A DNA stretch of 64,000 nt from Karstenula rhodostoma CBS 690.94 (lineage: Eukaryota; Ascomycota; Dothideomycetes; Pleosporales; Didymosphaeriaceae). The translations under genes were made by a program, and so were the position numbers. The first letter of the stretch is position 1. Each line of letters begins with the position of its first letter. Positions 1-64,000 of this stretch are shown here, in pieces. The notes under the pieces were generated by a model. The model had not been told where the DNA came from. It did no database searches and was given only the letters and a program-made list of their open reading frames with translations. The stretch covers positions 1,333,937-1,397,936 of the forward strand of contig MU001494.1 of NCBI GenBank assembly GCA_010093485.1, given 5' to 3'.

Positions 1-2003
1 TTGTTGGTCATTGACAACATCAAAGCGACGCTTCGCGAGATGCATGGTAATCAGACGTGCTTTCCAAAATATGATCGATGGCACCCGGCGAATGGAGATA
101 TATTCAATACAGCGTGCCTAGATAGTAAGCTGCATGATAGATGAGACAGTGGATGCTCACGAAATGAAGGGCCGACGTTCGACCGGCGGCACGTCAGCAG
201 TCACAATAGGCTTTACCGTATAAGATAGAACCTTGACGTTCTGCGACTCGTGTTACAGGGGCCTGGACGGTCCACGAGTGTGAGTGGACTTCGGGAACCG
301 AACGTCTGGGGGCTATCGAGTGAACCAGGTGCCGAATTGCGAGTAGGGCACGAGCCCACATGGATACACCTCACTTTTACATGTATTGTTTTCTGCGCAG
401 CTCCGTTGATCTACTTGCTCAGCACTGTATCTTAGCCATGCTGCGCCGGGGGTGCTTGAAAGCGTGCCTGCACTCAGGTACGCTGTTCGATGGATACATC
501 TGAAAGGCAAACCCTGCTAAGCGCCTATATGGGGCTCTACTAAATGCGCTAGTTTGGACGATCTTGTCATATGTTTCACCTTTGACGTTTAGCTCGGTCG
601 AACATTCGACGACATGTCCTAGCGTGGCGTATAGTCTGCATGGTTCGAACTTTATATGTTTTAGACGACTCACACTCCATTCAATTCGAATGAACCTTGT
701 CGTCATGTTGGCACAAAGATGATCTATGGTAGAACCTGCGTGGCATCAACGAGCATTGTTCCACACTTCGTATGCTGAGCAATTCCAGTCTTTCTAGCTT
801 CTTTGGTATCATAGCCTTTCGTCTCACACCTTGTCTTCTCGAGAACTCACCTTGAATTCAGTATCGTTATGTTGCATTTTACCCGCCGTGCTCGCTGTAC
901 AGTTCCCTCGAAATGCAATGGCATGAGCCCATGAAGTTCTCCAAATGTGTCATTGATTTGCAGTACGGTTTTCTGATTGTTGACTCGAACTACAAAGTAG
1001 TGACCCGTAAAGTGATAGACAAATATGGACATGGACATGATTTGCAGTACAGCAGCGTTGCGTTGCAACAACTGTTAAAAGTTAATGTTTCCTTATTTCC
1101 AATGAACGTGTAGAGGATACAGGGTCCGAGAACCCCTTGCTTTCGGCATCAGAACATTGTGCAGAGCGAGGCAAGTGCGAATATACACACCAACCGCTTC
1201 GTCCCGGGCCAGCGAACGCCACGCACGTGCGCCTTGATCGCCCTTTCCCGAGCGGAGGCTAAAGTGGCGTGCGGCTGAGATCTGCAATTGCCCGTGGCTT
1301 CATTTCCTCCCGTATCGTCAAACATGCAGGTTCTCACCATTTTATAGCCCTGGTGCCGCCCACCGCTTTGAAGATGCAGCCAATTGACACACTGAGGCGT
1401 TGACATCATGGGATGGGGCCTGATCTCCTTCATTTCCGTGCTGCACGGCGCGTAACGATGGTGTGAATAGTTTGGGTGTGAGAGAAGGAGAGCACGATGA
1501 AACCTAGGTCGAACCGGCGGATATCCAAACTAGCGTGGACGGACACTAGAGAGCCGAACCTCGTTCCCTACGGCAGCTGCCGGTATCGACCCTAATGTTT
1601 TATTGATCCCTCATACGATGATCCTCGCGCAAAGTCAAATTCCGATGCGGGTGCGGCGGCATGCACACACAGCTAAAAGTCATGTCACGGTGGGGTCTTG
1701 TATATCTCCTGACTGTAATCAGCTGCACTTTACTTTACTCGCAATGCTCAGTGTCCCATTTCACATTAATTGGCCTGACTATCTTTACTGTGACATTCGG
1801 AGGACCAACAACTCAAGTGCTGTATCGCACCACTGTGTAGACCCTCCCACCAAAAGTCTGACCCATGAACGTTGATAATTCCTCTGTAGCCTTTCGCTCT
1901 GAAGCATGTATGCCGATAAGCTGCTTCCGCCGGAACCGAAAACTTGTCAGTGGCGCAACTATTTGCGCTCGTACACTAACCCGACCGACACGAAAGCATT
2001 CTC
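1..2003. other. Gene-poor region, no supported gene
   Basis: I find no open reading frame with recognisable protein features here; the longest frames are under 120 codons and lack domain signatures or convincing splice sites. One copy of a dispersed repeat lies at 967-1036 (listed separately). The stretch is probably intergenic or old transposon-derived sequence. Confidence 0.6.
967..1036 (+). repeat. Dispersed repeat copy A (pairs with 23317-23386)
   Basis: This 70-bp segment matches 23317-23386 in the same orientation with four differences by eye. Three of the four are G in this copy and A in the other; the fourth is A versus T. Similarity stops sharply on both sides. It looks like a fragment of a transposable element or MITE; the transition bias is what repeat-induced point mutation would leave, although four differences are too few to prove it. 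Confidence 0.75.
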
Positions 2004-2636
2004 TTACTCGTCGCCACTTATGACGCCGATGTCCTCTCTAGCGGCATCGTCTTCATCCTCCCCTCCACCCAAGAAGCCTGCGTCGTCATCTTCATCCTCC
2101 ACCCACTCCGCGTCGCTGTCCAAGAAGTCATCGTCATTCAGCATGGACTCCTGGCGCTCTTTCTCCTCCTTCTCCTTCTCCTTGGCCTCCTCCATAGCAA
2201 CCTTGGTTACCAAGACCTGCTTGAGCTTTGCAGCAGAGGCGTCGGAGATGTGCATGTAGCGGGCTAACGAGCGCGCAATCCGCTCCTCGGAATAGGTTCC
2301 TCGAAGATCGCGCATCAGGGCGTCCACATCCTGTTGAGTAAGAGGCTGCTCCATGGCGGGAAGGTAGAGCATACGACCACAGGTAGGACAAGTGTTCCCG
2401 ATCTTGAGCCAAGCAACCAAACACGTAGTCCCATGGATGTGGCCGCATGAATTGATGCGGACCGCAGCATGAAGGCGAGTGTGGTTATTGTCACCACCAT
2501 TGGTGTTGGCCGAGGACTTGACGAGAGCCAGCGGCTCCAGGCAGATCTCGCAGTTCCGACTGACGTGGTAGGCGCTCGGCTGCAGGTGGGTAACGCCATG
2601 CATCCCAAACTCAGCTTCAGTGTTGTAGACAGTCAT
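2004..2636 (-). CDS. RING-finger protein (RING-H2-like), 210 aa
   Basis: The likely role is an E3 ubiquitin ligase or RING scaffold. It is a single exon with an ATG at 2636. The RING lies near the N-terminus: Cys29-x2-Cys32, then a 31-residue loop, Cys64-Gly-His66-Ile-His68, Cys72, and Cys83-Pro-x-Cys86, with the usual Trp76 in the L-x-x-W-L stretch between. Spacing around His66/His68/Cys72 is slightly non-canonical, with Gly at the position that usually holds the fifth zinc ligand. The middle (about 95-140) is helical, followed by a Lys/Glu-rich coiled segment and a very acidic tail rich in Asp/Glu. The gene at 3414-4072 has the same CGHI-x-G-x-x-C-L-x-x-W-L signature, so the two look like relatives lying in tandem on this strand. 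The substrate cannot be inferred. Confidence 0.8.
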   Translation of the reverse strand: MTVYNTEAEFGMHGVTHLQPSAYHVSRNCEICLEPLALVKSSANTNGGDNNHTRLHAAVRINSCGHIHGTTCLVAWLKIGNTCPTCGRMLYLPAMEQPLTQQDVDALMRDLRGTYSEERIARSLARYMHISDASAAKLKQVLVTKVAMEEAKEKEKEEKERQESMLNDDDFLDSDAEWVEDEDDDAGFLGGGEDEDDAAREDIGVISGDE

Positions 2637-3413
2637 TGTGCTTGCCGGTCTTGATGGTTGATTTGTCTGGACTTCGGTATTCGTTCAGAATTCGGCGCGG
2701 ATTGTTTGTGTTGAACTGTTTAACGTGGTGGTCGAGCGGATCGAGAGGTCGAGTGTTGTGGAAAAGATAGAGGGTGGATATGGGGAGTGCGGCGCTCTTA
2801 GATACTATAGGTATGGTTCGGGCAAGCAAGGACTTTGACCATGCGACGAGGTGAAAGAATATTGTTGACTCATTGAGGACCTCTTAGGCTAAGTAGTTGA
2901 AAGTCCCATGTATAGGTCGAAGCTTATCGAAAGCGTTGCGCTTCTGCCTAGGACAGGAAGAAGTGAGACAAGTCGTACTATAGTCGACCTAGTAGTTTTC
3001 ATACCTAAGTCTAAATGCCGTTCAAGATGCAGAATAATCAGTATATAGGAACTCGGCGGGTCCTGTGTGCCTCCACAGAACAAACTAAAAGATGGAGCTC
3101 GCTTTCATAAGTAACGTTTAGCTAGGTCTGTAAAATCAACTCACTTTGTATAAATGTGGCCATCGAGAGTTTAGTTTTCAACGACTGCAACCACGGCTTC
3201 TTCCTGCATCTTCCAGCCAAACAAAATGCCATCTCCACCACACCTCTGCCTAAAACCATTTTTCGTGCCTCGCCTCTGGCACCAATCTTACCCAAAATAA
3301 TCTCACCCTTTACTTTCCACGGCCCTGAATCTCCCGCCTTCTGCCCTGGCACTAGCATAGACATGTCTTTATGCAGACAGTTGTATTCTTCCAACGATGC
3401 CGATGGCTGATCA
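2637..3413. other. Intergenic region between two RING genes
   Basis: It holds the upstream region of the 2004-2636 RING gene and the downstream region of the next one. Two overlapping frames of 84-90 codons on opposite strands (3122-3410) have no recognisable features, and I do not call either. Confidence 0.5.
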
Positions 3414-4072
3414 CTAGAACACCGGAATAGCAGAAGGGGGATAAATCTCTCTCTCCACGTCAGCAGGCATATTCTCCCACTTCCCCTCCCTCCGCAGACC
3501 GAACAGCGTCATCCTACACATCGGGCACGAGTTCTTCCACTTAAGCCATTCCTGCAAACAGTGCCTCCCAAAGATGTGACCACAGGCCCTGATCTGCACT
3601 GGTGTATGGGGGAGGTAGGGTTTGGAGTCTTGTGAAGATTTTGTCTCGGTTTCGGTTTCGCTTGGACCTTGACGGTGTTAGCTTATATCTCACAAAATGG
3701 AATAGCGGATGGCTTGCTGTCTTCGCCCACCAAAATTTCAGCGCGTACAAGAGCCGAGCAGTCGTCAAAGTGGCGTTTCTTACGGTGGAAGAGCACCCGC
3801 AGTCGATCCATAAGGCGTGTGCGGCGAGATGGACAAAACTCATGGGCCGCATAGACAGAGAATTCGGATTTTCGAGCCCGCCATAGTCTTCGAGAAGCAT
3901 TCTTTATCTTATTCAGATCTAGTACGCATGCAGTGTAGGGTTCGTAACAGATGTCTCGCCTGTATCGTGACACAGGCATTTTAGGCCGCCTCGCCTCAAG
4001 AAGGTCGATTCGTTTCGATACCGCATTTTGTTTTTGTCTTCTAAAAAATCGGAAGGCGTATGGAAGAATCAT
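3414..4072 (-). CDS. Degenerate RING-type protein, about 197 aa
   Basis: Proposed exons are 4072-3694 and 3628-3414, with a 65-nt intron (donor GTGAGA, GCTAAC motif, acceptor CACAAG) that closes the frame. The second exon carries a clear second half of a RING: C-G-H-I-F-G-R-H-C, L-x-E-W-L-K, then C-P-M-C-R. In the first exon only one cysteine of the first pair is visible: D-D-C-S-A-L, where C-x2-C is expected. Zinc binding at site 1 therefore looks impaired, unless another exon arrangement supplies the ligand. The branch motif is unusually close to the donor, which weakens the intron model. It resembles the neighbouring RING protein at 2004-2636. This may be a decaying tandem relative or a mis-modelled gene; the second exon is the secure part. 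Confidence 0.45.
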
Positions 4073-5597
4073 GACTTTCGGTGCATCTTGGAAAAACTAT
4101 CGTTGTACGCTGGCTAAATTTCCCAACGAGTGCTACTATATTTGGTCCGGAACCCACACCACCCCTCGTGGCCCAACAGGTTACAATCCATCACTGTCAC
4201 ATGCAACCACCAATTAGCAACCAAGTGGGTTCTACAAGACGTCATACGACAAATACTTTGTATTGCAGAGGAACAGCGCTTCATCATCCGGTCATCCTGC
4301 CTGCGTGGATGGATCATTTCAAAACAAACACAGACTTGAGCACTGTCAGCCATCGTGTTGATTATTATTAGGGACCACAAAATAGTTACAACTTACAACT
4401 AGTAACGCAGAGCACCCATCAATTGATTCCCTCGCATCTAACCCTTAGTTTCTGTTTTTCCCATCCGCATCCGACATCTCAGGCATACATCTCGAAAGAT
4501 TAGCCGAGCGATTTCCTGCATGCGAGATATGGTAGATTCTAGACCGTCCATGCCGATACTACCTATTTCTACTAGCGAAGGTAGTAGCGGGATTTCGAAC
4601 GCAGTTCACATTCCATCAACACTTGTCGCATGACTTGTTTAATTATAGTCATTTCGTTGTTCGGCTCTGTGGGAATGTAATCGTGGAAAGCGAGCAGACC
4701 ATTTCCGAGTTTCTCAGAGAATGCGGTCCTAAGTTTCAGATCCTCGTTGCAGTCAGGGATTGTTGGCTTTGGGAACGGCTACTTCCAGCATCTAGGTAAA
4801 GTCAGTTCGGATGGATACGGAATGGTCATCGTCCACACAAGGAAGCACACCAACTTTGTACTCTGACGCTGACATACATGGTCCAGGAAATTTTCGATTG
4901 TAATACCGGTACTCACAATATCGCGGTCCGTCGTCGTGACTTTATCAGCCGACTAAGTCGCAAACCAAACCCTGATCTTCGCCATGATTATCGGAGGTAC
5001 CGGGGGAGGGGTGTTGTCAGAATTGAGCTGCTAATCAAGGCAGATGATATACGTTAAGACACTAGGATCGTATACTTCAATGCCGTTTTTATTGAAGCCC
5101 GATTTAATAGGGTATGTAGCCAGTAGGACAGCAGGAGAGCTGCAGAGCAAGATTACGATTAGAGCGAAAGTTCACTGCGTAGTGATAACATAAGACACCT
5201 TAGGAAAAAGAAAAATCGGCGAATGTGAAGGCAGTAATAAGCTCAGCGAAAGGCCATAGCATGAACATTAACCTCATAGAAAGACGACACTTTGCCGATC
5301 CGACGTGTCGCTGTTTGTTGTGCTGCACCTACCCACATTGTGTAAGTTCAGCGATTCCTACGACACCGGTGAATAGTCATCGTGTGACCTCCCGCTTTTC
5401 CTCTATCACGCTCGCCACTAGGGACTTCAATCGAAAGAGATCTGCGAGGATGCCCATCGAGTGTATACTACCTAGTCTTACGCATATAGAATACCAAACC
5501 GTAACCTCTGCAAGTTCACACCTGGCCTCTCAAAGCCATTCAACGTCTATATCAAAACATCATCGCCCCCCCCCCCCCCGCGCGCGCAATCCCAGCC
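4073..5597. other. Intergenic region; poly-C tract near 5565-5579
   Basis: No supported gene is present. Frames of up to 128 codons at 5225-5611 lack protein-like features. A run of about 14 C residues followed by CGCGCGCG lies just downstream of the gene ending at 5598; it is a simple-sequence tract. The remainder shows nothing I can name. Confidence 0.55.
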
Positions 5598-8258
5598 TCA
5601 CTCGTACATGAACCTCTCATGCCTCCCCAGCCGCGGCGGCGTCTCCTCCATAATGTCCATCCTACCTTCTTCACTGAATCTCCATTCCACACCCGCAGCC
5701 TCGCCTCTCATACCCTGCCTCTCCCTATCCTCTGTCGTGTTCTCCCGCTCGTTCATTATTTGCCTTCTTGTGGCCGCCCGAGCAACCTGCGTTCTTCGAC
5801 TAGTCACACCGCTCGCGCTGTCCAAAGTGGTGGAAGTGGACGGAAGACCTCGCTCAAACTGGCCGCTGAATGGCAACGGAGTCGGGATTGGGGTGACTGC
5901 GCGTCTTGTAGGTTGGCGTTGTGGAGCGTCGGAGGGAAGATCTTGGCGGGAACCGTAACGTGAAGGAATACGTGGGCCACGAATAGGATTCTGATGGGCA
6001 GGTGGTGCAAGGCGAGAAGCAGTGCTTGGGACAGGGGTAAGAGTGTCAGATCCAGAGGGATCGCCATCAGACAAGAGAAGAGCAGGGTAGGGAGAGTGTA
6101 TGTGCGGGCGATTCGACACGTCTCGCGGCTGCTGCACTTGTGGAATGCTGAAGCGTGCCGTGGCAGGTGTAGTGGAAAGCTCGCCGCCTCTCATGGCGAC
6201 ATTCAAGCCCGTGCGGGTCGGTGGCGGCACAAGGCTTGCTCTCGGCCCAGATGAACGAAGCGATCGCATTTCTTGGGCTGATAGACCTACAGGCGCATTC
6301 TCGCTTGAGCGCTGAGTTGCTCTAGCCGCAGGCACTGTTCTACGTGGGACCTGAGAAACTCTCACATGTAAAGTGGGGTCGTCTACCGCACCAGGCACCG
6401 GTATTGGCGCGTAGTCCATGCGAGCACGGGGCCGAGCACTATTTCGACCGTGAGCATTGTCATCGGATTCGTGCCATGAGCCGGCGATGCCGGAGTCCCT
6501 CCTTTGACGATCAATTACCCGGGAGAGGTTGGTCACCTCTTCGACATACCCAGGAATTGACGCCCTGGGCTCTGTCGTTTGGGTTTGTGAAGAAGCGGCC
6601 TGAACTCTCGCCGAGATGCGTTCGAGGTAGGCATTTGCACGCTCCTGAACCAGTTCCAAAGGCGAAGAAAGATCTCGTTGAACTGCTCTGGCAGCATCTT
6701 GGTCGCCCCCGACGAAGTCGGCAACGTTGATTAGCCCGGTGGACGGTATCAAACGATGTTGTGCACTTGGCATCTTACTATACGGTCTTGAGGGTAAGGG
6801 TGATGGTCCATATTGGCCCAAAGCAGCGAGATCGGGCGAAGACGTGCTTGGAACACGTAAGGGTGGAGCTGGACGCAGAAATGCTCCGCTCGCTGCTTGG
6901 GTCTGAGGCAGACGAATCGAATAATAAGCCCCACGACTCAATTCACGGCTGACTTGGCGGGAAGGCGCAGCACCGTCGTATTGCGATTGCGCTAGAGTCT
7001 CCGGTTGAGGATAAGTGCTGCTGGAGTGCCTAGAGGAATCCGGAAGTTCATAGAAGGAGTATGGCTGACTGGTAGTAGATGCTCCACTGCTATGTCTACC
7101 AGACGTATTTCGGATCGGATCTCCATATCCCATCCCATCCATTCCGAGCGGTGACCAATAGCGATCATTTGAAGATTCAGAGCTCCTTTGAAGGCCATTG
7201 TCGTCATGAATGGAGGGGGGCTCGGGTGCTGGAGTGTTCCAGAAGACATCTCCTGCGGTTGACGATTCGGACGTATCAGGACGCATCACGCGAGGCTGAT
7301 GCGACGGTTCACTGCTTGAGGACATGGCTCGATTGCGTCTGAAGGGCTGCGCGGTTCGTGGACGAGGCTCGGTTTGGGACGCGCATTCTCTCAAGTTGTA
7401 TCGCTGGTGAGAATCCCAGTAGCCTCGTATAAACCGCGCGGGTGAGCTTGCTTCGGGAGCTTGTTGTTCGTTTCCAGTTGTCTGTCCAGCACCGTTGCTA
7501 CGCCACTTGGTTACCAACCCAACCCAACCATGTACCGGGAGTTTGAAGACTCACCCCGTGATTCTTCCCTCGAGACGCGAAGTTATTCTTTCCACACCTT
7601 GCAGAGGAGCTTGAGCTTGAGTGCTGTGGTGGTGGAACGAGCGGACTTGGTTTCTCATAGGAGTTTCAAGTGAGGGTGCATTGTCGACGTGCCCATCTGT
7701 CGGCGTATGATCGCGCGTGAAAGGTAGGTCGTCATTGCCTGGTTCTGAGGAATTCGTTCTTGCCCGTCCCAGTCTGGGCGGACTAAGATGTCCTTTGGAT
7801 GGAGAGGGAGTGTCCTCGCTAGTGTCCCCTTGTGATGCGGCAAGAGTTGAATCTCGATCCTGATGAGCAAGTCTGAAAGGAAGTTGCAGTTCACTGTCTG
7901 GAAGTGGGACCGGGACCGTCTGGTCACCGAGAAGAGGAGAAGCCGCCAAACCGCTTGACACAGCTTCGCTGCTTCCGGCGAGACTATCTCGAAGGTCTCC
8001 AGAGTCATCGACGAACGAGTGCACAGCTTGCTGAGGTCTCAGGATGGGTATGTTACCGAGAGTGGTAATGGATTCATCACGGGCTCGTATGGGCCCACGC
8101 TTCAAGCGGGGTCGGAAAGTAGGTGGCAGCGAGGGGCCGTGAAAGCGCGCTGGTAGTGTTGCGGGGGGGTTTGCAGCTTGCCTGCGTTCCATGCGGCGAC
8201 GAGTCTCTTCGACATGGGCGGGCGTCAAGGTGATTTCCGAAGCATTCAGTCGTATCAT
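5598..8258 (-). CDS. Long disordered protein of unknown function, about 867 aa
   Basis: Exons are 8258-7555 and 7497-5598, with a 57-nt intron (GTGAGT..GTAG) that closes the frame (2604 nt in total). The opening 28 residues contain an ordered-looking, Arg/Glu-rich helix (E-E-T-R-R-R-M-E-R-R). The rest is low complexity, rich in Ser, Pro, Arg, Thr and Gln, with scattered R-x-x-S and S-P motifs that could be phosphorylation sites. A short helical patch near the middle (E-L-V-Q-E-R-A-N-A-Y-L-E-R-I-S-A) could bind a partner. I see no enzyme motif, signal peptide or membrane segment, and I do not recognise the family. The next gene is divergent (PDK1, start 9089), about 830 bp away. The C-terminal end near 5598 is acidic/basic mixed and unremarkable. 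Confidence 0.7.
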
Positions 8259-8425
8259 GTTGGACGGTGTAGTGGTAACAAATCAAGGCGTGGTAACGTG
8301 TAAGTGAGCCAAAACGAGCCAAAACGAGGCAGCAGTCAATCGCGTGAGCGGCGTCGGTGAAAAGATGAGAGATGGAAACAGACATTGCACACATCGATGG
8401 GGGAAAGGGAAGCATGGCGGCTGGT

Positions 8426-8468
8426 TGGCTCCTGCCTGACAGTTCATGGCTCCTGCCTTGACAGTTGA
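8426..8468. repeat. 21/22-bp imperfect tandem duplication
   Basis: Two adjacent units begin TGGCTCCTGCC and end GACAGTT(C/G)A. They differ by an extra T and one substitution. The repeat lies about 170 bp upstream of the minus-strand gene starting at 8258. It may be neutral or a duplicated protein-binding site. Confidence 0.7.
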
Positions 8469-8766
8469 TGCCAGCTGTCTGCTAGTCTAGAAAGTCGTTG
8501 CCAGTTAGTGAGCGAGGGACAGCACAGGCAGGCAGCGCGACACGGCATAGCAAGAAGCGTCGTCGTCGTGGATGGACTTGCAGACACTGGAGCACTGTGC
8601 ATGGGCGGCATCTTGACTGTGGGCAGCAAGGGCCAGGGACGGCGTCGTCATGCACTTTGGGTCGCACTGAGGCGGGAGCAGGGCCGGGAGGGCAGACGGG
8701 CGGCTGGCGGGCGGCTGCCAGGCATCGGGGCCATCGCACACGGGCACACGGCCATCTGGGCGACAA

Positions 8767-8807
8767 GGCGGCGGCGGCGGCGGCGATGGCGATGGCGATG
8801 GCGATGG
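8767..8807. repeat. GGC / GATGGC microsatellite
   Basis: About six GGC units are followed by four GATGGC units. The tract sits in the presumed 5' leader or promoter of the PDK1 kinase gene. Such tracts are length-unstable. Confidence 0.75.
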
Positions 8808-9088
8808 TCGTGTGGTGTTGAGGATGGGCGGCGCCTCGACGGACACGGGGCGGTCGTAAGCTACCGAGAATGTCGCGCTAATGGCCCAGCACGCAGCACG
8901 CAGCAGGCAGCACGCAGCCCGCAGCCCGCAGCCTCACCGCGTCCTGCTGCTGCCATCCTCTCCAGACGACGCAACCTGCCCTGGCCTTGCGGCGGCCCAC
9001 GCCATCACCACAGCTCGCCCCCTCCGCCCTCCGCACGCCGCCGCCTGCCCGCCCACTCGCCCTCGCTCAGCGCTCAGCGCCCGGCACC

Positions 9089-11782
9089 ATGGACGTCGGA
9101 ACCCTGGGCCGGCTCCAGATTGCCAACCCGGACGAGGACCATCATCCGTCGTCGCCCTCGCCGCCGCCGCCGCCTGCACACGCGCACCCAGACGACGCGC
9201 CCGAGCACGACCCCGCGGGCCGCCCGTCGTCGCCCTCGCAGGCATCGTCGAGCAGCACCATCACCGACCGCCCGAAGCCGCCCGCTCCCCCCCACCTGCT
9301 GCCAGCGCCCCAGCCGCCCACGGGCTCGCTGGGCTTCAACGCCGAAACCTTCACCACCGCCTCGCCCTCGTCCTCGCTCGGCGACCAGCCCTCGCCCCTG
9401 GCCCAGACCGACTCGGCCTCCTCCACCTCCTCGCAGCCCCCAACCCGTCTCACCCATCGCCAGTCGATGCCCTTTGTGCACCAGGCCCAGCACCAGGCCT
9501 CGTATCCACCCTACGCAGCAGGCCCCCTCATACAGGCCGCCCGCATTGGCCCGGCGCCGCCACCCAGCATGGCCGCGCGGCCCATGTCTACCCAGATGTA
9601 CATGCACCCCAACCTGTCCTCGAGCTCCGCCGCGAACCCAGGCACCTATCGCTACAACGACAGCGTCGCCACCGACATACGCCGGACCAGCAGCTCAAGG
9701 GTAGCTCCAAAGGGGATGCCCATGGGGATGCCCTCGCGGGAGCCCAGCAGGAGCAGCAGGGGGTATCCCCCGGAGATGGCGGCAGGAAACGGGCCCTTCC
9801 CCCCGCGCCGGAGCTCGCGGCGCATTCCCTTGGACGCTGCCCACCCGTCGAGCGTGCCCGCGGCGAGCCACTTGTCGACGTCACCATACGGCTTGGAAGG
9901 CGGACCCCTCCCCAGCAGCGAGGAGTGGAAAGAGAAAGGGGCAGCCACGGGCGTAAGGCAAGAGATGGACCAGAATGGTAGACCCGTCACGAGGGTCGTC
10001 AAGAAGGGCGTCAAAGACTTCAACTTTGGCAGGACACTCGGGGAGGGTTCCTACAGTACCGTTCTTGCCGCCACGGACCGCCAGACGCTGCGAGAGTACG
10101 CCATAAAAGTGCTCGACAAGCGCCACATCATCAAAGAGAAGAAGGTCAAATACGTCAACATCGAAAAAGACACCCTGAACCGTTTGACGGAACATCCAGG
10201 CATTGTCCGGCTCTACTACACCTTCCAAGACGAAACTTCGCTATACTTTGTACTCGACCTCGCAGCAGGCGGAGAGCTGCTTGGATTCCTGAAGAAAATG
10301 ACCACATTCGACGTGGAATGCACCAGGTTCTACGGCGCTCAAATACTCGACGCAATCGACTACATGCACTCCCGGGGAGTGATCCACCGCGATCTGAAGC
10401 CTGAAAACGTGCTGCTTGACGACCAAATGCATGTCAAGATTACAGATTTTGGCACGGCCAAGATATTGGACACAAAAAGACCCAACGGCGTCGGCTCGAC
10501 CGGAGGCGATCCGTTGGAGGGCATGGACTCAGACCGTGCACAGTCGTTCGTGGGAACCGCCGAATACGTTTCACCGGAGTTGCTTACAGATAAAAACGCA
10601 TGCAAGGCGAGCGACTTGTGGGCTTTTGGTTGCATAATATACCAGCTGCTTGCTGGTCGGCCACCCTTCAAGGCTGCTAATGAATATCAGACTTTCCAGA
10701 AGATCGTTGGACTGGACTATACCTTTCCAGATGGTTTTCCGCCACTGGCGAAAGACTTGGTGGAAAGGCTGCTAGTCCTGGATCCTGTCACGCGCCTTCC
10801 CATTGAACACATAAAAACTCATGCGTTCTTTGACGGCATAACCTGGGGCAAAGGGCTGTGGAAACAGAAAGCTCCGCGACTGAAAGCCTACGTTCCGCCA
10901 GCCCACGAACCCATCAGACTCAATGGTAATTACGGCCCGTATCCTTCGCCTCAAGTTTCCGTCGGTAACACAGCTCCAGGCCCGGCACCACCTCCTGCAT
11001 CTTCCGCAAACAACCTACGCGTTCCACCTCGGCTCATCACCGAACTGCCTCCACCGAGCCAGCTAGACATTGATTGGTCACCCGTGCTGACAAAAAGAGA
11101 CGAGCGCATATTGAAGCTCGGAAACTTGTTCGTCACCCACCACCCCGCAGGCCATCCTGTGGGTGCAGATGCCGCTGCCGCTCCCGAGGCGCCCAAGAAA
11201 TTTTCGCGCTTCTTTGGCGGTAACACCGTCAAGAAGCGACAGAGATTAGTTATGATTACATCGAATGCCCGAGTGCTTATGTGCGCTGCAGGCACTAATG
11301 ATAAAAAACTGAAAGAGGAGGTGTCGATACTGGCATCCGGCTGCTCTTGGAGAAGCTTCCAGGACTCGAAAGGCCTGACTGCATGGCTTGTTGAAACAGT
11401 ACGCACCACCCCCGGTTCGTTGCCTTTGACTAACACCTGGCAGCGAGACAAGCAGTACGTTTTCGAAGATCCAAAGAGCACGACGAGCGACCCCAACGGC
11501 AGCAAATTCTACACGCAAGAATGGCTCGACAGCATAGATCAAGCGCGAGACTACGCCATATCGCAGAGCATGACAAATTCCTACTCGGGCGACTCCACAC
11601 TGAACGATCTGAACTCTGCTCTTTCAAGCCCTACTAGTACGTTAGGTGGTGACTCCGCCCTAGATGGAGTCAACATCCCAACTACACGTATGCTTCGCAA
11701 AGAGCAGGCAGACTCTGACTCGCTAAAGGGCAGGAAGAGATTCAGCAAGCGCCACTCGAAAAATGGACTCGCAAACTTCTAA
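9089..11782 (+). CDS. PDK1-type AGC kinase (Pkh1/Pkh2/Ksg1 family), 897 aa
   Basis: This is a phosphoinositide-dependent-kinase-1 homologue, the master activator that phosphorylates the activation loop of other AGC kinases (Ypk/Sch9 types) in sphingolipid and cell-integrity signalling. I chose the ATG at 9089 (context CACCATGG) because upstream in-frame sequence is repeat-derived. Residues 1 to about 300 are disordered, rich in Pro/Ser/Ala. The kinase domain spans about 309-600: glycine loop L-G-E-G-S-Y near 317, A-I-K lysine near 340, H-R-D-L-K-P-E-N near 433, D-F-G near 453, and activation-loop S-F-V-G-T-A-E-Y-V-S-P-E, as in PDK1. A C-terminal PH-like domain (about 690-835) has the F-F-G-G-N-T-V-K-K-R-Q-R-L start and an F-Y-T-Q-E-W end. 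There is a single exon of typical length. Assignment to PDK1 is strong; which yeast paralogue it matches cannot be said. Confidence 0.95.
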   Translation: MDVGTLGRLQIANPDEDHHPSSPSPPPPPAHAHPDDAPEHDPAGRPSSPSQASSSSTITDRPKPPAPPHLLPAPQPPTGSLGFNAETFTTASPSSSLGDQPSPLAQTDSASSTSSQPPTRLTHRQSMPFVHQAQHQASYPPYAAGPLIQAARIGPAPPPSMAARPMSTQMYMHPNLSSSSAANPGTYRYNDSVATDIRRTSSSRVAPKGMPMGMPSREPSRSSRGYPPEMAAGNGPFPPRRSSRRIPLDAAHPSSVPAASHLSTSPYGLEGGPLPSSEEWKEKGAATGVRQEMDQNGRPVTRVVKKGVKDFNFGRTLGEGSYSTVLAATDRQTLREYAIKVLDKRHIIKEKKVKYVNIEKDTLNRLTEHPGIVRLYYTFQDETSLYFVLDLAAGGELLGFLKKMTTFDVECTRFYGAQILDAIDYMHSRGVIHRDLKPENVLLDDQMHVKITDFGTAKILDTKRPNGVGSTGGDPLEGMDSDRAQSFVGTAEYVSPELLTDKNACKASDLWAFGCIIYQLLAGRPPFKAANEYQTFQKIVGLDYTFPDGFPPLAKDLVERLLVLDPVTRLPIEHIKTHAFFDGITWGKGLWKQKAPRLKAYVPPAHEPIRLNGNYGPYPSPQVSVGNTAPGPAPPPASSANNLRVPPRLITELPPPSQLDIDWSPVLTKRDERILKLGNLFVTHHPAGHPVGADAAAAPEAPKKFSRFFGGNTVKKRQRLVMITSNARVLMCAAGTNDKKLKEEVSILASGCSWRSFQDSKGLTAWLVETVRTTPGSLPLTNTWQRDKQYVFEDPKSTTSDPNGSKFYTQEWLDSIDQARDYAISQSMTNSYSGDSTLNDLNSALSSPTSTLGGDSALDGVNIPTTRMLRKEQADSDSLKGRKRFSKRHSKNGLANF

Positions 11783-13118
11783 GGCGCGGATCAACGATCC
11801 TGATCAGCGGCACCAACGGGCGATCATTTTCTCAGCCGCCACCGTGACACGGCAGCTGTTTCTCGATGTTGTCATTTTTTTGGTCTCCAGCCGGGTTCGA
11901 TTTCGTTTTACTCCGGCTTCTCATAGTATTGGCATCACAATCAACCATCCAGCGATCGGCGTTTGGGCGTCTCCTTTCTACCGCTTCTACAAATATGGTA
12001 CGTTGTTTGTGTCGCGACGCTGTTTCGCGCATCATATGCTCCCCTTTCCTATGTCCTTACTACCCTTTTTGCACCCCCTTTGGAGGAAAATCTTCTGGTT
12101 TAAACCTTGCATTTACCGGCCTCGGCTTTGGCTTCACGACTACTTTATTTCTTTGGTGGCCGACGGAGGGGCCGTCTCACGGGCTCTTGCGATAACCCCT
12201 TCTATTTAGGGCAGAGGCCCGGTGTTGGCCTCGACGCTTTCTTCGCGTGTGGTCTCGACGCGGGAAGTTTGTCGGGACAAGTCGGCTTCTTTGGGCGTGC
12301 AGCGTGCGTCATATTTCGTGTACTTATTTGCTGAAAAGAGAAAGGGGTGCCTTGCATACAGGTACGGCTTGGCTCTCGAATAATAGGTGGCTTTCTGCAT
12401 GATCGGCTTTCAAGACATCAGGCTGCCCCGCAACACTTCATATCAGAGCGTTCCGCGCAATTTACTTAATCCAGTGCATCGTCCCATGCGTGACCCGGCG
12501 ACCGTGGTTCCAGAGTGGAAATGCTGCCCTGGAAATTGAACGTCGAGTGTGACCTTGATGTAGTTACGTCAACGGCATGTCTATGATATTCATCATGTAC
12601 GCCCTACCAGTTGCAATGTCCGCATTGTTAGCACAGATGATCCTGCAATCACCACTCGACAACCACCGGTGACTCCCCACCATCTGTGGAACGACACAAA
12701 GCACTCCTAGAAAAAACTATGCAACACGAGAATTTTGATTTGATTAACGATGGTGCGTTATCATACGATACAGTATGTTCGATCGGTTCGGTCCACGCAT
12801 AGAGTTGTGAGTCCCCTCGAAATACATTGAATTCCATGTAGAGTGTATCTCATAGTCTTATAGTGTTCCTGGGAAGGAAGTACGACATGAACGAGAAAAC
12901 CATGTTCAAGATACAATCTACTCTGGAGGCTCTCATCCATATAGCTAGCAGCTCTGTCCTGCCAAAGCGGCAATATGTGCTCGAAGAGCCAACAAGGCGA
13001 GGTAAATTGTACCTTATGCAACCTTAATCACACCCCATCCCCCGTCCAAATCAACAAGAAGAAGAAGAAAAAAAGGGTCTCAACACAAGAACCAAATTCA
13101 TAACAGAGCCACTTCATC
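11783..13118. other. Intergenic region, convergent 3' ends
   Basis: It lies between the stop codons of PDK1 (plus) and cellobiose dehydrogenase (minus), so it should hold the two 3' UTRs. Several frames of 60-150 codons exist but have biased, non-protein-like composition. No RNA gene was recognised. Confidence 0.55.
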
Positions 13119-15942
13119 CTAAGCACCTCCTTCTCCCACCGCCCCCTTAAGCCACGAAACAAACCCGGAAAGCGTCCACTTCTTCTCTTCAGCAGCGGTG
13201 GCGGGGACATCGTAGCTGCTTCCTGCGTTGGGCGCGGCGATTGCGGAGGGGATGGTTGGATGAGGCTCCTCTGTGGTACCAGAACCTTGGTCGTAACCGC
13301 TGCCAGGATTCGCGGGGGCCGCACTGGGTGAGGGAGTTTGAGCGGCAGGCGAGGACAAGGCGTCGGAAACGAGGCTGGGGATCACGGCTGGCGTCGAGAT
13401 GACCACAACAGACGAAGACCCCGTGTCGTAGCCGCCGCCAGCCCCAATCGCCGGCGCCGGCGCAAGAACCGCAGAGCTGCTGGCAATAGGTGCAGAAGGC
13501 GAAGTCCCGTTGGAACCACCGTCAAGCGCAATGATTTTCTTGGCCGCGTGCTCAGCAGCCACCATGACGATGACGTGTGTGTTTCCCGATGGCAGATCTG
13601 CATGCATCCCTGCATCGACGACAAAGAGATTGTCTGTACCGTATACTTTGCAGTTTGTGTCGACGACTGCGGTGCCGTTCTTGGAGCCGTCGTCTGTACC
13701 GATGATGGTGGTGCCTGTCATGTGTGTGCCGGGGGAGGGCGGGGTGCGCGCGACGATTGCGGCGCCGGTGTCATTCAGGAGTCCAGCGTAAGAGAGGGTG
13801 CTGTTGGCGCGGTGGGAGAGGGCGAGCATCTCGTCGATGGCGAGGGCGATTGCTTCTTTGTCCGTGTCCGTTTGGAGATAGGGGCTCTCGCTGAACTCGG
13901 TGTTGCCCTCGGAGGTCATGGTAAGACGGCCAGAAGATGTTGTGCCATGCGTCAAAAGAAACATAATATCAATGGTATTGTTGACCGTGGAGTAGCAGTG
14001 CGTCTGGACGACGAGCTTGCTGCCGTCGCTGGTGGTCACCGTCGTGAACGTGTTGAGGCGCATCTGCGGGTTACCGACGAGGGGGCCAGCCGCCTGGGCG
14101 AAGAGATCGATGTCGGTCTGGCTTGGGTCGCCGAAGGCGGTGGCAGGCAGGATGCTCATGCCAGCAGTGACGTTGAACTTAATGCCGATGATTGCGTGGT
14201 CGCGGACGAAGCCGACGGGGGAGTTTATCCAGGCTGCCTTGGGAGGAAGCGTAATGGACGTGGTCTGCTTGGAGGCAACTTCGATCTGGTCAGCGGGACC
14301 GATACCAGAGTTGAAGAGAATACGTGGCGACGACATTGAACCAGCAGCAAGGATGACCTTGCCATTGGGTTTGACGCTGAAGATGGTCCGATGACTGGTG
14401 TTATCCTCGGTCTCGACACCTGTGATGGTAGAATTTATGCGGATGGCACGGAGAACCTTAGTGTGTAGTTTTAGTGTGAAGTTGGGATCAGATAAGGCGA
14501 GTGGGAGGTATTGGTTAACGGGACCAGAGCGACGGCCATTGGCGATGTTCATTGCTGGGGGAGAGTACGTCTGGAACTTCTCGTCAGGCTCCTCGTTGGT
14601 GGAGACCTCCTTCCAACCAGCCCCAGCAAGGAATTTGGAGAGAACCTCGTAGACGGCGTTGTCGTAGTACTTGCCATCTGAAGAAGGCTGAATCGTACCG
14701 GGATTGCGCTCGTAGAGGCGGTCGGCAGCCTCCGATACACCGTCAGACCACTGCCAGCCTGCCGGCCAGTGCTCGAAGTCGAAGCTTGGGGGCTTAATGA
14801 AGGCCATTCCGTTTACGGTTGTGCCCCCACCCAGGATACACCCTGCCATTCCAGCGGTGTCAGAGCAGTAACCCTTGTTACCAGGGTAAGCAGACAGCTG
14901 CATAAACATTGCTGGAACTTCGTAGATGGTCGTAGTATCGTTCCACGGGGGAGTGAGAGTGCCACCAGTAGAGTAGAAGGACGGGCCACCACGCTCAAGT
15001 AGAAGCACGGACTTGCCGGTCTCGGTGAGACGTTGAGCAGTGACGATACCAGAAGCGCCTGAGATTCGTCAGTGGCTGCAAGTGCTACGATATGGGACTA
15101 GGTCAATCAACGCAAGTCGCCGTCAGAATCGTGTTCACCCGCGATGAGGTGTAAGCACTAGACTTGGCTCGTGTATAACGTCGCGAGTTGACCCAGGATC
15201 CATTGTACTCACCCCCTCCCACGACAATGTAATCGTAGGTTGTGTTGTAGGTTGTCACTGTGCCGTTGTAGGGGATCGTGCCGTTAGTAGGAAGCGTTCC
15301 ATTGCTCGGGTTGGAAGGCGTCGTAGCGTTACTAGCTAGCGCAGCCCACGACGCGAACTCAGCAGACTTCGCGTTGGAAATGTCGACGGCATAGAGGCCA
15401 AAAGTATCGTGTTGCTCAATAGAAGAGCTGGGGCTAGAAGGGGTCGAGGGACCAGAGGTGGTGGCGATAGCCCACCCGAAGACACTAGTCTCAGCTGAGG
15501 CGTTGAGGGACTTCACGGTGGTGTCTACGGACATGCAGTTCTTGCAAAGAAACGTGTAGCTGAAACCGGTTTCGTTGGTGCTGGAGGCGATGGTTTGGAG
15601 AGTCGGGCCATTCACGACGGTGGGAAGCGCATAGTTGGTTGCTGACCGTAGAGATGAGACGATCTCTCCGTTGTTAGGCCACGCTACTAGGAGCATGGAG
15701 TTCAACATGGATCCCGTGAACGAGACACCAGCCCATCCTGTCAAGGTGTTTGCAGAGAGCTGCCCGATGAAGTCTGTGGTTGGATTCTCAGGAAGAGCAA
15801 CTCCGAACGAGTAGTTGGCAACGTTCTTCTGCTGGAAGGTGATGCCTGTAGCCTCGTCCGTGTAGCTAGTAGTGAGCTGAGCCTGTGCGCCAGCAAAGCT
15901 AGCTGCCAGAGCAAGCGACAAGAGTATGTGACGAATTGCCAT
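13119..15942 (-). CDS. Cellobiose dehydrogenase (AA8 cytochrome + AA3_1 GMC flavoprotein), about 889 aa
   Basis: This is a secreted flavocytochrome that oxidises cellobiose and feeds electrons to lytic polysaccharide monooxygenases. Exons are 15942-15213 and 15058-13119; the 154-nt intron (GTGAGT..CACTGAC..CTCAG) closes the frame. A signal peptide (about 1-20, A-Q-A cleavage) leads into the cytochrome domain (about 21-215). Its candidate haem ligands are Met79 (in G-S-M-L-N) and the His in I-E-Q-H-D-T-F-G-L-Y. A Thr/Asn/Pro linker rich in N-x-T sites follows. The FAD site V-V-G-G-G-A-S-G lies at about 239-246. The catalytic pair is His near 688 (G-T-H-M-T-G) and Asn near 737 (P-S-G-N-T-H), close to where the well-studied basidiomycete enzyme has them. 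There is no cellulose-binding module. A 120-residue low-complexity tail has three G/S-YD motifs (GGGYD, GSGYD, GSSYD) and ends in a Trp-containing helix. Confidence 0.93.
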
Positions 15943-16662
15943 CTTGGGCAAAGGTAAAGAACGTATTGGGTGAGAAACGAAGAAAAGAGGGTGTGCACCG
16001 AGGCAATGAACATGTGGGTGAGTTCGACTGCTACCAGACCCGCGATAGCTCCTCCACAAGATGCCCTCCTCCATCCTTATATCAGGCTCTGAGATAGGCC
16101 TTGACGCCTAAGCGTGTTACAGCTTCCGCCAAAAGTCCGTCGTGCAGTTCAGTTTCCCTTAGCCCCAGCCTAGGAAGCATAGGCCTGGCGAAGAGTACAA
16201 ACAATGCGAGCACAAACAAGGCCAATAACGAAGGCCGACCGACCACCTTTCTTGTTCCTCCACAGCCTGTGAAACGAATGTGGTCCGTCCGCCAATAAGA
16301 GCGGGAAGCAGTCAGCCACAACTAGTGATCCCTGCGTGGATCCTCCGCCAATTCATTTCTTTCTTTATCCATGCGCGATTGAACCAAACCCAAACAAATT
16401 CGCCCAGGATTCCAATGACTGGGCTGTGGAGTATGATGCCCGCGCATTGTTGCCAACTGGGTGGATTGGTCTATAGATAACCAATCCCCGGGTTTGGGCG
16501 GGCCAAGCCCCGCAGAATAGATTGCACGGACTCCTGTCACCTCTTACTAACCGAGATTGCCTTGGTTCGCATGGTTCGAAGAACGGAGATGCTAGAGATT
16601 CATGACAAAAGAAGGGTATCTTGACGCTAATTGCAGAGTAATCGAGAGAGGGTTTCCAGGTT
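15943..16662. promoter_or_regulatory. Upstream region of cellobiose dehydrogenase; downstream of GPI8
   Basis: This 720-bp gap contains the promoter of the cellobiose dehydrogenase gene and the 3' end of GPI8 (both minus strand). Apart from the TATA-like motif I can support nothing specific. Confidence 0.5.
16077..16085 (-). promoter_or_regulatory. TATA-like box of the cellobiose dehydrogenase gene
   Basis: On the minus strand the sequence GATATAAGG lies about 135-140 bp upstream of the ATG at 15942. That distance suits a fungal core promoter with a roughly 100-nt leader. This is inference from position and motif only. Confidence 0.4.
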
Positions 16663-17880
16663 TCAGAGCGACTCCAACCATGATCCAGCGGCCCAAACGC
16701 CAGCGAATCCGAGTAATGCTGCGGCCCCCACGATCTGTTTCGACCATCCGGACTCTGTATCAACCTTCACAGCCCCAGGCTTCTTTGTGCTCTGCTGTGG
16801 CTCCATCGCAACTGCCTCTTCCATTATGTGCTGCGCCTGCGGTCGCAGATTGAGAGTCTCGTTGTGTCTCCGCTTGGCCTCCAGGATCATCTTGTCGATA
16901 GCCTCCAGCTCTTCGCGCCACTGCGTCTCGTCCTTTCCGCTCCCCGCGTCGATCTCCACATTCTGCACATTTCCAAAGAAGTCCATGACCAGTCTTGATC
17001 TAGCGCCAGCGTCGCCACCGGCAAACAAGTCGTACCGGATGCCAGGGTCGGAATGCATGTCGGCTGGGTTGTAACTGTCGAAGAGCTCGCCCATGGTGAC
17101 CTTTGAGGTGGGATCGCGAACGTTCGTTTCGAGAAACTCGAGGTTGTAGTATGTGTATCTGTCAATGACGGCAACGCCCACATCGTTGTCTGCGTGGTGC
17201 GAGTATGAGGACTGGTCGATGTCGGAGGATCCCGTTGCGAGGATGTTTGGGGAGTAGAACTTGGAGTACATGGTGTTGGCCTGGCAGGTGTCGATCATGA
17301 AGAGCATCTCGTGGTAGCTGTCGAGCATCAGCGCAGTCCACTCCATGTTTGATTGTGCTTACCGCTTCTTCTCCCACATCTGGCCAAAGGCATCTGCCAG
17401 ATCATAGGCGGAGATCTCCTCGGCGTCCTGGAACTTGAGGAATTCGTTTCCGCCATGGCCTGTCATGTAGACCAAGATGTTGCTCCGCTCGTCGGTCATC
17501 AGGCGCTTGGATCGCGGCATGTCCTCGGACACTCTGTCCGTCATAAGCCGTATGAAGTTCTCGACCGTGACTTCGTATCCTCTGTAGTCGACCTCGATAT
17601 TGTCGCCGTAGAGATCGAGCGCGCGGTCGGCGTTGTTGTAGACGGTTCCGGGGAACGCGTTGCGGGGGTTGCAGGCCATGTCGTCGGGCAGCATGAGTAT
17701 GATTTGCGAATCCGGAATGCCGAGACGCTTCACGGTCCGGTATAGCGAGAGCACATTTGCGAGGTGGCGGTAGTTGAACCAGAAGCGCGACGTACCGACG
17801 AGGACGGCCCAGTTGGACGTGTGTTCGGCGGCGGCGAGGGGAGCCAGCAGCAGAGGCGCGAGGGCCGCGGAGAGCTTCAT
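16663..17880 (-). CDS. GPI-anchor transamidase catalytic subunit (Gpi8/PIG-K), 390 aa
   Basis: This ER-membrane cysteine protease (peptidase family C13) cleaves the C-terminal signal of proproteins and attaches the GPI anchor, working with Gaa1, Gpi16, Gpi17 and Gab1. Exons are 17880-17363 and 17317-16663; the 45-nt intron (GTAAGC..GACAG) closes the frame. There is a signal peptide at 1-18. The catalytic dyad is visible: His142 (T-G-H-G-G) and Cys184 (D-T-C-Q-A), with the 42-residue spacing known in yeast Gpi8. The intron interrupts the conserved W-E-K-K-R-Y-H-E segment. A C-terminal hydrophobic helix (about 365-386) should anchor it in the ER. The length is normal. It is divergent from the OPT transporter with only 299 bp between start codons. 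Confidence 0.96.
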
Positions 17881-18179
17881 GGTTGCAAGAGCCCACGCAA
17901 CAATCGCAGTGTCTATGCAAAACCGCGAATATGTCGTGAGCTTAATTACGCAAGGAGATTCCGCGCCTTCTGCAACACACGTTGGAGATGCGATGCAGGG
18001 GTGCGGCTGACTAAATGCCTTCGTCGGCAAAACAATGATGCGCATCGCGTCATTCAGCCACCTCCAGGTGCACCCGCCCGACCTCTTCACTTCTTTGGAA
18101 TAATGTCGTCTTAACGCTTGTTCGGAACCCACTACTTCTACACTGTTTGGTTCTGCAGCGCCCCTTGCCGCTTCACACA
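17881..18179. promoter_or_regulatory. Shared divergent promoter, GPI8 / OPT transporter
   Basis: Only 299 bp separate the two start codons, so the promoters must overlap. I see no unambiguous TATA box. Coordinated expression is possible but not demonstrated. Confidence 0.55.
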
Positions 18180-20453
18180 ATGGCTCCGGACCGGGGCGAA
18201 TCCGTGGACGTGGATGACGACCAGCGAAACCATGCACTCCACGGTGCCAGTAATCCACCGCCGTCTCGGCACAGTTCACGAGCGTCAGGAGAACGCAGGT
18301 TCCTGGCCGAAAGAGCCAACCAACCGCAGAACTTCACCCTCCGAGGCGTCCTTTGTGGCTTGGCTATCGGCGTCGCTATATGCTTCAGTAATATGTACTT
18401 TGGTCTCCAGACAGGATGGGTCACGGGCATGGCCATGCCGTCAGCCCTGATTGGTTTTGCTTACTTCAAGACGGTGTCTCGTATGCTCAAATTTCCCTTT
18501 ACGCCCGTGGAGAATGTACTTGTCCAGTCTGTTGCTGGCGCCGTGGGTACAATGCCGCTTGGATGTGGATTCGTCGGCGTGATTCCAGCTCTCAACTTCT
18601 TGTTGACCAAGGAAGAAAACGGTCCTCTTGACATTAGTCTTTGGAGACTGGTCGTCTGGTCACTGGGAATATGTTTCTTTGGTGTGGTGTTTGCTGTGCC
18701 TTTGCGCAAGGAGGTCATCATTCGCGAGAAGCTAAAGTTCCCGAGTGGCACTGCCACAGCCCTGATGATCCAAGTCCTGCATGGTGACGATAAATCCAAA
18801 GTCACCACGTCCCACCCTAGCGGCGGAGAGGAAGAGAGGGGAGAAGAACAGCACCTCTTGCAGTCTTCCGAGACAGAAGGCGAATACGCGCTTCGACCGT
18901 CCCACGAGCAGCAGATTGAAGGGCAAGGAAGCGATCCTGACGATGACGGCGACTGGAAAGGCAGGATCCGTCTGCTGCTTATATCCTTTGCTGGCTCGGC
19001 TCTTTACACGATAGTGACCTACTTCATCCCGCAGCTGCACGACGTCCCAGTCTTTGGGCTTACGTTGGCAAGCAAATGGCTGTGGACGTTGAATCCTTCT
19101 CCAGCCTACATCGGACAAGGCATTATCATGGGCCCCGCTACAACTCTCCATATGCTCCTGGGCGCTATAGTGGGCTGGGGTATACTGTCGCCACTTGCAA
19201 AACATCGCGGCTGGGCACCAGGACCTGTCTCGGACTGGACTAATGGCTCCAAGGGATGGATTGTATGGATCTCGCTTGCAATCATGTTAGCAGATTCCTT
19301 GGTTAACCTCGGATGGCTCGCTTTTCGACCTTTGCTCGCTATCGGCAGGTTGTACTTTCCTTCGGCCAAAGAAATCTATGATACGCACACTTGGAGACAA
19401 CTTCTCACCCTCAACATTACTCGTCAGCCTGCGTACACTCAGCTCAACGATGGTACTTCCGCAAATCCTATCACTGCTATCAAGCAACACCTTTCTGAGG
19501 ACAACGAGCCGGACGCACCGCCCGAACACCAGATCTCGAATCGCACAATGATCATCGGACTCATCCTCTCGCTCGCCGCATGCATAGCTGGTGTACACAT
19601 TTCTTTCCCCAACCTCATCCCGCTCAGCCTCACATTTCTGGCGCTCGTTTTGGCGCTCTTCCTCTCCATCATGGGCGTTCGCGCGTTAGGCGAGACGGAC
19701 CTCAACCCTGTTTCCGGCATCTCGAAGCTTACACAGCTCATCTTCGCGCTCGTCACACCCACCACCGGACCGAACGCCAAAAACTCGGTCATCATTAACC
19801 TGCTCGCCGGTGCCGTCTCCGAATCGGCAGCTCTCCAAGCAGGTGACCTACTGCAGGATCTTAAATGCGGCCATCTGCTAGGCGCGGCGCCAAACGCACA
19901 GTTCTGGGGCCAGATGATCGGTTCGGGCGTTGGTGCGGTGATTTCTGCGCTAGTGTACAAGCTTTACACGCATGTGTACGCTGGTCAGATCCCCGGTGGT
20001 TTGTTTGAAGTTCCAACAGCGTACGTATGGGTCTTCACTGCAAGATTGGTCACAGGCAAAGGCCTGCCACCTATGGTCCGCGAATGGGCGGCGGGTGCTG
20101 GAGCAATTTTTGCCGTAGGGACGATGTTGAGAGTCTACGGGCAGTTTAGGAAGAGGCAAGGCTTGAGCGCAAGATGGCTTGACTTCGTGCCGGGTGGTAT
20201 TGCCTTTGCCATTGGTGAGTATTCTGGCAGGTTATCTTGTGGTGTTCAATACTAACAGCGTACAGGGATGTACAACACACCCTCATTTACGCTTGCACGT
20301 ACTATTGGTGGTCTGATCAGCTTGTGGTGGAAGCGTTGGAAGGGCCGAAGCGAGACGCAGATTGTTGTGCTTGCTAGCGGTTTGATACTGGGCGAGGGGC
20401 TGTTCAGTATCGTGAATCTGGCTTTGGCTAGCTTGAAGGTGCCGCATTTGTAG
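18180..20453 (+). CDS. OPT-family oligopeptide transporter, 740 aa
   Basis: This is a multi-pass membrane transporter of the OPT superfamily, which moves small peptides or metal chelates with protons. Exons are 18180-20214 and 20266-20453; the 51-nt intron (GTGAGT..ACTAAC..ACAG) closes the frame. The N-terminal 60 residues are hydrophilic. The first membrane region carries the family signature [11 protein letters not shown], followed by P-F-T-P-V-E-N and F-P-S-G-T-A-T-A. About a dozen hydrophobic helices follow, broken by an acidic loop at about 205-265. The sequence resembles the branch that includes yeast YGL114W and plant YSL proteins more than classical Opt1, but the substrate cannot be fixed from sequence. 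Confidence 0.9.
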
Positions 20454-20723
20454 ATGACGTGCTCGATCAAAAGTAGCTTTACGACAATATATCTCACAAT
20501 CTTTGTTCAAGTAACTTTTGGAGCATATAGACAAGTTAGGAGTCATCTCGTATCCTATACAACCTACAACGAAACCACTTGAACTACGTAGTCTCTTCGA
20601 GAATTCCCAGGTGTATTGAGCTTGAGGGCAAACGATACACATACTACGAGTGCTACATATCCCCACAAAGACAAAAAGAAAAGGCCGAAGCTAACCTCGA
20701 GTATTGACGGCGGACCTTAGGGC
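20454..20723. other. Spacer between OPT transporter and tRNA-Pro; Pol III terminator
   Basis: The transporter 3' end is followed by the 3' flank of the minus-strand tRNA-Pro. On the minus strand a T5 run (complement of A5 at 20673-20677), followed closely by a T4, lies about 46 nt beyond the tRNA 3' end. It could terminate polymerase III. Confidence 0.5.
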
Positions 20724-20859
20724 GGGCTGCACTGGGATTCGAACTGAGTACACCAGTTAGCCTTCTCCTCAGTTTAGACAATGGATTCGCGTACCCCAGG
20801 ATCTCCTGCATTCATGCTTTGACCCAAAGCAGGAATCTTCACCACTTGACCATACAGCC
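20724..20859 (-). tRNA. tRNA-Pro(UGG) with a 12-nt anticodon intron and a 51-nt T-arm insert
   Basis: The acceptor stem GGCTGTA/TGCAGCC, D-stem GTC/GAT, anticodon stem CCTGC/GCAGG and T-stem CTGGG/CCCAG all pair fully, counting G-U. The anticodon loop TTTGGGT gives UGG. A normal nuclear tRNA intron of 12 nt (20822-20811) follows position 37. In addition, 51 nt (20794-20744) separate T-stem residue 53 from the T-loop TTCGAAT. Removing both leaves a standard 73-nt tRNA. The A box TGGTCAAGTGG is perfect, and because the insert ends in AG the B box is rebuilt as AGTTCGAATCC, one mismatch from consensus. It is either a functional tRNA with a novel second intron or a recently interrupted pseudogene. 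A normal tRNA-Pro(UGG) with a different T-stem lies 0.7 kb away. Confidence 0.85.
20744..20794 (-). other. 51-nt GT-AG insert inside tRNA-Pro, spliceosomal-intron-like
   Basis: On the tRNA strand it begins GTACGC, carries GGCTAAC, and ends ACTCAG 14 nt after the presumed branch A. These are the donor, branch and acceptor of introns in neighbouring protein genes (for example the 51-nt intron at 20215-20265). It also forms a possible 7-bp stem, AACTGAG pairing with CTCAGTT, where the last two bases belong to the T-loop, so a structural role or a different processing route is possible. No target-site duplication longer than one G is visible. Confidence 0.7.
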
Positions 20860-21531
20860 GGCGGATTGCTTGATGAGTAGTCTTCTGCTCGAGAGATATA
20901 TGCACATGTCGTTTAATTGAACGCAAACGCAAAACGCGAAGAAATTGACAGTAATCAGATCATTGGCAGCGAGCGTGTATGCAGCGGAACGGACAGCAAA
21001 TGCGTAGAAAGCAAGAAAATGAGATTGACAGGGGCGATGCTGGGCGTGAGATACAGCGGCGTGCTTCGTTGCGGCGAGCTGCGTGGAAAAGATGACAGCT
21101 CTACGGGAGCGCAGCGTGTGTAACGTAGATATATGTAGTCTGCATGGGTTGGACGCAGAAAGCCGAGAGTCCGGGCAGGAGGCGGGCCAGGATTGCTTCC
21201 GACTTGGACGTACAAAGAATACTGATGAAGAAGGACGGCACAGCGCAGGCCCTAGTCGTTCTTCAGCATGCTGGAGTGCAAAGTATCGCGTTCCCAAGTG
21301 TAGAAACGAGCACAAACCTAGCTACTTTAGCAGTAACAAATATCCTACGCACCCTGGCACAATCACTCCTCCGACCTACAATATGTACGTACCAAAGAAA
21401 AAACACCCCCCTACTTCACGTCAAGGGTGGAAGAATGAGCAAAAAGAACCGCATTGTCGCCTTGCGGGACGGTAGGAAACATCCGGACGTCGTACAACGC
21501 TGTAGACACCCGTCCGACGGCGAAAAAGGAT
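20860..21531. other. Gap between two tRNA-Pro genes
   Basis: No protein gene is supported; frames up to 158 codons overlap each other on both strands without recognisable features. A T5 run on the minus strand (A5 at 21523-21527) lies about 5 nt beyond the 3' end of the second tRNA and is a good Pol III terminator. Confidence 0.55.
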
Positions 21532-21617
21532 GGGCTCCACCGCGATTCGAACGCGGGGCCTCCTGCAGCTTAGGATGCTAACCCAAAGCAGGAATCATAC
21601 CACTAGACCATGAAGCC
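21532..21617 (-). tRNA. tRNA-Pro(UGG) with 14-nt intron
   Basis: The acceptor stem GGCTTCA/TGGAGCC, anticodon stem CCTGC/GCAGG and T-stem CCGCG/CGCGG pair well; the anticodon loop TTTGGGT reads UGG. A 14-nt intron (21581-21568) follows position 37, the standard eukaryotic site. The A box TGGTCTAGTGG is perfect; the B box region reads GCGTTCGAATC, GTTCGAATC with a C in place of the leading G. The discriminator base is C. Its T-arm is uninterrupted, unlike its neighbour at 20724-20859. Confidence 0.95.
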
Positions 21618-23043
21618 GACGTTGAACTTGTATAGGCTCAAGTGTTTTGATGCAAGTGGAGCTTATTTTCATTTATATATAGTCAAAAAATGGTTTAGAG
21701 AGTGATGACCCCCCAAGCTTATAAGCAACAAAGATGAACAAGACGCTACCGAAGCCTGAGGGACGACGTGGCGTTACGCGAGTGGAGTTAGGGGCCGGTA
21801 GTACGGCCGAGCGGGTCGAACAGGCTGGGCACCAACTGGGCTCTGAACACCGCGTGTCTACTCCTCATCACATCACTCTACGTCCAGAATGTGCACAGAA
21901 TCTCGAGCTATTGATCCTCGGATAACTACTGCGAACGTATGATGGGTTAACTATAGAGGTTGTGGTGGATGGTCGTTCCACCTTGTGCGGCTCTGGTTCG
22001 CGACATAAGCGACCGACCCCAACAGTTCTGCCCGAGGAACCCCTGTGCCAAAGCGAGCCTCGCGTTGTCTTTGACTCGCGGCCCGCACCGTGCGTTTCTT
22101 ATAGAGGATTCATTGTGAGATATTTCGACCGCTGCGGGGTTCTTTAGAGTATGATTACCCGGGTAAGCAATAATCTTCTCGCGCGAGCTATACACTGACC
22201 TATCAAAAAGAAGACTTGCGAATGAATGCCGCCGCATCGAAGGAGACAACAAGGGCAATAAGTAGGAAATGATGTCCGCGCGGCCCGGCAAGCCATGTCG
22301 TATAGTGAGATGAACTTCGCATTAAAACACTACCACATCGGGTCTCAGATCGTATTTAGAAGGATGTCCGCTCAAGAACATATGCCCAGTCTTTACCGGC
22401 GCCGAACAGTTAACCCAGACACCGAGATAGGAAAAACTTCTCGCGTTGGGATAAGAAGCGTTAATATAACCTATAAGATTATTTAATACTAGAGTAACTC
22501 GCGCTCTAATCCGTATCTAGTTCTATGATGCAATTGTTTAGGTAGATATAGGAGAGGAGTTCTGGACATCGCTCGATCTGCTTTCGTCCCCCTCTGTGCT
22601 TCATTATCGTCGAATACCATAGGTACTGGTGCTGACTCTTCCTTCTCACGTACCAAAAGACCAGAATCTATTCGCACGTCGAGCCATACAACTATCCTGT
22701 CTGTATCTTGACCTGTTCGAATTTCTATGCAGGATTCCTCTAATGGGAAAACAGGCGATACATCCAAGTCAGCCGTTGGCTCGTATTACGGAACGGTGCG
22801 ACGCACAACGCCAAGGACTGATCTATTGTGATCTAGACCTAAAACTGCCATGATGGTAAGGAGTTCAATACAGGTTTCCATACAGTTATGTGGAGACTGC
22901 TCACATTCGGATCTCGGGTGATCGCCTTCCGCTGTGTGTTGAAGAATAGAGTCACGTCGTTAGCTTTATGGCTGTAGGCAGTTATCGTAGAACAGGTTTA
23001 CCCACCTGTGAGTCAATTCCGGCTTAGGTCATTTGACAACACG

Positions 23044-23210
23044 ATGGCAACAGGTGGTGCAGTAATTATTGAGCGCTCCAATGATAACTAATACCTTGCC
23101 ACCCTAATTCTACTAGAGGAGAACAGATCTCGCAGGGAATATAGGGTGCCAGCTAATCGCGTTAAGCTTAGACCAGCGCTCAATAATTATTGCAACACCT
23201 GTTGATGGCA
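23044..23210. mobile_element. MITE-like element with 29-bp imperfect terminal inverted repeats
   Basis: The left arm AACAGGTGGTGCAGTAATTA (continuing TTGAGCGCT) reappears as the reverse complement at the right end (about 23175-23204) with two mismatches in 29 bp. Arms are about 100 bp apart and the interior has no coding capacity. This is the shape of a miniature inverted-repeat transposable element; no clear target duplication was identified. Confidence 0.6.
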
Positions 23211-23316
23211 AACTACTACCATCACCCAGTAAATTCTCGATTTACCGTTTGTTTGTTCTGTGCTTGGCCAAAGCAGTATAGTATTTGATGTGCATCGCAC
23301 TTTACGACCACTGTGT

Positions 23317-23386
23317 GGTTTTCTGATTGTTGACTCAAACTACAAAGTAGTGTCCCGTAAAGTGATAGACAAATATAGACATAGAC
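23317..23386 (+). repeat. Dispersed repeat copy B (pairs with 967-1036)
   Basis: Four differences over 70 bp from copy A. A degenerate inverted pair frames it here: CACTTTACG upstream (about 23299-23307) and its complement CGTAAAGTG at 23356-23364 within the copy. This suggests a transposon terminus or a fold-back element. Confidence 0.7.
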
Positions 23387-24020
23387 TGCCGTCCAAAAGT
23401 GATACAAAAGGAAGCGTTGTGAGTGGATAAACATGTTAGATAAGCAAGCAAGGCTTGGCGGCTCGCCACGAGATACCCTCAAGATGATTGCGCGATAGAA
23501 AACCATAAAAGGATTAAGCGCATGCTGCTTGGTACTTGTGAGCAACCGACGTGGAATGGAGAATGCAAAGTGATGGTCAACATTGAGTCGAAAACGAGTG
23601 GGGATTGCTGCGATCTCGGTAGAACGTGAAACAAGACATGCGTACATTGGTTCAACTTGGGCCCACAAAGGTCCCCGCCTCGACATACATGTAACCTGCG
23701 TCGGTTGTGACTTCAAGCTGGCGTTTACCAGACCTACGGTAACGGACCGCTCTGTTGCCGGTATCCGGCAACACCATCTTCGTTTTCAGAATGTTTGCCA
23801 GCCAATAGCGAGCAAGAAATCCCGAGGACACTCCGAGCAATACTTCAGAACCCTGACGTACAAAGCTACCAGACACCGTATTGCGCGTATTGGGTTTCGT
23901 GTCTACAGCTGTGCGATCCACATGTGCAAGCATCCAGGTCTGCACAAGAGGTGGGGTAAGAGGTGGGATATGACCACATGAACTAGGATATGATACCCGT
24001 TTGCAATATCGTAGAAAGGG

Positions 24021-24029
24021 TATATAAAT
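24021..24029 (+). promoter_or_regulatory. TATA box of the P450 gene
   Basis: TATATAAAT lies 97 bp before the ATG at 24118, a normal distance for a fungal TATA promoter. It supports the chosen start. Confidence 0.55.
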
Positions 24030-24117
24030 GCCTTGATACCTCGAGACAAAAGAATAAACACACCGAGCGACCTGGCAATCAGTATACCTAGTTGGCACTT
24101 CACTGCATCGTTACATT

Positions 24118-25691
24118 ATGGGACTCTTGAACGTGATTCCCGACACTGTCGGAGGGTACATCTTTGGCCTAATTTTAACAGTAAGTTACGCTGACCAAGT
24201 CCATCGTTTCTCTGCTAAGTTATCTCAGAGCATGATTTATCTCGGCGTCAATATAGTGTACAGGCTTTACTTCCATCCTCTCGCAAAATTCCCAGGACCC
24301 AAATTCGCTGCCATAAGCATTGTATGGCATCGGTTTCTCTCCACTTTCGCCGTGCTGATTCTAAACAGCTGTGGTATGTCTTCCACTGGACCAGTGGTGA
24401 CTGGCCGCATCATCTAGCCAAAGCGCATCGAAAGTACGGAGACGTTGTTCGCACTGGACCTAACGAGCTTTCGTTCGCGTCGGCGGAGTCTTGGAAAGAC
24501 ATTTACGGCCACACGGGCAAGGGAAGGCGATCGTTTCTCAAGTCAAACTTCTACGACTCCGACAAACAAAAAAGCATAGTCACCGCCCGTGATCCAATCG
24601 AGCACAGCATACAGCGGAAATCACTGTCGGCAGCGTTCAGCGCGAAGGCTCTCCGGGACCAAGAGGACGTTGTGCATCAGTACGTCGACATGTTCATTGC
24701 GCAGATCGGGAAGCTTGGTGGCGCCGCCACTAAAGGTGTCAATGTCCCCGAAGCTTTCAACTGGCTTACCTTCGACATCATTGGCGACCTCACGTTCGGC
24801 GAGTCGTTTGACGCCGTCAAAGATGGAAAGACACACCCTTGGGTCTCGGTCATCGTGGAATCTGCATTTTGGGGAAGCGTTCTCGATTTGCGCAGACAAG
24901 TCCCGCTGTTGAATCTCGTTATTCCGTTCCTCGTCGACAGGGACCTTGCCAAGGGTTATGAGATGCACAACCAGCTCACCAAGGAAAAGACAGAGAAGAG
25001 AGTCCAGCAGAAGGACACCATTACCAGGGAAGACTTCTTCAAGTCCATACTGTCAAAGGGTGATTGGACCCAAGGCAAGCTTGAGGCTAACGCTGAGTTG
25101 TTGATTATCGCTGGGTCAGAGACAACAGCCACGACTCTGTCTGGCCTTGCATACTTCTTGTCGAAATATCCCCACTGCATGGCTGAGCTGCGGAAGGAGA
25201 TCGCGAGTGCATTCAGTTCGTACGAAGAAATCAATGGGGATGCAACTGCCAAACTTCCCTACCTCCAAGCTGTCATTGAGGAGGGACTTCGGATGTATCC
25301 CCCCGTAGCTTTCGGACTCCCTCGAGTCTCCCCAGGCGAGATGGTCTCTGGTCACTATGTCCCTGCTGGAACGCTTGTCTCGACGCAGAGCTGGGCCACT
25401 AAGCACGACCCCAGGTACTGGCACGACCCCGACACCTTTCTACCGGAACGCTGGATCGGAGATGGGTTCGGCGACCAAAAGAAGGCTTTCAATCCGTTTT
25501 CGCTGGGCCCGAGAGCTTGCCTCGGCATCAACTTGGCGTACCTAGAGTTGAGGATCATATTGGCCAAGTTGGTGTGGGCCTACGAGGAGTGGGAGCTGGT
25601 TGACAAGGATATTGACTGGGTTCAGGATAATAAGATGTTTCTGCTGTGGAAGAAGCCGGAGATGAAGATGAGGTTCCATCCTCGCGCGTAG
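24118..25691 (+). CDS. Cytochrome P450 monooxygenase, about 492 aa
   Basis: This is an ER-bound haem monooxygenase. Exons are 24118-24180, 24229-24321 and 24369-25691; both introns (48 nt, GTAAGT..CTCAG; 47 nt, GTATGG..CTAAACAG) are in phase 0 and close the frame. The short N-terminus gives a membrane anchor, then Y-F-H-P-L-A-K-F-P-G-P-K. Expected motifs follow: W-T-S-G-D-W-P, the I-helix A-G-S-E-T-T near 300, the E-x-x-R helix in E-E-G-L-R-M-Y-P-P, and the haem loop F-S-L-G-P-R-A-C-L-G with the ligand Cys near 435. The overall pattern is that of fungal secondary-metabolism P450s related to isotrichodermin C-15 hydroxylase-like enzymes; the substrate is unknown. No biosynthetic core gene is adjacent, and its left flank is repeat-bearing. 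Confidence 0.92.
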
Positions 25692-26014
25692 GTCAAAGTA
25701 TGATGGCGGATGTAACGCTCAAAGCCTGGAATTCGTCTTCGATTACGTATGTATGATGGTACAATTGATGGCATTGGATGTTTGGCGTTGAGATCGAATA
25801 TAGTTAGCATGCGACTAGTCCAAGATAGTATTAGCCTCCCAAGAGGAACGTTCTCCTCTCGCAGGCAGCGATCAATCCTACACAGACGAAGTCTGCATCA
25901 ATCGAGATTTGTCCCTCAAAACAGATTCCCCGATATCGCAGTATCGCTTATCTTGCGAGTAATCCGAAGACAACGACCTTATGATCTAGCTACCACATAT
26001 GTTATCAGTTAACG
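25692..26014. other. Short intergenic region (P450 / F-box-like)
   Basis: 323 bp holding the P450 terminator region and the upstream region of the next gene. Nothing specific was recognised. Confidence 0.5.
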
Positions 26015-27466
26015 ATGATCCCCGCTATCAGCTCCTTGCCGGACGAACTGCTGATTACCATCATTGAATTCGCAGTCTTCGAGGCAGTCTCTACAGACCG
26101 CAAAACCTGTTCGGAATGTGCGGCTATTCCAAACAGCAGAGTCGTGAAGGCTCTTTCGCAGGTGTCCCGCCGTTTCTGTCAGATCGCGCAGCCATATCTT
26201 TTTCATGCTGCACGCGCACAACACGACGGTAGTGAACTTACCTATTCAATAAATTCCATGGCAAAGCTTCGGGAAACGCTTGAGTCGCGAGAAGCGATGT
26301 GTTCGCGCGTCAGAGTGCTGAACATTTATGTTACTCCCTATACCGCCCATAAAGATCTGGAAGCCGCCAAACATATCCTCAGACGGCTTGCCAGACCAAA
26401 TTGCTTGATGTTAGAAGCTGGAAAGTGGTCGCACACACGTCAAGGTCGTGCGCTAAGGATGGCGGTGGTCAATGCTGCCAGTCAATGGGCAACTGGCGTG
26501 AGGCATGTTCAAGTGGCAGGAAGACTTGATAGTATCTCTCAACTACTCGAATGCAGATGGAGAGACCTAGTACGCTTGGACTTGAGAGAAGTGGATTTGT
26601 ACTCATCACAGGAAGATGAGACGTTTGTGCGTATTTCCAAACCATCACATAGTGCTGTCCTCTGACCAGGCTTCGGATAGGAAACCGGTACCTATGGTAA
26701 TGCATCTTTCACCGCACTTTCTCTGAAAGACTGCACACTTCCACCCGATGCGATTGAAGCCCTCGTGAGGTGGTCTGGAAAGCTCGAACGCTTCTCATTC
26801 ATCAAATCAAAAATGCACTCAACGGCCCTGGGCTGGCATCCTAGCTTCCTGCCCATGCTCAAGCATCAATCCTCGACGCTTCGCACCATCGAACTCTGCT
26901 GCGGGAACGACTTTGGATTCAATGAACCTATCTTCGACGCCAGCCTTTTCCCCAACCTGACGCATGTGCGCCTCTCGTCCTGCAGAGACACCAAAGTCCT
27001 AGGACCCAGCGTCACACACTTCACCTGGGACTTATCGACGCAGCAACCCTACTCTAACGCCGGCGGAATTAGAGCTGAAGACCGCGAAGACTGGTCTCAA
27101 TTTGGCATGCGGGAAGAAGCATGTCTGCGTAGCATCGCCACCGCAGCCGTGGCTCAAGACGCCGCTCTCCGGACCATACACATCGCGTTCAATCCGTACT
27201 ACGACGAGCGTGAGGCGCCGAACCCATGGAACCATTACAATACCTTGTCGGCGTGGTATCCGTGGGAGTTGATGGAGCGCGTCAGGGACGAGGTGCTGAG
27301 ACCCAGTGGGAGGGAGCTGACGTACTCCAAGCCGCCGTTCGAGTCGAAAGAGGCGTGGCAAAGGGACTTTGCGGCCGCGGTAAAGCAGCGCGAGAACTTA
27401 CTCAAGCGGTCGATCGTGGAAGCCCAGGCCCAGGAGCGCGAGTTGCGAAGGCGCGGACATCGCTGA
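26015..27466 (+). CDS. F-box-like / leucine-rich protein, about 465 aa
   Basis: Exons are 26015-26626 and 26681-27466; the 54-nt intron (GTGCGT..CTGACC..GGATAG) is phase 0 and joins the two frames. The N-terminus S-L-P-D-E-L-L-I-T-I-I-E-F-A-V followed by the S-Q-V-S-R-R-F segment is a typical fungal F-box helix pair, which would dock Skp1 in an SCF ubiquitin ligase. The rest has scattered leucine-rich stretches (S-L-K-D-C-T-L-P-P; L-T-H-V-R-L-S-S-C) as in F-box proteins with degenerate LRRs, and a charged C-terminal helix. Such genes are abundant and variable in filamentous fungi. The substrate is unknown. Confidence 0.75.
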
Positions 27467-27895
27467 GGAAATGGGGGGTTTGGGTGTACCCAGGATCAGC
27501 AATGCAGTGCCCCTACGTTTATAGTCAGCTGTCTTGTGAGCTTTCTTCGGTATCATGAAGACTTGATACCAAGCCACAGCCACGTTGTTCATCGAGTCGC
27601 TTCATTGTCCAGAAGACTTCTATCGTGTGCACGGATAACTGCTCGACGTATGTTCCCCATCCCAACACCTCTATCGGCAGAAACAGCAACAGCTTCAATG
27701 GCAATGTTCACCCAATAAGTATGATTCCAGATATCATTCTCTAATCCAGCCTGCCTAATGCGTGCATAATGGTATCAGTTGCACGAAACACCTCGATACT
27801 CCATCCGTGTCTTCGGCCTGCGCAATGTAAACACCAGACTCCAATCCATACTAGTACAAAAACATCCGCGCTCAAGCTTTTTTCGGAAGGCCAAC
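27467..27895. other. Intergenic region, convergent 3' ends
   Basis: 429 bp between the stop codons of the F-box-like gene (plus) and the SWP73 gene (minus). No gene or RNA recognised. Confidence 0.5.
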
Positions 27896-29528
27896 CTAAT
27901 GCGCCTTCGGAATGCTCTGGCGCGCCAACCACAACGCCACGCTCTCTCTCGCGGTCTCGGTTCCCCAGACACTGTCTGCACCCCCACGCTTCCATTCCTC
28001 GCCCGAAGCATCCTCGCCGCCTCCACGCGCAGCATCTCCCATAATGACTTCGAGATCGCGTTTCTGCGACGAGAACCAGCGTTTGACAAAGGCGACAGGA
28101 TCCGTTGCCATGCTGGTCCAAAAAGCGTGCTTGGCCTTGGATCGGCTGAGAGCGCTTATGAGGAGCACGATCTGGTCGTCGATGTTGTGGATCTGCTGGA
28201 GCGTCTCGGTGCTCTGTTTGGATCGGAGGATGCTGTGCAGAAGTGGCTGAAGGGGATCATCCAGGGCGACCTGCACGTCGTAAATAGTGGGTTCGGAGGG
28301 CTGCTTGCCAGAGTCGGGAGATGGCGCAAGGTATTCTTTGTCTACGCGAATGGTGTACTGCAATTGCACGGGAGGGAGGGTGGTGAGGTGGGGCTTGATA
28401 AGCTGCGGGAGGTTGGGGAAGTAGAAGGAGTCTGCGCCGTTGAAGAGGGCCTTGAGCTTGGAGTCGCAGGCAAATTTGCGCTCGTCGTCGTCTTGTTGGA
28501 GGTTCTGCGAGCGCGCATATTCCCACACGCCCATCAGCACGCCAGCACGGTCCTCCTCGTCGGTGTCCAAAAGCTCGGCCATGGGCTTGCTCAGGCGGAA
28601 GATGTCCGGGTTTTGGTGTCGCTGGAGATTGATGGTGATGTTGATGTTCTCGTCGCCCTTGCGCTCGAACTCGATCTGGCTGAAGGGGTTGTCCTGCGGC
28701 TGGGCGCCGTCCGGCCGCTTCCACTCAATCTGCGTGAAGTTGTCGGGCTGCAGGCTCTTGGCGCGATCGAAGTCGATGGTCACGGACGTGAAGAACTGGG
28801 AGAAGGGCTTGGGTGTTTCCGGCGAGTCTGCTTTCTTCTCGCCCTCTGTGCCATCCTCGTCCATCGCATCCGGGTCCTTGTCGTCGTCGTCCTCTTCCAG
28901 GCCCTCGTCGCTGCTCTCGTCAAGCAGGCGACCCTGGATCTTGACGCGGTACGTCGCATTGGTGTCGCTCTCGAAGTCGAAGGCGTCGGCGTCCATGCTG
29001 CCGTTCTGCCAGGGCTGGTTTTCGGCCGTGTTTGAGATCCAGATGCGCATGGTGCCGGTGCGGCCGCTGCGCGAGTGGTAGACGGAGTCGGAGGCCTCGA
29101 GCTTTTTGCGCATCATGGTCGCGTCGAGGGTGCGCTCGACGTCGCGCAGCTCCTTGTAGCGGGCGACGCCGTCGCCGATGCAGATGTCATCGACGCCCTC
29201 GGGCACGTTCTTGTTGGTGGGCGTCTTAGCCATGCGGCGCAGACGGTCGCGCTTCGCCTGCTCGGCGCCCTGCTGCTGGATCATCTGGGCATTGGTGTGG
29301 TGCGGCGGCGGCGGCGGCTGCGACGGGTACTGGGCTGGCTGTGCGATAGGGGCTGGTTTGCGGAACATGTGCTCCAGGTCAGCCTTCCTGATCATGGTGG
29401 GTGCAGGCAGGGCGGGCGTGGGTGTGCTGGTACGTACCGGGCCCTCGCCGTGCGGGCGGCGGAGCGTGGTGTGCCGCTTGGGCAGCAGCGAGCGGGTAGT
29501 TCCGCCCGTACTGCGGTTGCGGTTGCAT
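27896..29528 (-). CDS. SWI/SNF-RSC subunit, SWP73/Rsc6/Ssr3 (BAF60) family, about 515 aa
   Basis: This is a chromatin-remodelling complex subunit. The open frame extends to 29905, but its upstream part reads as nonsense. A better model starts at the ATG at 29528 (M-Q-P-Q-P-Q-Y-G-R-N-Y-P), with exon 29528-29438, an 85-nt intron (GTACGT, GGCTGACC, CCAG), and exon 29352-27896; the frame closes. A Gln/Pro-rich N-terminus leads to the conserved K-T-P-T-N-K-N-V-P-E-G-V-D-D-I and Y-K-E-L-R-D-V-E-R-x-L-D-A-T-M-M-R-K-K motifs. Two acidic stretches follow. A SWIB/MDM2-like domain (about 280-370: R-L-S-K-P-M-A-E-L-L-D ... G-V-L-M-G-V-W-E-Y-A-R) matches the BAF60 family. The C-terminal helical part is also typical. 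The nuclear role is inferred from the family. Confidence 0.9.
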
Positions 29529-30088
29529 GGCTGCGCGTGCGATGGCAGGTGCGATGGAATGGCCACGAAGAACGGGTTCGCGATGCCCAAGCCGGTGAAA
29601 GACGATTGAGGTCCAGCGCAGGGACGTGCTTTTTGGAGACGCGTCTGTCGCAACGCTGCAGGGCTGAACTGGGCGGCGGGCGAATCACGCCCCTTTTCCC
29701 AGCCCCGCCATCGGCTGGCCTGCCCCGCGACCACCTGCGACACCTCGTCCCCGTCGTCCCCGTCGTCGACACCATCCGCCGCGGCCCAGAGACGCGCAGC
29801 AACCGACGCGGGCGCGGGCGCGAGAGAGCACTGCGCGAGCCAATTCACCGCTTCGCTCATTCCGATGATGCTTGGCTGTACGCGACCACTTCCATGTCCA
29901 CTCACTTGGCGTCATCCATGGATCAATGCCCATCTCATCGCCTCCCACTCCTGCCTTCACGCTCGCATCTCTAGCCACATCATCTTCTGCATTGCACGAC
30001 AGATTCCAGAAAGGGACAGAGCCGCGCCTACATGCTCGAGACGGATCGTTGATCGTAGCATCCGAGGCTACTCGGGACGTTGCCCATC
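29529..30088. promoter_or_regulatory. Divergent promoter region, SWP73 / amidohydrolase
   Basis: 560 bp between the two start codons. GC-rich and without a clear TATA box. Frames crossing it from the SWP73 side are not believed to be coding. Confidence 0.5.
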
Positions 30089-31681
30089 ATGTCGGTCCAA
30101 GGTGCATCAGCACACGACGTGGAAAGCGCGCTGTCGATGCTGCCGCCTCCACGGCCGTGTCTTTCGGGACACTTGAGCAGAGTTGCCGCCGTGCGTCTGC
30201 CCGGAAAGCCTTCGTCCTCGCTGTGGGATGTATCGATCAAGGAAGGCAGAATCTCTTCCATTGACCAGCACGATGCCAGCAACAGCCGGGTTCACAACGA
30301 GGACGCCGAGGCCGTCCGCAATGGCACCTTGGATGGGTCCAATCGTTTGCTCGCACCGTCCCTCTGCCATGCCCACGTCCACCTAGACAAGTGCTTTCTC
30401 CTGCAAGACCCCAAGTATAGCGACTTACAGATTGAGAGTGGCGATTTCCAGGAAGCAATGGAGTTGACAGGGAAGGCCAAAGCACGGTTTGACCAAGACG
30501 ATCTACTCCGCCGAGGACGCACGCTTATCGAAGAGAGCATATCCTCTGGCGTGACGGCCATGCGAGCATTTGTCGAAGTTGATGGAGGTGTGCAGTTCAA
30601 GTGCCTTCTTGCTGGCTTGAAATTGAAGGCCGAGTATAGAGATCGTTGCGACATTCAGCTATGTGCCTTCGCTCAGCTGCCACTGTTTTCTGGAGAAGAC
30701 GGAGGTGAAGAGGTCCGAAAGCTCATGAACATTGCTGCCACAATGGAACTCATCGACGTACTAGGTAGCACGCCGTATGTTGAAGAAGATCAGACAAAGC
30801 AAGAGGCAAATGTTCACTGGATCAGCTCGTTGGCGCTGGCAAGTGGCAAACACCTCGATCTGCATCTTGACTACTTTTTAGAGGAGGACACGCAGCCGTT
30901 GATCTGGACTGCATTGGACATTGTCAAAGGATACGATTGGATTGGTAACCAAGGCAAGCGGATCACACTGGGCCACTGCACCCGGCTTACAAGATTCAAC
31001 GACGAGGATTGGATGGCACTGAGACAAAGCATTGGCAACCTTCCAGTGTCCTTCGTCGGGCTACCGACATCCGATCTATTCATGATGAGAACTCGCGAGA
31101 ATTTGCGTGGCACGTTGCCGATCGTTGAGATGATTCAGCGTCACGGTCTGGACGCAGCAATCGCCATCAACAACGTCGGGTACGATCCCCATGCTTAGAT
31201 ACAGATACGCACGACAGTAAGCTAATGCTTTCAGCAACGCGTTTACGCCCCACGGAAACTGTGATCCACTTAGTATTGCGAGCCTGGGAGTGGGAATCTA
31301 CCAGGCCGGCACAAAGCAGGATACCGAGGTGCTATATGTAAGTGATCGCTCTTCTTCATCAACATGCACCCGTCCGTGATCCAGTCCACCGTGTACAGTC
31401 ACCTGAGACGTGGCTGCCTGGCGTTTGTCTCGGCCAATTGAGAGTTGCAACTGACAGCAATGTAGGAAGCCGTCTCAAACAGAGCGAAGGCTGCGATTGG
31501 CTGCGAGTCTACATCGCTCGGTCTAGCAATCGGAGAACCCGCAGATTTCGTACTCTTTAATAGGATGAGTGATTGGCGGTGTAGAAAGAGCATATCAGAA
31601 GTGGTGTATGACGCAGGGCCCATCAGGGCGACAATCCGACGGGGCAGGTGGACTGGGAAAGCTAAGCAGTCCATACGGTAG
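30089..31681 (+). CDS. Cytosine-deaminase-like metal-dependent amidohydrolase, about 469 aa
   Basis: This is a hydrolytic deaminase or amidase of the amidohydrolase superfamily, CodA-like. The start ATG is at 30089. Exons are 30089-31179, 31235-31337 and 31466-31681. Introns of 55 nt (branch GCTAAT) and 128 nt (GTAAGT..TGTAG) close the frame. Metal and catalytic motifs are present: H-A-H-V-H-L-D-K near 95, H-L-D-L-H-L-D-Y, L-G-H-C-T-R-L, and the Asp region V-G-L-P-T-S-D-L, then N-N-V-G-N-A-F-T-P-H-G-N-C-D-P-L, a family signature split by intron 1. The last exon gives the C-terminal beta-sandwich segment (E-P-A-D-F-V-L-F). The substrate may be cytosine, creatinine or another cyclic amide; the sequence alone does not decide. 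Confidence 0.85.
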
Positions 31682-32164
31682 TATCATGTGGCTGTCAAGA
31701 GTGATGTGACAAGAAGGCGAGAAGATGAGAAGTGTGAGCAGCCGGTATGGTAGCTACGCCGCGCTCTTGCCGCTTTTGTGCAGCCATCCTAGTCCCTCCC
31801 ATGCAGTGCAACAAACAACGCGGCGACCAGTCTTCGCATACCCTCCCAGTACCCTCCCAGAACCAAAAAAATTGACCGAGGTAAGGATACATGCCTTACA
31901 TCTCACGTACAAAGTATAAACACTACTATTAGCACTTATTTACTCACAGTATTGCCGACTTCGGGTTCTACCCGCTTCCCCAGACCCCATTGGTGGGTCC
32001 TGGCCGTACTCACGGGCTTCTCTCTTCACTTGACGACTGCCAAGCCCCGCTGCAAAGCACACCCCCGCCCCAATCACCACTCATTCTCAGCTCGCAGTCA
32101 CGATCCGAAACCTCAAGCCCATCGCGTCGATTGCAACGGATCAGCCGCGGCTGCACGGTTCGCC
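31682..32164. other. Intergenic region upstream of the C2H2-like gene
   Basis: 483 bp with no supported gene. A pyrimidine-rich stretch precedes the proposed start at 32165. Confidence 0.5.
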
Positions 32165-34509
32165 ATGGATCCCCCCGCGGTGAATGCTCCTAGGTAAGCA
32201 GCATGTTTATTTGCTTTTGCAACACCAAATACTGACGCCTGATACAACATAGCTCGCCCCAGACACCTCTCAATAATACCAATTTCGTCCCTGTCTCGCC
32301 GAAATCAGTTGCGCCACCTCGGCGCTCTTCGCCTGCACACGACGATGCCACCGAGATTGAGGCAGGTGCGCACGGCCACTCAGCGGAGAGCATTGAAACG
32401 CTCTCTCGCAGTTTTCTAGTCAAGGTCCAGGTATATTGGTGTCCCTTTTGAATTTTAAACTGGTTGTTCATGAAGCATAGCAAGTTTTCGGCCAGCATTC
32501 GGATGAGTGGAAGACGATCAGCCGTGCTCTACTCCAATTCAAACACAGGTCTATGAGTAAGAAAGAAGCTCACTACATCATGACGCAAGTCTTGAGCAGC
32601 AACGACATGCTCAGTCATGACCTGTTCGACATCTTGAACCACAACGACGCCCACTGGGCACCAGAGGACTGGTCTCGGCCCATAAACCCCCCTGGGTCTC
32701 TGCAGACCCTCAATCCGACTTCGCCCGATTTCCTCCAGCCATCTCACCAGCCCAATTTCCCTCGACTACCATCGATGTTCCAGGCGCTGGGTGGTGAATC
32801 AAGCGCGTCCCGGCCGCATATGATCAGTCCCACCATTCTTCAGTCGCCATCGACGCCTTACGCCGCTCACAGGATGACACCGACTCCGTACCACGGCGGT
32901 CAAGGGCAGTTGGGTTCTCTTGCAGCAACCTTCGAAGACTACTCTGGATATGGTGGCCAACAAGAGCAATTCACACCACACTCTCAGAGCTTACCCATAA
33001 GTTGGACCCCTAACTCTTTCGTGCCCAATAGTCTGTCATCCCCTGGCCATCTGATGCCAAACCCAACACCTCTTTCGCAACACCATGTACCATCATCTTG
33101 GCATCAAGACCCAACTCTGGCACCGCCGAGGGATGTCCGCCGTGAGTTGGGTATGAATCCAAATGAACAGACGTACAGTAGACTAGACAACCCCAACGAA
33201 CCACTTTCCTCGGCCGCATACACCGCCGAAGCCTATCAGCAATACCCACAACAATACCAATGGCAGAATGGTCATTACATAGGCGGCTGGGCGAACGACA
33301 ATCTTTGGCAGCATGAGCATGAGCACATCACTCCAGAACACCGATCATCGCACGTGTCCCCTAGTCTTCGCAATCAAGCGGTACCGCAATTAGCCCCAGG
33401 ACAGCTAAGCTCGGACGCATCACCCACCACGATCGCAACACCTGCAACGAGTGTGATGAACGTTCCTAGACTATTCCAGAACGAGCTGAACAAAGTTCAA
33501 GCTGAGTACGCAGAGGGCGAGCAGAACATCAACAACGATGCAAGAAGTGAATCCTACGAAGACATACCTACGAGCAACGATGGATCACGCGCTGGGCTTT
33601 CCGGAGAGCGCCAAGCAAGGTTATCCGTGGCCCGGTCAACTCCTAAACCTGAAGGTGGTTTCATCCACGCAATCTGTGGAAAGGGCTTTCACTCCAGAAG
33701 CGCAGTCAAGAAGCATCACTGGGGTCCTAAGGCTGGAGACTTGACGACGACTCGAGGCTGTTGGGCTAAAAACAAGAGGCCGGATGTTGCTTGGTAAGTA
33801 GGAGATTGTGTGCGACACGCTCATGACTAACATGGACAGGGACGCGCATCCCAGCTGCAGAACAGGATCTACCCGATTGAACACCAACAACCGCCAGTCG
33901 ATTGCTACGGAAGATGACGATTCTGTGTCGACAAGTCCCGAGTTGAACGCAGCACCACCGCCGGCCATGGTGTCTAGGCGCTCGGCGGTCCAGCAATTCA
34001 ACAATACTCCTGTTCATGGTCTCGATACTCTGGTATCTGCTGCCTCCTTTGCCGAGAGGATTGATGCACCTAGGCCACAAGACGGCCGGAACGACTCCGT
34101 AGTAGCTCAACTCGACGCTCAAGCTGCTATTGCCCAACGCAATCGTAGGACGTTGCCGCCTTGGTCTACCCAGACTGGGTTCGGAACCGCCCTCACGGGA
34201 AGGAGCCCATACATACAAATGCAGCCGCCTGCCGCTCGCTTGGGCACCACTCACAGCCCGTCAGGTCTAATTCCTACAAACATGATGCTGCCATCTCAGC
34301 ATGTCGACGGTTTTACTCTCCCCGAAGACCAAACTAGCCATGCTCAGGCTACGCAGGAAGAGGACGTCCAACCCAAAGTGGACAGCAACGTGAACAAGAA
34401 GCGGCAGCGCGCTACGAGCAACAAGGCCAGCGCCCCTAAGCGCGAGAAGCAGCAGCCGGAGTCTCGGTCTTCAAGCCCAGAGCGGAAGAAGGCGAAGGTG
34501 CAAAAGTAG
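32165..34509 (+). CDS. C2H2-like nuclear protein with PAH-like N-terminal helices, about 729 aa
   Basis: Exons are 32165-32193, 32253-32430, 32481-33793 and 33840-34509; introns of 59, 50 and 46 nt have good donors (GTAAGC, GTATAT, GTAAGT), and the first and last also have ACTGAC or ACTAAC branch motifs. The frame closes. Residues about 55-115 (F-L-V-K-V-Q-Q-V-F-G ... L-L-Q-F-K-H-R ... L-F-D-I-L-N-H) have the helix spacing of a paired-amphipathic-helix (Sin3 PAH) unit; this is my reading, not a database match. A long Pro/Ser/Gln/His-rich disordered part follows. At about 470-515 one zinc-finger-like unit, A-I-C-G-K-G-F-H-S-R-S-A-V-K-K-H-H-W-G, is interrupted by the last intron shortly after. 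A basic nuclear-localisation-type tail (K-K-R-Q-R, P-E-R-K-K-A-K) ends the protein. It is probably a chromatin or transcription factor, family not recognised. Confidence 0.75.
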
Positions 34510-35734
34510 AAGGCTAAGTACGGCGCGGTAGTCGAGTGCGAACAATCCAGCGGCAGACTCGACTCAAGTCTCGTTTGGTTACAGGAAGTTCTCCAGCACC
34601 TGCAACCACAGGGTTTTCTTTTGCTTCTATGGCGTCCAAGGTAATGTAACGATGTGTGTCTCGATGGAAACTGAAGGGCTGGCTAGGACGAGCATGTTCA
34701 TTTCAATTCTCTCTGTTGCTCATTGGGTCACGTGTATTTTTGGCACTCGAGACATATATATACGCCAGGTCGTCTGTACGAATACTAATCTCCGAGGCGA
34801 ATTGCATGGGACATGGGAGTGTGGACACACGACTGCGATTGGCGAGGATAACAGTATTGAATGCATTTTATCAGTATGTGAGAAAGCATTTCTCACGGAG
34901 TTTCGTGTACGGACGGGATCGATTTTGCACACCGTAATAGTCCATGTTTGTGTTTCCAGTGATTCACAATCAGGGTTGTGTTCTTTCCCAGCATAAGCCA
35001 GTGCGAGCTTCCCCCGCCCGAGCCTCTGCGAAAACAAGCTCCACAAACAAGAAAGACGGGTTGGCGCACAAGCCGCAGTCAGCTCCAGCGTCGCGCATCT
35101 CCACATTTGCAATCAGCCGACCCTGTCGACGACTGTCATGACGCTGCAGGCACGGTAAATATCCTCCAATCGGAGCACGGGCTGCTGCTGTGCTCGACGC
35201 GTTTGCGCGACTTGCGTGCATGCTCATGCGGTGGCAGGGGAGAGCTTCTGGAAGATGGAGCCTCGGGCGCGACGGACTCGACGCGATGGTTTCTGAAAGA
35301 CGACGCATGCTTGAAAGGCAATGAAGGGCAGCGCGTGCGATGAGCGAAGAAAAGAAGAGGAGAAGAATTGACCCTTTCCGGCAATGCGCCCGCCCCCGCG
35401 ATGCGTCACGGTGCGGCTCGGGGTATCCTGAGCGCGATTCACCCTACCCCATGCGGGGAAATGAGAGCTAGCACCAACTCGGTAGCTTGGTGCATTCTGC
35501 GGTGAAGGTCGACCCGATAAAAGACAATCCAGCTGCGTTACCTGGGCGTTACCTGGGCGTGGTCCACGAGACGGACCGCTAGGGACCATGGGAACAAGTA
35601 CCAGGCCGTGGGATCGGGATCTACGTGTGTATAAAGCCGCCGCGCGCCTCTTTCTCTACGTACTACCGCTTCTGCCTCTTGCCTCGTCAATTGAGCCAGT
35701 CTAGTCTCCCTCGGGTCAATTGAGACTGCCCAGC
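34510..35734. other. Intergenic region between C2H2-like gene and aldose epimerase
   Basis: About 1.2 kb. The left part is the 3' flank of the preceding gene. Near the right end a GTTACCTGGGC unit is directly repeated (about 35536-35559), and a TATA box lies at 35630. Frames of up to 130 codons here look non-coding. Confidence 0.5.
35630..35636 (+). promoter_or_regulatory. TATA box of the aldose 1-epimerase gene
   Basis: TATAAAG lies 105 bp upstream of the proposed ATG at 35735. It is consistent with a TATA-driven fungal promoter. Confidence 0.5.
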
Positions 35735-37130
35735 ATGATGTGGACTTCTGCTGTGCTCCCGCTCTTTGCGGCGTCTGCCCTCGCCCAGTACACCACGGCT
35801 CCGCCGTCGCAAAACGAGACCACCGGCCCTGATGCAGACGGCAAGTACGAGATCTCGGCCGAGGGCATCCGTGCGCACTTCATCCCGTACGGCGCGTCCA
35901 TCTCGAACCTGTTCATCAACGACACGAACGGCATTGAGCGCGACATTGTGCTCGGCTTCGATAACGCGAGCCACTACTCGGTCGACCCCTTCCACCCTCA
36001 TCTGGGCAGTGTGCCTGGTGCGTTTGTTCGAAAGACCATCGGGATTGGGCCAGAGAGCTAACCGTGACCAGGGCGTTATGCCAACCGCATCAAGAACTCG
36101 ACCTTCACCATCGACGGCGTGGACTACCACGTCGATGCCAACGAGAACGGCGGTGCTGATACCCTGCACGGTGGATCAGATGGCTGGGACTACGTGAGTC
36201 AACCCTGAGCCAACCTGCTGAACGACACTGACCAGCATGCAGCGCAACTTCACCGTCGTCGCACACACTGCCGATTCCATCACCTTCTCTATCGTCGATG
36301 CTGATGGCAAGGAGGGTTTCCCTGGAGAGGTCGTGAGCTACATCACCTACACGGTGACGGCCTTCACATGGCACATCAAGATGGTAGCTCTTGCGACTAC
36401 CAAGAAAACGCCCATCATGCTGAGCTCCCACGTAAGTGCCTTACGCACCCGACTTGAAAGATAAAGAAGCTGATCAGGTAGACTTACTGGAACTTGGATG
36501 CCTTCGCAAACCCCGACACGGCTACAACCGATAACCACACGCTCCACTTGCCCTACTCTGGTCAGCGTATCGGGGTCGACAACATCCTCATCCCCGATGG
36601 CACCATCCTCCCCAACGAGAAGTATTCGGTGAACGATTTCTGGTCATCGCCCAAGCAGCTTGGCGCGAACTACTCGTCTCCCGAGATCAAGAACAACTGC
36701 GGCTTCGGCTGTGTCGGTTACGACAACGCCTGGCTCGTCAACCGCGCCCAGAACGGCCCATACGACTGGCGCACTTCAGGCCCTGTTGCTACTCTTTCTA
36801 GCAACTTCACGGGTATCCAAATCGATATTTTCACCGACCAGGATGCGTTCCAGGTGTACAGTTGCCCTGGCCAGAACGGTAAGTTATTGTCCACCATGTC
36901 GTCGAAACCCATCACTAACAGCATTATTAGGTACCCTCCCCATCAAGTCGACCCAAGGTTACGAAGGTCGTCCGCGTGTGGTGGAGAAGTATGGCTGCAT
37001 CGTCATGGAGGTCGAAGACTGGATCGACGCCATCAACCACCCCGAATGGCAGCGCGAGAAGAAGCAGATCTTTGGACCTGGGGACGATCCATATGTCCTC
37101 GAGGCGAAGTACGTCTTCTCGGTGAACTAA
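35735..37130 (+). CDS. Secreted aldose 1-epimerase (galactose mutarotase-like), about 396 aa
   Basis: It interconverts alpha and beta anomers of sugars. Exons are 35735-36017, 36072-36193, 36243-36431, 36482-36878 and 36931-37130, with introns of 54, 49, 50, 50 and 52 nt less one for four introns (54, 49, 50, 52); all junctions keep frame. A signal peptide (about 1-18, A-L-A) suggests secretion. Family residues are in place: R-Y-A-N-R-I, the L-H-G-G histidine, the second histidine in S-S-H-T-Y-W-N-L, Y-D-N-A-W, and a C-terminal Glu in V-L-E-A-K-Y-V-F. Several N-x-S/T sequons support extracellular passage. Five exons in 1.4 kb is intron-dense for this region. Extracellular use in plant sugar metabolism is plausible but inferred. 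Confidence 0.9.
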
Positions 37131-37632
37131 GCAAAGGCATCCAAGACCGGTCTCATGTAGAAGACTGGATAGCTGGGAGCGATAATGAGTAATTCTAATG
37201 CATGAACTCAACTGTTTTCTTTCGCTGTGCCTTGGCTTTTACGTCCTTGAGCTCTGGATTTGATTGTCGGTGAATCGATATAGTCTTACTTGCTGCGACA
37301 CGTTAAGCAAGCACTCGTGAAGGTGGACCTTTGGATATCTGTACAACAGTAACATGCCAAAGCTGCGACCTTGTCTCGACTAACGCGCGCGGACAGTAGT
37401 ACCTGCCTACAGGCTATGCTACGCGAGTTGGAAATAGGAAAATGGCCCGTGTGCAAACATGTGATCATTTCCTTTTCAAGCAGGGGCACCGAGGCCAAAA
37501 CGCAGTTGCGCATCAATCAATCACATGAACTGCGGGACATCGCGTTGATAGCGATAACAGGCGTCTCGATCCCCGTTCCCCTCTCGAACCTCTATGCGAC
37601 AGCAGTGAACGCTGCGCGAGTCGTAAATCACC
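37131..37632. other. Intergenic region (epimerase / MFS transporter)
   Basis: 502 bp with no supported gene; it must contain the promoter of the transporter at 37633. Confidence 0.5.
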
Positions 37633-39394
37633 ATGGCCGACGCTGCGCCCAGGAACAGCGACGGAAGCAACGGAAGCAACAGCAAAGATGGGCTGTTATA
37701 CCGCGAGCAGGTCACGAAGATGGAGCCGGCACGCAATGGGGAATCGAGCTCGGTGCAAAGAGGGGGAGATGGAGATGCACGAGAGGAGAGCGAGCCGGCG
37801 ACACGTGAGGGCAGGACGAGGTGGTGGAAGCGCGGCAAGAAGGGAACCTACAGCCATACGCATTTCAAAGTGTACAAGAGGAGGTGGTTTGGGCTGGCGC
37901 AGCTGGTCCTGTTAAATATTGTCGTCTCTTGGGATGTAAGTCGCTGTGGCTGGCTGGTCGGTCATGCACTATGATGCGAGACGCGAGACTTCGTATGCGA
38001 GGCTGAGAGCTAACGGTTTTCAGTGGTTGACCTTTGCGCCGGTGTCCACCAAGGCTGCGGATTACTTCAGGGTCGACGAAGGTGCTATCAACTGGTTGAG
38101 CACGGCATTCCTCTTCAGTTTCGTGGTTGTCAGCCCGTACGTCGTGTGCTGCCCTTTGAAATTGGTAATTACTGACATTCGAATAGGTGTACGATATGGA
38201 CACTCAATCGCAGCCCGAAGCAGAGCATCATTGTCGCGAGCGTCCTTCTGCTGGCAGGCAACTGGATCCGCTATGCAGGTACCAAGGCTGACCGTGGTAT
38301 ATACGGGCTCGTTATGTTTGGCCAGATTTTGACCGGACTGGCGCAACCGTTCGTGCTTGCGGCCCCTACCCGCTACTCCGATCTATGGTTCACCGAGTCT
38401 GGCCGTGTTAGTGCCACAGCCGTAGCCTCATTAGCCAACCCCCTTGGTGGTGCTGTAGGTTACTACTGCTCAAGAATCACTGTGTAAAACTAATGACATA
38501 CAGCTCGCCCAATTGATCAACCCGTCTCTTGGCTCCATACCCAATATCGTCCTATGCGTATCCGTCATCTCGACCGTAGCCTGCATCCCCTCGCTTTTCG
38601 TTCCAGCCAAACCCCCGACCCCACCCTCGGCCTCGTCAGAAGTGCCAAAAGTTGCTCTCGTCCCGTCCTTGAAGGCATGCTTGCGCTCTCCGCCCTTCTA
38701 CATCGTCTTCGTCACCTTCTCCGTCTACGTTGGATTCTTCAACTCCTTCTCCTCGCTCCTCAACCAGATCCTCTACCCTTACGCCTACTCGGAAGACGAA
38801 GCTGGCATCTGCGGCGCCATCCTGATCGTCGTGGGACTCGTAGCTGCAGCCATTACGTCACCCATCTTTGACCGTACGCATGCGTACCTGCTGGGTATCA
38901 AGATCATCAGCGTCCTGATCGCGTTTGGATACCTGGCTCTGATTTGGGCACCTCAAACAAGGAGTCTAGCTGCTCCATACGTCCTCGCTGCCGTCGAAGG
39001 CGCGGCCTCCTTTTCCCTCCTACCTATTGCTCTCGAATACCTAGTCGAGATCACATTCCCTGCTTCGCCTGAAGTCAGTTCTACCATCTGCTGGGCAGGT
39101 GGCCAACTGTTTGGCGGCATCTTCGTTGTTATCATGAACGCGTTGAAAGACCAGCGACCTGTAGACCTCGTGGACGTTAGGGAGCTGGGCAGAGGCGCTG
39201 GAGACGATACGAGGCCACCGGGCAATATGTTCAGGGCGCTTGTCTTTCAGGGAGCACTTTCTTTGGCGGTATTGCCGTTGCCATTGATGCTGGGCGTCAA
39301 ACGGCTGGGTTTGGCGCACGGAGAGGGAAGGCTGAAAATGGATAAGCACAGCAACCAAAGTGTAGTGGAAGGGGAGGAGGAAGAGGGGGCCTGA
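37633..39394 (+). CDS. MFS transporter, FLVCR/DIRC2-like, about 524 aa
   Basis: Exons are 37633-37935, 38024-38136, 38187-38454 and 38504-39394; introns of 88, 50 and 49 nt have GTAAGT, GTACGT and GTAGGT donors and the frame closes. The first 85 residues are hydrophilic and charged. The start of helix 1, [11 protein letters not shown] followed by W-L-T-F-A-P-V, is the pattern of the haem/choline-exporter (FLVCR) and DIRC2 group of major-facilitator proteins. About 12 hydrophobic segments follow, with R-Y-S-D-L-W-F around the middle and an acidic C-terminal tail. The membrane location (plasma or vacuole) and the substrate are unknown. Confidence 0.85.
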
Positions 39395-39762
39395 CTATTG
39401 GCGCACGGTCAGACGCTTGGGCATGAACTGGAGCGGTACTCGGGCTAGTGGTAGGCGTTATGGTTACTCGTTATTGTTACTATTGTTGAAGTTCAGTGCA
39501 CGGCGCAAGACTGCCAATCTGATCATCTCCTTTCATCACGTTACTCGTGTCGGCTTCAGACTTGGGTTGAGGATGAGATTGCCCAGGTTGTGACTTGAAG
39601 GAAATAGTACAGTGATATTCTAAACAAGTCTTGGTGGTATATACAGTTGTCTCATTGCGGTCGGATGTAGTTCTCGATGATTCATCCGTGCTTCCCACCC
39701 ACTGTAACCACTCGGTTTGGGCATCGATCGTGGATGAGGCGGCTTGGCATACGTGCACATGT
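39395..39762. other. Short intergenic region, convergent 3' ends
   Basis: 368 bp between the MFS stop (plus) and the QCR6 stop (minus). Nothing recognised. Confidence 0.5.
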
Positions 39763-40440
39763 TTACTTGAGCTGAGCGAAGAGCTTGGGTGCGGCGCACT
39801 GTGTTGCGCAGTGGGCGAGGTGGAAGACTGCAGCTACGTTAGCAAGTCCAGGGGACGTAGCACTTGGTACCTTACATTCTTCAACGCAGTCCTCGCTTGC
39901 CTTGCCGTCGTTCTCGATCTGGCCTGTGACGCGCTCGACGCACTCGTCGTAGTGGTGCTTGGGTCCGTGGCATGCCTTTGACTCTGCACATTCTGTAGGT
40001 ACACTGATTAGTATCGTGCTCGCTCATCCAGGTCTTGCCACGGAGCTCCCTTCTGGACCTCGGTATGCGATCGGGCATCGAAATGCATCCAAAAAGCTCA
40101 TTCTCGCATCTGAGAAGCTCCAGAGATGCTCATCCTGCCCAAAGGAAGCTGTGCGATGCAACTTACCCTTCTCGAAAACATCCTTGGGGTCTTGGGGCTC
40201 CTCCTCTTCTTCTTCTTCCTCCTCCTCATCCTCGTCGCCGCCGCTGGGCTTGTGTCCCTGCTCGCCCTCGCCCTCTTCCGCGGTGTCCTGCTTGTTGACT
40301 TCGGCCTCCGCGTCAGACTCCTCGTCGGTGCCGGAGGCTGGCGACTCGGTCGAGGAGCCACCCTGGGGCGGCGCTTCGGCGTCGGGCGACGGGTGGGAGA
40401 AGGTCTCCCAGACGTCGGAAAAGAAGTCGGTGATACCCAT
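39763..40440 (-). CDS. Complex III hinge subunit Qcr6, about 151 aa
   Basis: This is the acidic hinge protein of the mitochondrial cytochrome bc1 complex, which helps cytochrome c1 dock cytochrome c. Exons are 40440-40167, 39992-39876 and 39827-39763; introns of 174 nt (ACTAAT branch, CTACAG) and 48 nt (GTAAGG..CTGCAG) close the frame. The N-terminus M-G-I-T-D-F-F is characteristic. A long Asp/Glu tract (about 30-85) follows, then the conserved Cys-rich helical hairpin: E-C-A-E-S-K-A-C-H-G-P-K-H-H-Y-D-E-C-V-E-R-V ... D-C-V-E-E-F-F-H-L-A-H-C-A-T-Q-C-A, whose cysteines pair in disulfides. Length fits fungal homologues. Confidence 0.95.
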
Positions 40441-40684
40441 TGTTGCTGATGGGAGGTAATTGGCTGGCGGGGAGGCGTGGGCGTGCGTGGATGGGGGTCT
40501 GAAGCTGGTAGGGTTGATCCGGGACGGCAACGAGGGAATTGCGTGCCAAGGCAGATTAGGTCATCATTTTGGATCATCAGAAAGAGCGCAACGCTGAGTG
40601 GACTGGGCGCCAATTCGTCTGCGATTACCATTACTGCTATGGATCTGAGCTGCAAAGTCTTCTCCAGCATGTTCTCGATGCCGC

Positions 40685-41499
40685 TCACGCACTTCTGTGC
40701 TCCTTGAAAGCTTCGTCGACCCGCCTGCCGTTCTTCACATCGCTGATTACCTTCTCGTCGGCTCCCACGAGCTTTGGGAGCAGCTGCAACACCTCGTCTA
40801 CCTTGCTCTGCGGCACTGCCACCACTCCGTTCTCGAACGGGTCTATCATCACTATGTCTCCAGGCTCAATTACCGTCTCACCCACCCGCACCGGCACTTC
40901 GCACGCGTGAAACTTGGTCTCCGCACCTGCCCCGATGATCGAAGTGCCTTTCGACCAGATGGGGAGGCCTGTATCTGCCAAAGCGACCAGATCTCGTACA
41001 CGACCATCCACCACCACGCCCTGTGCACCTAGAACCTTCATGCGCTCCGCCATTATCCCACCCATAACTGCGCAAGACTGGCCCGGTGGTTGGCTGACAA
41101 TAACGACGGTTCCAGGCTGTGCGAAATCGGCATATGGACCAGGCGCCGACAGGTTTGACTTGGGAAAGTCGTTGGACGACGCCACAGGGTTGGGGAAAGA
41201 TGGTGTCGCTTTGGGTGCCATGAGGAACGTGGAAGCTGGCGCGATGATCTTCTTGGCCTCAGGCATGTGTGGTTCTGATGTGTGCGGCATTGGTGCTACA
41301 AAGTTAAGCTCTAGACTATGTGATTAGAGAACGTGGAGGCGGACATACTGATGTCTGGCAAGAAGCCAGCGCCGGGCACGCCCAGCTTCAGGAGCGCATC
41401 CGCGATCTGTTGGGCTTAGCTTGAGATGTCATAGAAACGGGATTGACGGACGTCGCATGCTGAGTAGCGGGACAGCTCCTTGCACTTGGAGGAAGACAT
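40685..41499 (-). CDS. RraA-like / HMG-CHA aldolase family protein, about 243 aa
   Basis: It belongs to the RraA fold, whose members include 4-hydroxy-4-methyl-2-oxoglutarate aldolases and oxaloacetate decarboxylases. Exons are 41499-41452, 41406-41349 and 41310-40685; introns of 45 nt (GTCCGT..CTAAG..ACAG) and only 38 nt (GTATGT..TCTAG) are the only ones that keep the frame. The protein starts M-S-S-S-K-C-K-E-L, reaches the family motif A-C-D-I-A-D-A-L-L-K-L-G-V-P-G-A-G-F, and contains the active-site stretch G-G-I-M-A-E-R ... G-A-Q-G-V-V-V-D-G-R-V-R-D, with the Arg-Asp pair that binds substrate and metal. Enzyme activity is likely but the substrate is uncertain. Confidence 0.85.
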
Positions 41500-42121
41500 G
41501 ATGTCTCGACCTGCGCAATTCACGGGCGGTATACAACCTGAGCTGCAAGGGCCCGAGGGAGCTCTGGTGGGGTTCTTTAGCCCCGCCATCCGAGGGACTG
41601 GGAGCGTGCCCATGGGACTAAAGTGACTGCTGGAACCCTGACATCTAGGAGGTTTGCAGACGTGAGAATTCTATTGACACACCTATCCTTGGTGTCACAC
41701 GCATTGGCGCACTTGAACGAAACTGCCGGCCCGTATGTATGGCGTACATCTTCGAATCCGCCGTCTTTCACTGAGAATGCGCAAGAACGCAGCGGCACGA
41801 TACGTGCAGCCTAGACTCTCACTCCTGCAGTATCACAACTTCACTTCCATCAAATCAACACGTCACGACCCAGCGCGAGCTCCTTCCCAATCCACATCAG
41901 TGAATGTCGCCATCCACGTGATACAACCGCCAAGCGCGCAATCGGCGGACGAACCACTGCCGACAAAGTCCGCCGCGTCTGTGTTCGACTCCATGCCATC
42001 TGGTTCTAGCGACATCATCGCCATCGCGCTCGGTCACCTCACCTGATGCGCCCTCATTCTTTCGACATCTGAGGCTCTCTTATCATTCAAAGCGGCTCGC
42101 GCCGCAAACCTACCCGTCATC
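41500..42121. promoter_or_regulatory. Divergent promoter region, RraA-like / YME1
   Basis: 622 bp between the start codons. No TATA box is evident; two frames of about 100 codons have no recognisable features. Confidence 0.5.
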
Positions 42122-44607
42122 ATGGCTTTACACACGTCGCTCGCCATGCAGGTCAGTTCTTGCCACGCCTTCCTGTCGCGCCCGAGATCACCATACTGAT
42201 TTGCGCACAGAATGTGGTGTCTGCCGCCACCGAGCTCTGGCCTACCATGTCTGTTGTCATGAAGTCCTCATGGCAAGGCTTCGGGAAGCAGGCGTCTGTC
42301 GGTGCCGGTCAGCGTCGATTTGCGCAGACGTCGGCATATCCCCTTCCTGAATGCCTCGAATCAGTCCCTCTGTCCTCGCTCCGTCAAACTCCATCTTCGC
42401 ATGCGATGCCGTCAACACCCACCGTCGCTGGCACGCTGTTAGCAGGTAACGTCGACGTACCCATATTGTGAGTATTTGTTCGCTGACAGCGCGTAGTATC
42501 GCACAATGGTCTTCGTCTCTGCACTCCGCTCACGCGCAGTATGTCCCTCAACTCGTTCATGGCTAGGCAATACTCTACCGCCACGCGCAACGGCCCGCTT
42601 GCGAACCTTCGCCTGATACCACGACCCGGAAACGTAGGATTGGCTTTGGCACAACGGCGCTCGCTCTTCGGTGGACCAACTCACAGCCAACTCGCCCGTT
42701 ACGAACAGACTGCTAACAACAACCCGTCGAGCGCATCGGCGCAGGCGACTTTCTACCAGGCATTGCTCAGGGCCAACATGCCTAGGATCATCATCGAACG
42801 CTACAAGACCGGACAATATGCTACCAACGTGGCCGTCGAGCAGTCGTATCAGAAGGCATTGGAACAGGTTGGCCAATCGGGTGAAAATGCAGGCGCCATG
42901 TCGTCGGAGGACAGGCAGGTTGTCGGACAGGCTGTTGCTGCTCATATCGGCAAAGGCCAAGTGGGCAAAACCAAGTCGGGATCCGGCGACCGAAAAGATC
43001 CTCTTTACGTCGTCGTCGAAGAATCCATGGCGAGCATCATCTTCAAATGGGTTCGCTGGATTGCTGGATTTGCTCTGTGCGCCTACGTCGCCCTGGTTCT
43101 CATCACCTTGTTTGTTGAAACGAGCGGCGTTCTCAAGAAGGTCGGCGGTACCAACAACGCTGAAGTTCGTCCGGAAACTCAGAGCACACGTTTCAATGAT
43201 GTCCAAGGCTGCGACGAAGCCAAGGAAGAGCTTACCGATATTGTCGACTTTTTGAAGAACCCGGAACGTTACAACAAGCTTGGCGGCCGACTTCCCAAAG
43301 GTGTTCTACTTATTGGCCCCCCTGGTACCGGAAAGACCCTGCTTGCTCGCGCTGTTGCTGGTGAAGCAGGCGTCCCCTTCTTCTACATGTCTGGTTCCGA
43401 GTTCGACGAGGTTTACGTCGGTGTCGGTGCTAAGCGCGTACGTGAGCTGTTCACTGCCGCTCGATCCAAGGCTCCTGCTATTGTATTCATCGATGAACTG
43501 GATGCTGTTGGTGGAAAGCGAAATTCCCGTGATGCCGGTTACCACCGTCAGACCCTCAACCAGCTTTTGAACGATCTCGATGGTTTCGATCAATCAACTG
43601 GTGTCATTTTCATTGCAGCCACCAACCACCCGGAACTACTGGACAAGGCCTTGCTTCGACCTGGTCGTTTCGACAGGCATGTTCAGGTCGAGCTGCCGGA
43701 CGTACAGGGACGACTAGCCATTCTGAAGCACCACACCAAAAAGATCCGCCTATCCCCTGATGCCGATTTGTTCAAGATTGCTCGCGGTACGCCTGGTTTC
43801 TCTGGTGCCGAATTGGAGAACTTGGCGAACACTGCAGCGATCGAAGCCTCAAAGCAACAGGGCAAGTTCGTATCTTTGCTGAATCTCGAATGGGCTAAGG
43901 ACAAGATTATGATGGGTTCCGAGCGCAAGACCAGAATGGTTCCTCTCGTCGACAAGCTCCAGACCGCGTATCATGAGGGTGGACACACTCTTGTTGGCTT
44001 ATACGAAGTAGGCTTCCAGGAGCTTCACAAGGCCACCATTCTACCCCGCGGCCAAGCTGCCGGTATTACCTTCTTTCTACCTCAAGATCACAAGCACCAC
44101 CGCTCTAAGATTGAGTATGAGCGCCATCTTGCCATGTGCATGGGTGGCACCATCGCCGAAGAGCTCGTTTATGGTCCTACAGAGATTGGCGACGGCGCAT
44201 CAAGCGACATTTCCAATGCCACCAGCACAGCACATTCGATGGTTACGCGCTACGGCTTCTCACCGAAGCTGGGCAGCATCGATTACGGCTCCAACTACGA
44301 TCAAGTTTCACCCGAGACCAAGCGCGTCATCGACAACGAGGTGCGGAGATTGGTCGAAGAAGCCAAGGACAGGGCGAGAAAGTTGTTGACCGAGAAGCGC
44401 GTAGAGCTAGATCGGTTAGCGACAGCTCTCGTGCAGTACGAGACGCTGGACAAGGAAGAGATCATCAAAGTGATCAGGGGTGAGGATCTGCCAGGTCGCT
44501 TAAAGGCGATGCCGGATACCCCGATCAAGCTTCCCGAGCTAATACTCCCGTCTGCTCTCCAACCGCCGGTGCGAGGCAACGATAGTGACGGAGGTGTGCC
44601 TGCATAG
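42122..44607 (+). CDS. Mitochondrial i-AAA protease Yme1, about 791 aa
   Basis: This is an ATP-dependent zinc metalloprotease of the inner mitochondrial membrane, facing the intermembrane space. Exons are 42122-42151, 42211-42445 and 42497-44607; introns of 59 nt (GTCAGT..ACTGAT..CACAG) and 51 nt (GTAACG..GCGTAG) keep the frame, giving an Arg/Ser-rich presequence that continues to about residue 150. One transmembrane helix lies near 270-290. Then come the AAA module with Walker A G-P-P-G-T-G-K-T near 362, Walker B I-V-F-I-D-E-L-D, the second region of homology (R-P-G-R-F-D-R), and the M41 protease site H-E-G-G-H near 581. A C-terminal coiled region follows. The i-AAA assignment (single membrane span, Yme1-like AAA order) is firm. 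Confidence 0.95.
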
Positions 44608-45039
44608 ATTGGGTAATCGGAAAATGCGCTTATTGCATGCATGCGAGGCGAATCGGCGTTTATCAGGCAAAGTCCTCTCCCCTTGCGATTGTGGGCCTTC
44701 GACATTCATAGCTGTCGAGGGGTTTTTCCTTTCCTTTGTAAGACTATAGGTATTGGTACAGCTAGCATATAGCGAAGTGGAACACGCTCATGACCCAGCG
44801 ATGGTTACGGGGCTACTATGTAAAGAAATAAACAGTAAATTGCATAGAATCGGACCTCCTGTTGACTGCAGGGCGTAGCAGACGGCATGCAATCGCGCCA
44901 ATGAGCGCAGATCTCTGCCCTTGGGAGTAGTGATGTGAGTCAGCGTGGTCGTACTTGCGTATCCACACCCGGTCCGTTTTGATTCTTCCAATCTTCCACG
45001 ACCATATTCAAATCCCTTCAGCAAGCAAACCTCACAGCG
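44608..45039. other. Intergenic region (YME1 / aminotransferase)
   Basis: 432 bp with no supported gene. Confidence 0.5.
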
Positions 45040-46604
45040 ATGCAGTCCAAATCCAGCCTCAGCAAGCGGGGCAGGGATCTTACCTCCGACCGCCTCGGAC
45101 CCAACGCTAGAGAGGCAACCGAAATGATTAGGTTCTACAACGGGCCATGGGATCCTGTATCGAATCCAGATGGTTTGGTGAATCTAGGCACGGCGGAAAA
45201 TGTACGACGCTACTTGAGAAGGAAGTCCGTCTGTTCGCTGATCTTGCCGGCAGTCGCTCATGCTAGATGACATTGCCACGTTCATTAATGGGCAACAGGT
45301 ATGACATGACCGATGTTTTGGAGCAGAGATGGGCGTCTGAATGTTTTGGTGGCTGAAAAATGTTTAGATACAGTTCACAGGTGAGGCGTTTGATTACAGC
45401 GAAGCGTGGGGTTCGCTGCGTCTGAGGAAGGCTGTATCCGGGTTCATCAATACGTGAGTCAATGTGGAACTTGCAGCCATGTCTGGAGCAATTGTTGACT
45501 TTCTGTTGTCTATAGGCACTTCAAGCCTCATACGCCAACCCAAGCCGAGAACATCACCATCTCAAACGGTTGCTCCGCCCTGTTCAATGCTCTGGGAAAC
45601 GTCCTGGCGGATCCAGGCGACGGCGTTCTTCTCACTAAGCCATGCTACATTGCTTTCGGATCAGACTTTGGGCTCCTGGGTGGGTAGGTACATGTTTTGT
45701 TCCCGTATTGAGGCCCTGGTGTCGAACTCTCGCGATCTTATCGCCCCAGTGATAAATGTGCTTATGGAATGCCAGCATGACGCCCGTCTTCATCCCCTCC
45801 AAAGACATCGACCAGTTCACCCCAGACATACTGCCTCAGTATGAAGCAGCCCTGAAGTCTGCAAAAGATCGCGGTATCAAAGTCAAAGTCCTCGTTCTCT
45901 GCAACCCACACAACCCGCTCGGCCGCTGCTATCCCCCCTCAACACTCACTGATATTCTGTCATTCTGCAACACGCACAAGATCCACCTTGTCACGGACGA
46001 AGTCTACGCCATGTCCGTGTACTCAGAGGATGGCACACCCTTCACCTCCGTACTGAGCCTCGACTGGCAGAAGTACATCGACCCCACGTACTTCCACCAT
46101 GTTTACGGCATGAGCAAGGACTTTGCATCTGGAGGGCTGCGAATTGGAAGCTTGTGGACTTTGAACACGGAGCTGCATAGGGCAGTCAGCGCGCTGGCGA
46201 ATTTCCACCACTCCGGAACCGTGAATGCGCTGCTTGCGTGCAGGATCCTTGAGGATACGTCTTTTACGACTTCTTATATGGCCAAATCTAGACAACGCGT
46301 CGCAGAGGCTGGCTTATTGGCACGAGCCCTGCTTGACGAGGCTGAGATACCCCATGCACCTGCGAATGCTGGGTTCTTTCTGTGGATCAATCTGGCGCCG
46401 TGGCTGAGGGAGGAAGATGGAGATGATGGGTGGGCGAGGGAGAGGAGGTTAATGGAGAGATTGATTGGAGAGAGGGTTTTCATTGCAGGTGGGCAGATGC
46501 AGAATGCTGAAGAGCCGGGGTGGTTTCGGTTTGTATTCACGAGGAAGGAAAATTTGGTTAGGGAGGGAGTGAAGAGATTGAAGAATGTCTGTGGCATTGC
46601 CTGA
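45040..46604 (+). CDS. ACC-synthase-like class I/II aminotransferase, about 429 aa
   Basis: This is a pyridoxal-phosphate enzyme of the 1-aminocyclopropane-1-carboxylate synthase / aminotransferase I-II group. Exons are 45040-45201, 45254-45298, 45368-45453, 45516-45683 and 45776-46604; four introns (52, 69, 62, 92 nt) close the frame, though the last one was chosen mainly because it is the only junction in phase. Motifs are V-N-L-G-T-A-E-N, S-N-G-C-S-A-L-F-N, N-P-H-N-P-L-G-R, D-E-V-Y, and the PLP lysine in G-M-S-K-D-F near 267, followed by R-I-G-S-L. Fungal members may be true ACC synthases, C-S lyases or aminotransferases, so the reaction is open. No obvious biosynthetic partners surround it. 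Confidence 0.85.
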
Positions 46605-46670
46605 TGGCGTAAATTCGCGCGAGGATAGGCGAAGATAACATGGAGTTATGTGGCTCGTCTGCACATTGAT

Positions 46671-47901
46671 CTAGTCAAGCTTCGTCGACGCAAAGTGCCG
46701 TGGTGAGACACCCCTATCAAACAGCGCGTCAATCTCCTCGAACGACCTGCCTTTCGTCTCAGGGTAGTTGAAAAATGCAAAACGTCTCCGCATAGCAGGA
46801 TGGCGAAGAATATGAATGCAACCTTACCTCCCATATTCGCCTGGTCGGGGTTGATCATGTACGGCAGCGAGAGGGCCCAAACCGCATTCGATGCACCGTT
46901 AACCATCGTGGCCATAGACTGCACCGCGCCACGAAGATGCGAGGTGGGGACCTCTGACACCAGACTGTAGCCGGCGGAACCGATGGAGGCTTGATACATG
47001 AACGCCCAGAGCGCCATGAAACCGACTTGGGTGAGAACAACTTGGCGACCAGAGTTGACGAACAGGGCTAGTACTGCGATTATGAGGAGCGAGGTGCTAC
47101 ATAATAATAGCCTTGGACAAAGAGTTAGTGGTGATCAAATTGCAGTGTGTTCAGACAAGATCAAGCGTACCTCCAAGGATTGTCCATCTCCGTCCAATAC
47201 GCTCGACAGCCCACCACGAAGCCATGGTTCCAAACGGCATGGCACCTGCAATGCCAACAGTCGCATCGAAGACTGAGGTACCCTCCATGTCAGACAGCTG
47301 GAGGAAATAACCCATATATGCAACCACCCACGCGACTCCTGAACTGGCCTGGGGGAAGAATACCGATAAGGAAATGGTCGTGCGGAGTCTATTCTTCGCG
47401 TTGAAGCATTCTTTCAGAGTAGCGAAGCCGCTAGCTTCGCTAGGAGCTGCCGCTGCGTTATGTGTGAGCTCTGATTTCTTCCATCTTCTCCTCGACATTT
47501 GTATCCACGGGTTCCAGTCTCTGGATAGCCGATCGAGCCTCGTCTTCCTTGCCGCGCATGACGAGTCGCATGGGTGATGTAGGAACAAAGGGAAGCAATA
47601 GTATTCCGACTGCTGCGAAACCCCATTGGACTGCATACATGATTCGGTAGGACATGGAGCTATCAATGGCTTGTGTCTCCCTCATGACGCCATAGCCGAG
47701 GAGCTGTCCGATGACAATAGCGAAGTTGACAGCAGAGATCATGGCACCACGAAGTGCCGGTGGTGCGACTTCGGAGCAGTAGATTGGAGCGACAGTGAGG
47801 AAGACACCAAGCGGGAGACCGGTGAGCAGTTTGCCGGCGAAGAACAGCGGAAGGTTTCCAGGAGAGAACCATTGTGCGAAAACACCGGCAATAGTCAACA
47901 C
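46671..47901 (-). pseudogene. Truncated, frameshifted MFS sugar transporter (maltose/glucoside permease-like)
   Basis: Homology-like segments occur in order but in different frames: V-A-P-I-Y-C-S-E-V-A-P-P-A-L-R-G (47458-47901), then C-F-N-A-K-N-R-L-R-T-T ... E-R-I-G-R-R, then S-E-V-P-T-S-H-L-R-G ... N-P-D-Q-A-N-M-G-G-K-V, then the terminal P-E-T-K-G-R-S-F-E-E-I. The frame changes near 47460 with no usable intron. It mismatches across the intron-like gap near 47105-47170 (donor GTACGC, branch CACTAAC), and shifts again near 46770-46790. The N-terminal 150 or so residues (first two to three membrane helices) are absent; only about 100 bp remain before the divergent GH3 gene. I read it as a decayed hexose/disaccharide:proton symporter. 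Confidence 0.75.
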
Positions 47902-47998
47902 TGGACGCTAGTCAGAAATAGACCTTTCTCCTAGTGATTCTTCAGCCATAGGTTCCGCACCGTTAGGTTCTCGGGACTTGGAGCACTTGGTGCAGTAG
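47902..47998. promoter_or_regulatory. Residual 97-bp spacer between transporter remnant and GH3 gene
   Basis: Such pairs usually share a promoter of several hundred bases. Here coding sequence of both genes abuts at under 100 bp and both are short at the N-terminus, suggesting a deletion of the shared promoter region. A stop codon lies directly before the GH3 ATG. Confidence 0.45.
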
Positions 47999-50416
47999 AT
48001 GACGGTTGAGGAGAAAGCTCTTCTGCTGGCTGGTTCGAGTTTTTGGGAAACAAATCCTATCGAGAGACTAGGGATACCGCGAATGAAGGCCTCTGACGGA
48101 CCCAACGGCGCAAGAGGCGAGAACTTTGAAAACGGTGTCACGAGTGCCTGTTTTCCGGCATCTGTATGTCTTGCAGCTACTTTCGATGAAGAACTTGCTG
48201 GACAAGTTGGGAAAGTTCTCGGTCAGGAGACGAAGACCAAGGGGGCGAGGGTGCTGTAAGTGGATTCAGGCTTCATGTTTATGGATCTATTGCTAACCTG
48301 CGTACTCAAGACTTGGTCCTACCGTGTGCCCACATCGCCACCCCACTGGCGGTCGTAATTTTGAATCGTTCAGCGAAGGCCCGCTGCTGGCTGGCCGTCT
48401 GGCAACGCATTATATCAAAGGGCTCCAGAGCCAAGGGGTTGGCGCTACCATAAAGCATTATGCAGTCAACGAGCAAGAGAGCAATCGATTCACCATCGAT
48501 ACCCATGTGAGCGAACGCGCCCTTCGAGAGATCTATCTTAAGCCTTTCGAGATTGCTATAAAGGTCAGCTTAGCCCACAGCAGTTGCCACTCACTCGTAG
48601 TGATAGCGTGCTGACTTTGTGTCCAGAATGCCAACCCATGGTCAGTTATGACGAGTTACAACCTCGTCAATGGAACGCACGCGGACGCCAACAAGTTCTT
48701 GTTAACAGAAGTATTGCGGAACCAATGGGGCTACAAGGGACATGTCATGAGCGACTGGGGAGGTACCAACTCGGTCGCCGACTCACTCAATGCCGGCCAC
48801 GACCTCGAGATGCCTGGCCCGGCCGTGCACCGTATTGCAGAGAAAATTCAGAAAGCGCTTTACAGCGGGGTTCTCTCTACTAAGACCCTGAATGAGCGGG
48901 TACTAGCCAACCTCAAGCTGCTCGAGCAATGCAACGTTTTCAATGACCCCAGTATCCCTCCGGAGAAGGCCATCGATCTTCCCGAACACAGAGCCTTAAT
49001 TCGGAAGGTCGGAGCTGAGGGTTCGGTGCTCCTGAAGAACGACAAATCCATTCTGCCACTGAAGAAGGATAAGATCCGCTCAATTGCCATGATCGGACTC
49101 GCGAAAGAGTTCCTTGGCCACGGTGGTGGCTCCGCTGCAGTGAATGCCCACCGCAAGATCACAGCATACGAAGCTTTCGAAGAGGCAGTCGGAGGAAGCG
49201 TAGAGCTCAAGTACGCCGAGGGAGCTCGCATCTGGAGAAACTTGCCTTCCTTATCCGAAAGCGTAGTAAACATTGATGGCAAGCCTGGATTCGCTGTCGA
49301 ATGTTGGGACGCGGATAACAAGGTTCAAGACACACGACACGTTCCTTCGTCCAGTTTCCGTTCATTCGAGTCAGGGGGGCCATCTCGCGTGGTCATGTCA
49401 GGCACCTACACGCCCATAGTTAGTGGCAAGCACTACATCAGTTTCTCGATCATTGGGAACACCACAGCGTACATCAATGACGATGAGGTGTTCAAGTACG
49501 AGGGCAAGTCCACTGACTTGATGGCCGTCCTCATGGGCGTGGCGAAGGCAGACCAAAAGCGGTACGACTTTGTCGCTGGTAAGGAGTACAAGATTCGCGT
49601 CGAAGCCAAGACCGTCGGAGACGCTGAGAGCCCTCTGTCATTCTTGTCTGGTAATTTATTGGCTTCAATTTTGGTCTCGTCCACCAGGACCTCTTTGAGG
49701 CAGACCTGGTTTCGGAAGCAGAAGAAGCTGCTAAGGCGTGCGACGTTGCGATACTCTTCGTTGGCAACACGTCAGCGTGGGAGACCGAAGGTTGCGACCG
49801 CGATGACATGAACCTGCCGAAGGACGGATCGCTGGATAAATTGATCTTCTCCGTGGCAGAAGCCAACCCCAAGACCATAGTCGTCAACTCCACTGGATCC
49901 CCCATCAGCATGCCATGGATACTCGATGTCGCCGCGGTCCTCCAAGCCTGGTTCCCTGGCCAGGAAGCTGGCTATGCTATCGCCGACGTTGTCTTTGGCG
50001 ACGCCACCCCCTTCGGCTTCGGACTCTCCTATACCACATTTGAGGTCTCTCACGCTATGCTCTCGTCCAAGGCGTTCTCGCAAGGACAGAACGTCCACGC
50101 CACCGTCGATATCAAGAACGTTGGAGACTGTGCGGGTAGCGAGACCGTACAAGTATACATCGAGGCAAATCAGCACGCGTCTATCGACCGGCCTATCAAG
50201 GAACTCCGGGGCTACGCGAAGGCACATCTTGCGCCAGGAGAGAAGAAGACAGTCAGCGTATCGCTGGACGGGGAGAGTTTCGCATACGTTGACGAGGCTA
50301 GTAAGCACTGGGTTGTAGAGGCGGGGAAGTACACCGTGTCGGTCGGTACATCAAGAAAAGACATACATGCAACGTTGGACATTGAAGTTGAGTCGAGATT
50401 TAACTTCAAGCCTTGA
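47999..50416 (+). pseudogene. GH3 beta-glucosidase with PA14 insert, interrupted by one frameshift
   Basis: Family GH3 glucosidase hydrolysing beta-glucosides. Exons are 47999-48255, 48311-48563 and 48627 onward; introns of 55 and 63 nt have CTAACC and CTGAC branch sites. The first residues M-T-V-E-E-K correspond to a position about a dozen residues inside most relatives. The nucleophile Asp is in V-M-S-D-W-G-G, the PA14 domain spans roughly 49330-49660, and the acid/base Glu is in W-E-T-E-G-C-D-R. Between about 49648 and 49665 the frame must change by one base: upstream it reads S-P-L-S-F-L-S-G-N, downstream F-I-G-F-N-F-G-L-V-H-Q-D-L-F-E. No intron that closes the frame is available. Either a one-base deletion inactivated the gene or there is a sequencing error. 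The C-terminal fibronectin-III-like domain is intact. Confidence 0.7.
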
Positions 50417-50913
50417 GGGGCTACGAAGGTTGTTGCTCGGGCACTGTATTTCTTATCCTGGGACGACTTGGCGTATGCGAATGTTCGCAGGGGCACTGCG
50501 ACCTTGATCTATATTGATTGATACCACAATAATGGATGAACGAATGCAACGTAATCTGGCGTAAACCGGAATTCTCATGACAGGTTTCCGCCACCATACG
50601 AACATTAGCGATAGGCTATCAGCCTATCGTATCGTAGCCATATTACAAGTTGAATTACCACAGGAGATACTGTACCAGTCAGCGTTAAATGCAAGTTGAG
50701 AGGATAGCACATGTCTAAAGGTACACCAGGTGGCGTTCGTGGAAGATGCTGTGATTTGGCGAGAGGTGCTGTTGAGTAGCAGTCTCCACGCCGCCCACCG
50801 TGTCAAGGATGGAGTGTAAGGAGAAGGCAGGCGAGCACGCAGCATCACGTTGGGAACACGAAAGATTGTGACTTTCCAAAAGTATGATATCATGGCGGCC
50901 ATCACGCTAGAGC
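50417..50913. other. Intergenic region, convergent 3' ends
   Basis: 497 bp between the GH3 stop (plus) and the 5'-nucleotidase-family stop (minus). No gene recognised. Confidence 0.5.
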
Positions 50914-52992
50914 TCAGGGCTTGTTGATCTCGTTTATCCTTCCCTCTATCCGCGGCGCGATAGCACTTGTCCAGTCAACCTTCAACTCATCTTTGCCTAC
51001 CTCATCCGCACACTTCGGCGCGCTCTTCAGTCCTGCTAGTCTCCACCACTTTCGCGTAGCTCTCCTCAGCAACGCTAATTCATGCTCGTTAAACCGAATC
51101 AGTTCACTGTCGTCATACTCGTAGTCTTCGTCATCGGTATCGGGATCCTCCTGCGCGCCGTCGTGGTGCTTTTCCGAGGGTGGTATGGCGATGTTAGATC
51201 GTTTTGGGAAGGGCTGCGATACGTCGGGGTTTGTAGGCGAGGAGGCTGGGTCATGGAAGGAATGCTTGCGTTGGAGAGAAATCTGAACCTTGGAGAATTT
51301 GTCGGTCATGTCGGGCGCCCAATTCTTCCACTTGCCGAGGATCTTCAGTGACATAAAGTATTGTCGGAGGATGGTGGAGATGAGCACACCGTTTTCCTCG
51401 CTGACTGTCTCTTTCGCCGTGCCACCTTCTTCTTCAATGAGGAGCGAAGTGTAGCCATCTAAGAAGTCCATTAGCCAAAAAATTACAGTGCGAATTTGAA
51501 CTTTCTTACCTTTTCCACGGCCCATATAGCCCCGAGTGACAAGTTTATATTCCCTTTTCTCGTCCAACGGTTCCTCACCGATCTCAACGCTTGATACCCG
51601 CTTCATCGGTGGCTGAGAGTAGTCGACATTAAAGACGATGTTCGAGACTTGGGGGAAGCGTCCTTCAAGCGCAGGATAACTCGACACGCCATTTTCCAAT
51701 GCTTCCCAGATCTGTTTTCCGGTGACCTCCATCACGACCACTGGATCTTCGAATGGGAAACAGTTGACTATGTCGCGCACCCTCAGAATGCCCGGTGGGT
51801 AGATTTGATCGCCGCGAATAGTACCAGAGGCCATAATGCAGCAGTCTCCCTCGTAGTAGAATCGCATGAGATCGCATACAAAGTTGCCGAGATTTGACTC
51901 CTTTATGCGGACGGTGGTGAATCGGGCATCCAGAGGAGCGGCGGTGTAGCCTATCGGTTTGTCCAGCTTCTCGTTCAACTTCTTCGTCAGACCCTCCACT
52001 AGTTTCAAGGCTCCCTTATCCTGCGGTATGCTGCTGACAACGTCTCTTCTCGTGATCTTAAAATCCCAGCCTTGGCCGCTCGACTTCTTCCACGCCTCAA
52101 TGTGGGAGAGCTGTTTGAAATCTGTGCCGGAGCGCAAGATGTGCGTTCCGTTGACGATGCTATGAGCGTAGTAGTGGTCGTGACCACCTAAGATGATGTC
52201 AATCAAGCTCCCTCCAGTCTTCTCGGCAAGCTTGTTGTCATTGGGCTCTCTCTGGTGGGACACTGCCACGATTATCTGCGCGCCCTGCTGCTTCAGTCCT
52301 GGGATCAGCTCTTTTGCCGTCGCACTTGCGCTCTTGTATATTATGTTTGGTGGTAGCGAGTTGATGGTGTCCAGCCATTCCCGCTCTGCCAGACCGATGA
52401 CGCCAATCTTGATGCCGTTCGAGGACGTGAGCATAACCGTCTTCTTCGCGTTGCCGAGGGGCGTGTCGTTGCCGAGGGCAGGGTCGATAACATTCGCAAG
52501 TAGCCAAGGGAATTTGCATTGTCCGGTAAGGTGCATGTATTGATTCACACCAAAGTCGAGGTCGTGGTTCTGCTCCTGTTAGCTTGCATCATCACGACCT
52601 GGAAGCGTACTTACCCCTACGCAGGCCACATCCGTCCCAATTTGATTCAGTATAGGCACCATATGGCTTCCTAATCGCACAAATCAGTCGTAGACTCGGG
52701 ATGGACTCTCAATTTCCGACATACCCTTGGTCACGCTGCTCTCCAAGCTTGGATTGAAGGCATCTCCAGAGAAGAAAGTAACCAGCTTCGACTGATCTTT
52801 GAACTTCTCATCCTCCCTGTAATAATTGACCAGCGTCTGGAATCTTCCCACGCCTCCAACAGGTTCCGCCGATCCAGCTTCGACGTGGTAAACATCGTTG
52901 TAATGCAGGAAACGTAAATCTGGCGGGGCGGACGAAGTGGGGCTTGGGGCGAACACGGTCTGCTCGTCCGCGGGGATATCTTTCGGTGCCAT
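50914..52992 (-). CDS. 5'-nucleotidase-family metallophosphatase, about 642 aa
   Basis: This is a two-domain metallophosphoesterase plus 5'-nucleotidase C-terminal protein. Exons are 52992-52725, 52670-52615, 52569-51510 and 51458-50914; introns of 54, 45 and 51 nt close the frame. Metal-site motifs are L-H-Y-N-D-V-Y-H, S-G-D-A-F-N-P-S, G-N-H-D-L-D-F-G (built across intron 2), and G-G-H-D-H. The C-terminal domain has N-L-G-N-F-V-C-D and V-x-D-I-V-N-C-F-P-F. There is no signal peptide, so this is likely an intracellular member. The acidic tail with D-D-E-D-Y-E-Y-D-D-S-E-L is unusual. The last intron is a multiple of three and has no stop, so retention would add 17 residues. Confidence 0.88.
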
Positions 52993-53624
52993 AGATTCCA
53001 GCAGGAGGAACGCTCGGGATCGCAGGGCAGGTACAGAAGGAGGAAGAAAGCCAAGCGACTGAATCACTGTGTGTTTGTCTTGGGTCGCGTGTACAGACTG
53101 GGCGGTGAACCTCACGTGCAGCAGCTTGGCGGGAAGCTGAATCCAGGGTCCAGCTGCAGCTTCGAAACGCGCGGCCAATTGTAGACGCTGATTAGCAGGC
53201 CACAAAAGTGGATAAACCTCTGATGTGCTGGCCGCCCTCGCTTCGTCTTCCCATCTCCATATCAGCACAATGCCTCGAAAGAAGCATGGTTGAGTAGTGA
53301 GCACTGGATTCGACGCTATGCACCATCTATACGACACAGTCGGAAGGCGTAGTTCCATCCCCAACGTCCAATCTCTCCAAAGCCATCCACTAAGATCATA
53401 ACAATGTTCATCAATCGCAACGCCGTCCAGCCCTTCGAAAAGACAAGGCCGAGCGCCCCCATACCAAGACACCCAACCCAAAGACCCAAAGCAGACCCAA
53501 ATCAATCCGGAAGAGCATGCCAGCCATCCCATAATCCCAACTTAGCCTTGCCCTTACCCTTTGGACCCGACCTAGACCCATGTGATGGACCCGATTGCGA
53601 ACGCCTTGAACTCCGTCCTAATTC
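52993..53624. promoter_or_regulatory. Upstream region of the 5'-nucleotidase gene
   Basis: 632 bp holding this gene's promoter and the 3' flank of the ING/PHD gene, both on the minus strand. An open frame continues upstream on the same strand to 53532, but its composition is not protein-like. Confidence 0.45.
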
Positions 53625-55772
53625 CTATTGTCGACTGCTTCCTGGGCGTCCGCCTTTGCCAGTCTTCGCCTTTGCGTGTGCCTCTTTACACTCGTCGCTA
53701 CAGAACCACTTCGTTCTACCTGATGGGGCTCTATCGAGGTTCACGCACGGCAAATGGAACCACTCACGTGGACAAGAATCGTTGTCACACGCTATCATGT
53801 TTCCGAAGGATACTTGGTTGCAGTAGCAGTACCGCGGCTCGTCGCCATCTTCGTCTGATTCTGCTTCCTGCGACTGTTCCTCAGGAACGACGGAACTCGC
53901 TCTGGATGACTGCGGATTCGGTTTTGGATCGGGTGCTGATTCCAATGCAGGGGACTGCATAATCGCACTGTTAATCGCAGTGGTCTTCTTGTTGCCACGT
54001 TTAGACACGATCCCCGTTGTCGTGCTGTTGTTTTCTGACGACGTGTTCGAGTTTCCATTTCCATTGTTGGCCTTGCGCGTGCTTCTGCTGCGAGCCATAG
54101 GGATCTCGGGAAACGTCCCAACGACAGGAGTCGCCGTCTTAGATGCGCGACCCGCACGAGCGATCGAGGGTGCTGGGGCCGGTATATCGATTTCCATGCT
54201 TTCGGGCTCCTGCATCTCCACATCTTCGTGTTTTAGGGCCGTGGCAGTAGCTATCGTCTCAAACGGAGGGAGTTCTGTGATGTCCTTGGGTGTTGATGCT
54301 CCTTTGGTGGAGGCATTATCGCGATTGATACCAGCCGCTTGTTCTAGTTCGGTGATGGCGTTGCTGCTTGTGGGTTGCTGCACAGAGTGAGACGATGAAG
54401 GCCGAAGGACGACGGGCGGTTCAGGAGCTGCAGATGCGACCGAGTTCGCAATAGAGTTCTTGCGCGCGCGTGCGGCCGTTGGGCGATCTGGATTTGCAGC
54501 ATTTCCTCTCGGTAACGAAAAGTTGCCGACGAGCGGCGAAGAGGCAGGCTGGGGTGAATAAGCGGGCAGTGCGTGCTTGCGCTGCGCCGGCGCTGGGGGT
54601 GCCCGAGGCTTCCGCTTGCTTGTCCCGCCCTCGATGCTTGGTGTTGCTCGCGGGCTCGTGCCGCTCCGTCCACCGACTCCCGCGGCAGCCTTGAGCGCGC
54701 CACTCAGCGATCGTTCCATGGGCGGAGCTGCCGCCACTGCTGCCGCCAGCGCTTTCTCGGTCTTTTTCCTCTTGCCCTGCGACGGCGCGCCGTTGCTTGT
54801 GATTCCAAGGCCCACCGCGCGACTGTCGTTCCCAACCGCTTCTGCAGCTATGGCTTTGCGCTTGTGCGGTTTCTTCGCGGGCCGGTCGTCGAAGTCGGAG
54901 TCAACATGCTGGTGTCGGCTGCGCTTGTTCGCAAGCATGGCTTCTCGTCGCGCTTCGCTTTTGGCTGCTATGGAGTCGACATCGTGCATATGCTGAGCAG
55001 CCGCGGCCAGATTGTTGGCCGAGACCACTTCTCTTCGCTGCCGCTCATGCGCACTGCCCTTCTTCTTCTCCTCTTTGTCCGCGTATGCCCAGTGTGAAAG
55101 ACTGCCGTAGCGCGCCTCCTCGCTGACCTCATCGTCCAGGTGTGCGTAAGAGTTCTTCATGCGCGCGAGGCCCTTATCTTTGGTTGCTTTGGCGCCACCA
55201 AGGACCACCAACTTCTCATCCAGCGCGGGTAGGATGTTCACAATATGCATGCGCAGTCGGCAGAAAGACTGGCGCTTCTTCAGGTCGGCATGCTCTCTCG
55301 CCGAAAGCGTGTCGGGGTCGATCGCGGCGAGCTGCTGCCAGAGGATGGCCGGATCTTGCATCGTGCCGCCATTGGCGCCTGCGCCAGAGCCGTTCTCGAC
55401 CACTACGGAGTTGTGGGAGCTTTCGCGGCGCTCTGATCGGGTGGGCACAGGCATCTGGTCGATCTCGTCAAACATGAGCCCCAGACTGCGTTCGGGGTCG
55501 TGGATCTTCGCTTCGACTTCTTTGAACATGGAAAAGTGTCGTATTAGCTCTTTAGGGAAGGCGTCTACTGCCTGCGAGAAGTGTGTGAGTGCCGGACAGA
55601 AGCCGCCGGCATTATTGGCCGCTTCGGGCGTCTGGTCCATGCCGCCGGAGCGCCCTGCAAAGGTGCGCGCATAGTAGTTGGTCGGTCGGACGGTGGTGCG
55701 TCCTTGTCGTGTCGGGCGGCGATCGGAAGCTGTAGAAGGGCCAGCAACACGGGATCCTGCGGCCGGAGGCAT
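53625..55772 (-). CDS. ING-family PHD-finger protein (Pho23/Yng-like), 715 aa
   Basis: This is a chromatin reader subunit of a histone acetyltransferase or deacetylase complex. It is a single exon with an ATG at 55772. The N-terminal ING helical domain (about 60-215: [11 protein letters not shown] ... [16 protein letters not shown]) is recognisable. A long disordered, Ser/Pro/Ala-rich middle with basic patches follows. The C-terminal PHD finger starts near 647: C-Y-C-N, C-D-N-D-S-C, E-W-F-H-L-P-C, W-F-C-S-D-E-C. This is the Cys4-His-Cys3 pattern with the aromatic residues that read H3K4me3. The length is far above yeast homologues because of the disordered middle. Whether it is Pho23-like (Rpd3L) or Yng-like is not settled. 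Confidence 0.9.
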
Positions 55773-56952
55773 CGTGGGAGCACTGAGCGGCGCGCGGAGC
55801 AGGAAAGATGGCGCGGAAACAGTCCTGCGGGGCGAAGTTACGGACAGCGGGCGCGGTTAGAGTATGAAAGCTGTAGAAATGATGTGGAATCACATTTCAA
55901 GCGGCGAGCAGGCGGTTGCTTGCGCACAGGGGGGGTTTGTGTGGTGAAGCGTGGGCGACGAGCTGGTTGTCTCCTCTCCAGGGTTTCGGCTCGGCCTTGG
56001 CGGTGACGGGTGGCAGAATCTAACCCGCATCGTCATCGTCTCGTTGAGGATGGCCCGGACCCTCGTCTCAATATGAAGACCGAATACAAACCGTGGCCTT
56101 TTCCCAGTCAGTTTTCTAATAGCTGGACTCGTTGCAACCCAGTCTTCTAAGAAGCCTCTCCTCCGAATATCTCCACACGTGCTGAAGGCAGCTTCTTTCT
56201 CGAGGGTTTCAGAACATACTCACCTCATGACTCCCAGAAGAGAAGTGCCACAGGAGTCATACAAAACGGTTGATGTTGAGGTTATTCAGCAGCATCCCTA
56301 TCATAGTCCATCGCCCCCACCGATGTTCCCTAGATCCACAGACCTCACAGTTACTGAGCACCACAGTCATCAACGCCACGTGCGCAGAATATACTCGGAC
56401 CAGCTTGGCCCGCTGTTCGACAACAATAATGATTCTTTGTTGAAGCTTACACGAGACTCAGCCATCTGGAGAAGGCGATTTGCTCTCTCGGTGAGGCCTG
56501 GCTCATGTTGTCATCATCCCGATGTCGATAGTAGAGGCCTCCCACGTGTTCGACCTCCCAAAGATCCAAGCATCAATGTCGGCCACTTGGGGTTGTTCCG
56601 AGCATTAGAGATAGCGACAGCGTTGATGCTACCTTCGCTGAAGCCTGTTATGATCACTTTATAACGTCGGGCGCGTCTTCCGATATTATTCCTTCCAGCA
56701 TGCATGGTTTCATTTTAGTTCCTGTGCTGTTGCTTGCAATGCTGGTTCAGAAGCTTGAGTACTTTTTTTTAACCCAAGATATACAACAAACAAACCGATC
56801 AGACCCAGAATTTTGTCCTAGTACTGTAACGATTCTCTTACCACTTGATATCTGTTCTGGACTGATTCTGAAACAGGTGGTATCAATCAACCCGCCAGCT
56901 TAACAAAGAAAAGTTGATACAAGTCAACCTAGGCCTTTTCTTTAGCCGAACC
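55773..56952. other. Intergenic region, no supported gene
   Basis: About 1.2 kb. A 161-codon frame at 56179-56664 on the plus strand has no recognisable motif or convincing context. The left end holds the ING gene promoter. Confidence 0.45.
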
Positions 56953-57683
56953 TCAGATCGCAGCCGTTCGATATTCCCATGGCTCATCGATGATCATAAA
57001 CAAAGGTGTCAGATCGACCCGAGTTCTCCAAGACTTGTTAAGTCGACGCATGAACGCTGAAGACTGACCTCCTAATGTATGTCTAGCAAAACTGGACCTT
57101 GGCAATCTGAACCACGAGGCTCTTCGAGCAATTGGAGCAACTCGTTCTCGGTACTGTGAGACATCTGTTGATTTTGTAATGATTGTGGGAGTAAATGATG
57201 TTGGTGAAGTGTAAATAATCAAGTACGTGGGGTTCGAGTTGTTTGGGAGAGGACGTCTGGGCAATGAAACATGGTAGTCGATCACATAGACGAGATGTTG
57301 AAATTCGTGAGTGAACTTGTGTTTATCTATTGTGTTTCGCACTACCTTGCAGAATGCCTTGATCTGCTGCTGACCATATTTTGGATTACTGCAGATCCAT
57401 AAGCAACCAAAAAGCCTCCTTTAGATTGGCCTATGCTCATGAATCCTTTGAGAGAGAAAAGAGAAAGAAAGAAGAAGCCACCCTTAGTGGTTAGGACCCG
57501 ATCACCAATACCGTAGAGGATGAAAAATCTACGGACAATGAAATCGGTAGTAGTGTTGGATGAGCCTAGAGTACAATGTGAGTGAGATTTCCTGGCGAAG
57601 AAAGATGAGATGAACTTACCGTAGCTTCCATAAGGGACTGATAGCTCGCTATTTTGCATCTGGGTATTCCCATTGGACATCAT
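56953..57683 (-). CDS. Possible multi-exon unknown gene, or further exons of the gene upstream
   Basis: Coding-like segments lie here on the minus strand: a first piece with P-Y-G-S-Y-G just before a GTAAGT donor, a middle piece with Y-G-I-G-D-R-V-L-T-T-K-G, and a last piece from about 57410 reading I-C-S-N-P-K-Y-G-Q-Q-Q-I-K-A-F-C-K-V-V-R-N-T and continuing to the stop at 56953. They require at least two or three small introns that I could not fix. The beginning overlaps the end of the coiled-coil gene (stop at 57649) in another frame, so these may be alternative 3' exons of that gene. Family not recognised. Confidence 0.35.
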
Positions 57684-59486
57684 CGGCCATCTTGGTGTCT
57701 TCTAGTTTGATCATGCGATGCTCACCCTTCGGTTTGGACGGAATGACGACCTTAGGATGAGTGATCTTCCGAGTGGACGGCTCAATACGAACCGAGAATT
57801 CATCTTTTGGGTTGGTGAGTCGCTCCGTCTGTACCATTTCCTCGGTGTTCTTCTTTGCCGTCGGTTTGGCGAGGACCATAGCAGGCACCAGATCCAGGCG
57901 CTGGTCCAAGTGTTTGCCCTCACCATCACCCCATTTTGCTAAACCGGGAGAAGCGATGAGAGCTACGCTACCCTTCTCAACTTCGATGCTCTCCGCGATG
58001 CTATCGAGATGGGGTTGTTCTCCCTCGTACGCGTCTCCGACTTCTGGGTAGACAACCTGTATGCGGCATCGCTGGAGGAATATGTGGAGAGCCAACGAGA
58101 ATGCCTTGTCCACGATGTCATCGACGCGCGAAAAGTTTGTGCCCGGTGATACGCGGACAAGGTACCCTTCAATGTTGTCCTTGACCTTGGAGCGAACGCG
58201 TTGGATGTTAGCCTCCAGCTGCGGACACTTTTCCTGCACGATACCTGTAGTGATAACTTCTTCTCCCACCTGATGCAGGAGCTGTTCCATGCTAATCAGT
58301 CGCCACTGCTCAGAAGATGTAGTGGGAGAAGGCCACTGGTGTTGATGGTCTTCACCGAACAAAACTAAGAAGTCGTTTGCCAGATCGATCGATTCAAACA
58401 TGTAGACTGGGAACGATCATGTTAGTCAAAGCATACATGGTTAAGGAAGACCTGAGACCCCAGATGATAGTACTTACAGGGACTGCAGAAGAGCCGACCG
58501 TACAAGACGGACCAAACGAATGCTTCGACGATGGGCCTCATGCGCACGGCGGATTTCAAATCTTCTTGCTTCACTCGGCCGACCAGAAGGCTTTGCCTAA
58601 TAGCATCAATGCGGATCAAGGAGTCGGAGTCGTTGAACTGAATTTGTCGACTAAGGCCTTTGATAGCCTTCGCAAGCTGACGGAATTCAGTTGCTAGCAT
58701 GGCATCGGGCACTGGGTCGATTTTCTCGACATTGCAGAGCAGTTGTTGTTGAAGAGATAGTACTTTCGCTTCTAGCGCTTCGACAAGAGACCTGTTAGAG
58801 ACAGATTTTGTGACATCCTCCATAAGTGGATGAAGGGTCGCGTTCATTGTCTCGCTGTCGTGATCATTGTATTTCATGTTGTTGCTGGAAGCGTAGGGTC
58901 TAAGCAAAAGCTTGACAAGATAGCTATAGCGGTCGCTCGCAAACCGATGGTTTTTCTTCAGTTCTTTTTGCCCGTGTTCTAACTGTTGACAATAGGCTGT
59001 CAAGGCATTCTTCTCGTTCTCAAGCTTCTCGTTCTCTTGGCGAAGTTCGCTGTTCTTCTCTGAGAGTCCCACGACCATCCTTTGGTGCTTCTCAACACTG
59101 TTCTCTGCAGTTATGCGACCCCGTTTCGCTCTTTCCAGATCTGTGGCGAGTATTCTCCGAGTCTTCTGCATGTCTTCTTGCATAGTGGACTGGTACGATG
59201 GTTGAGAAATATTGCGTGTGATGTTTCGGTCGCGTGAAGCACGAGGGTCAGGGAGAGCACCATTTCGCGGAGTGTGCTGTGGGTTCCGGGTCGCGGCTCC
59301 AGTAGCGGTGGAGTGGGTATCAGCATGGCTTCTGTTATCAGACTGCAGCTCCATGTCCAAGGGATCAGCGGATGTGTCCGAGGGACCGGGGTCGCTGAAT
59401 CTATTGATAATCGACCCGAACTGACAAATCGTGAGTGTGATTCTCGTAAGACACCCTGGAGGTCTTGAACTTACTGTCTGAAACAT
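57649..59486 (-). CDS. Coiled-coil protein of unknown function, about 570 aa
   Basis: Exons are 59486-59475 (only M-F-Q-T), 59420-58478 and 58406-57649; introns of 54 nt (GTAAGT..GTCAG) and 71 nt (GTAAGT..ACTAAC..CCAG) close the frame. After a polar N-terminus, residues about 95-190 form a coiled coil (E-K-H-Q-R-M-V-V-G-L-S-E-K-N-S-E-L-R-Q-E-N-E-K). The following 350 residues look globular with helical periodicity, no catalytic motif, and end in a Lys/Glu-rich tail. No signal peptide or membrane span. It is divergent from the Hsp70-like gene at 59880, with 393 bp between start codons. I do not recognise the family. Confidence 0.65.
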
Positions 59487-59879
59487 TGTGGTGCTCAGGT
59501 GCCCAAGCAAGAGCAAGGTTATGAGGTATCGAAGAGATGCTGCAATGTGAACATTACAGTGGTGAAGAATAAGGAAATTTGGGGGGCAGTAAGCACCGGC
59601 TACTAGCGTCAAAAAGAAAGCTTGCTATCTTCGCTAGCCAGTCCGTTGGCGGTGAGAGAGAGAGAGAGAGCTTTCTCACCTTCACTAAATTTGCCACGCA
59701 AACAGATTGCGGTAGCTTTCCCAAAAGTGAGAGCTGTGCAACTGGCGCAAGTCACGTAGGTGTACTTATAAGTAGGTCGATACCCTCCCTCTTCCTTCCA
59801 CCACGAATACTCCTCCACATTTTGAGCCACTCTTCTTTACCTGCACTCGTGTCTCCGACACACAAAGCATTCAGCAGCC
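59487..59879. promoter_or_regulatory. Divergent promoter, coiled-coil gene / Hsp70-like gene
   Basis: 393 bp between start codons, including a GAGAGAGAGAGAGAG tract (about 59656-59670). Frames that run through it to 59579 are accidental. Confidence 0.5.
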
Positions 59880-61919
59880 ATGGTAGAACATGGGTTGGTC
59901 ATTGGTCAGTATCGTCTATACTCGTGTTTCCTAAACCTCGTCTGACTATTTTAGGCGTCGACCTTGGGACCACATACACCGGCGTCAGCTACTGTGACAC
60001 ATCCAGGACGGACAATATCGAAAATCGCATCCAAATCGTCTCGAACTGGCCAGCGGTTCATGCTATGATCGGAACTAAAGAGAAGACACCCACTGAGATC
60101 ACGTATCTTGGGGGCGGCATGAAATGGGGAGGCGCAATTCCTCCCAACATTCAACGTCATATGTGGACGAAGCTGGAGCTCGACACTCCTAGAACCGGTG
60201 AAGCTGCAAAGATCCGCCAGGAACTGCTTGGTTCTGGATATGGAGGCGTTGCGGGGGTAAAGAGTCCTGTCGACATTATCGCTGATTTCCTCGCCCAGGT
60301 TCTGGACCACTTGATGAAGAATCTCAACGTCCAGTACACAGAGAAGCTGTGGAAAACCTTCTCAATTACTCTAGTTATTACATACCCTGCCGTATGGAGC
60401 GATTCGGCGAAGGCCTTCACCCTGCAAGCCTTCTCCCAGGCTGGTTTCAACCAAAAAAAGCTACCGATGCTAAAGAGGACGATCACAGCCACTGAGCCTG
60501 AGGCTGCAGCACTCTACACCATTATGTCTATGCGTGGGACGGCCCAAGACAAGCAGCTTGCAGTAGGCGATGGATTCGTTGTCTGCGACATGGGTGGAGG
60601 CACTGTAGACCTCATATCCTACAAGGTTGCCGGAGTTGATCCCACGATTCTCGAAGAGGCAACGATTGGAACTGGAGACCAGTGTGGTGGAAGCTTTGTG
60701 GAGAGGTCCTTTCTTAGGTGGCTCGAGGAAAAGCTGGGTGAGAAGGACTTTCGAGAGGTAGCCGGATGCTCTGCAGCCGACATTTCGCGCACGTCACTTC
60801 CTGCCAGACTCGGCAAGATGATGCAGGAGTTCACTGCTTGTGCAAAATCTGGATTTCAGGGCAGTGATACCGAAGACTACGAGCTGAGACTGCCTGCGCC
60901 ACTGAACACCATCTTGTGTGACACAAACCGCAGCATCGCAAATGGCGAGATCATGATTACAGCGTAAGTTCTGCTGCAAGGCGGGTCCATTGGATCAATT
61001 TGAATGTCTCACTGATGTGAAACAGAAAGGACTTGAAGGAGATGTTCAATCATTCACTTCAGAGAACAGGAGAGCTCCTTCTTTCGCAAATCAAAGCTGC
61101 AGCCCAGAATGGACAGGTCAAGGTCAGAGTATGTGTTGATGCGAGCTTGTTCGTTGTAGCTACTAACATTGACACAGTTTGCTTTCCTTGTCGGTGGGTT
61201 CGCCGAATCGCAATACATGCAGACGGAGCTACAGAAGCTTGTGATTGATCATGGCGTTCAGATCATCAAGCCACTCCATGCGTATGCTCTTCCTCACTCC
61301 TTGATGTATATCGCTAATCCATGGATAGCTGGTCAGCTATTGCGCGAGGTGCAGCTGCGAAAGGGCTCGAACAAGGTGGCAAGACTCCAATCAAAGGTCG
61401 GAAATGCCGCCGTCACTATGGAACCGCATGCACTGAACCCTTCCAACCCAAGAAACATCGCGAACAGGACTTCTACATTTGCTCATTCACGGGAAAGAAA
61501 CGGGCGAACAAGCAAATGAGCTGGATGATTAGCAAAGGACAAGACCTTCCTACTGCAGCAGAAGTGCACGGCACCGTTTCTCTGCACCACAAGTTCTGGC
61601 CTGGCGAGCCAAGACGCGCTTCTCCGCTACTACTAGCTGCGGACATAGATGAGGCTCCACATCGCTCATATGAGACTGTAAGTGTGCTTTTTGAGTCGGA
61701 TTGACGCGTGTTAACACCCTATAGGCGGTCTACGAGGTTGCTCGGCTCCGGGTGGACCTAGAGAAAGTTCCCCAGCGAGCGTTCCGGAAGCGTCACAACT
61801 CCAAGAATCCGTACTATGAGCTGCATTACGAAGTCCATATCAGCGTTCAATCGGGCCTCGAATTCTCCTTGTGGGTAGATGGCAAACGATACGGCGCAGT
61901 TACGGCTGAGTATGCTTGA
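59880..61919 (+). CDS. Hsp70-like ATPase (HSPA12-type), about 594 aa
   Basis: This is an actin/Hsp70-fold ATPase. Exons are 59880-59904, 59955-60963, 61026-61128, 61178-61281, 61329-61677 and 61725-61919; five introns (50, 62, 49, 47, 47 nt) close the frame, several with ACTAAC or CTAAT branch sites. Phosphate-1 loop G-V-D-L-G-T-T-Y-T-G-V is built across intron 1; the phosphate-2 loop C-D-M-G-G-G-T-V-D-L lies near 215, and the adenosine motif F-L-V-G-G-F-A-E-S near 390. There is no canonical Hsp70 substrate domain; the C-terminal 190 residues are specific to the fungal HSPA12-like group. Such genes are expanded and poorly characterised in Pezizomycotina. A chaperone or signalling role is only inferred. 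Confidence 0.85.
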
Positions 61920-63405
61920 ACATGCCTATTGCACACGCAGTGTTTTCGGCAGATGGTGCTCAGACCCCTTGAGCTCATCGAACATTCAACACGCACCACA
62001 CTCCATCCGAGAGAAATAAGAGCATGGCATTTGCACGGAAACGGAATTTTGGTTACGAGATTCATTTCAAGGCTCTCTCGAGACTATCCGGTGTCTCATC
62101 CAATGTCGGATAGTCTTTCCTGTCCGACTACACCCGGTTTGAAGATTTGGAAGGTCTTCTGGCGAAAGACGTCAATTATGTCTTGACATATAATTTTCTT
62201 TTTACAAATTCATTATCTTGAGGTTTTTTACAAATTCATTCTCGTGCGGATCTTAGTTTCAACTCACAATCTCCCCTCGACAACTTCTAGTGTATGATCC
62301 AGTGACGGACAATACAATTACTGCAAATCCTCCTGCAGTCCCTAATCCCAACACACTCTCCTCGGATATCCGTCCAACGCGAGAGCCAATCATAAACGCC
62401 CCACATCACATGATTGAAAACTCATGCACGTCATCCGCGCCGCTAACCCCATCCTCCTGGTGGCGCGCGCCCCGCCCAAAACTCTATCCGCAGCGCAGCA
62501 CGCCCGTCTCACGCGCATGCAGGCCTGCACCGGGCCCCCCTTTAATCCCCATCCAATCCCCGGCTCACCAGCACCAACGGGAGGGAAGGCGCATAGCGCG
62601 ATGCAAAGCCCGCACCGGTGCGCTCGCCGCCCCTCTTGTCCGAAGCGCTTGCGCTTGCGCGCGTCCGTCGTTGGTCGGCGAATTTGCCGCTCGGACCTTC
62701 ACATGCACTGTCGGACGGCATGGTTAGCGGCGCGGAGCGGTGGAATGGGGGAAAAGTACTGGACCGGGGATGAAGGGCCGAGAGGGCTGGTCCATCCATG
62801 GGCTGAGGTGGGCGCGGCTGTTAGGTCAGGTCGGCCGGCGCGATGCTTGGTGGCGGCCGCGTGGTGTCTCGGTCGTCAGCTGCACGCCTATGCATGCACC
62901 TGGGAGGCAGAACGAGGCGTTATCCGCGACCGAATCATCGAGCTTCGAGGATACGAACATCACCCATGTAGAATCACGCTTCCCCATAGATGCATCTACA
63001 GTGATTGATTGATAGAGACATGGAACTGAACTAAATTGTGGTTGGTACAAAGTCGAGCGCCGGGTCCCAATGCAACCCTCTATACAGACGCGAGACAAAC
63101 GTTTGAAGCTCTGCGTTACTGCTGCCCAATGAGCCAGTGCAGACATACGTTGTACTCCGGACTCCTTTTAGCCACACCCGACCCGTTGTCGAGTGATTTT
63201 CCCCTCTGTACTCCAAACTACCCAACAACGCCAACCGGGATAACAGATAGGCCAGCCGGCAAAAAATAAATGGCGAGGCCCGCCTTCATGGCCGAAACAG
63301 CATGTCTGTTGAATGACCTTGGAACCACAAGCGCCCAACATCTGACAATAACCGTGAAAGAAAACAAGTTGATTCGAACCAGCACTTTGCGGATACGTGA
63401 CCACA
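61920..63405. other. Intergenic region; small direct repeat
   Basis: About 1.5 kb without a supported gene. A 15-16 bp unit TTTTTACAAATTCATT occurs twice (about 62199-62214 and 62225-62240). The segment 62400-62900 is GC-rich with overlapping frames up to 194 codons on both strands that I regard as compositional. Confidence 0.5.
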
Positions 63406-64000
63406 TCAAGGACCGGAAGTGGACTGGTTCGGAAGGCCTGTGTAAGGATCCCAGTTCTCTTCTGCACGAATCTCCGGGTAGTGTGACATATTCGGTTGAG
63501 GCATTGACTGTGGAATTGACTGTGGCATGTTCTGCGGCATGTTCTGCGGCATGTCTCCGAGATTAAGATGGCTTGAATAATGTCCGACACTGTACGGCCT
63601 AGGTTCATTCGAAGGACGCATCTGGTGATACGGCGTGGAGGAGAGGAAATGTGCGGTATAGTTTGTCTGAGGATGTGGCGTGTAGGATGTGGCATAGCTT
63701 GTCTGGGGTAGTGACGGGAACGTAGTAGCGTAGCTCGCCTGGGACAGTGCTGGCGCAAAGGTGGTCGACGGGAAGCTCGACTGTGGAGTTGGAGTGTAGG
63801 ACGAGGAGAATCTCGGCTGTGTAGCAGCAGCGTGGTCAGCGTAGGACTCCTTTCGATCTTCCGTGTCCGCGCGATAACGCTTGGCTGGCGGAGCCTCGTC
63901 CTCGTAGTAAGAACTACTGGTCCTTCCCGGAGCACTTGATTGAGATGAAGGCATGCCTTCGGCGAAGTATGAGCGCTTCTGGCCTGCAAATGCCCTTGGC
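63406..64000 (-). CDS. Partial gene entering from the right edge: Tyr/Pro/Ser-rich protein
   Basis: The minus-strand frame is open from the stop at 63406 to the window edge, reading K-R-S-Y-F-A-E-G before the first Met (63954), so the true start probably lies outside. The product is low complexity, rich in Ser, Pro, Tyr, Thr and Gln, with P-P-A-K-R-Y-R (possible nuclear signal) and a tandem P-Q-N-M/P-Q-S-M unit (12-bp repeats near 63520-63550). An intron near 63400 (G|GTCCTT..GTCAG) could extend it further. Family not recognised. Confidence 0.55.
   Translation of the reverse strand, partial: PRAFAGQKRSYFAEGMPSSQSSAPGRTSSSYYEDEAPPAKRYRADTEDRKESYADHAAATQPRFSSSYTPTPQSSFPSTTFAPALSQASYATTFPSLPQTSYATSYTPHPQTNYTAHFLSSTPYHQMRPSNEPRPYSVGHYSSHLNLGDMPQNMPQNMPQSIPQSMPQPNMSHYPEIRAEENWDPYTGLPNQSTSGP

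Follow-up and report, generated by a model that had tools for sequence, protein, structure and literature searches.

Inserts with the anatomy of spliceosomal introns in nuclear tRNA genes of the fungus Karstenula rhodostoma

The splicing of pre-tRNAs is regarded as a system apart from spliceosomal splicing. The tRNA-Pro(UGG) gene at positions 20724-20859 of the window, the 64,000-nucleotide stretch of DNA analyzed here, raises the question whether both can act on one and the same transcript. Besides its canonical tRNA intron, this gene (hereafter the starting gene) contains a 51-nt insert that begins with GTACGC, holds GGCTAAC inside and ends with CTCAG. The original prediction took this insert for a spliceosomal-type intron within a tRNA gene transcribed by Pol III, a view that gained support from 12 more genes of the same genome. 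We assign a probability of about 0.87 to the reading that the inserts are U2-type spliceosomal introns in nuclear Pol III-type tRNA genes, forming a set of at least 13. The intron anatomy, the splice signals, the clean tRNA left upon removal, the constraint on the exons and the recurrence of the inserts are all directly seen.

Coordinates of the starting gene, its parts and the neighbouring tRNA gene in the window
Feature	Position	Strand	Remarks
tRNA-Pro(UGG) gene	20859..20724, 136 nt	-	three exons, two inserts
Exon 1, nt 1-37	20823..20859	-	A box TGGTCAAGTGG from nt 8
Canonical tRNA intron, 12 nt, at 37/38	20811..20822	-	position and anticodon-loop/intron pair present
Exon 2, nt 38-53	20795..20810	-	T-stem 5' side CTGGG at its end
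GT-AG insert, 51 nt, at 53/54	20744..20794	-	donor GTACGC, branch site GCTAAC, end CAG
Exon 3, T-loop to discriminator base	20724..20743	-	most of the B box
TATA-like element TATATC	20895..20900, 41 nt upstream of the gene	-	motif match only
First T run 3' of the gene, TTTTCTTTTT	20673..20682, 41 nt downstream	-	possible, distant Pol III terminator
Neighbouring tRNA-Pro(UGG)	21532..21617	-	14-nt canonical intron, without GT-AG insert

Excision of both the 12-nt intron and the 51-nt insert yields a clean 73-nt tRNA-Pro(UGG), and the predicted position and motifs of the insert were recovered at 20794-20744. Pairing is complete in the acceptor, anticodon and T stems, as had been claimed. ARAGORN names the exon-only sequence tRNA-Pro(tgg), and miscalls the gene as Leu when both inserts are present and as Ser when just the 12-nt intron is left in. 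Scored unspliced against RF00005, the gene reaches 30.0 bits, just over the gathering score of 29, and the model pairs its T-stem across the insert; at gathering, a scan of the whole 64-kb window listed nothing, and the gene is absent from the matches of the whole-genome RF00005 search. Relative to the neighbouring tRNA-Pro(UGG), two acceptor pairs and two T-stem pairs differ with pairing kept. In three of these four, including both T-stem pairs, the two sides have changed together, which bears out the earlier remark that the T-stem is unlike that of the neighbour. The neighbour itself is missing from the Rfam scans, while ARAGORN and its sequence show a complete tRNA; without the intron option, ARAGORN names its anticodon ggg.

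The starting gene has an intact A box, a TATA-like element at -41 and a first T run at +41. Its B box, AGTTCGAATCC, agrees with the consensus at 10 of 11 letters once the last two insert bases are included, in line with the suggestion that the terminal AG of the insert largely rebuilds this element. The heptamer CGAATCC within the insert (20783-20789) repeats T-loop/T-stem letters located 48 nt downstream (20735-20741), and possibly reflects microhomology at insertion or a weak second B box. Tandem duplication was rejected as the source of the insert, as the likeness ends with CGAATCC and amounts at most to microhomology.

Searches of the genome (44.3 Mb, 29 contigs) for further tRNA genes with GT-AG inserts went beyond the T-arm inserts that had been proposed as a target, and returned 12 more genes in which 49-61 nt are inserted at one of five other sites: Pro(UGG), two Pro(AGG), two initiator Met, two Ala(CGC) and five Gly(GCC). 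Together, the 13 genes use the sites 20/21, 25/26, 38/39, 46/47, 53/54 and 60/61. Inserts occur in 4 of 8 Pro, 2 of 3 initiator Met, 5 of 6 Gly(GCC) and 2 of 2 Ala(CGC) genes found. A pattern around the Pro(UGG) anticodon matched 11 places, three of them tRNA-Pro(UGG), and revealed a third Pro(UGG) gene (L059) with a GT-AG insert of 61 nt in the D-loop. A pattern with a donor after the A box matched five places, including three tRNA genes, namely L059 again (as L068) and the new Pro(AGG) genes L065 and L067. Among 20 long RF00005 matches, we found a tRNA-Ala(CGC) with an insert at 25/26 (L088) and an initiator-type tRNA-Met with an insert at 38/39 (L089). The three initiator-type Met genes comprise one without insert (L108), the same gene with the 38/39 insert (L109, identical to L089) and one with an insert at 46/47 by hand count (L110). 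All 32 places matched by an Ala/Gly A-box pattern were inspected and yielded another Ala(CGC) gene interrupted at 25/26 (L114), together with six non-decayed Gly(GCC) genes, of which five (L111, L112, L113, L115, L116) carry an insert at 60/61 and one (L092) does not. Ten of the 13 genes (L059, L088, L109, L110 and L111-L116) come from searches without a GT or AG requirement; L065 and L067 come from the donor-requiring search, and the starting gene was the initial observation.

Of 1177 first-look candidates, the genome-wide RF00005 search scored 62, which leaves the tRNA set incomplete and makes 13 a lower bound. The search gave 54 matches, 52 of which were inspected (all except C23:498427 and C3:106001), with GT-AG inserts in two of them, L088 and L089. 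No GT-AG insert was seen in Ala(AGC) (n=4), Ala(UGC) (n=2), Asn (n=3), Ile (n=4, two otherwise named by ARAGORN), Lys(CUU) (n=6), Lys(UUU) (n=1) or 20 further RF00005 matches that include Ser, Thr, Arg, Gln and Trp. Pro(UGG), Pro(AGG), initiator Met and Gly(GCC) also have copies without the insert, and Ala(UGC) is present beside Ala(CGC), so that splicing of the inserts need not be essential.

Several other patterns were less productive. One combining branch site, AG and T-loop matched 23 places compared to 47 in the control, and a long-intron ARAGORN run on these 23 loci named a single tRNA, the starting gene (L031); ARAGORN can miss insert-bearing genes, as it named none in L111-L113, L115 and L116. 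The pattern TGGTNTAGYGGTTANYA had zero matches. The pattern TRGTRTAGTGGT matched 29 places, with no tRNA named by ARAGORN in the 26 inspected; the remaining three are the known genes L152 and L130 and one place overlapping L192. Outside the genome, TGGTCTAGTGGTGTRNGT matched three viral-contig and 15 genome-contig places, none of the 18 a tRNA by eye, and three more viral-contig patterns matched 0, 0 and 7 places, again with no tRNA by eye.

The Gly(GCC) genes vary in their canonical 37/38 intron, which spans about 6-7 nt (TCCAGT or TCCAGTT) in L111 and L113 and 25-38 nt in the others. Downstream of the insert gene, L113 (G000:C7:935602-935832) also contains the 3' end of a second, insert-free Gly(GCC) tRNA, GTTCGATTCCCGGCCGATGCA. 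Decayed copies of Gly(GCC) and Ala(AGC)-like tRNA are present at L123 and L125 (C6, C7) and L137 (C16:1133068-1133298), with no insert seen at the described sites.

To compare the inserts with introns of protein genes, 28 coding introns were inferred from 277 kb via open flanking frames, without homology, and matrices for donor, branch site and acceptor were fitted on them, starting from fungal consensus signals and excluding eight loci because of overlap with the window or with each other or further loci. The resulting matrices approximate GTRHGY, GCTRAC and CAG. In all 13 inserts, a GT donor and an AG acceptor lie at the exact exon boundaries, donor position +5 is G and a YTAAY branch site is present, with its A 9-13 nt from the 3' end (GCTAAC in the starting gene, 13 nt after the branch A). 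Their lengths of 49-61 nt compare with 45-64 nt for 20 of the 28 inferred coding introns. Scores of 10.9 to 15.0 place the 13 inserts between the 18th and 75th percentile of the inferred coding introns and that of the starting gene at the 39th, which agrees with the fungal spliceosomal anatomy and size ascribed to it. Decoys equal the scores of the 13 inserts in 0.02-1.2% of 40,000 GT..AG segments; for the insert of the starting gene, these are 0.33% of the 40,000 and 0.36% of 60,000 GT..AG genome segments. By arithmetic, a uniquely placed insert with random ends would show GT and AG once in 256 cases. The boundary is unique in nine of 13 inserts, and a one-base slide is possible in four; these include the starting gene, where a slide to the left gives the same product and the chance doubles.

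Genome-wide, the exact trio GTACGC..GGCTAAC..CAG shows no enrichment over its reversed control (13 matches, of which the starting gene accounts for two, versus 17), and GTACGC serves as donor in two of the 28 inferred coding introns. A genome-wide search with a 156-nt query of the starting gene returned the self-match only. When inserts at different sites were compared against shuffles, that of the starting gene was no more alike to the others, and those of L059 and L065 were weakly alike. With six sites, many contigs and different-site inserts that are mostly unlike each other, neither one recent duplication nor an assembly error accounts for the set; both had been named beforehand as possible refutations.

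The position of the inserts is the main reason to keep a rival explanation in which the inserts are removed by the tRNA endonuclease (TSEN) at noncanonical sites, as in archaea and Cyanidioschyzon merolae. Archaeal introns are described at 20/21, 25/26 and 53/54 among other sites (PMC4090602), which are three of the six sites found here, and the tRNA-Ile(UAU) of C. merolae has an intron at 53/54 (PMC9602550). However, the pair between an anticodon-loop-like base and the intron is found in none of the 13 inserts, whereas 12 of 14 canonical introns tested in this genome show it, under one fixed geometry and with the Gly canonical boundaries set by hand, and of four central pairs the 13 inserts form 0-2. 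The endonuclease also has no use for GT, YTAAY and AG, all of which are present in 13 of 13 inserts. Hence, we consider removal of the inserts by the endonuclease very unlikely.

Constraint on the exons argues against an equally improbable alternative, in which the genes with inserts are no longer functional, their inserts stay in place for good and the likeness to an intron is incidental. Insert-free siblings for most isotypes found, the decayed tRNA pieces described above (L123, L125 and L137) and the distant T run of the starting gene would fit this explanation. Against it, exons stay (nearly) identical while insert interiors diverge. Mature exons are identical at 72 of 72 positions between L059 and the insert-free neighbour in the window, whose mature sequences are the same, and between the Pro(AGG) genes L065 and L067 and the insert-free L011; where insert-free siblings allow the comparison, the exons are thus not drifting, an outcome that had been listed as a possible refutation. 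Between the members of 12 same-site gene pairs, 5-23 of 39-43 positions differ inside the inserts, as against 0-1 of 72 in the mature exons (Fisher p 0.03 to 1e-13), the single exon difference lying at the uncertain Gly 37/38 boundary. Within the five Gly inserts, 12 of 14 splice-signal columns are invariant, compared to 11 of 38 other columns (p 0.0004). Gene conversion with insert-free copies could in part cause the exon identity, but it would not preserve the splice signals of inserts that otherwise diverge. An insert is present in both Ala(CGC) genes found, and the starting gene keeps all stem pairs despite two two-sided changes of T-stem pairs.

In the set as a whole, the promoter and terminator elements point at transcription by Pol III. 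The A box is intact in all 13, and the best B-box match covers 9-11 of 11 letters in 11 of them and 7 of 11 in the two initiator Met genes, whose T-loop letters are shared by the insert-free L108. A T run begins within 15 nt past the gene end in 12 of 13, with the starting gene as the exception at 41 nt, and of the seven insert genes with at least 60 nt of upstream sequence, five have a TATA-like element in that stretch. Least probable of the alternatives is an origin of the tRNAs in longer non-coding RNAs that Pol II transcribes and that are spliced in the ordinary way, in which case tRNA release alone would be unusual: spliceosomes do act mostly on Pol II transcripts and the starting gene has no near T run, but the Pol III signals just listed speak against it, and the U6 RNA of Schizosaccharomyces pombe is described as a Pol III transcript that can be spliced (PMC10484740).

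The starting gene is the weakest of the 13 in two respects, namely its remote T run and its diverged exons, which have no same-insert sibling for comparison and differ from those of the neighbour with stems kept. We still regard it as likely that this gene is itself spliced and used, and set this lower than for the whole set, given that no other member has diverged as far and that the T run after this gene is so remote.

From the combined features we infer removal by the spliceosome, an order of steps and an origin of the inserts. Pol III would transcribe the entire insert-bearing gene from its intact or near-intact A and B boxes. In the nucleus, base pairing would bring U1 to the GTRNGN donor and U2 to the YTAAY branch site, after which the spliceosome would excise the insert of 49-61 nt. 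The tRNA endonuclease would take out the canonical 37/38 intron where present. Reverse splicing probably brought the inserts into tRNA precursors, and from there reverse transcription and recombination would have carried them into the genes; gene duplication would then have spread them, as the common site of the five Gly genes suggests.

We hypothesize further, with somewhat more confidence than doubt, that spliceosomal introns have invaded tRNA genes repeatedly and at positions spread over the whole tRNA, perhaps in relatives too. The maturation of tRNAs would then routinely involve the spliceosome, which may even be required for isotypes such as Ala(CGC), and the scattered sites would directly record where introns were reverse-spliced into Pol III transcripts.

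Tani and Ohshima reportedly described, in 1989 and 1991, the mRNA-type intron of the U6 snRNA gene of S. pombe. This RNA is made by Pol III, and its intron is thought to stem from reverse splicing (PMC10484740). As proposed here, a spliceosomal intron resides in a short non-coding Pol III gene, and the case provides a precedent for the Pol III and spliceosome steps. It concerns a single snRNA gene whose product is part of the spliceosome, whereas the present set consists of many folded tRNAs, with endonuclease introns besides. Among the structural RNA genes of Ascomycota, rRNA genes are likewise known to carry GT-AG spliceosomal introns (Cubero 2000; Bhattacharya 2000, cited in PMC11889510); unlike tRNA genes, they are transcribed by Pol I. 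Noncanonical tRNA introns, described for archaea, C. merolae and the nucleomorph of Guillardia theta (PMC4090602; PMC9602550), resemble the inserts in their D- and T-arm sites, in the occurrence of several per gene and in some identical positions. According to these descriptions, they are linked to bulge-helix-bulge motifs or to an unknown route and span 3-24 nt in G. theta, in contrast to the 49-61 nt found here with GT, branch site and AG and without the tested endonuclease pair.

Introner-like elements multiply as near-identical copies in protein genes. Those of Dothideomycetes were reportedly described by van der Burgt in 2012. They represent spliceosomal intron gain in this very class of fungi (PMC4457414), as the inserts would, and differ from them in that inserts at different sites are mostly unlike each other. 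Searches of open-licence papers brought up no title or opening of an abstract that reports spliceosomal introns in tRNA, and such a report may exist elsewhere.

Genes of this kind would join pre-tRNA and spliceosomal splicing, and the 13 found suggest that the mRNA splicing machine also helps make tRNAs. As short, strongly constrained RNAs, they would lend themselves to mapping and dating intron gain, and thereby to the question how new introns originate. Of the whole Pro genes given to ARAGORN, all four insert-bearing ones were misnamed and both insert-free ones named rightly. tRNAscan-SE 2.0 is described as handling noncanonical introns with its archaeal model, and 'spliceosom-' is absent from the main text of its description (PMC8450103). 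In view of this misnaming and this scope, similar genes may be missed or misnamed in other fungal genomes.

A long tRNA intron at the canonical site is present in L130 (G000:C15:395914-396144), a tRNA-Glu(CTC) with a 58-nt intron at 37/38 according to ARAGORN and without a GT-AG insert. The ends of this intron, GGTCTACATTC and GAATGTAGGCC, would allow long hairpin pairing. In the window, the open frame at 18147-20255 beside the starting gene encodes an OPT transporter that matches a protein of Karstenula rhodostoma CBS 690.94 (Pleosporales, Didymosphaeriaceae) with 100% identity across 97% of the query, with the next match in Paraphaeosphaeria minitans at 92%. On the minus strand at 13119-16074, a GMC oxidoreductase frame adjoins a frame for a cellobiose dehydrogenase cytochrome domain, arranged as in one intron-split cellobiose dehydrogenase gene.
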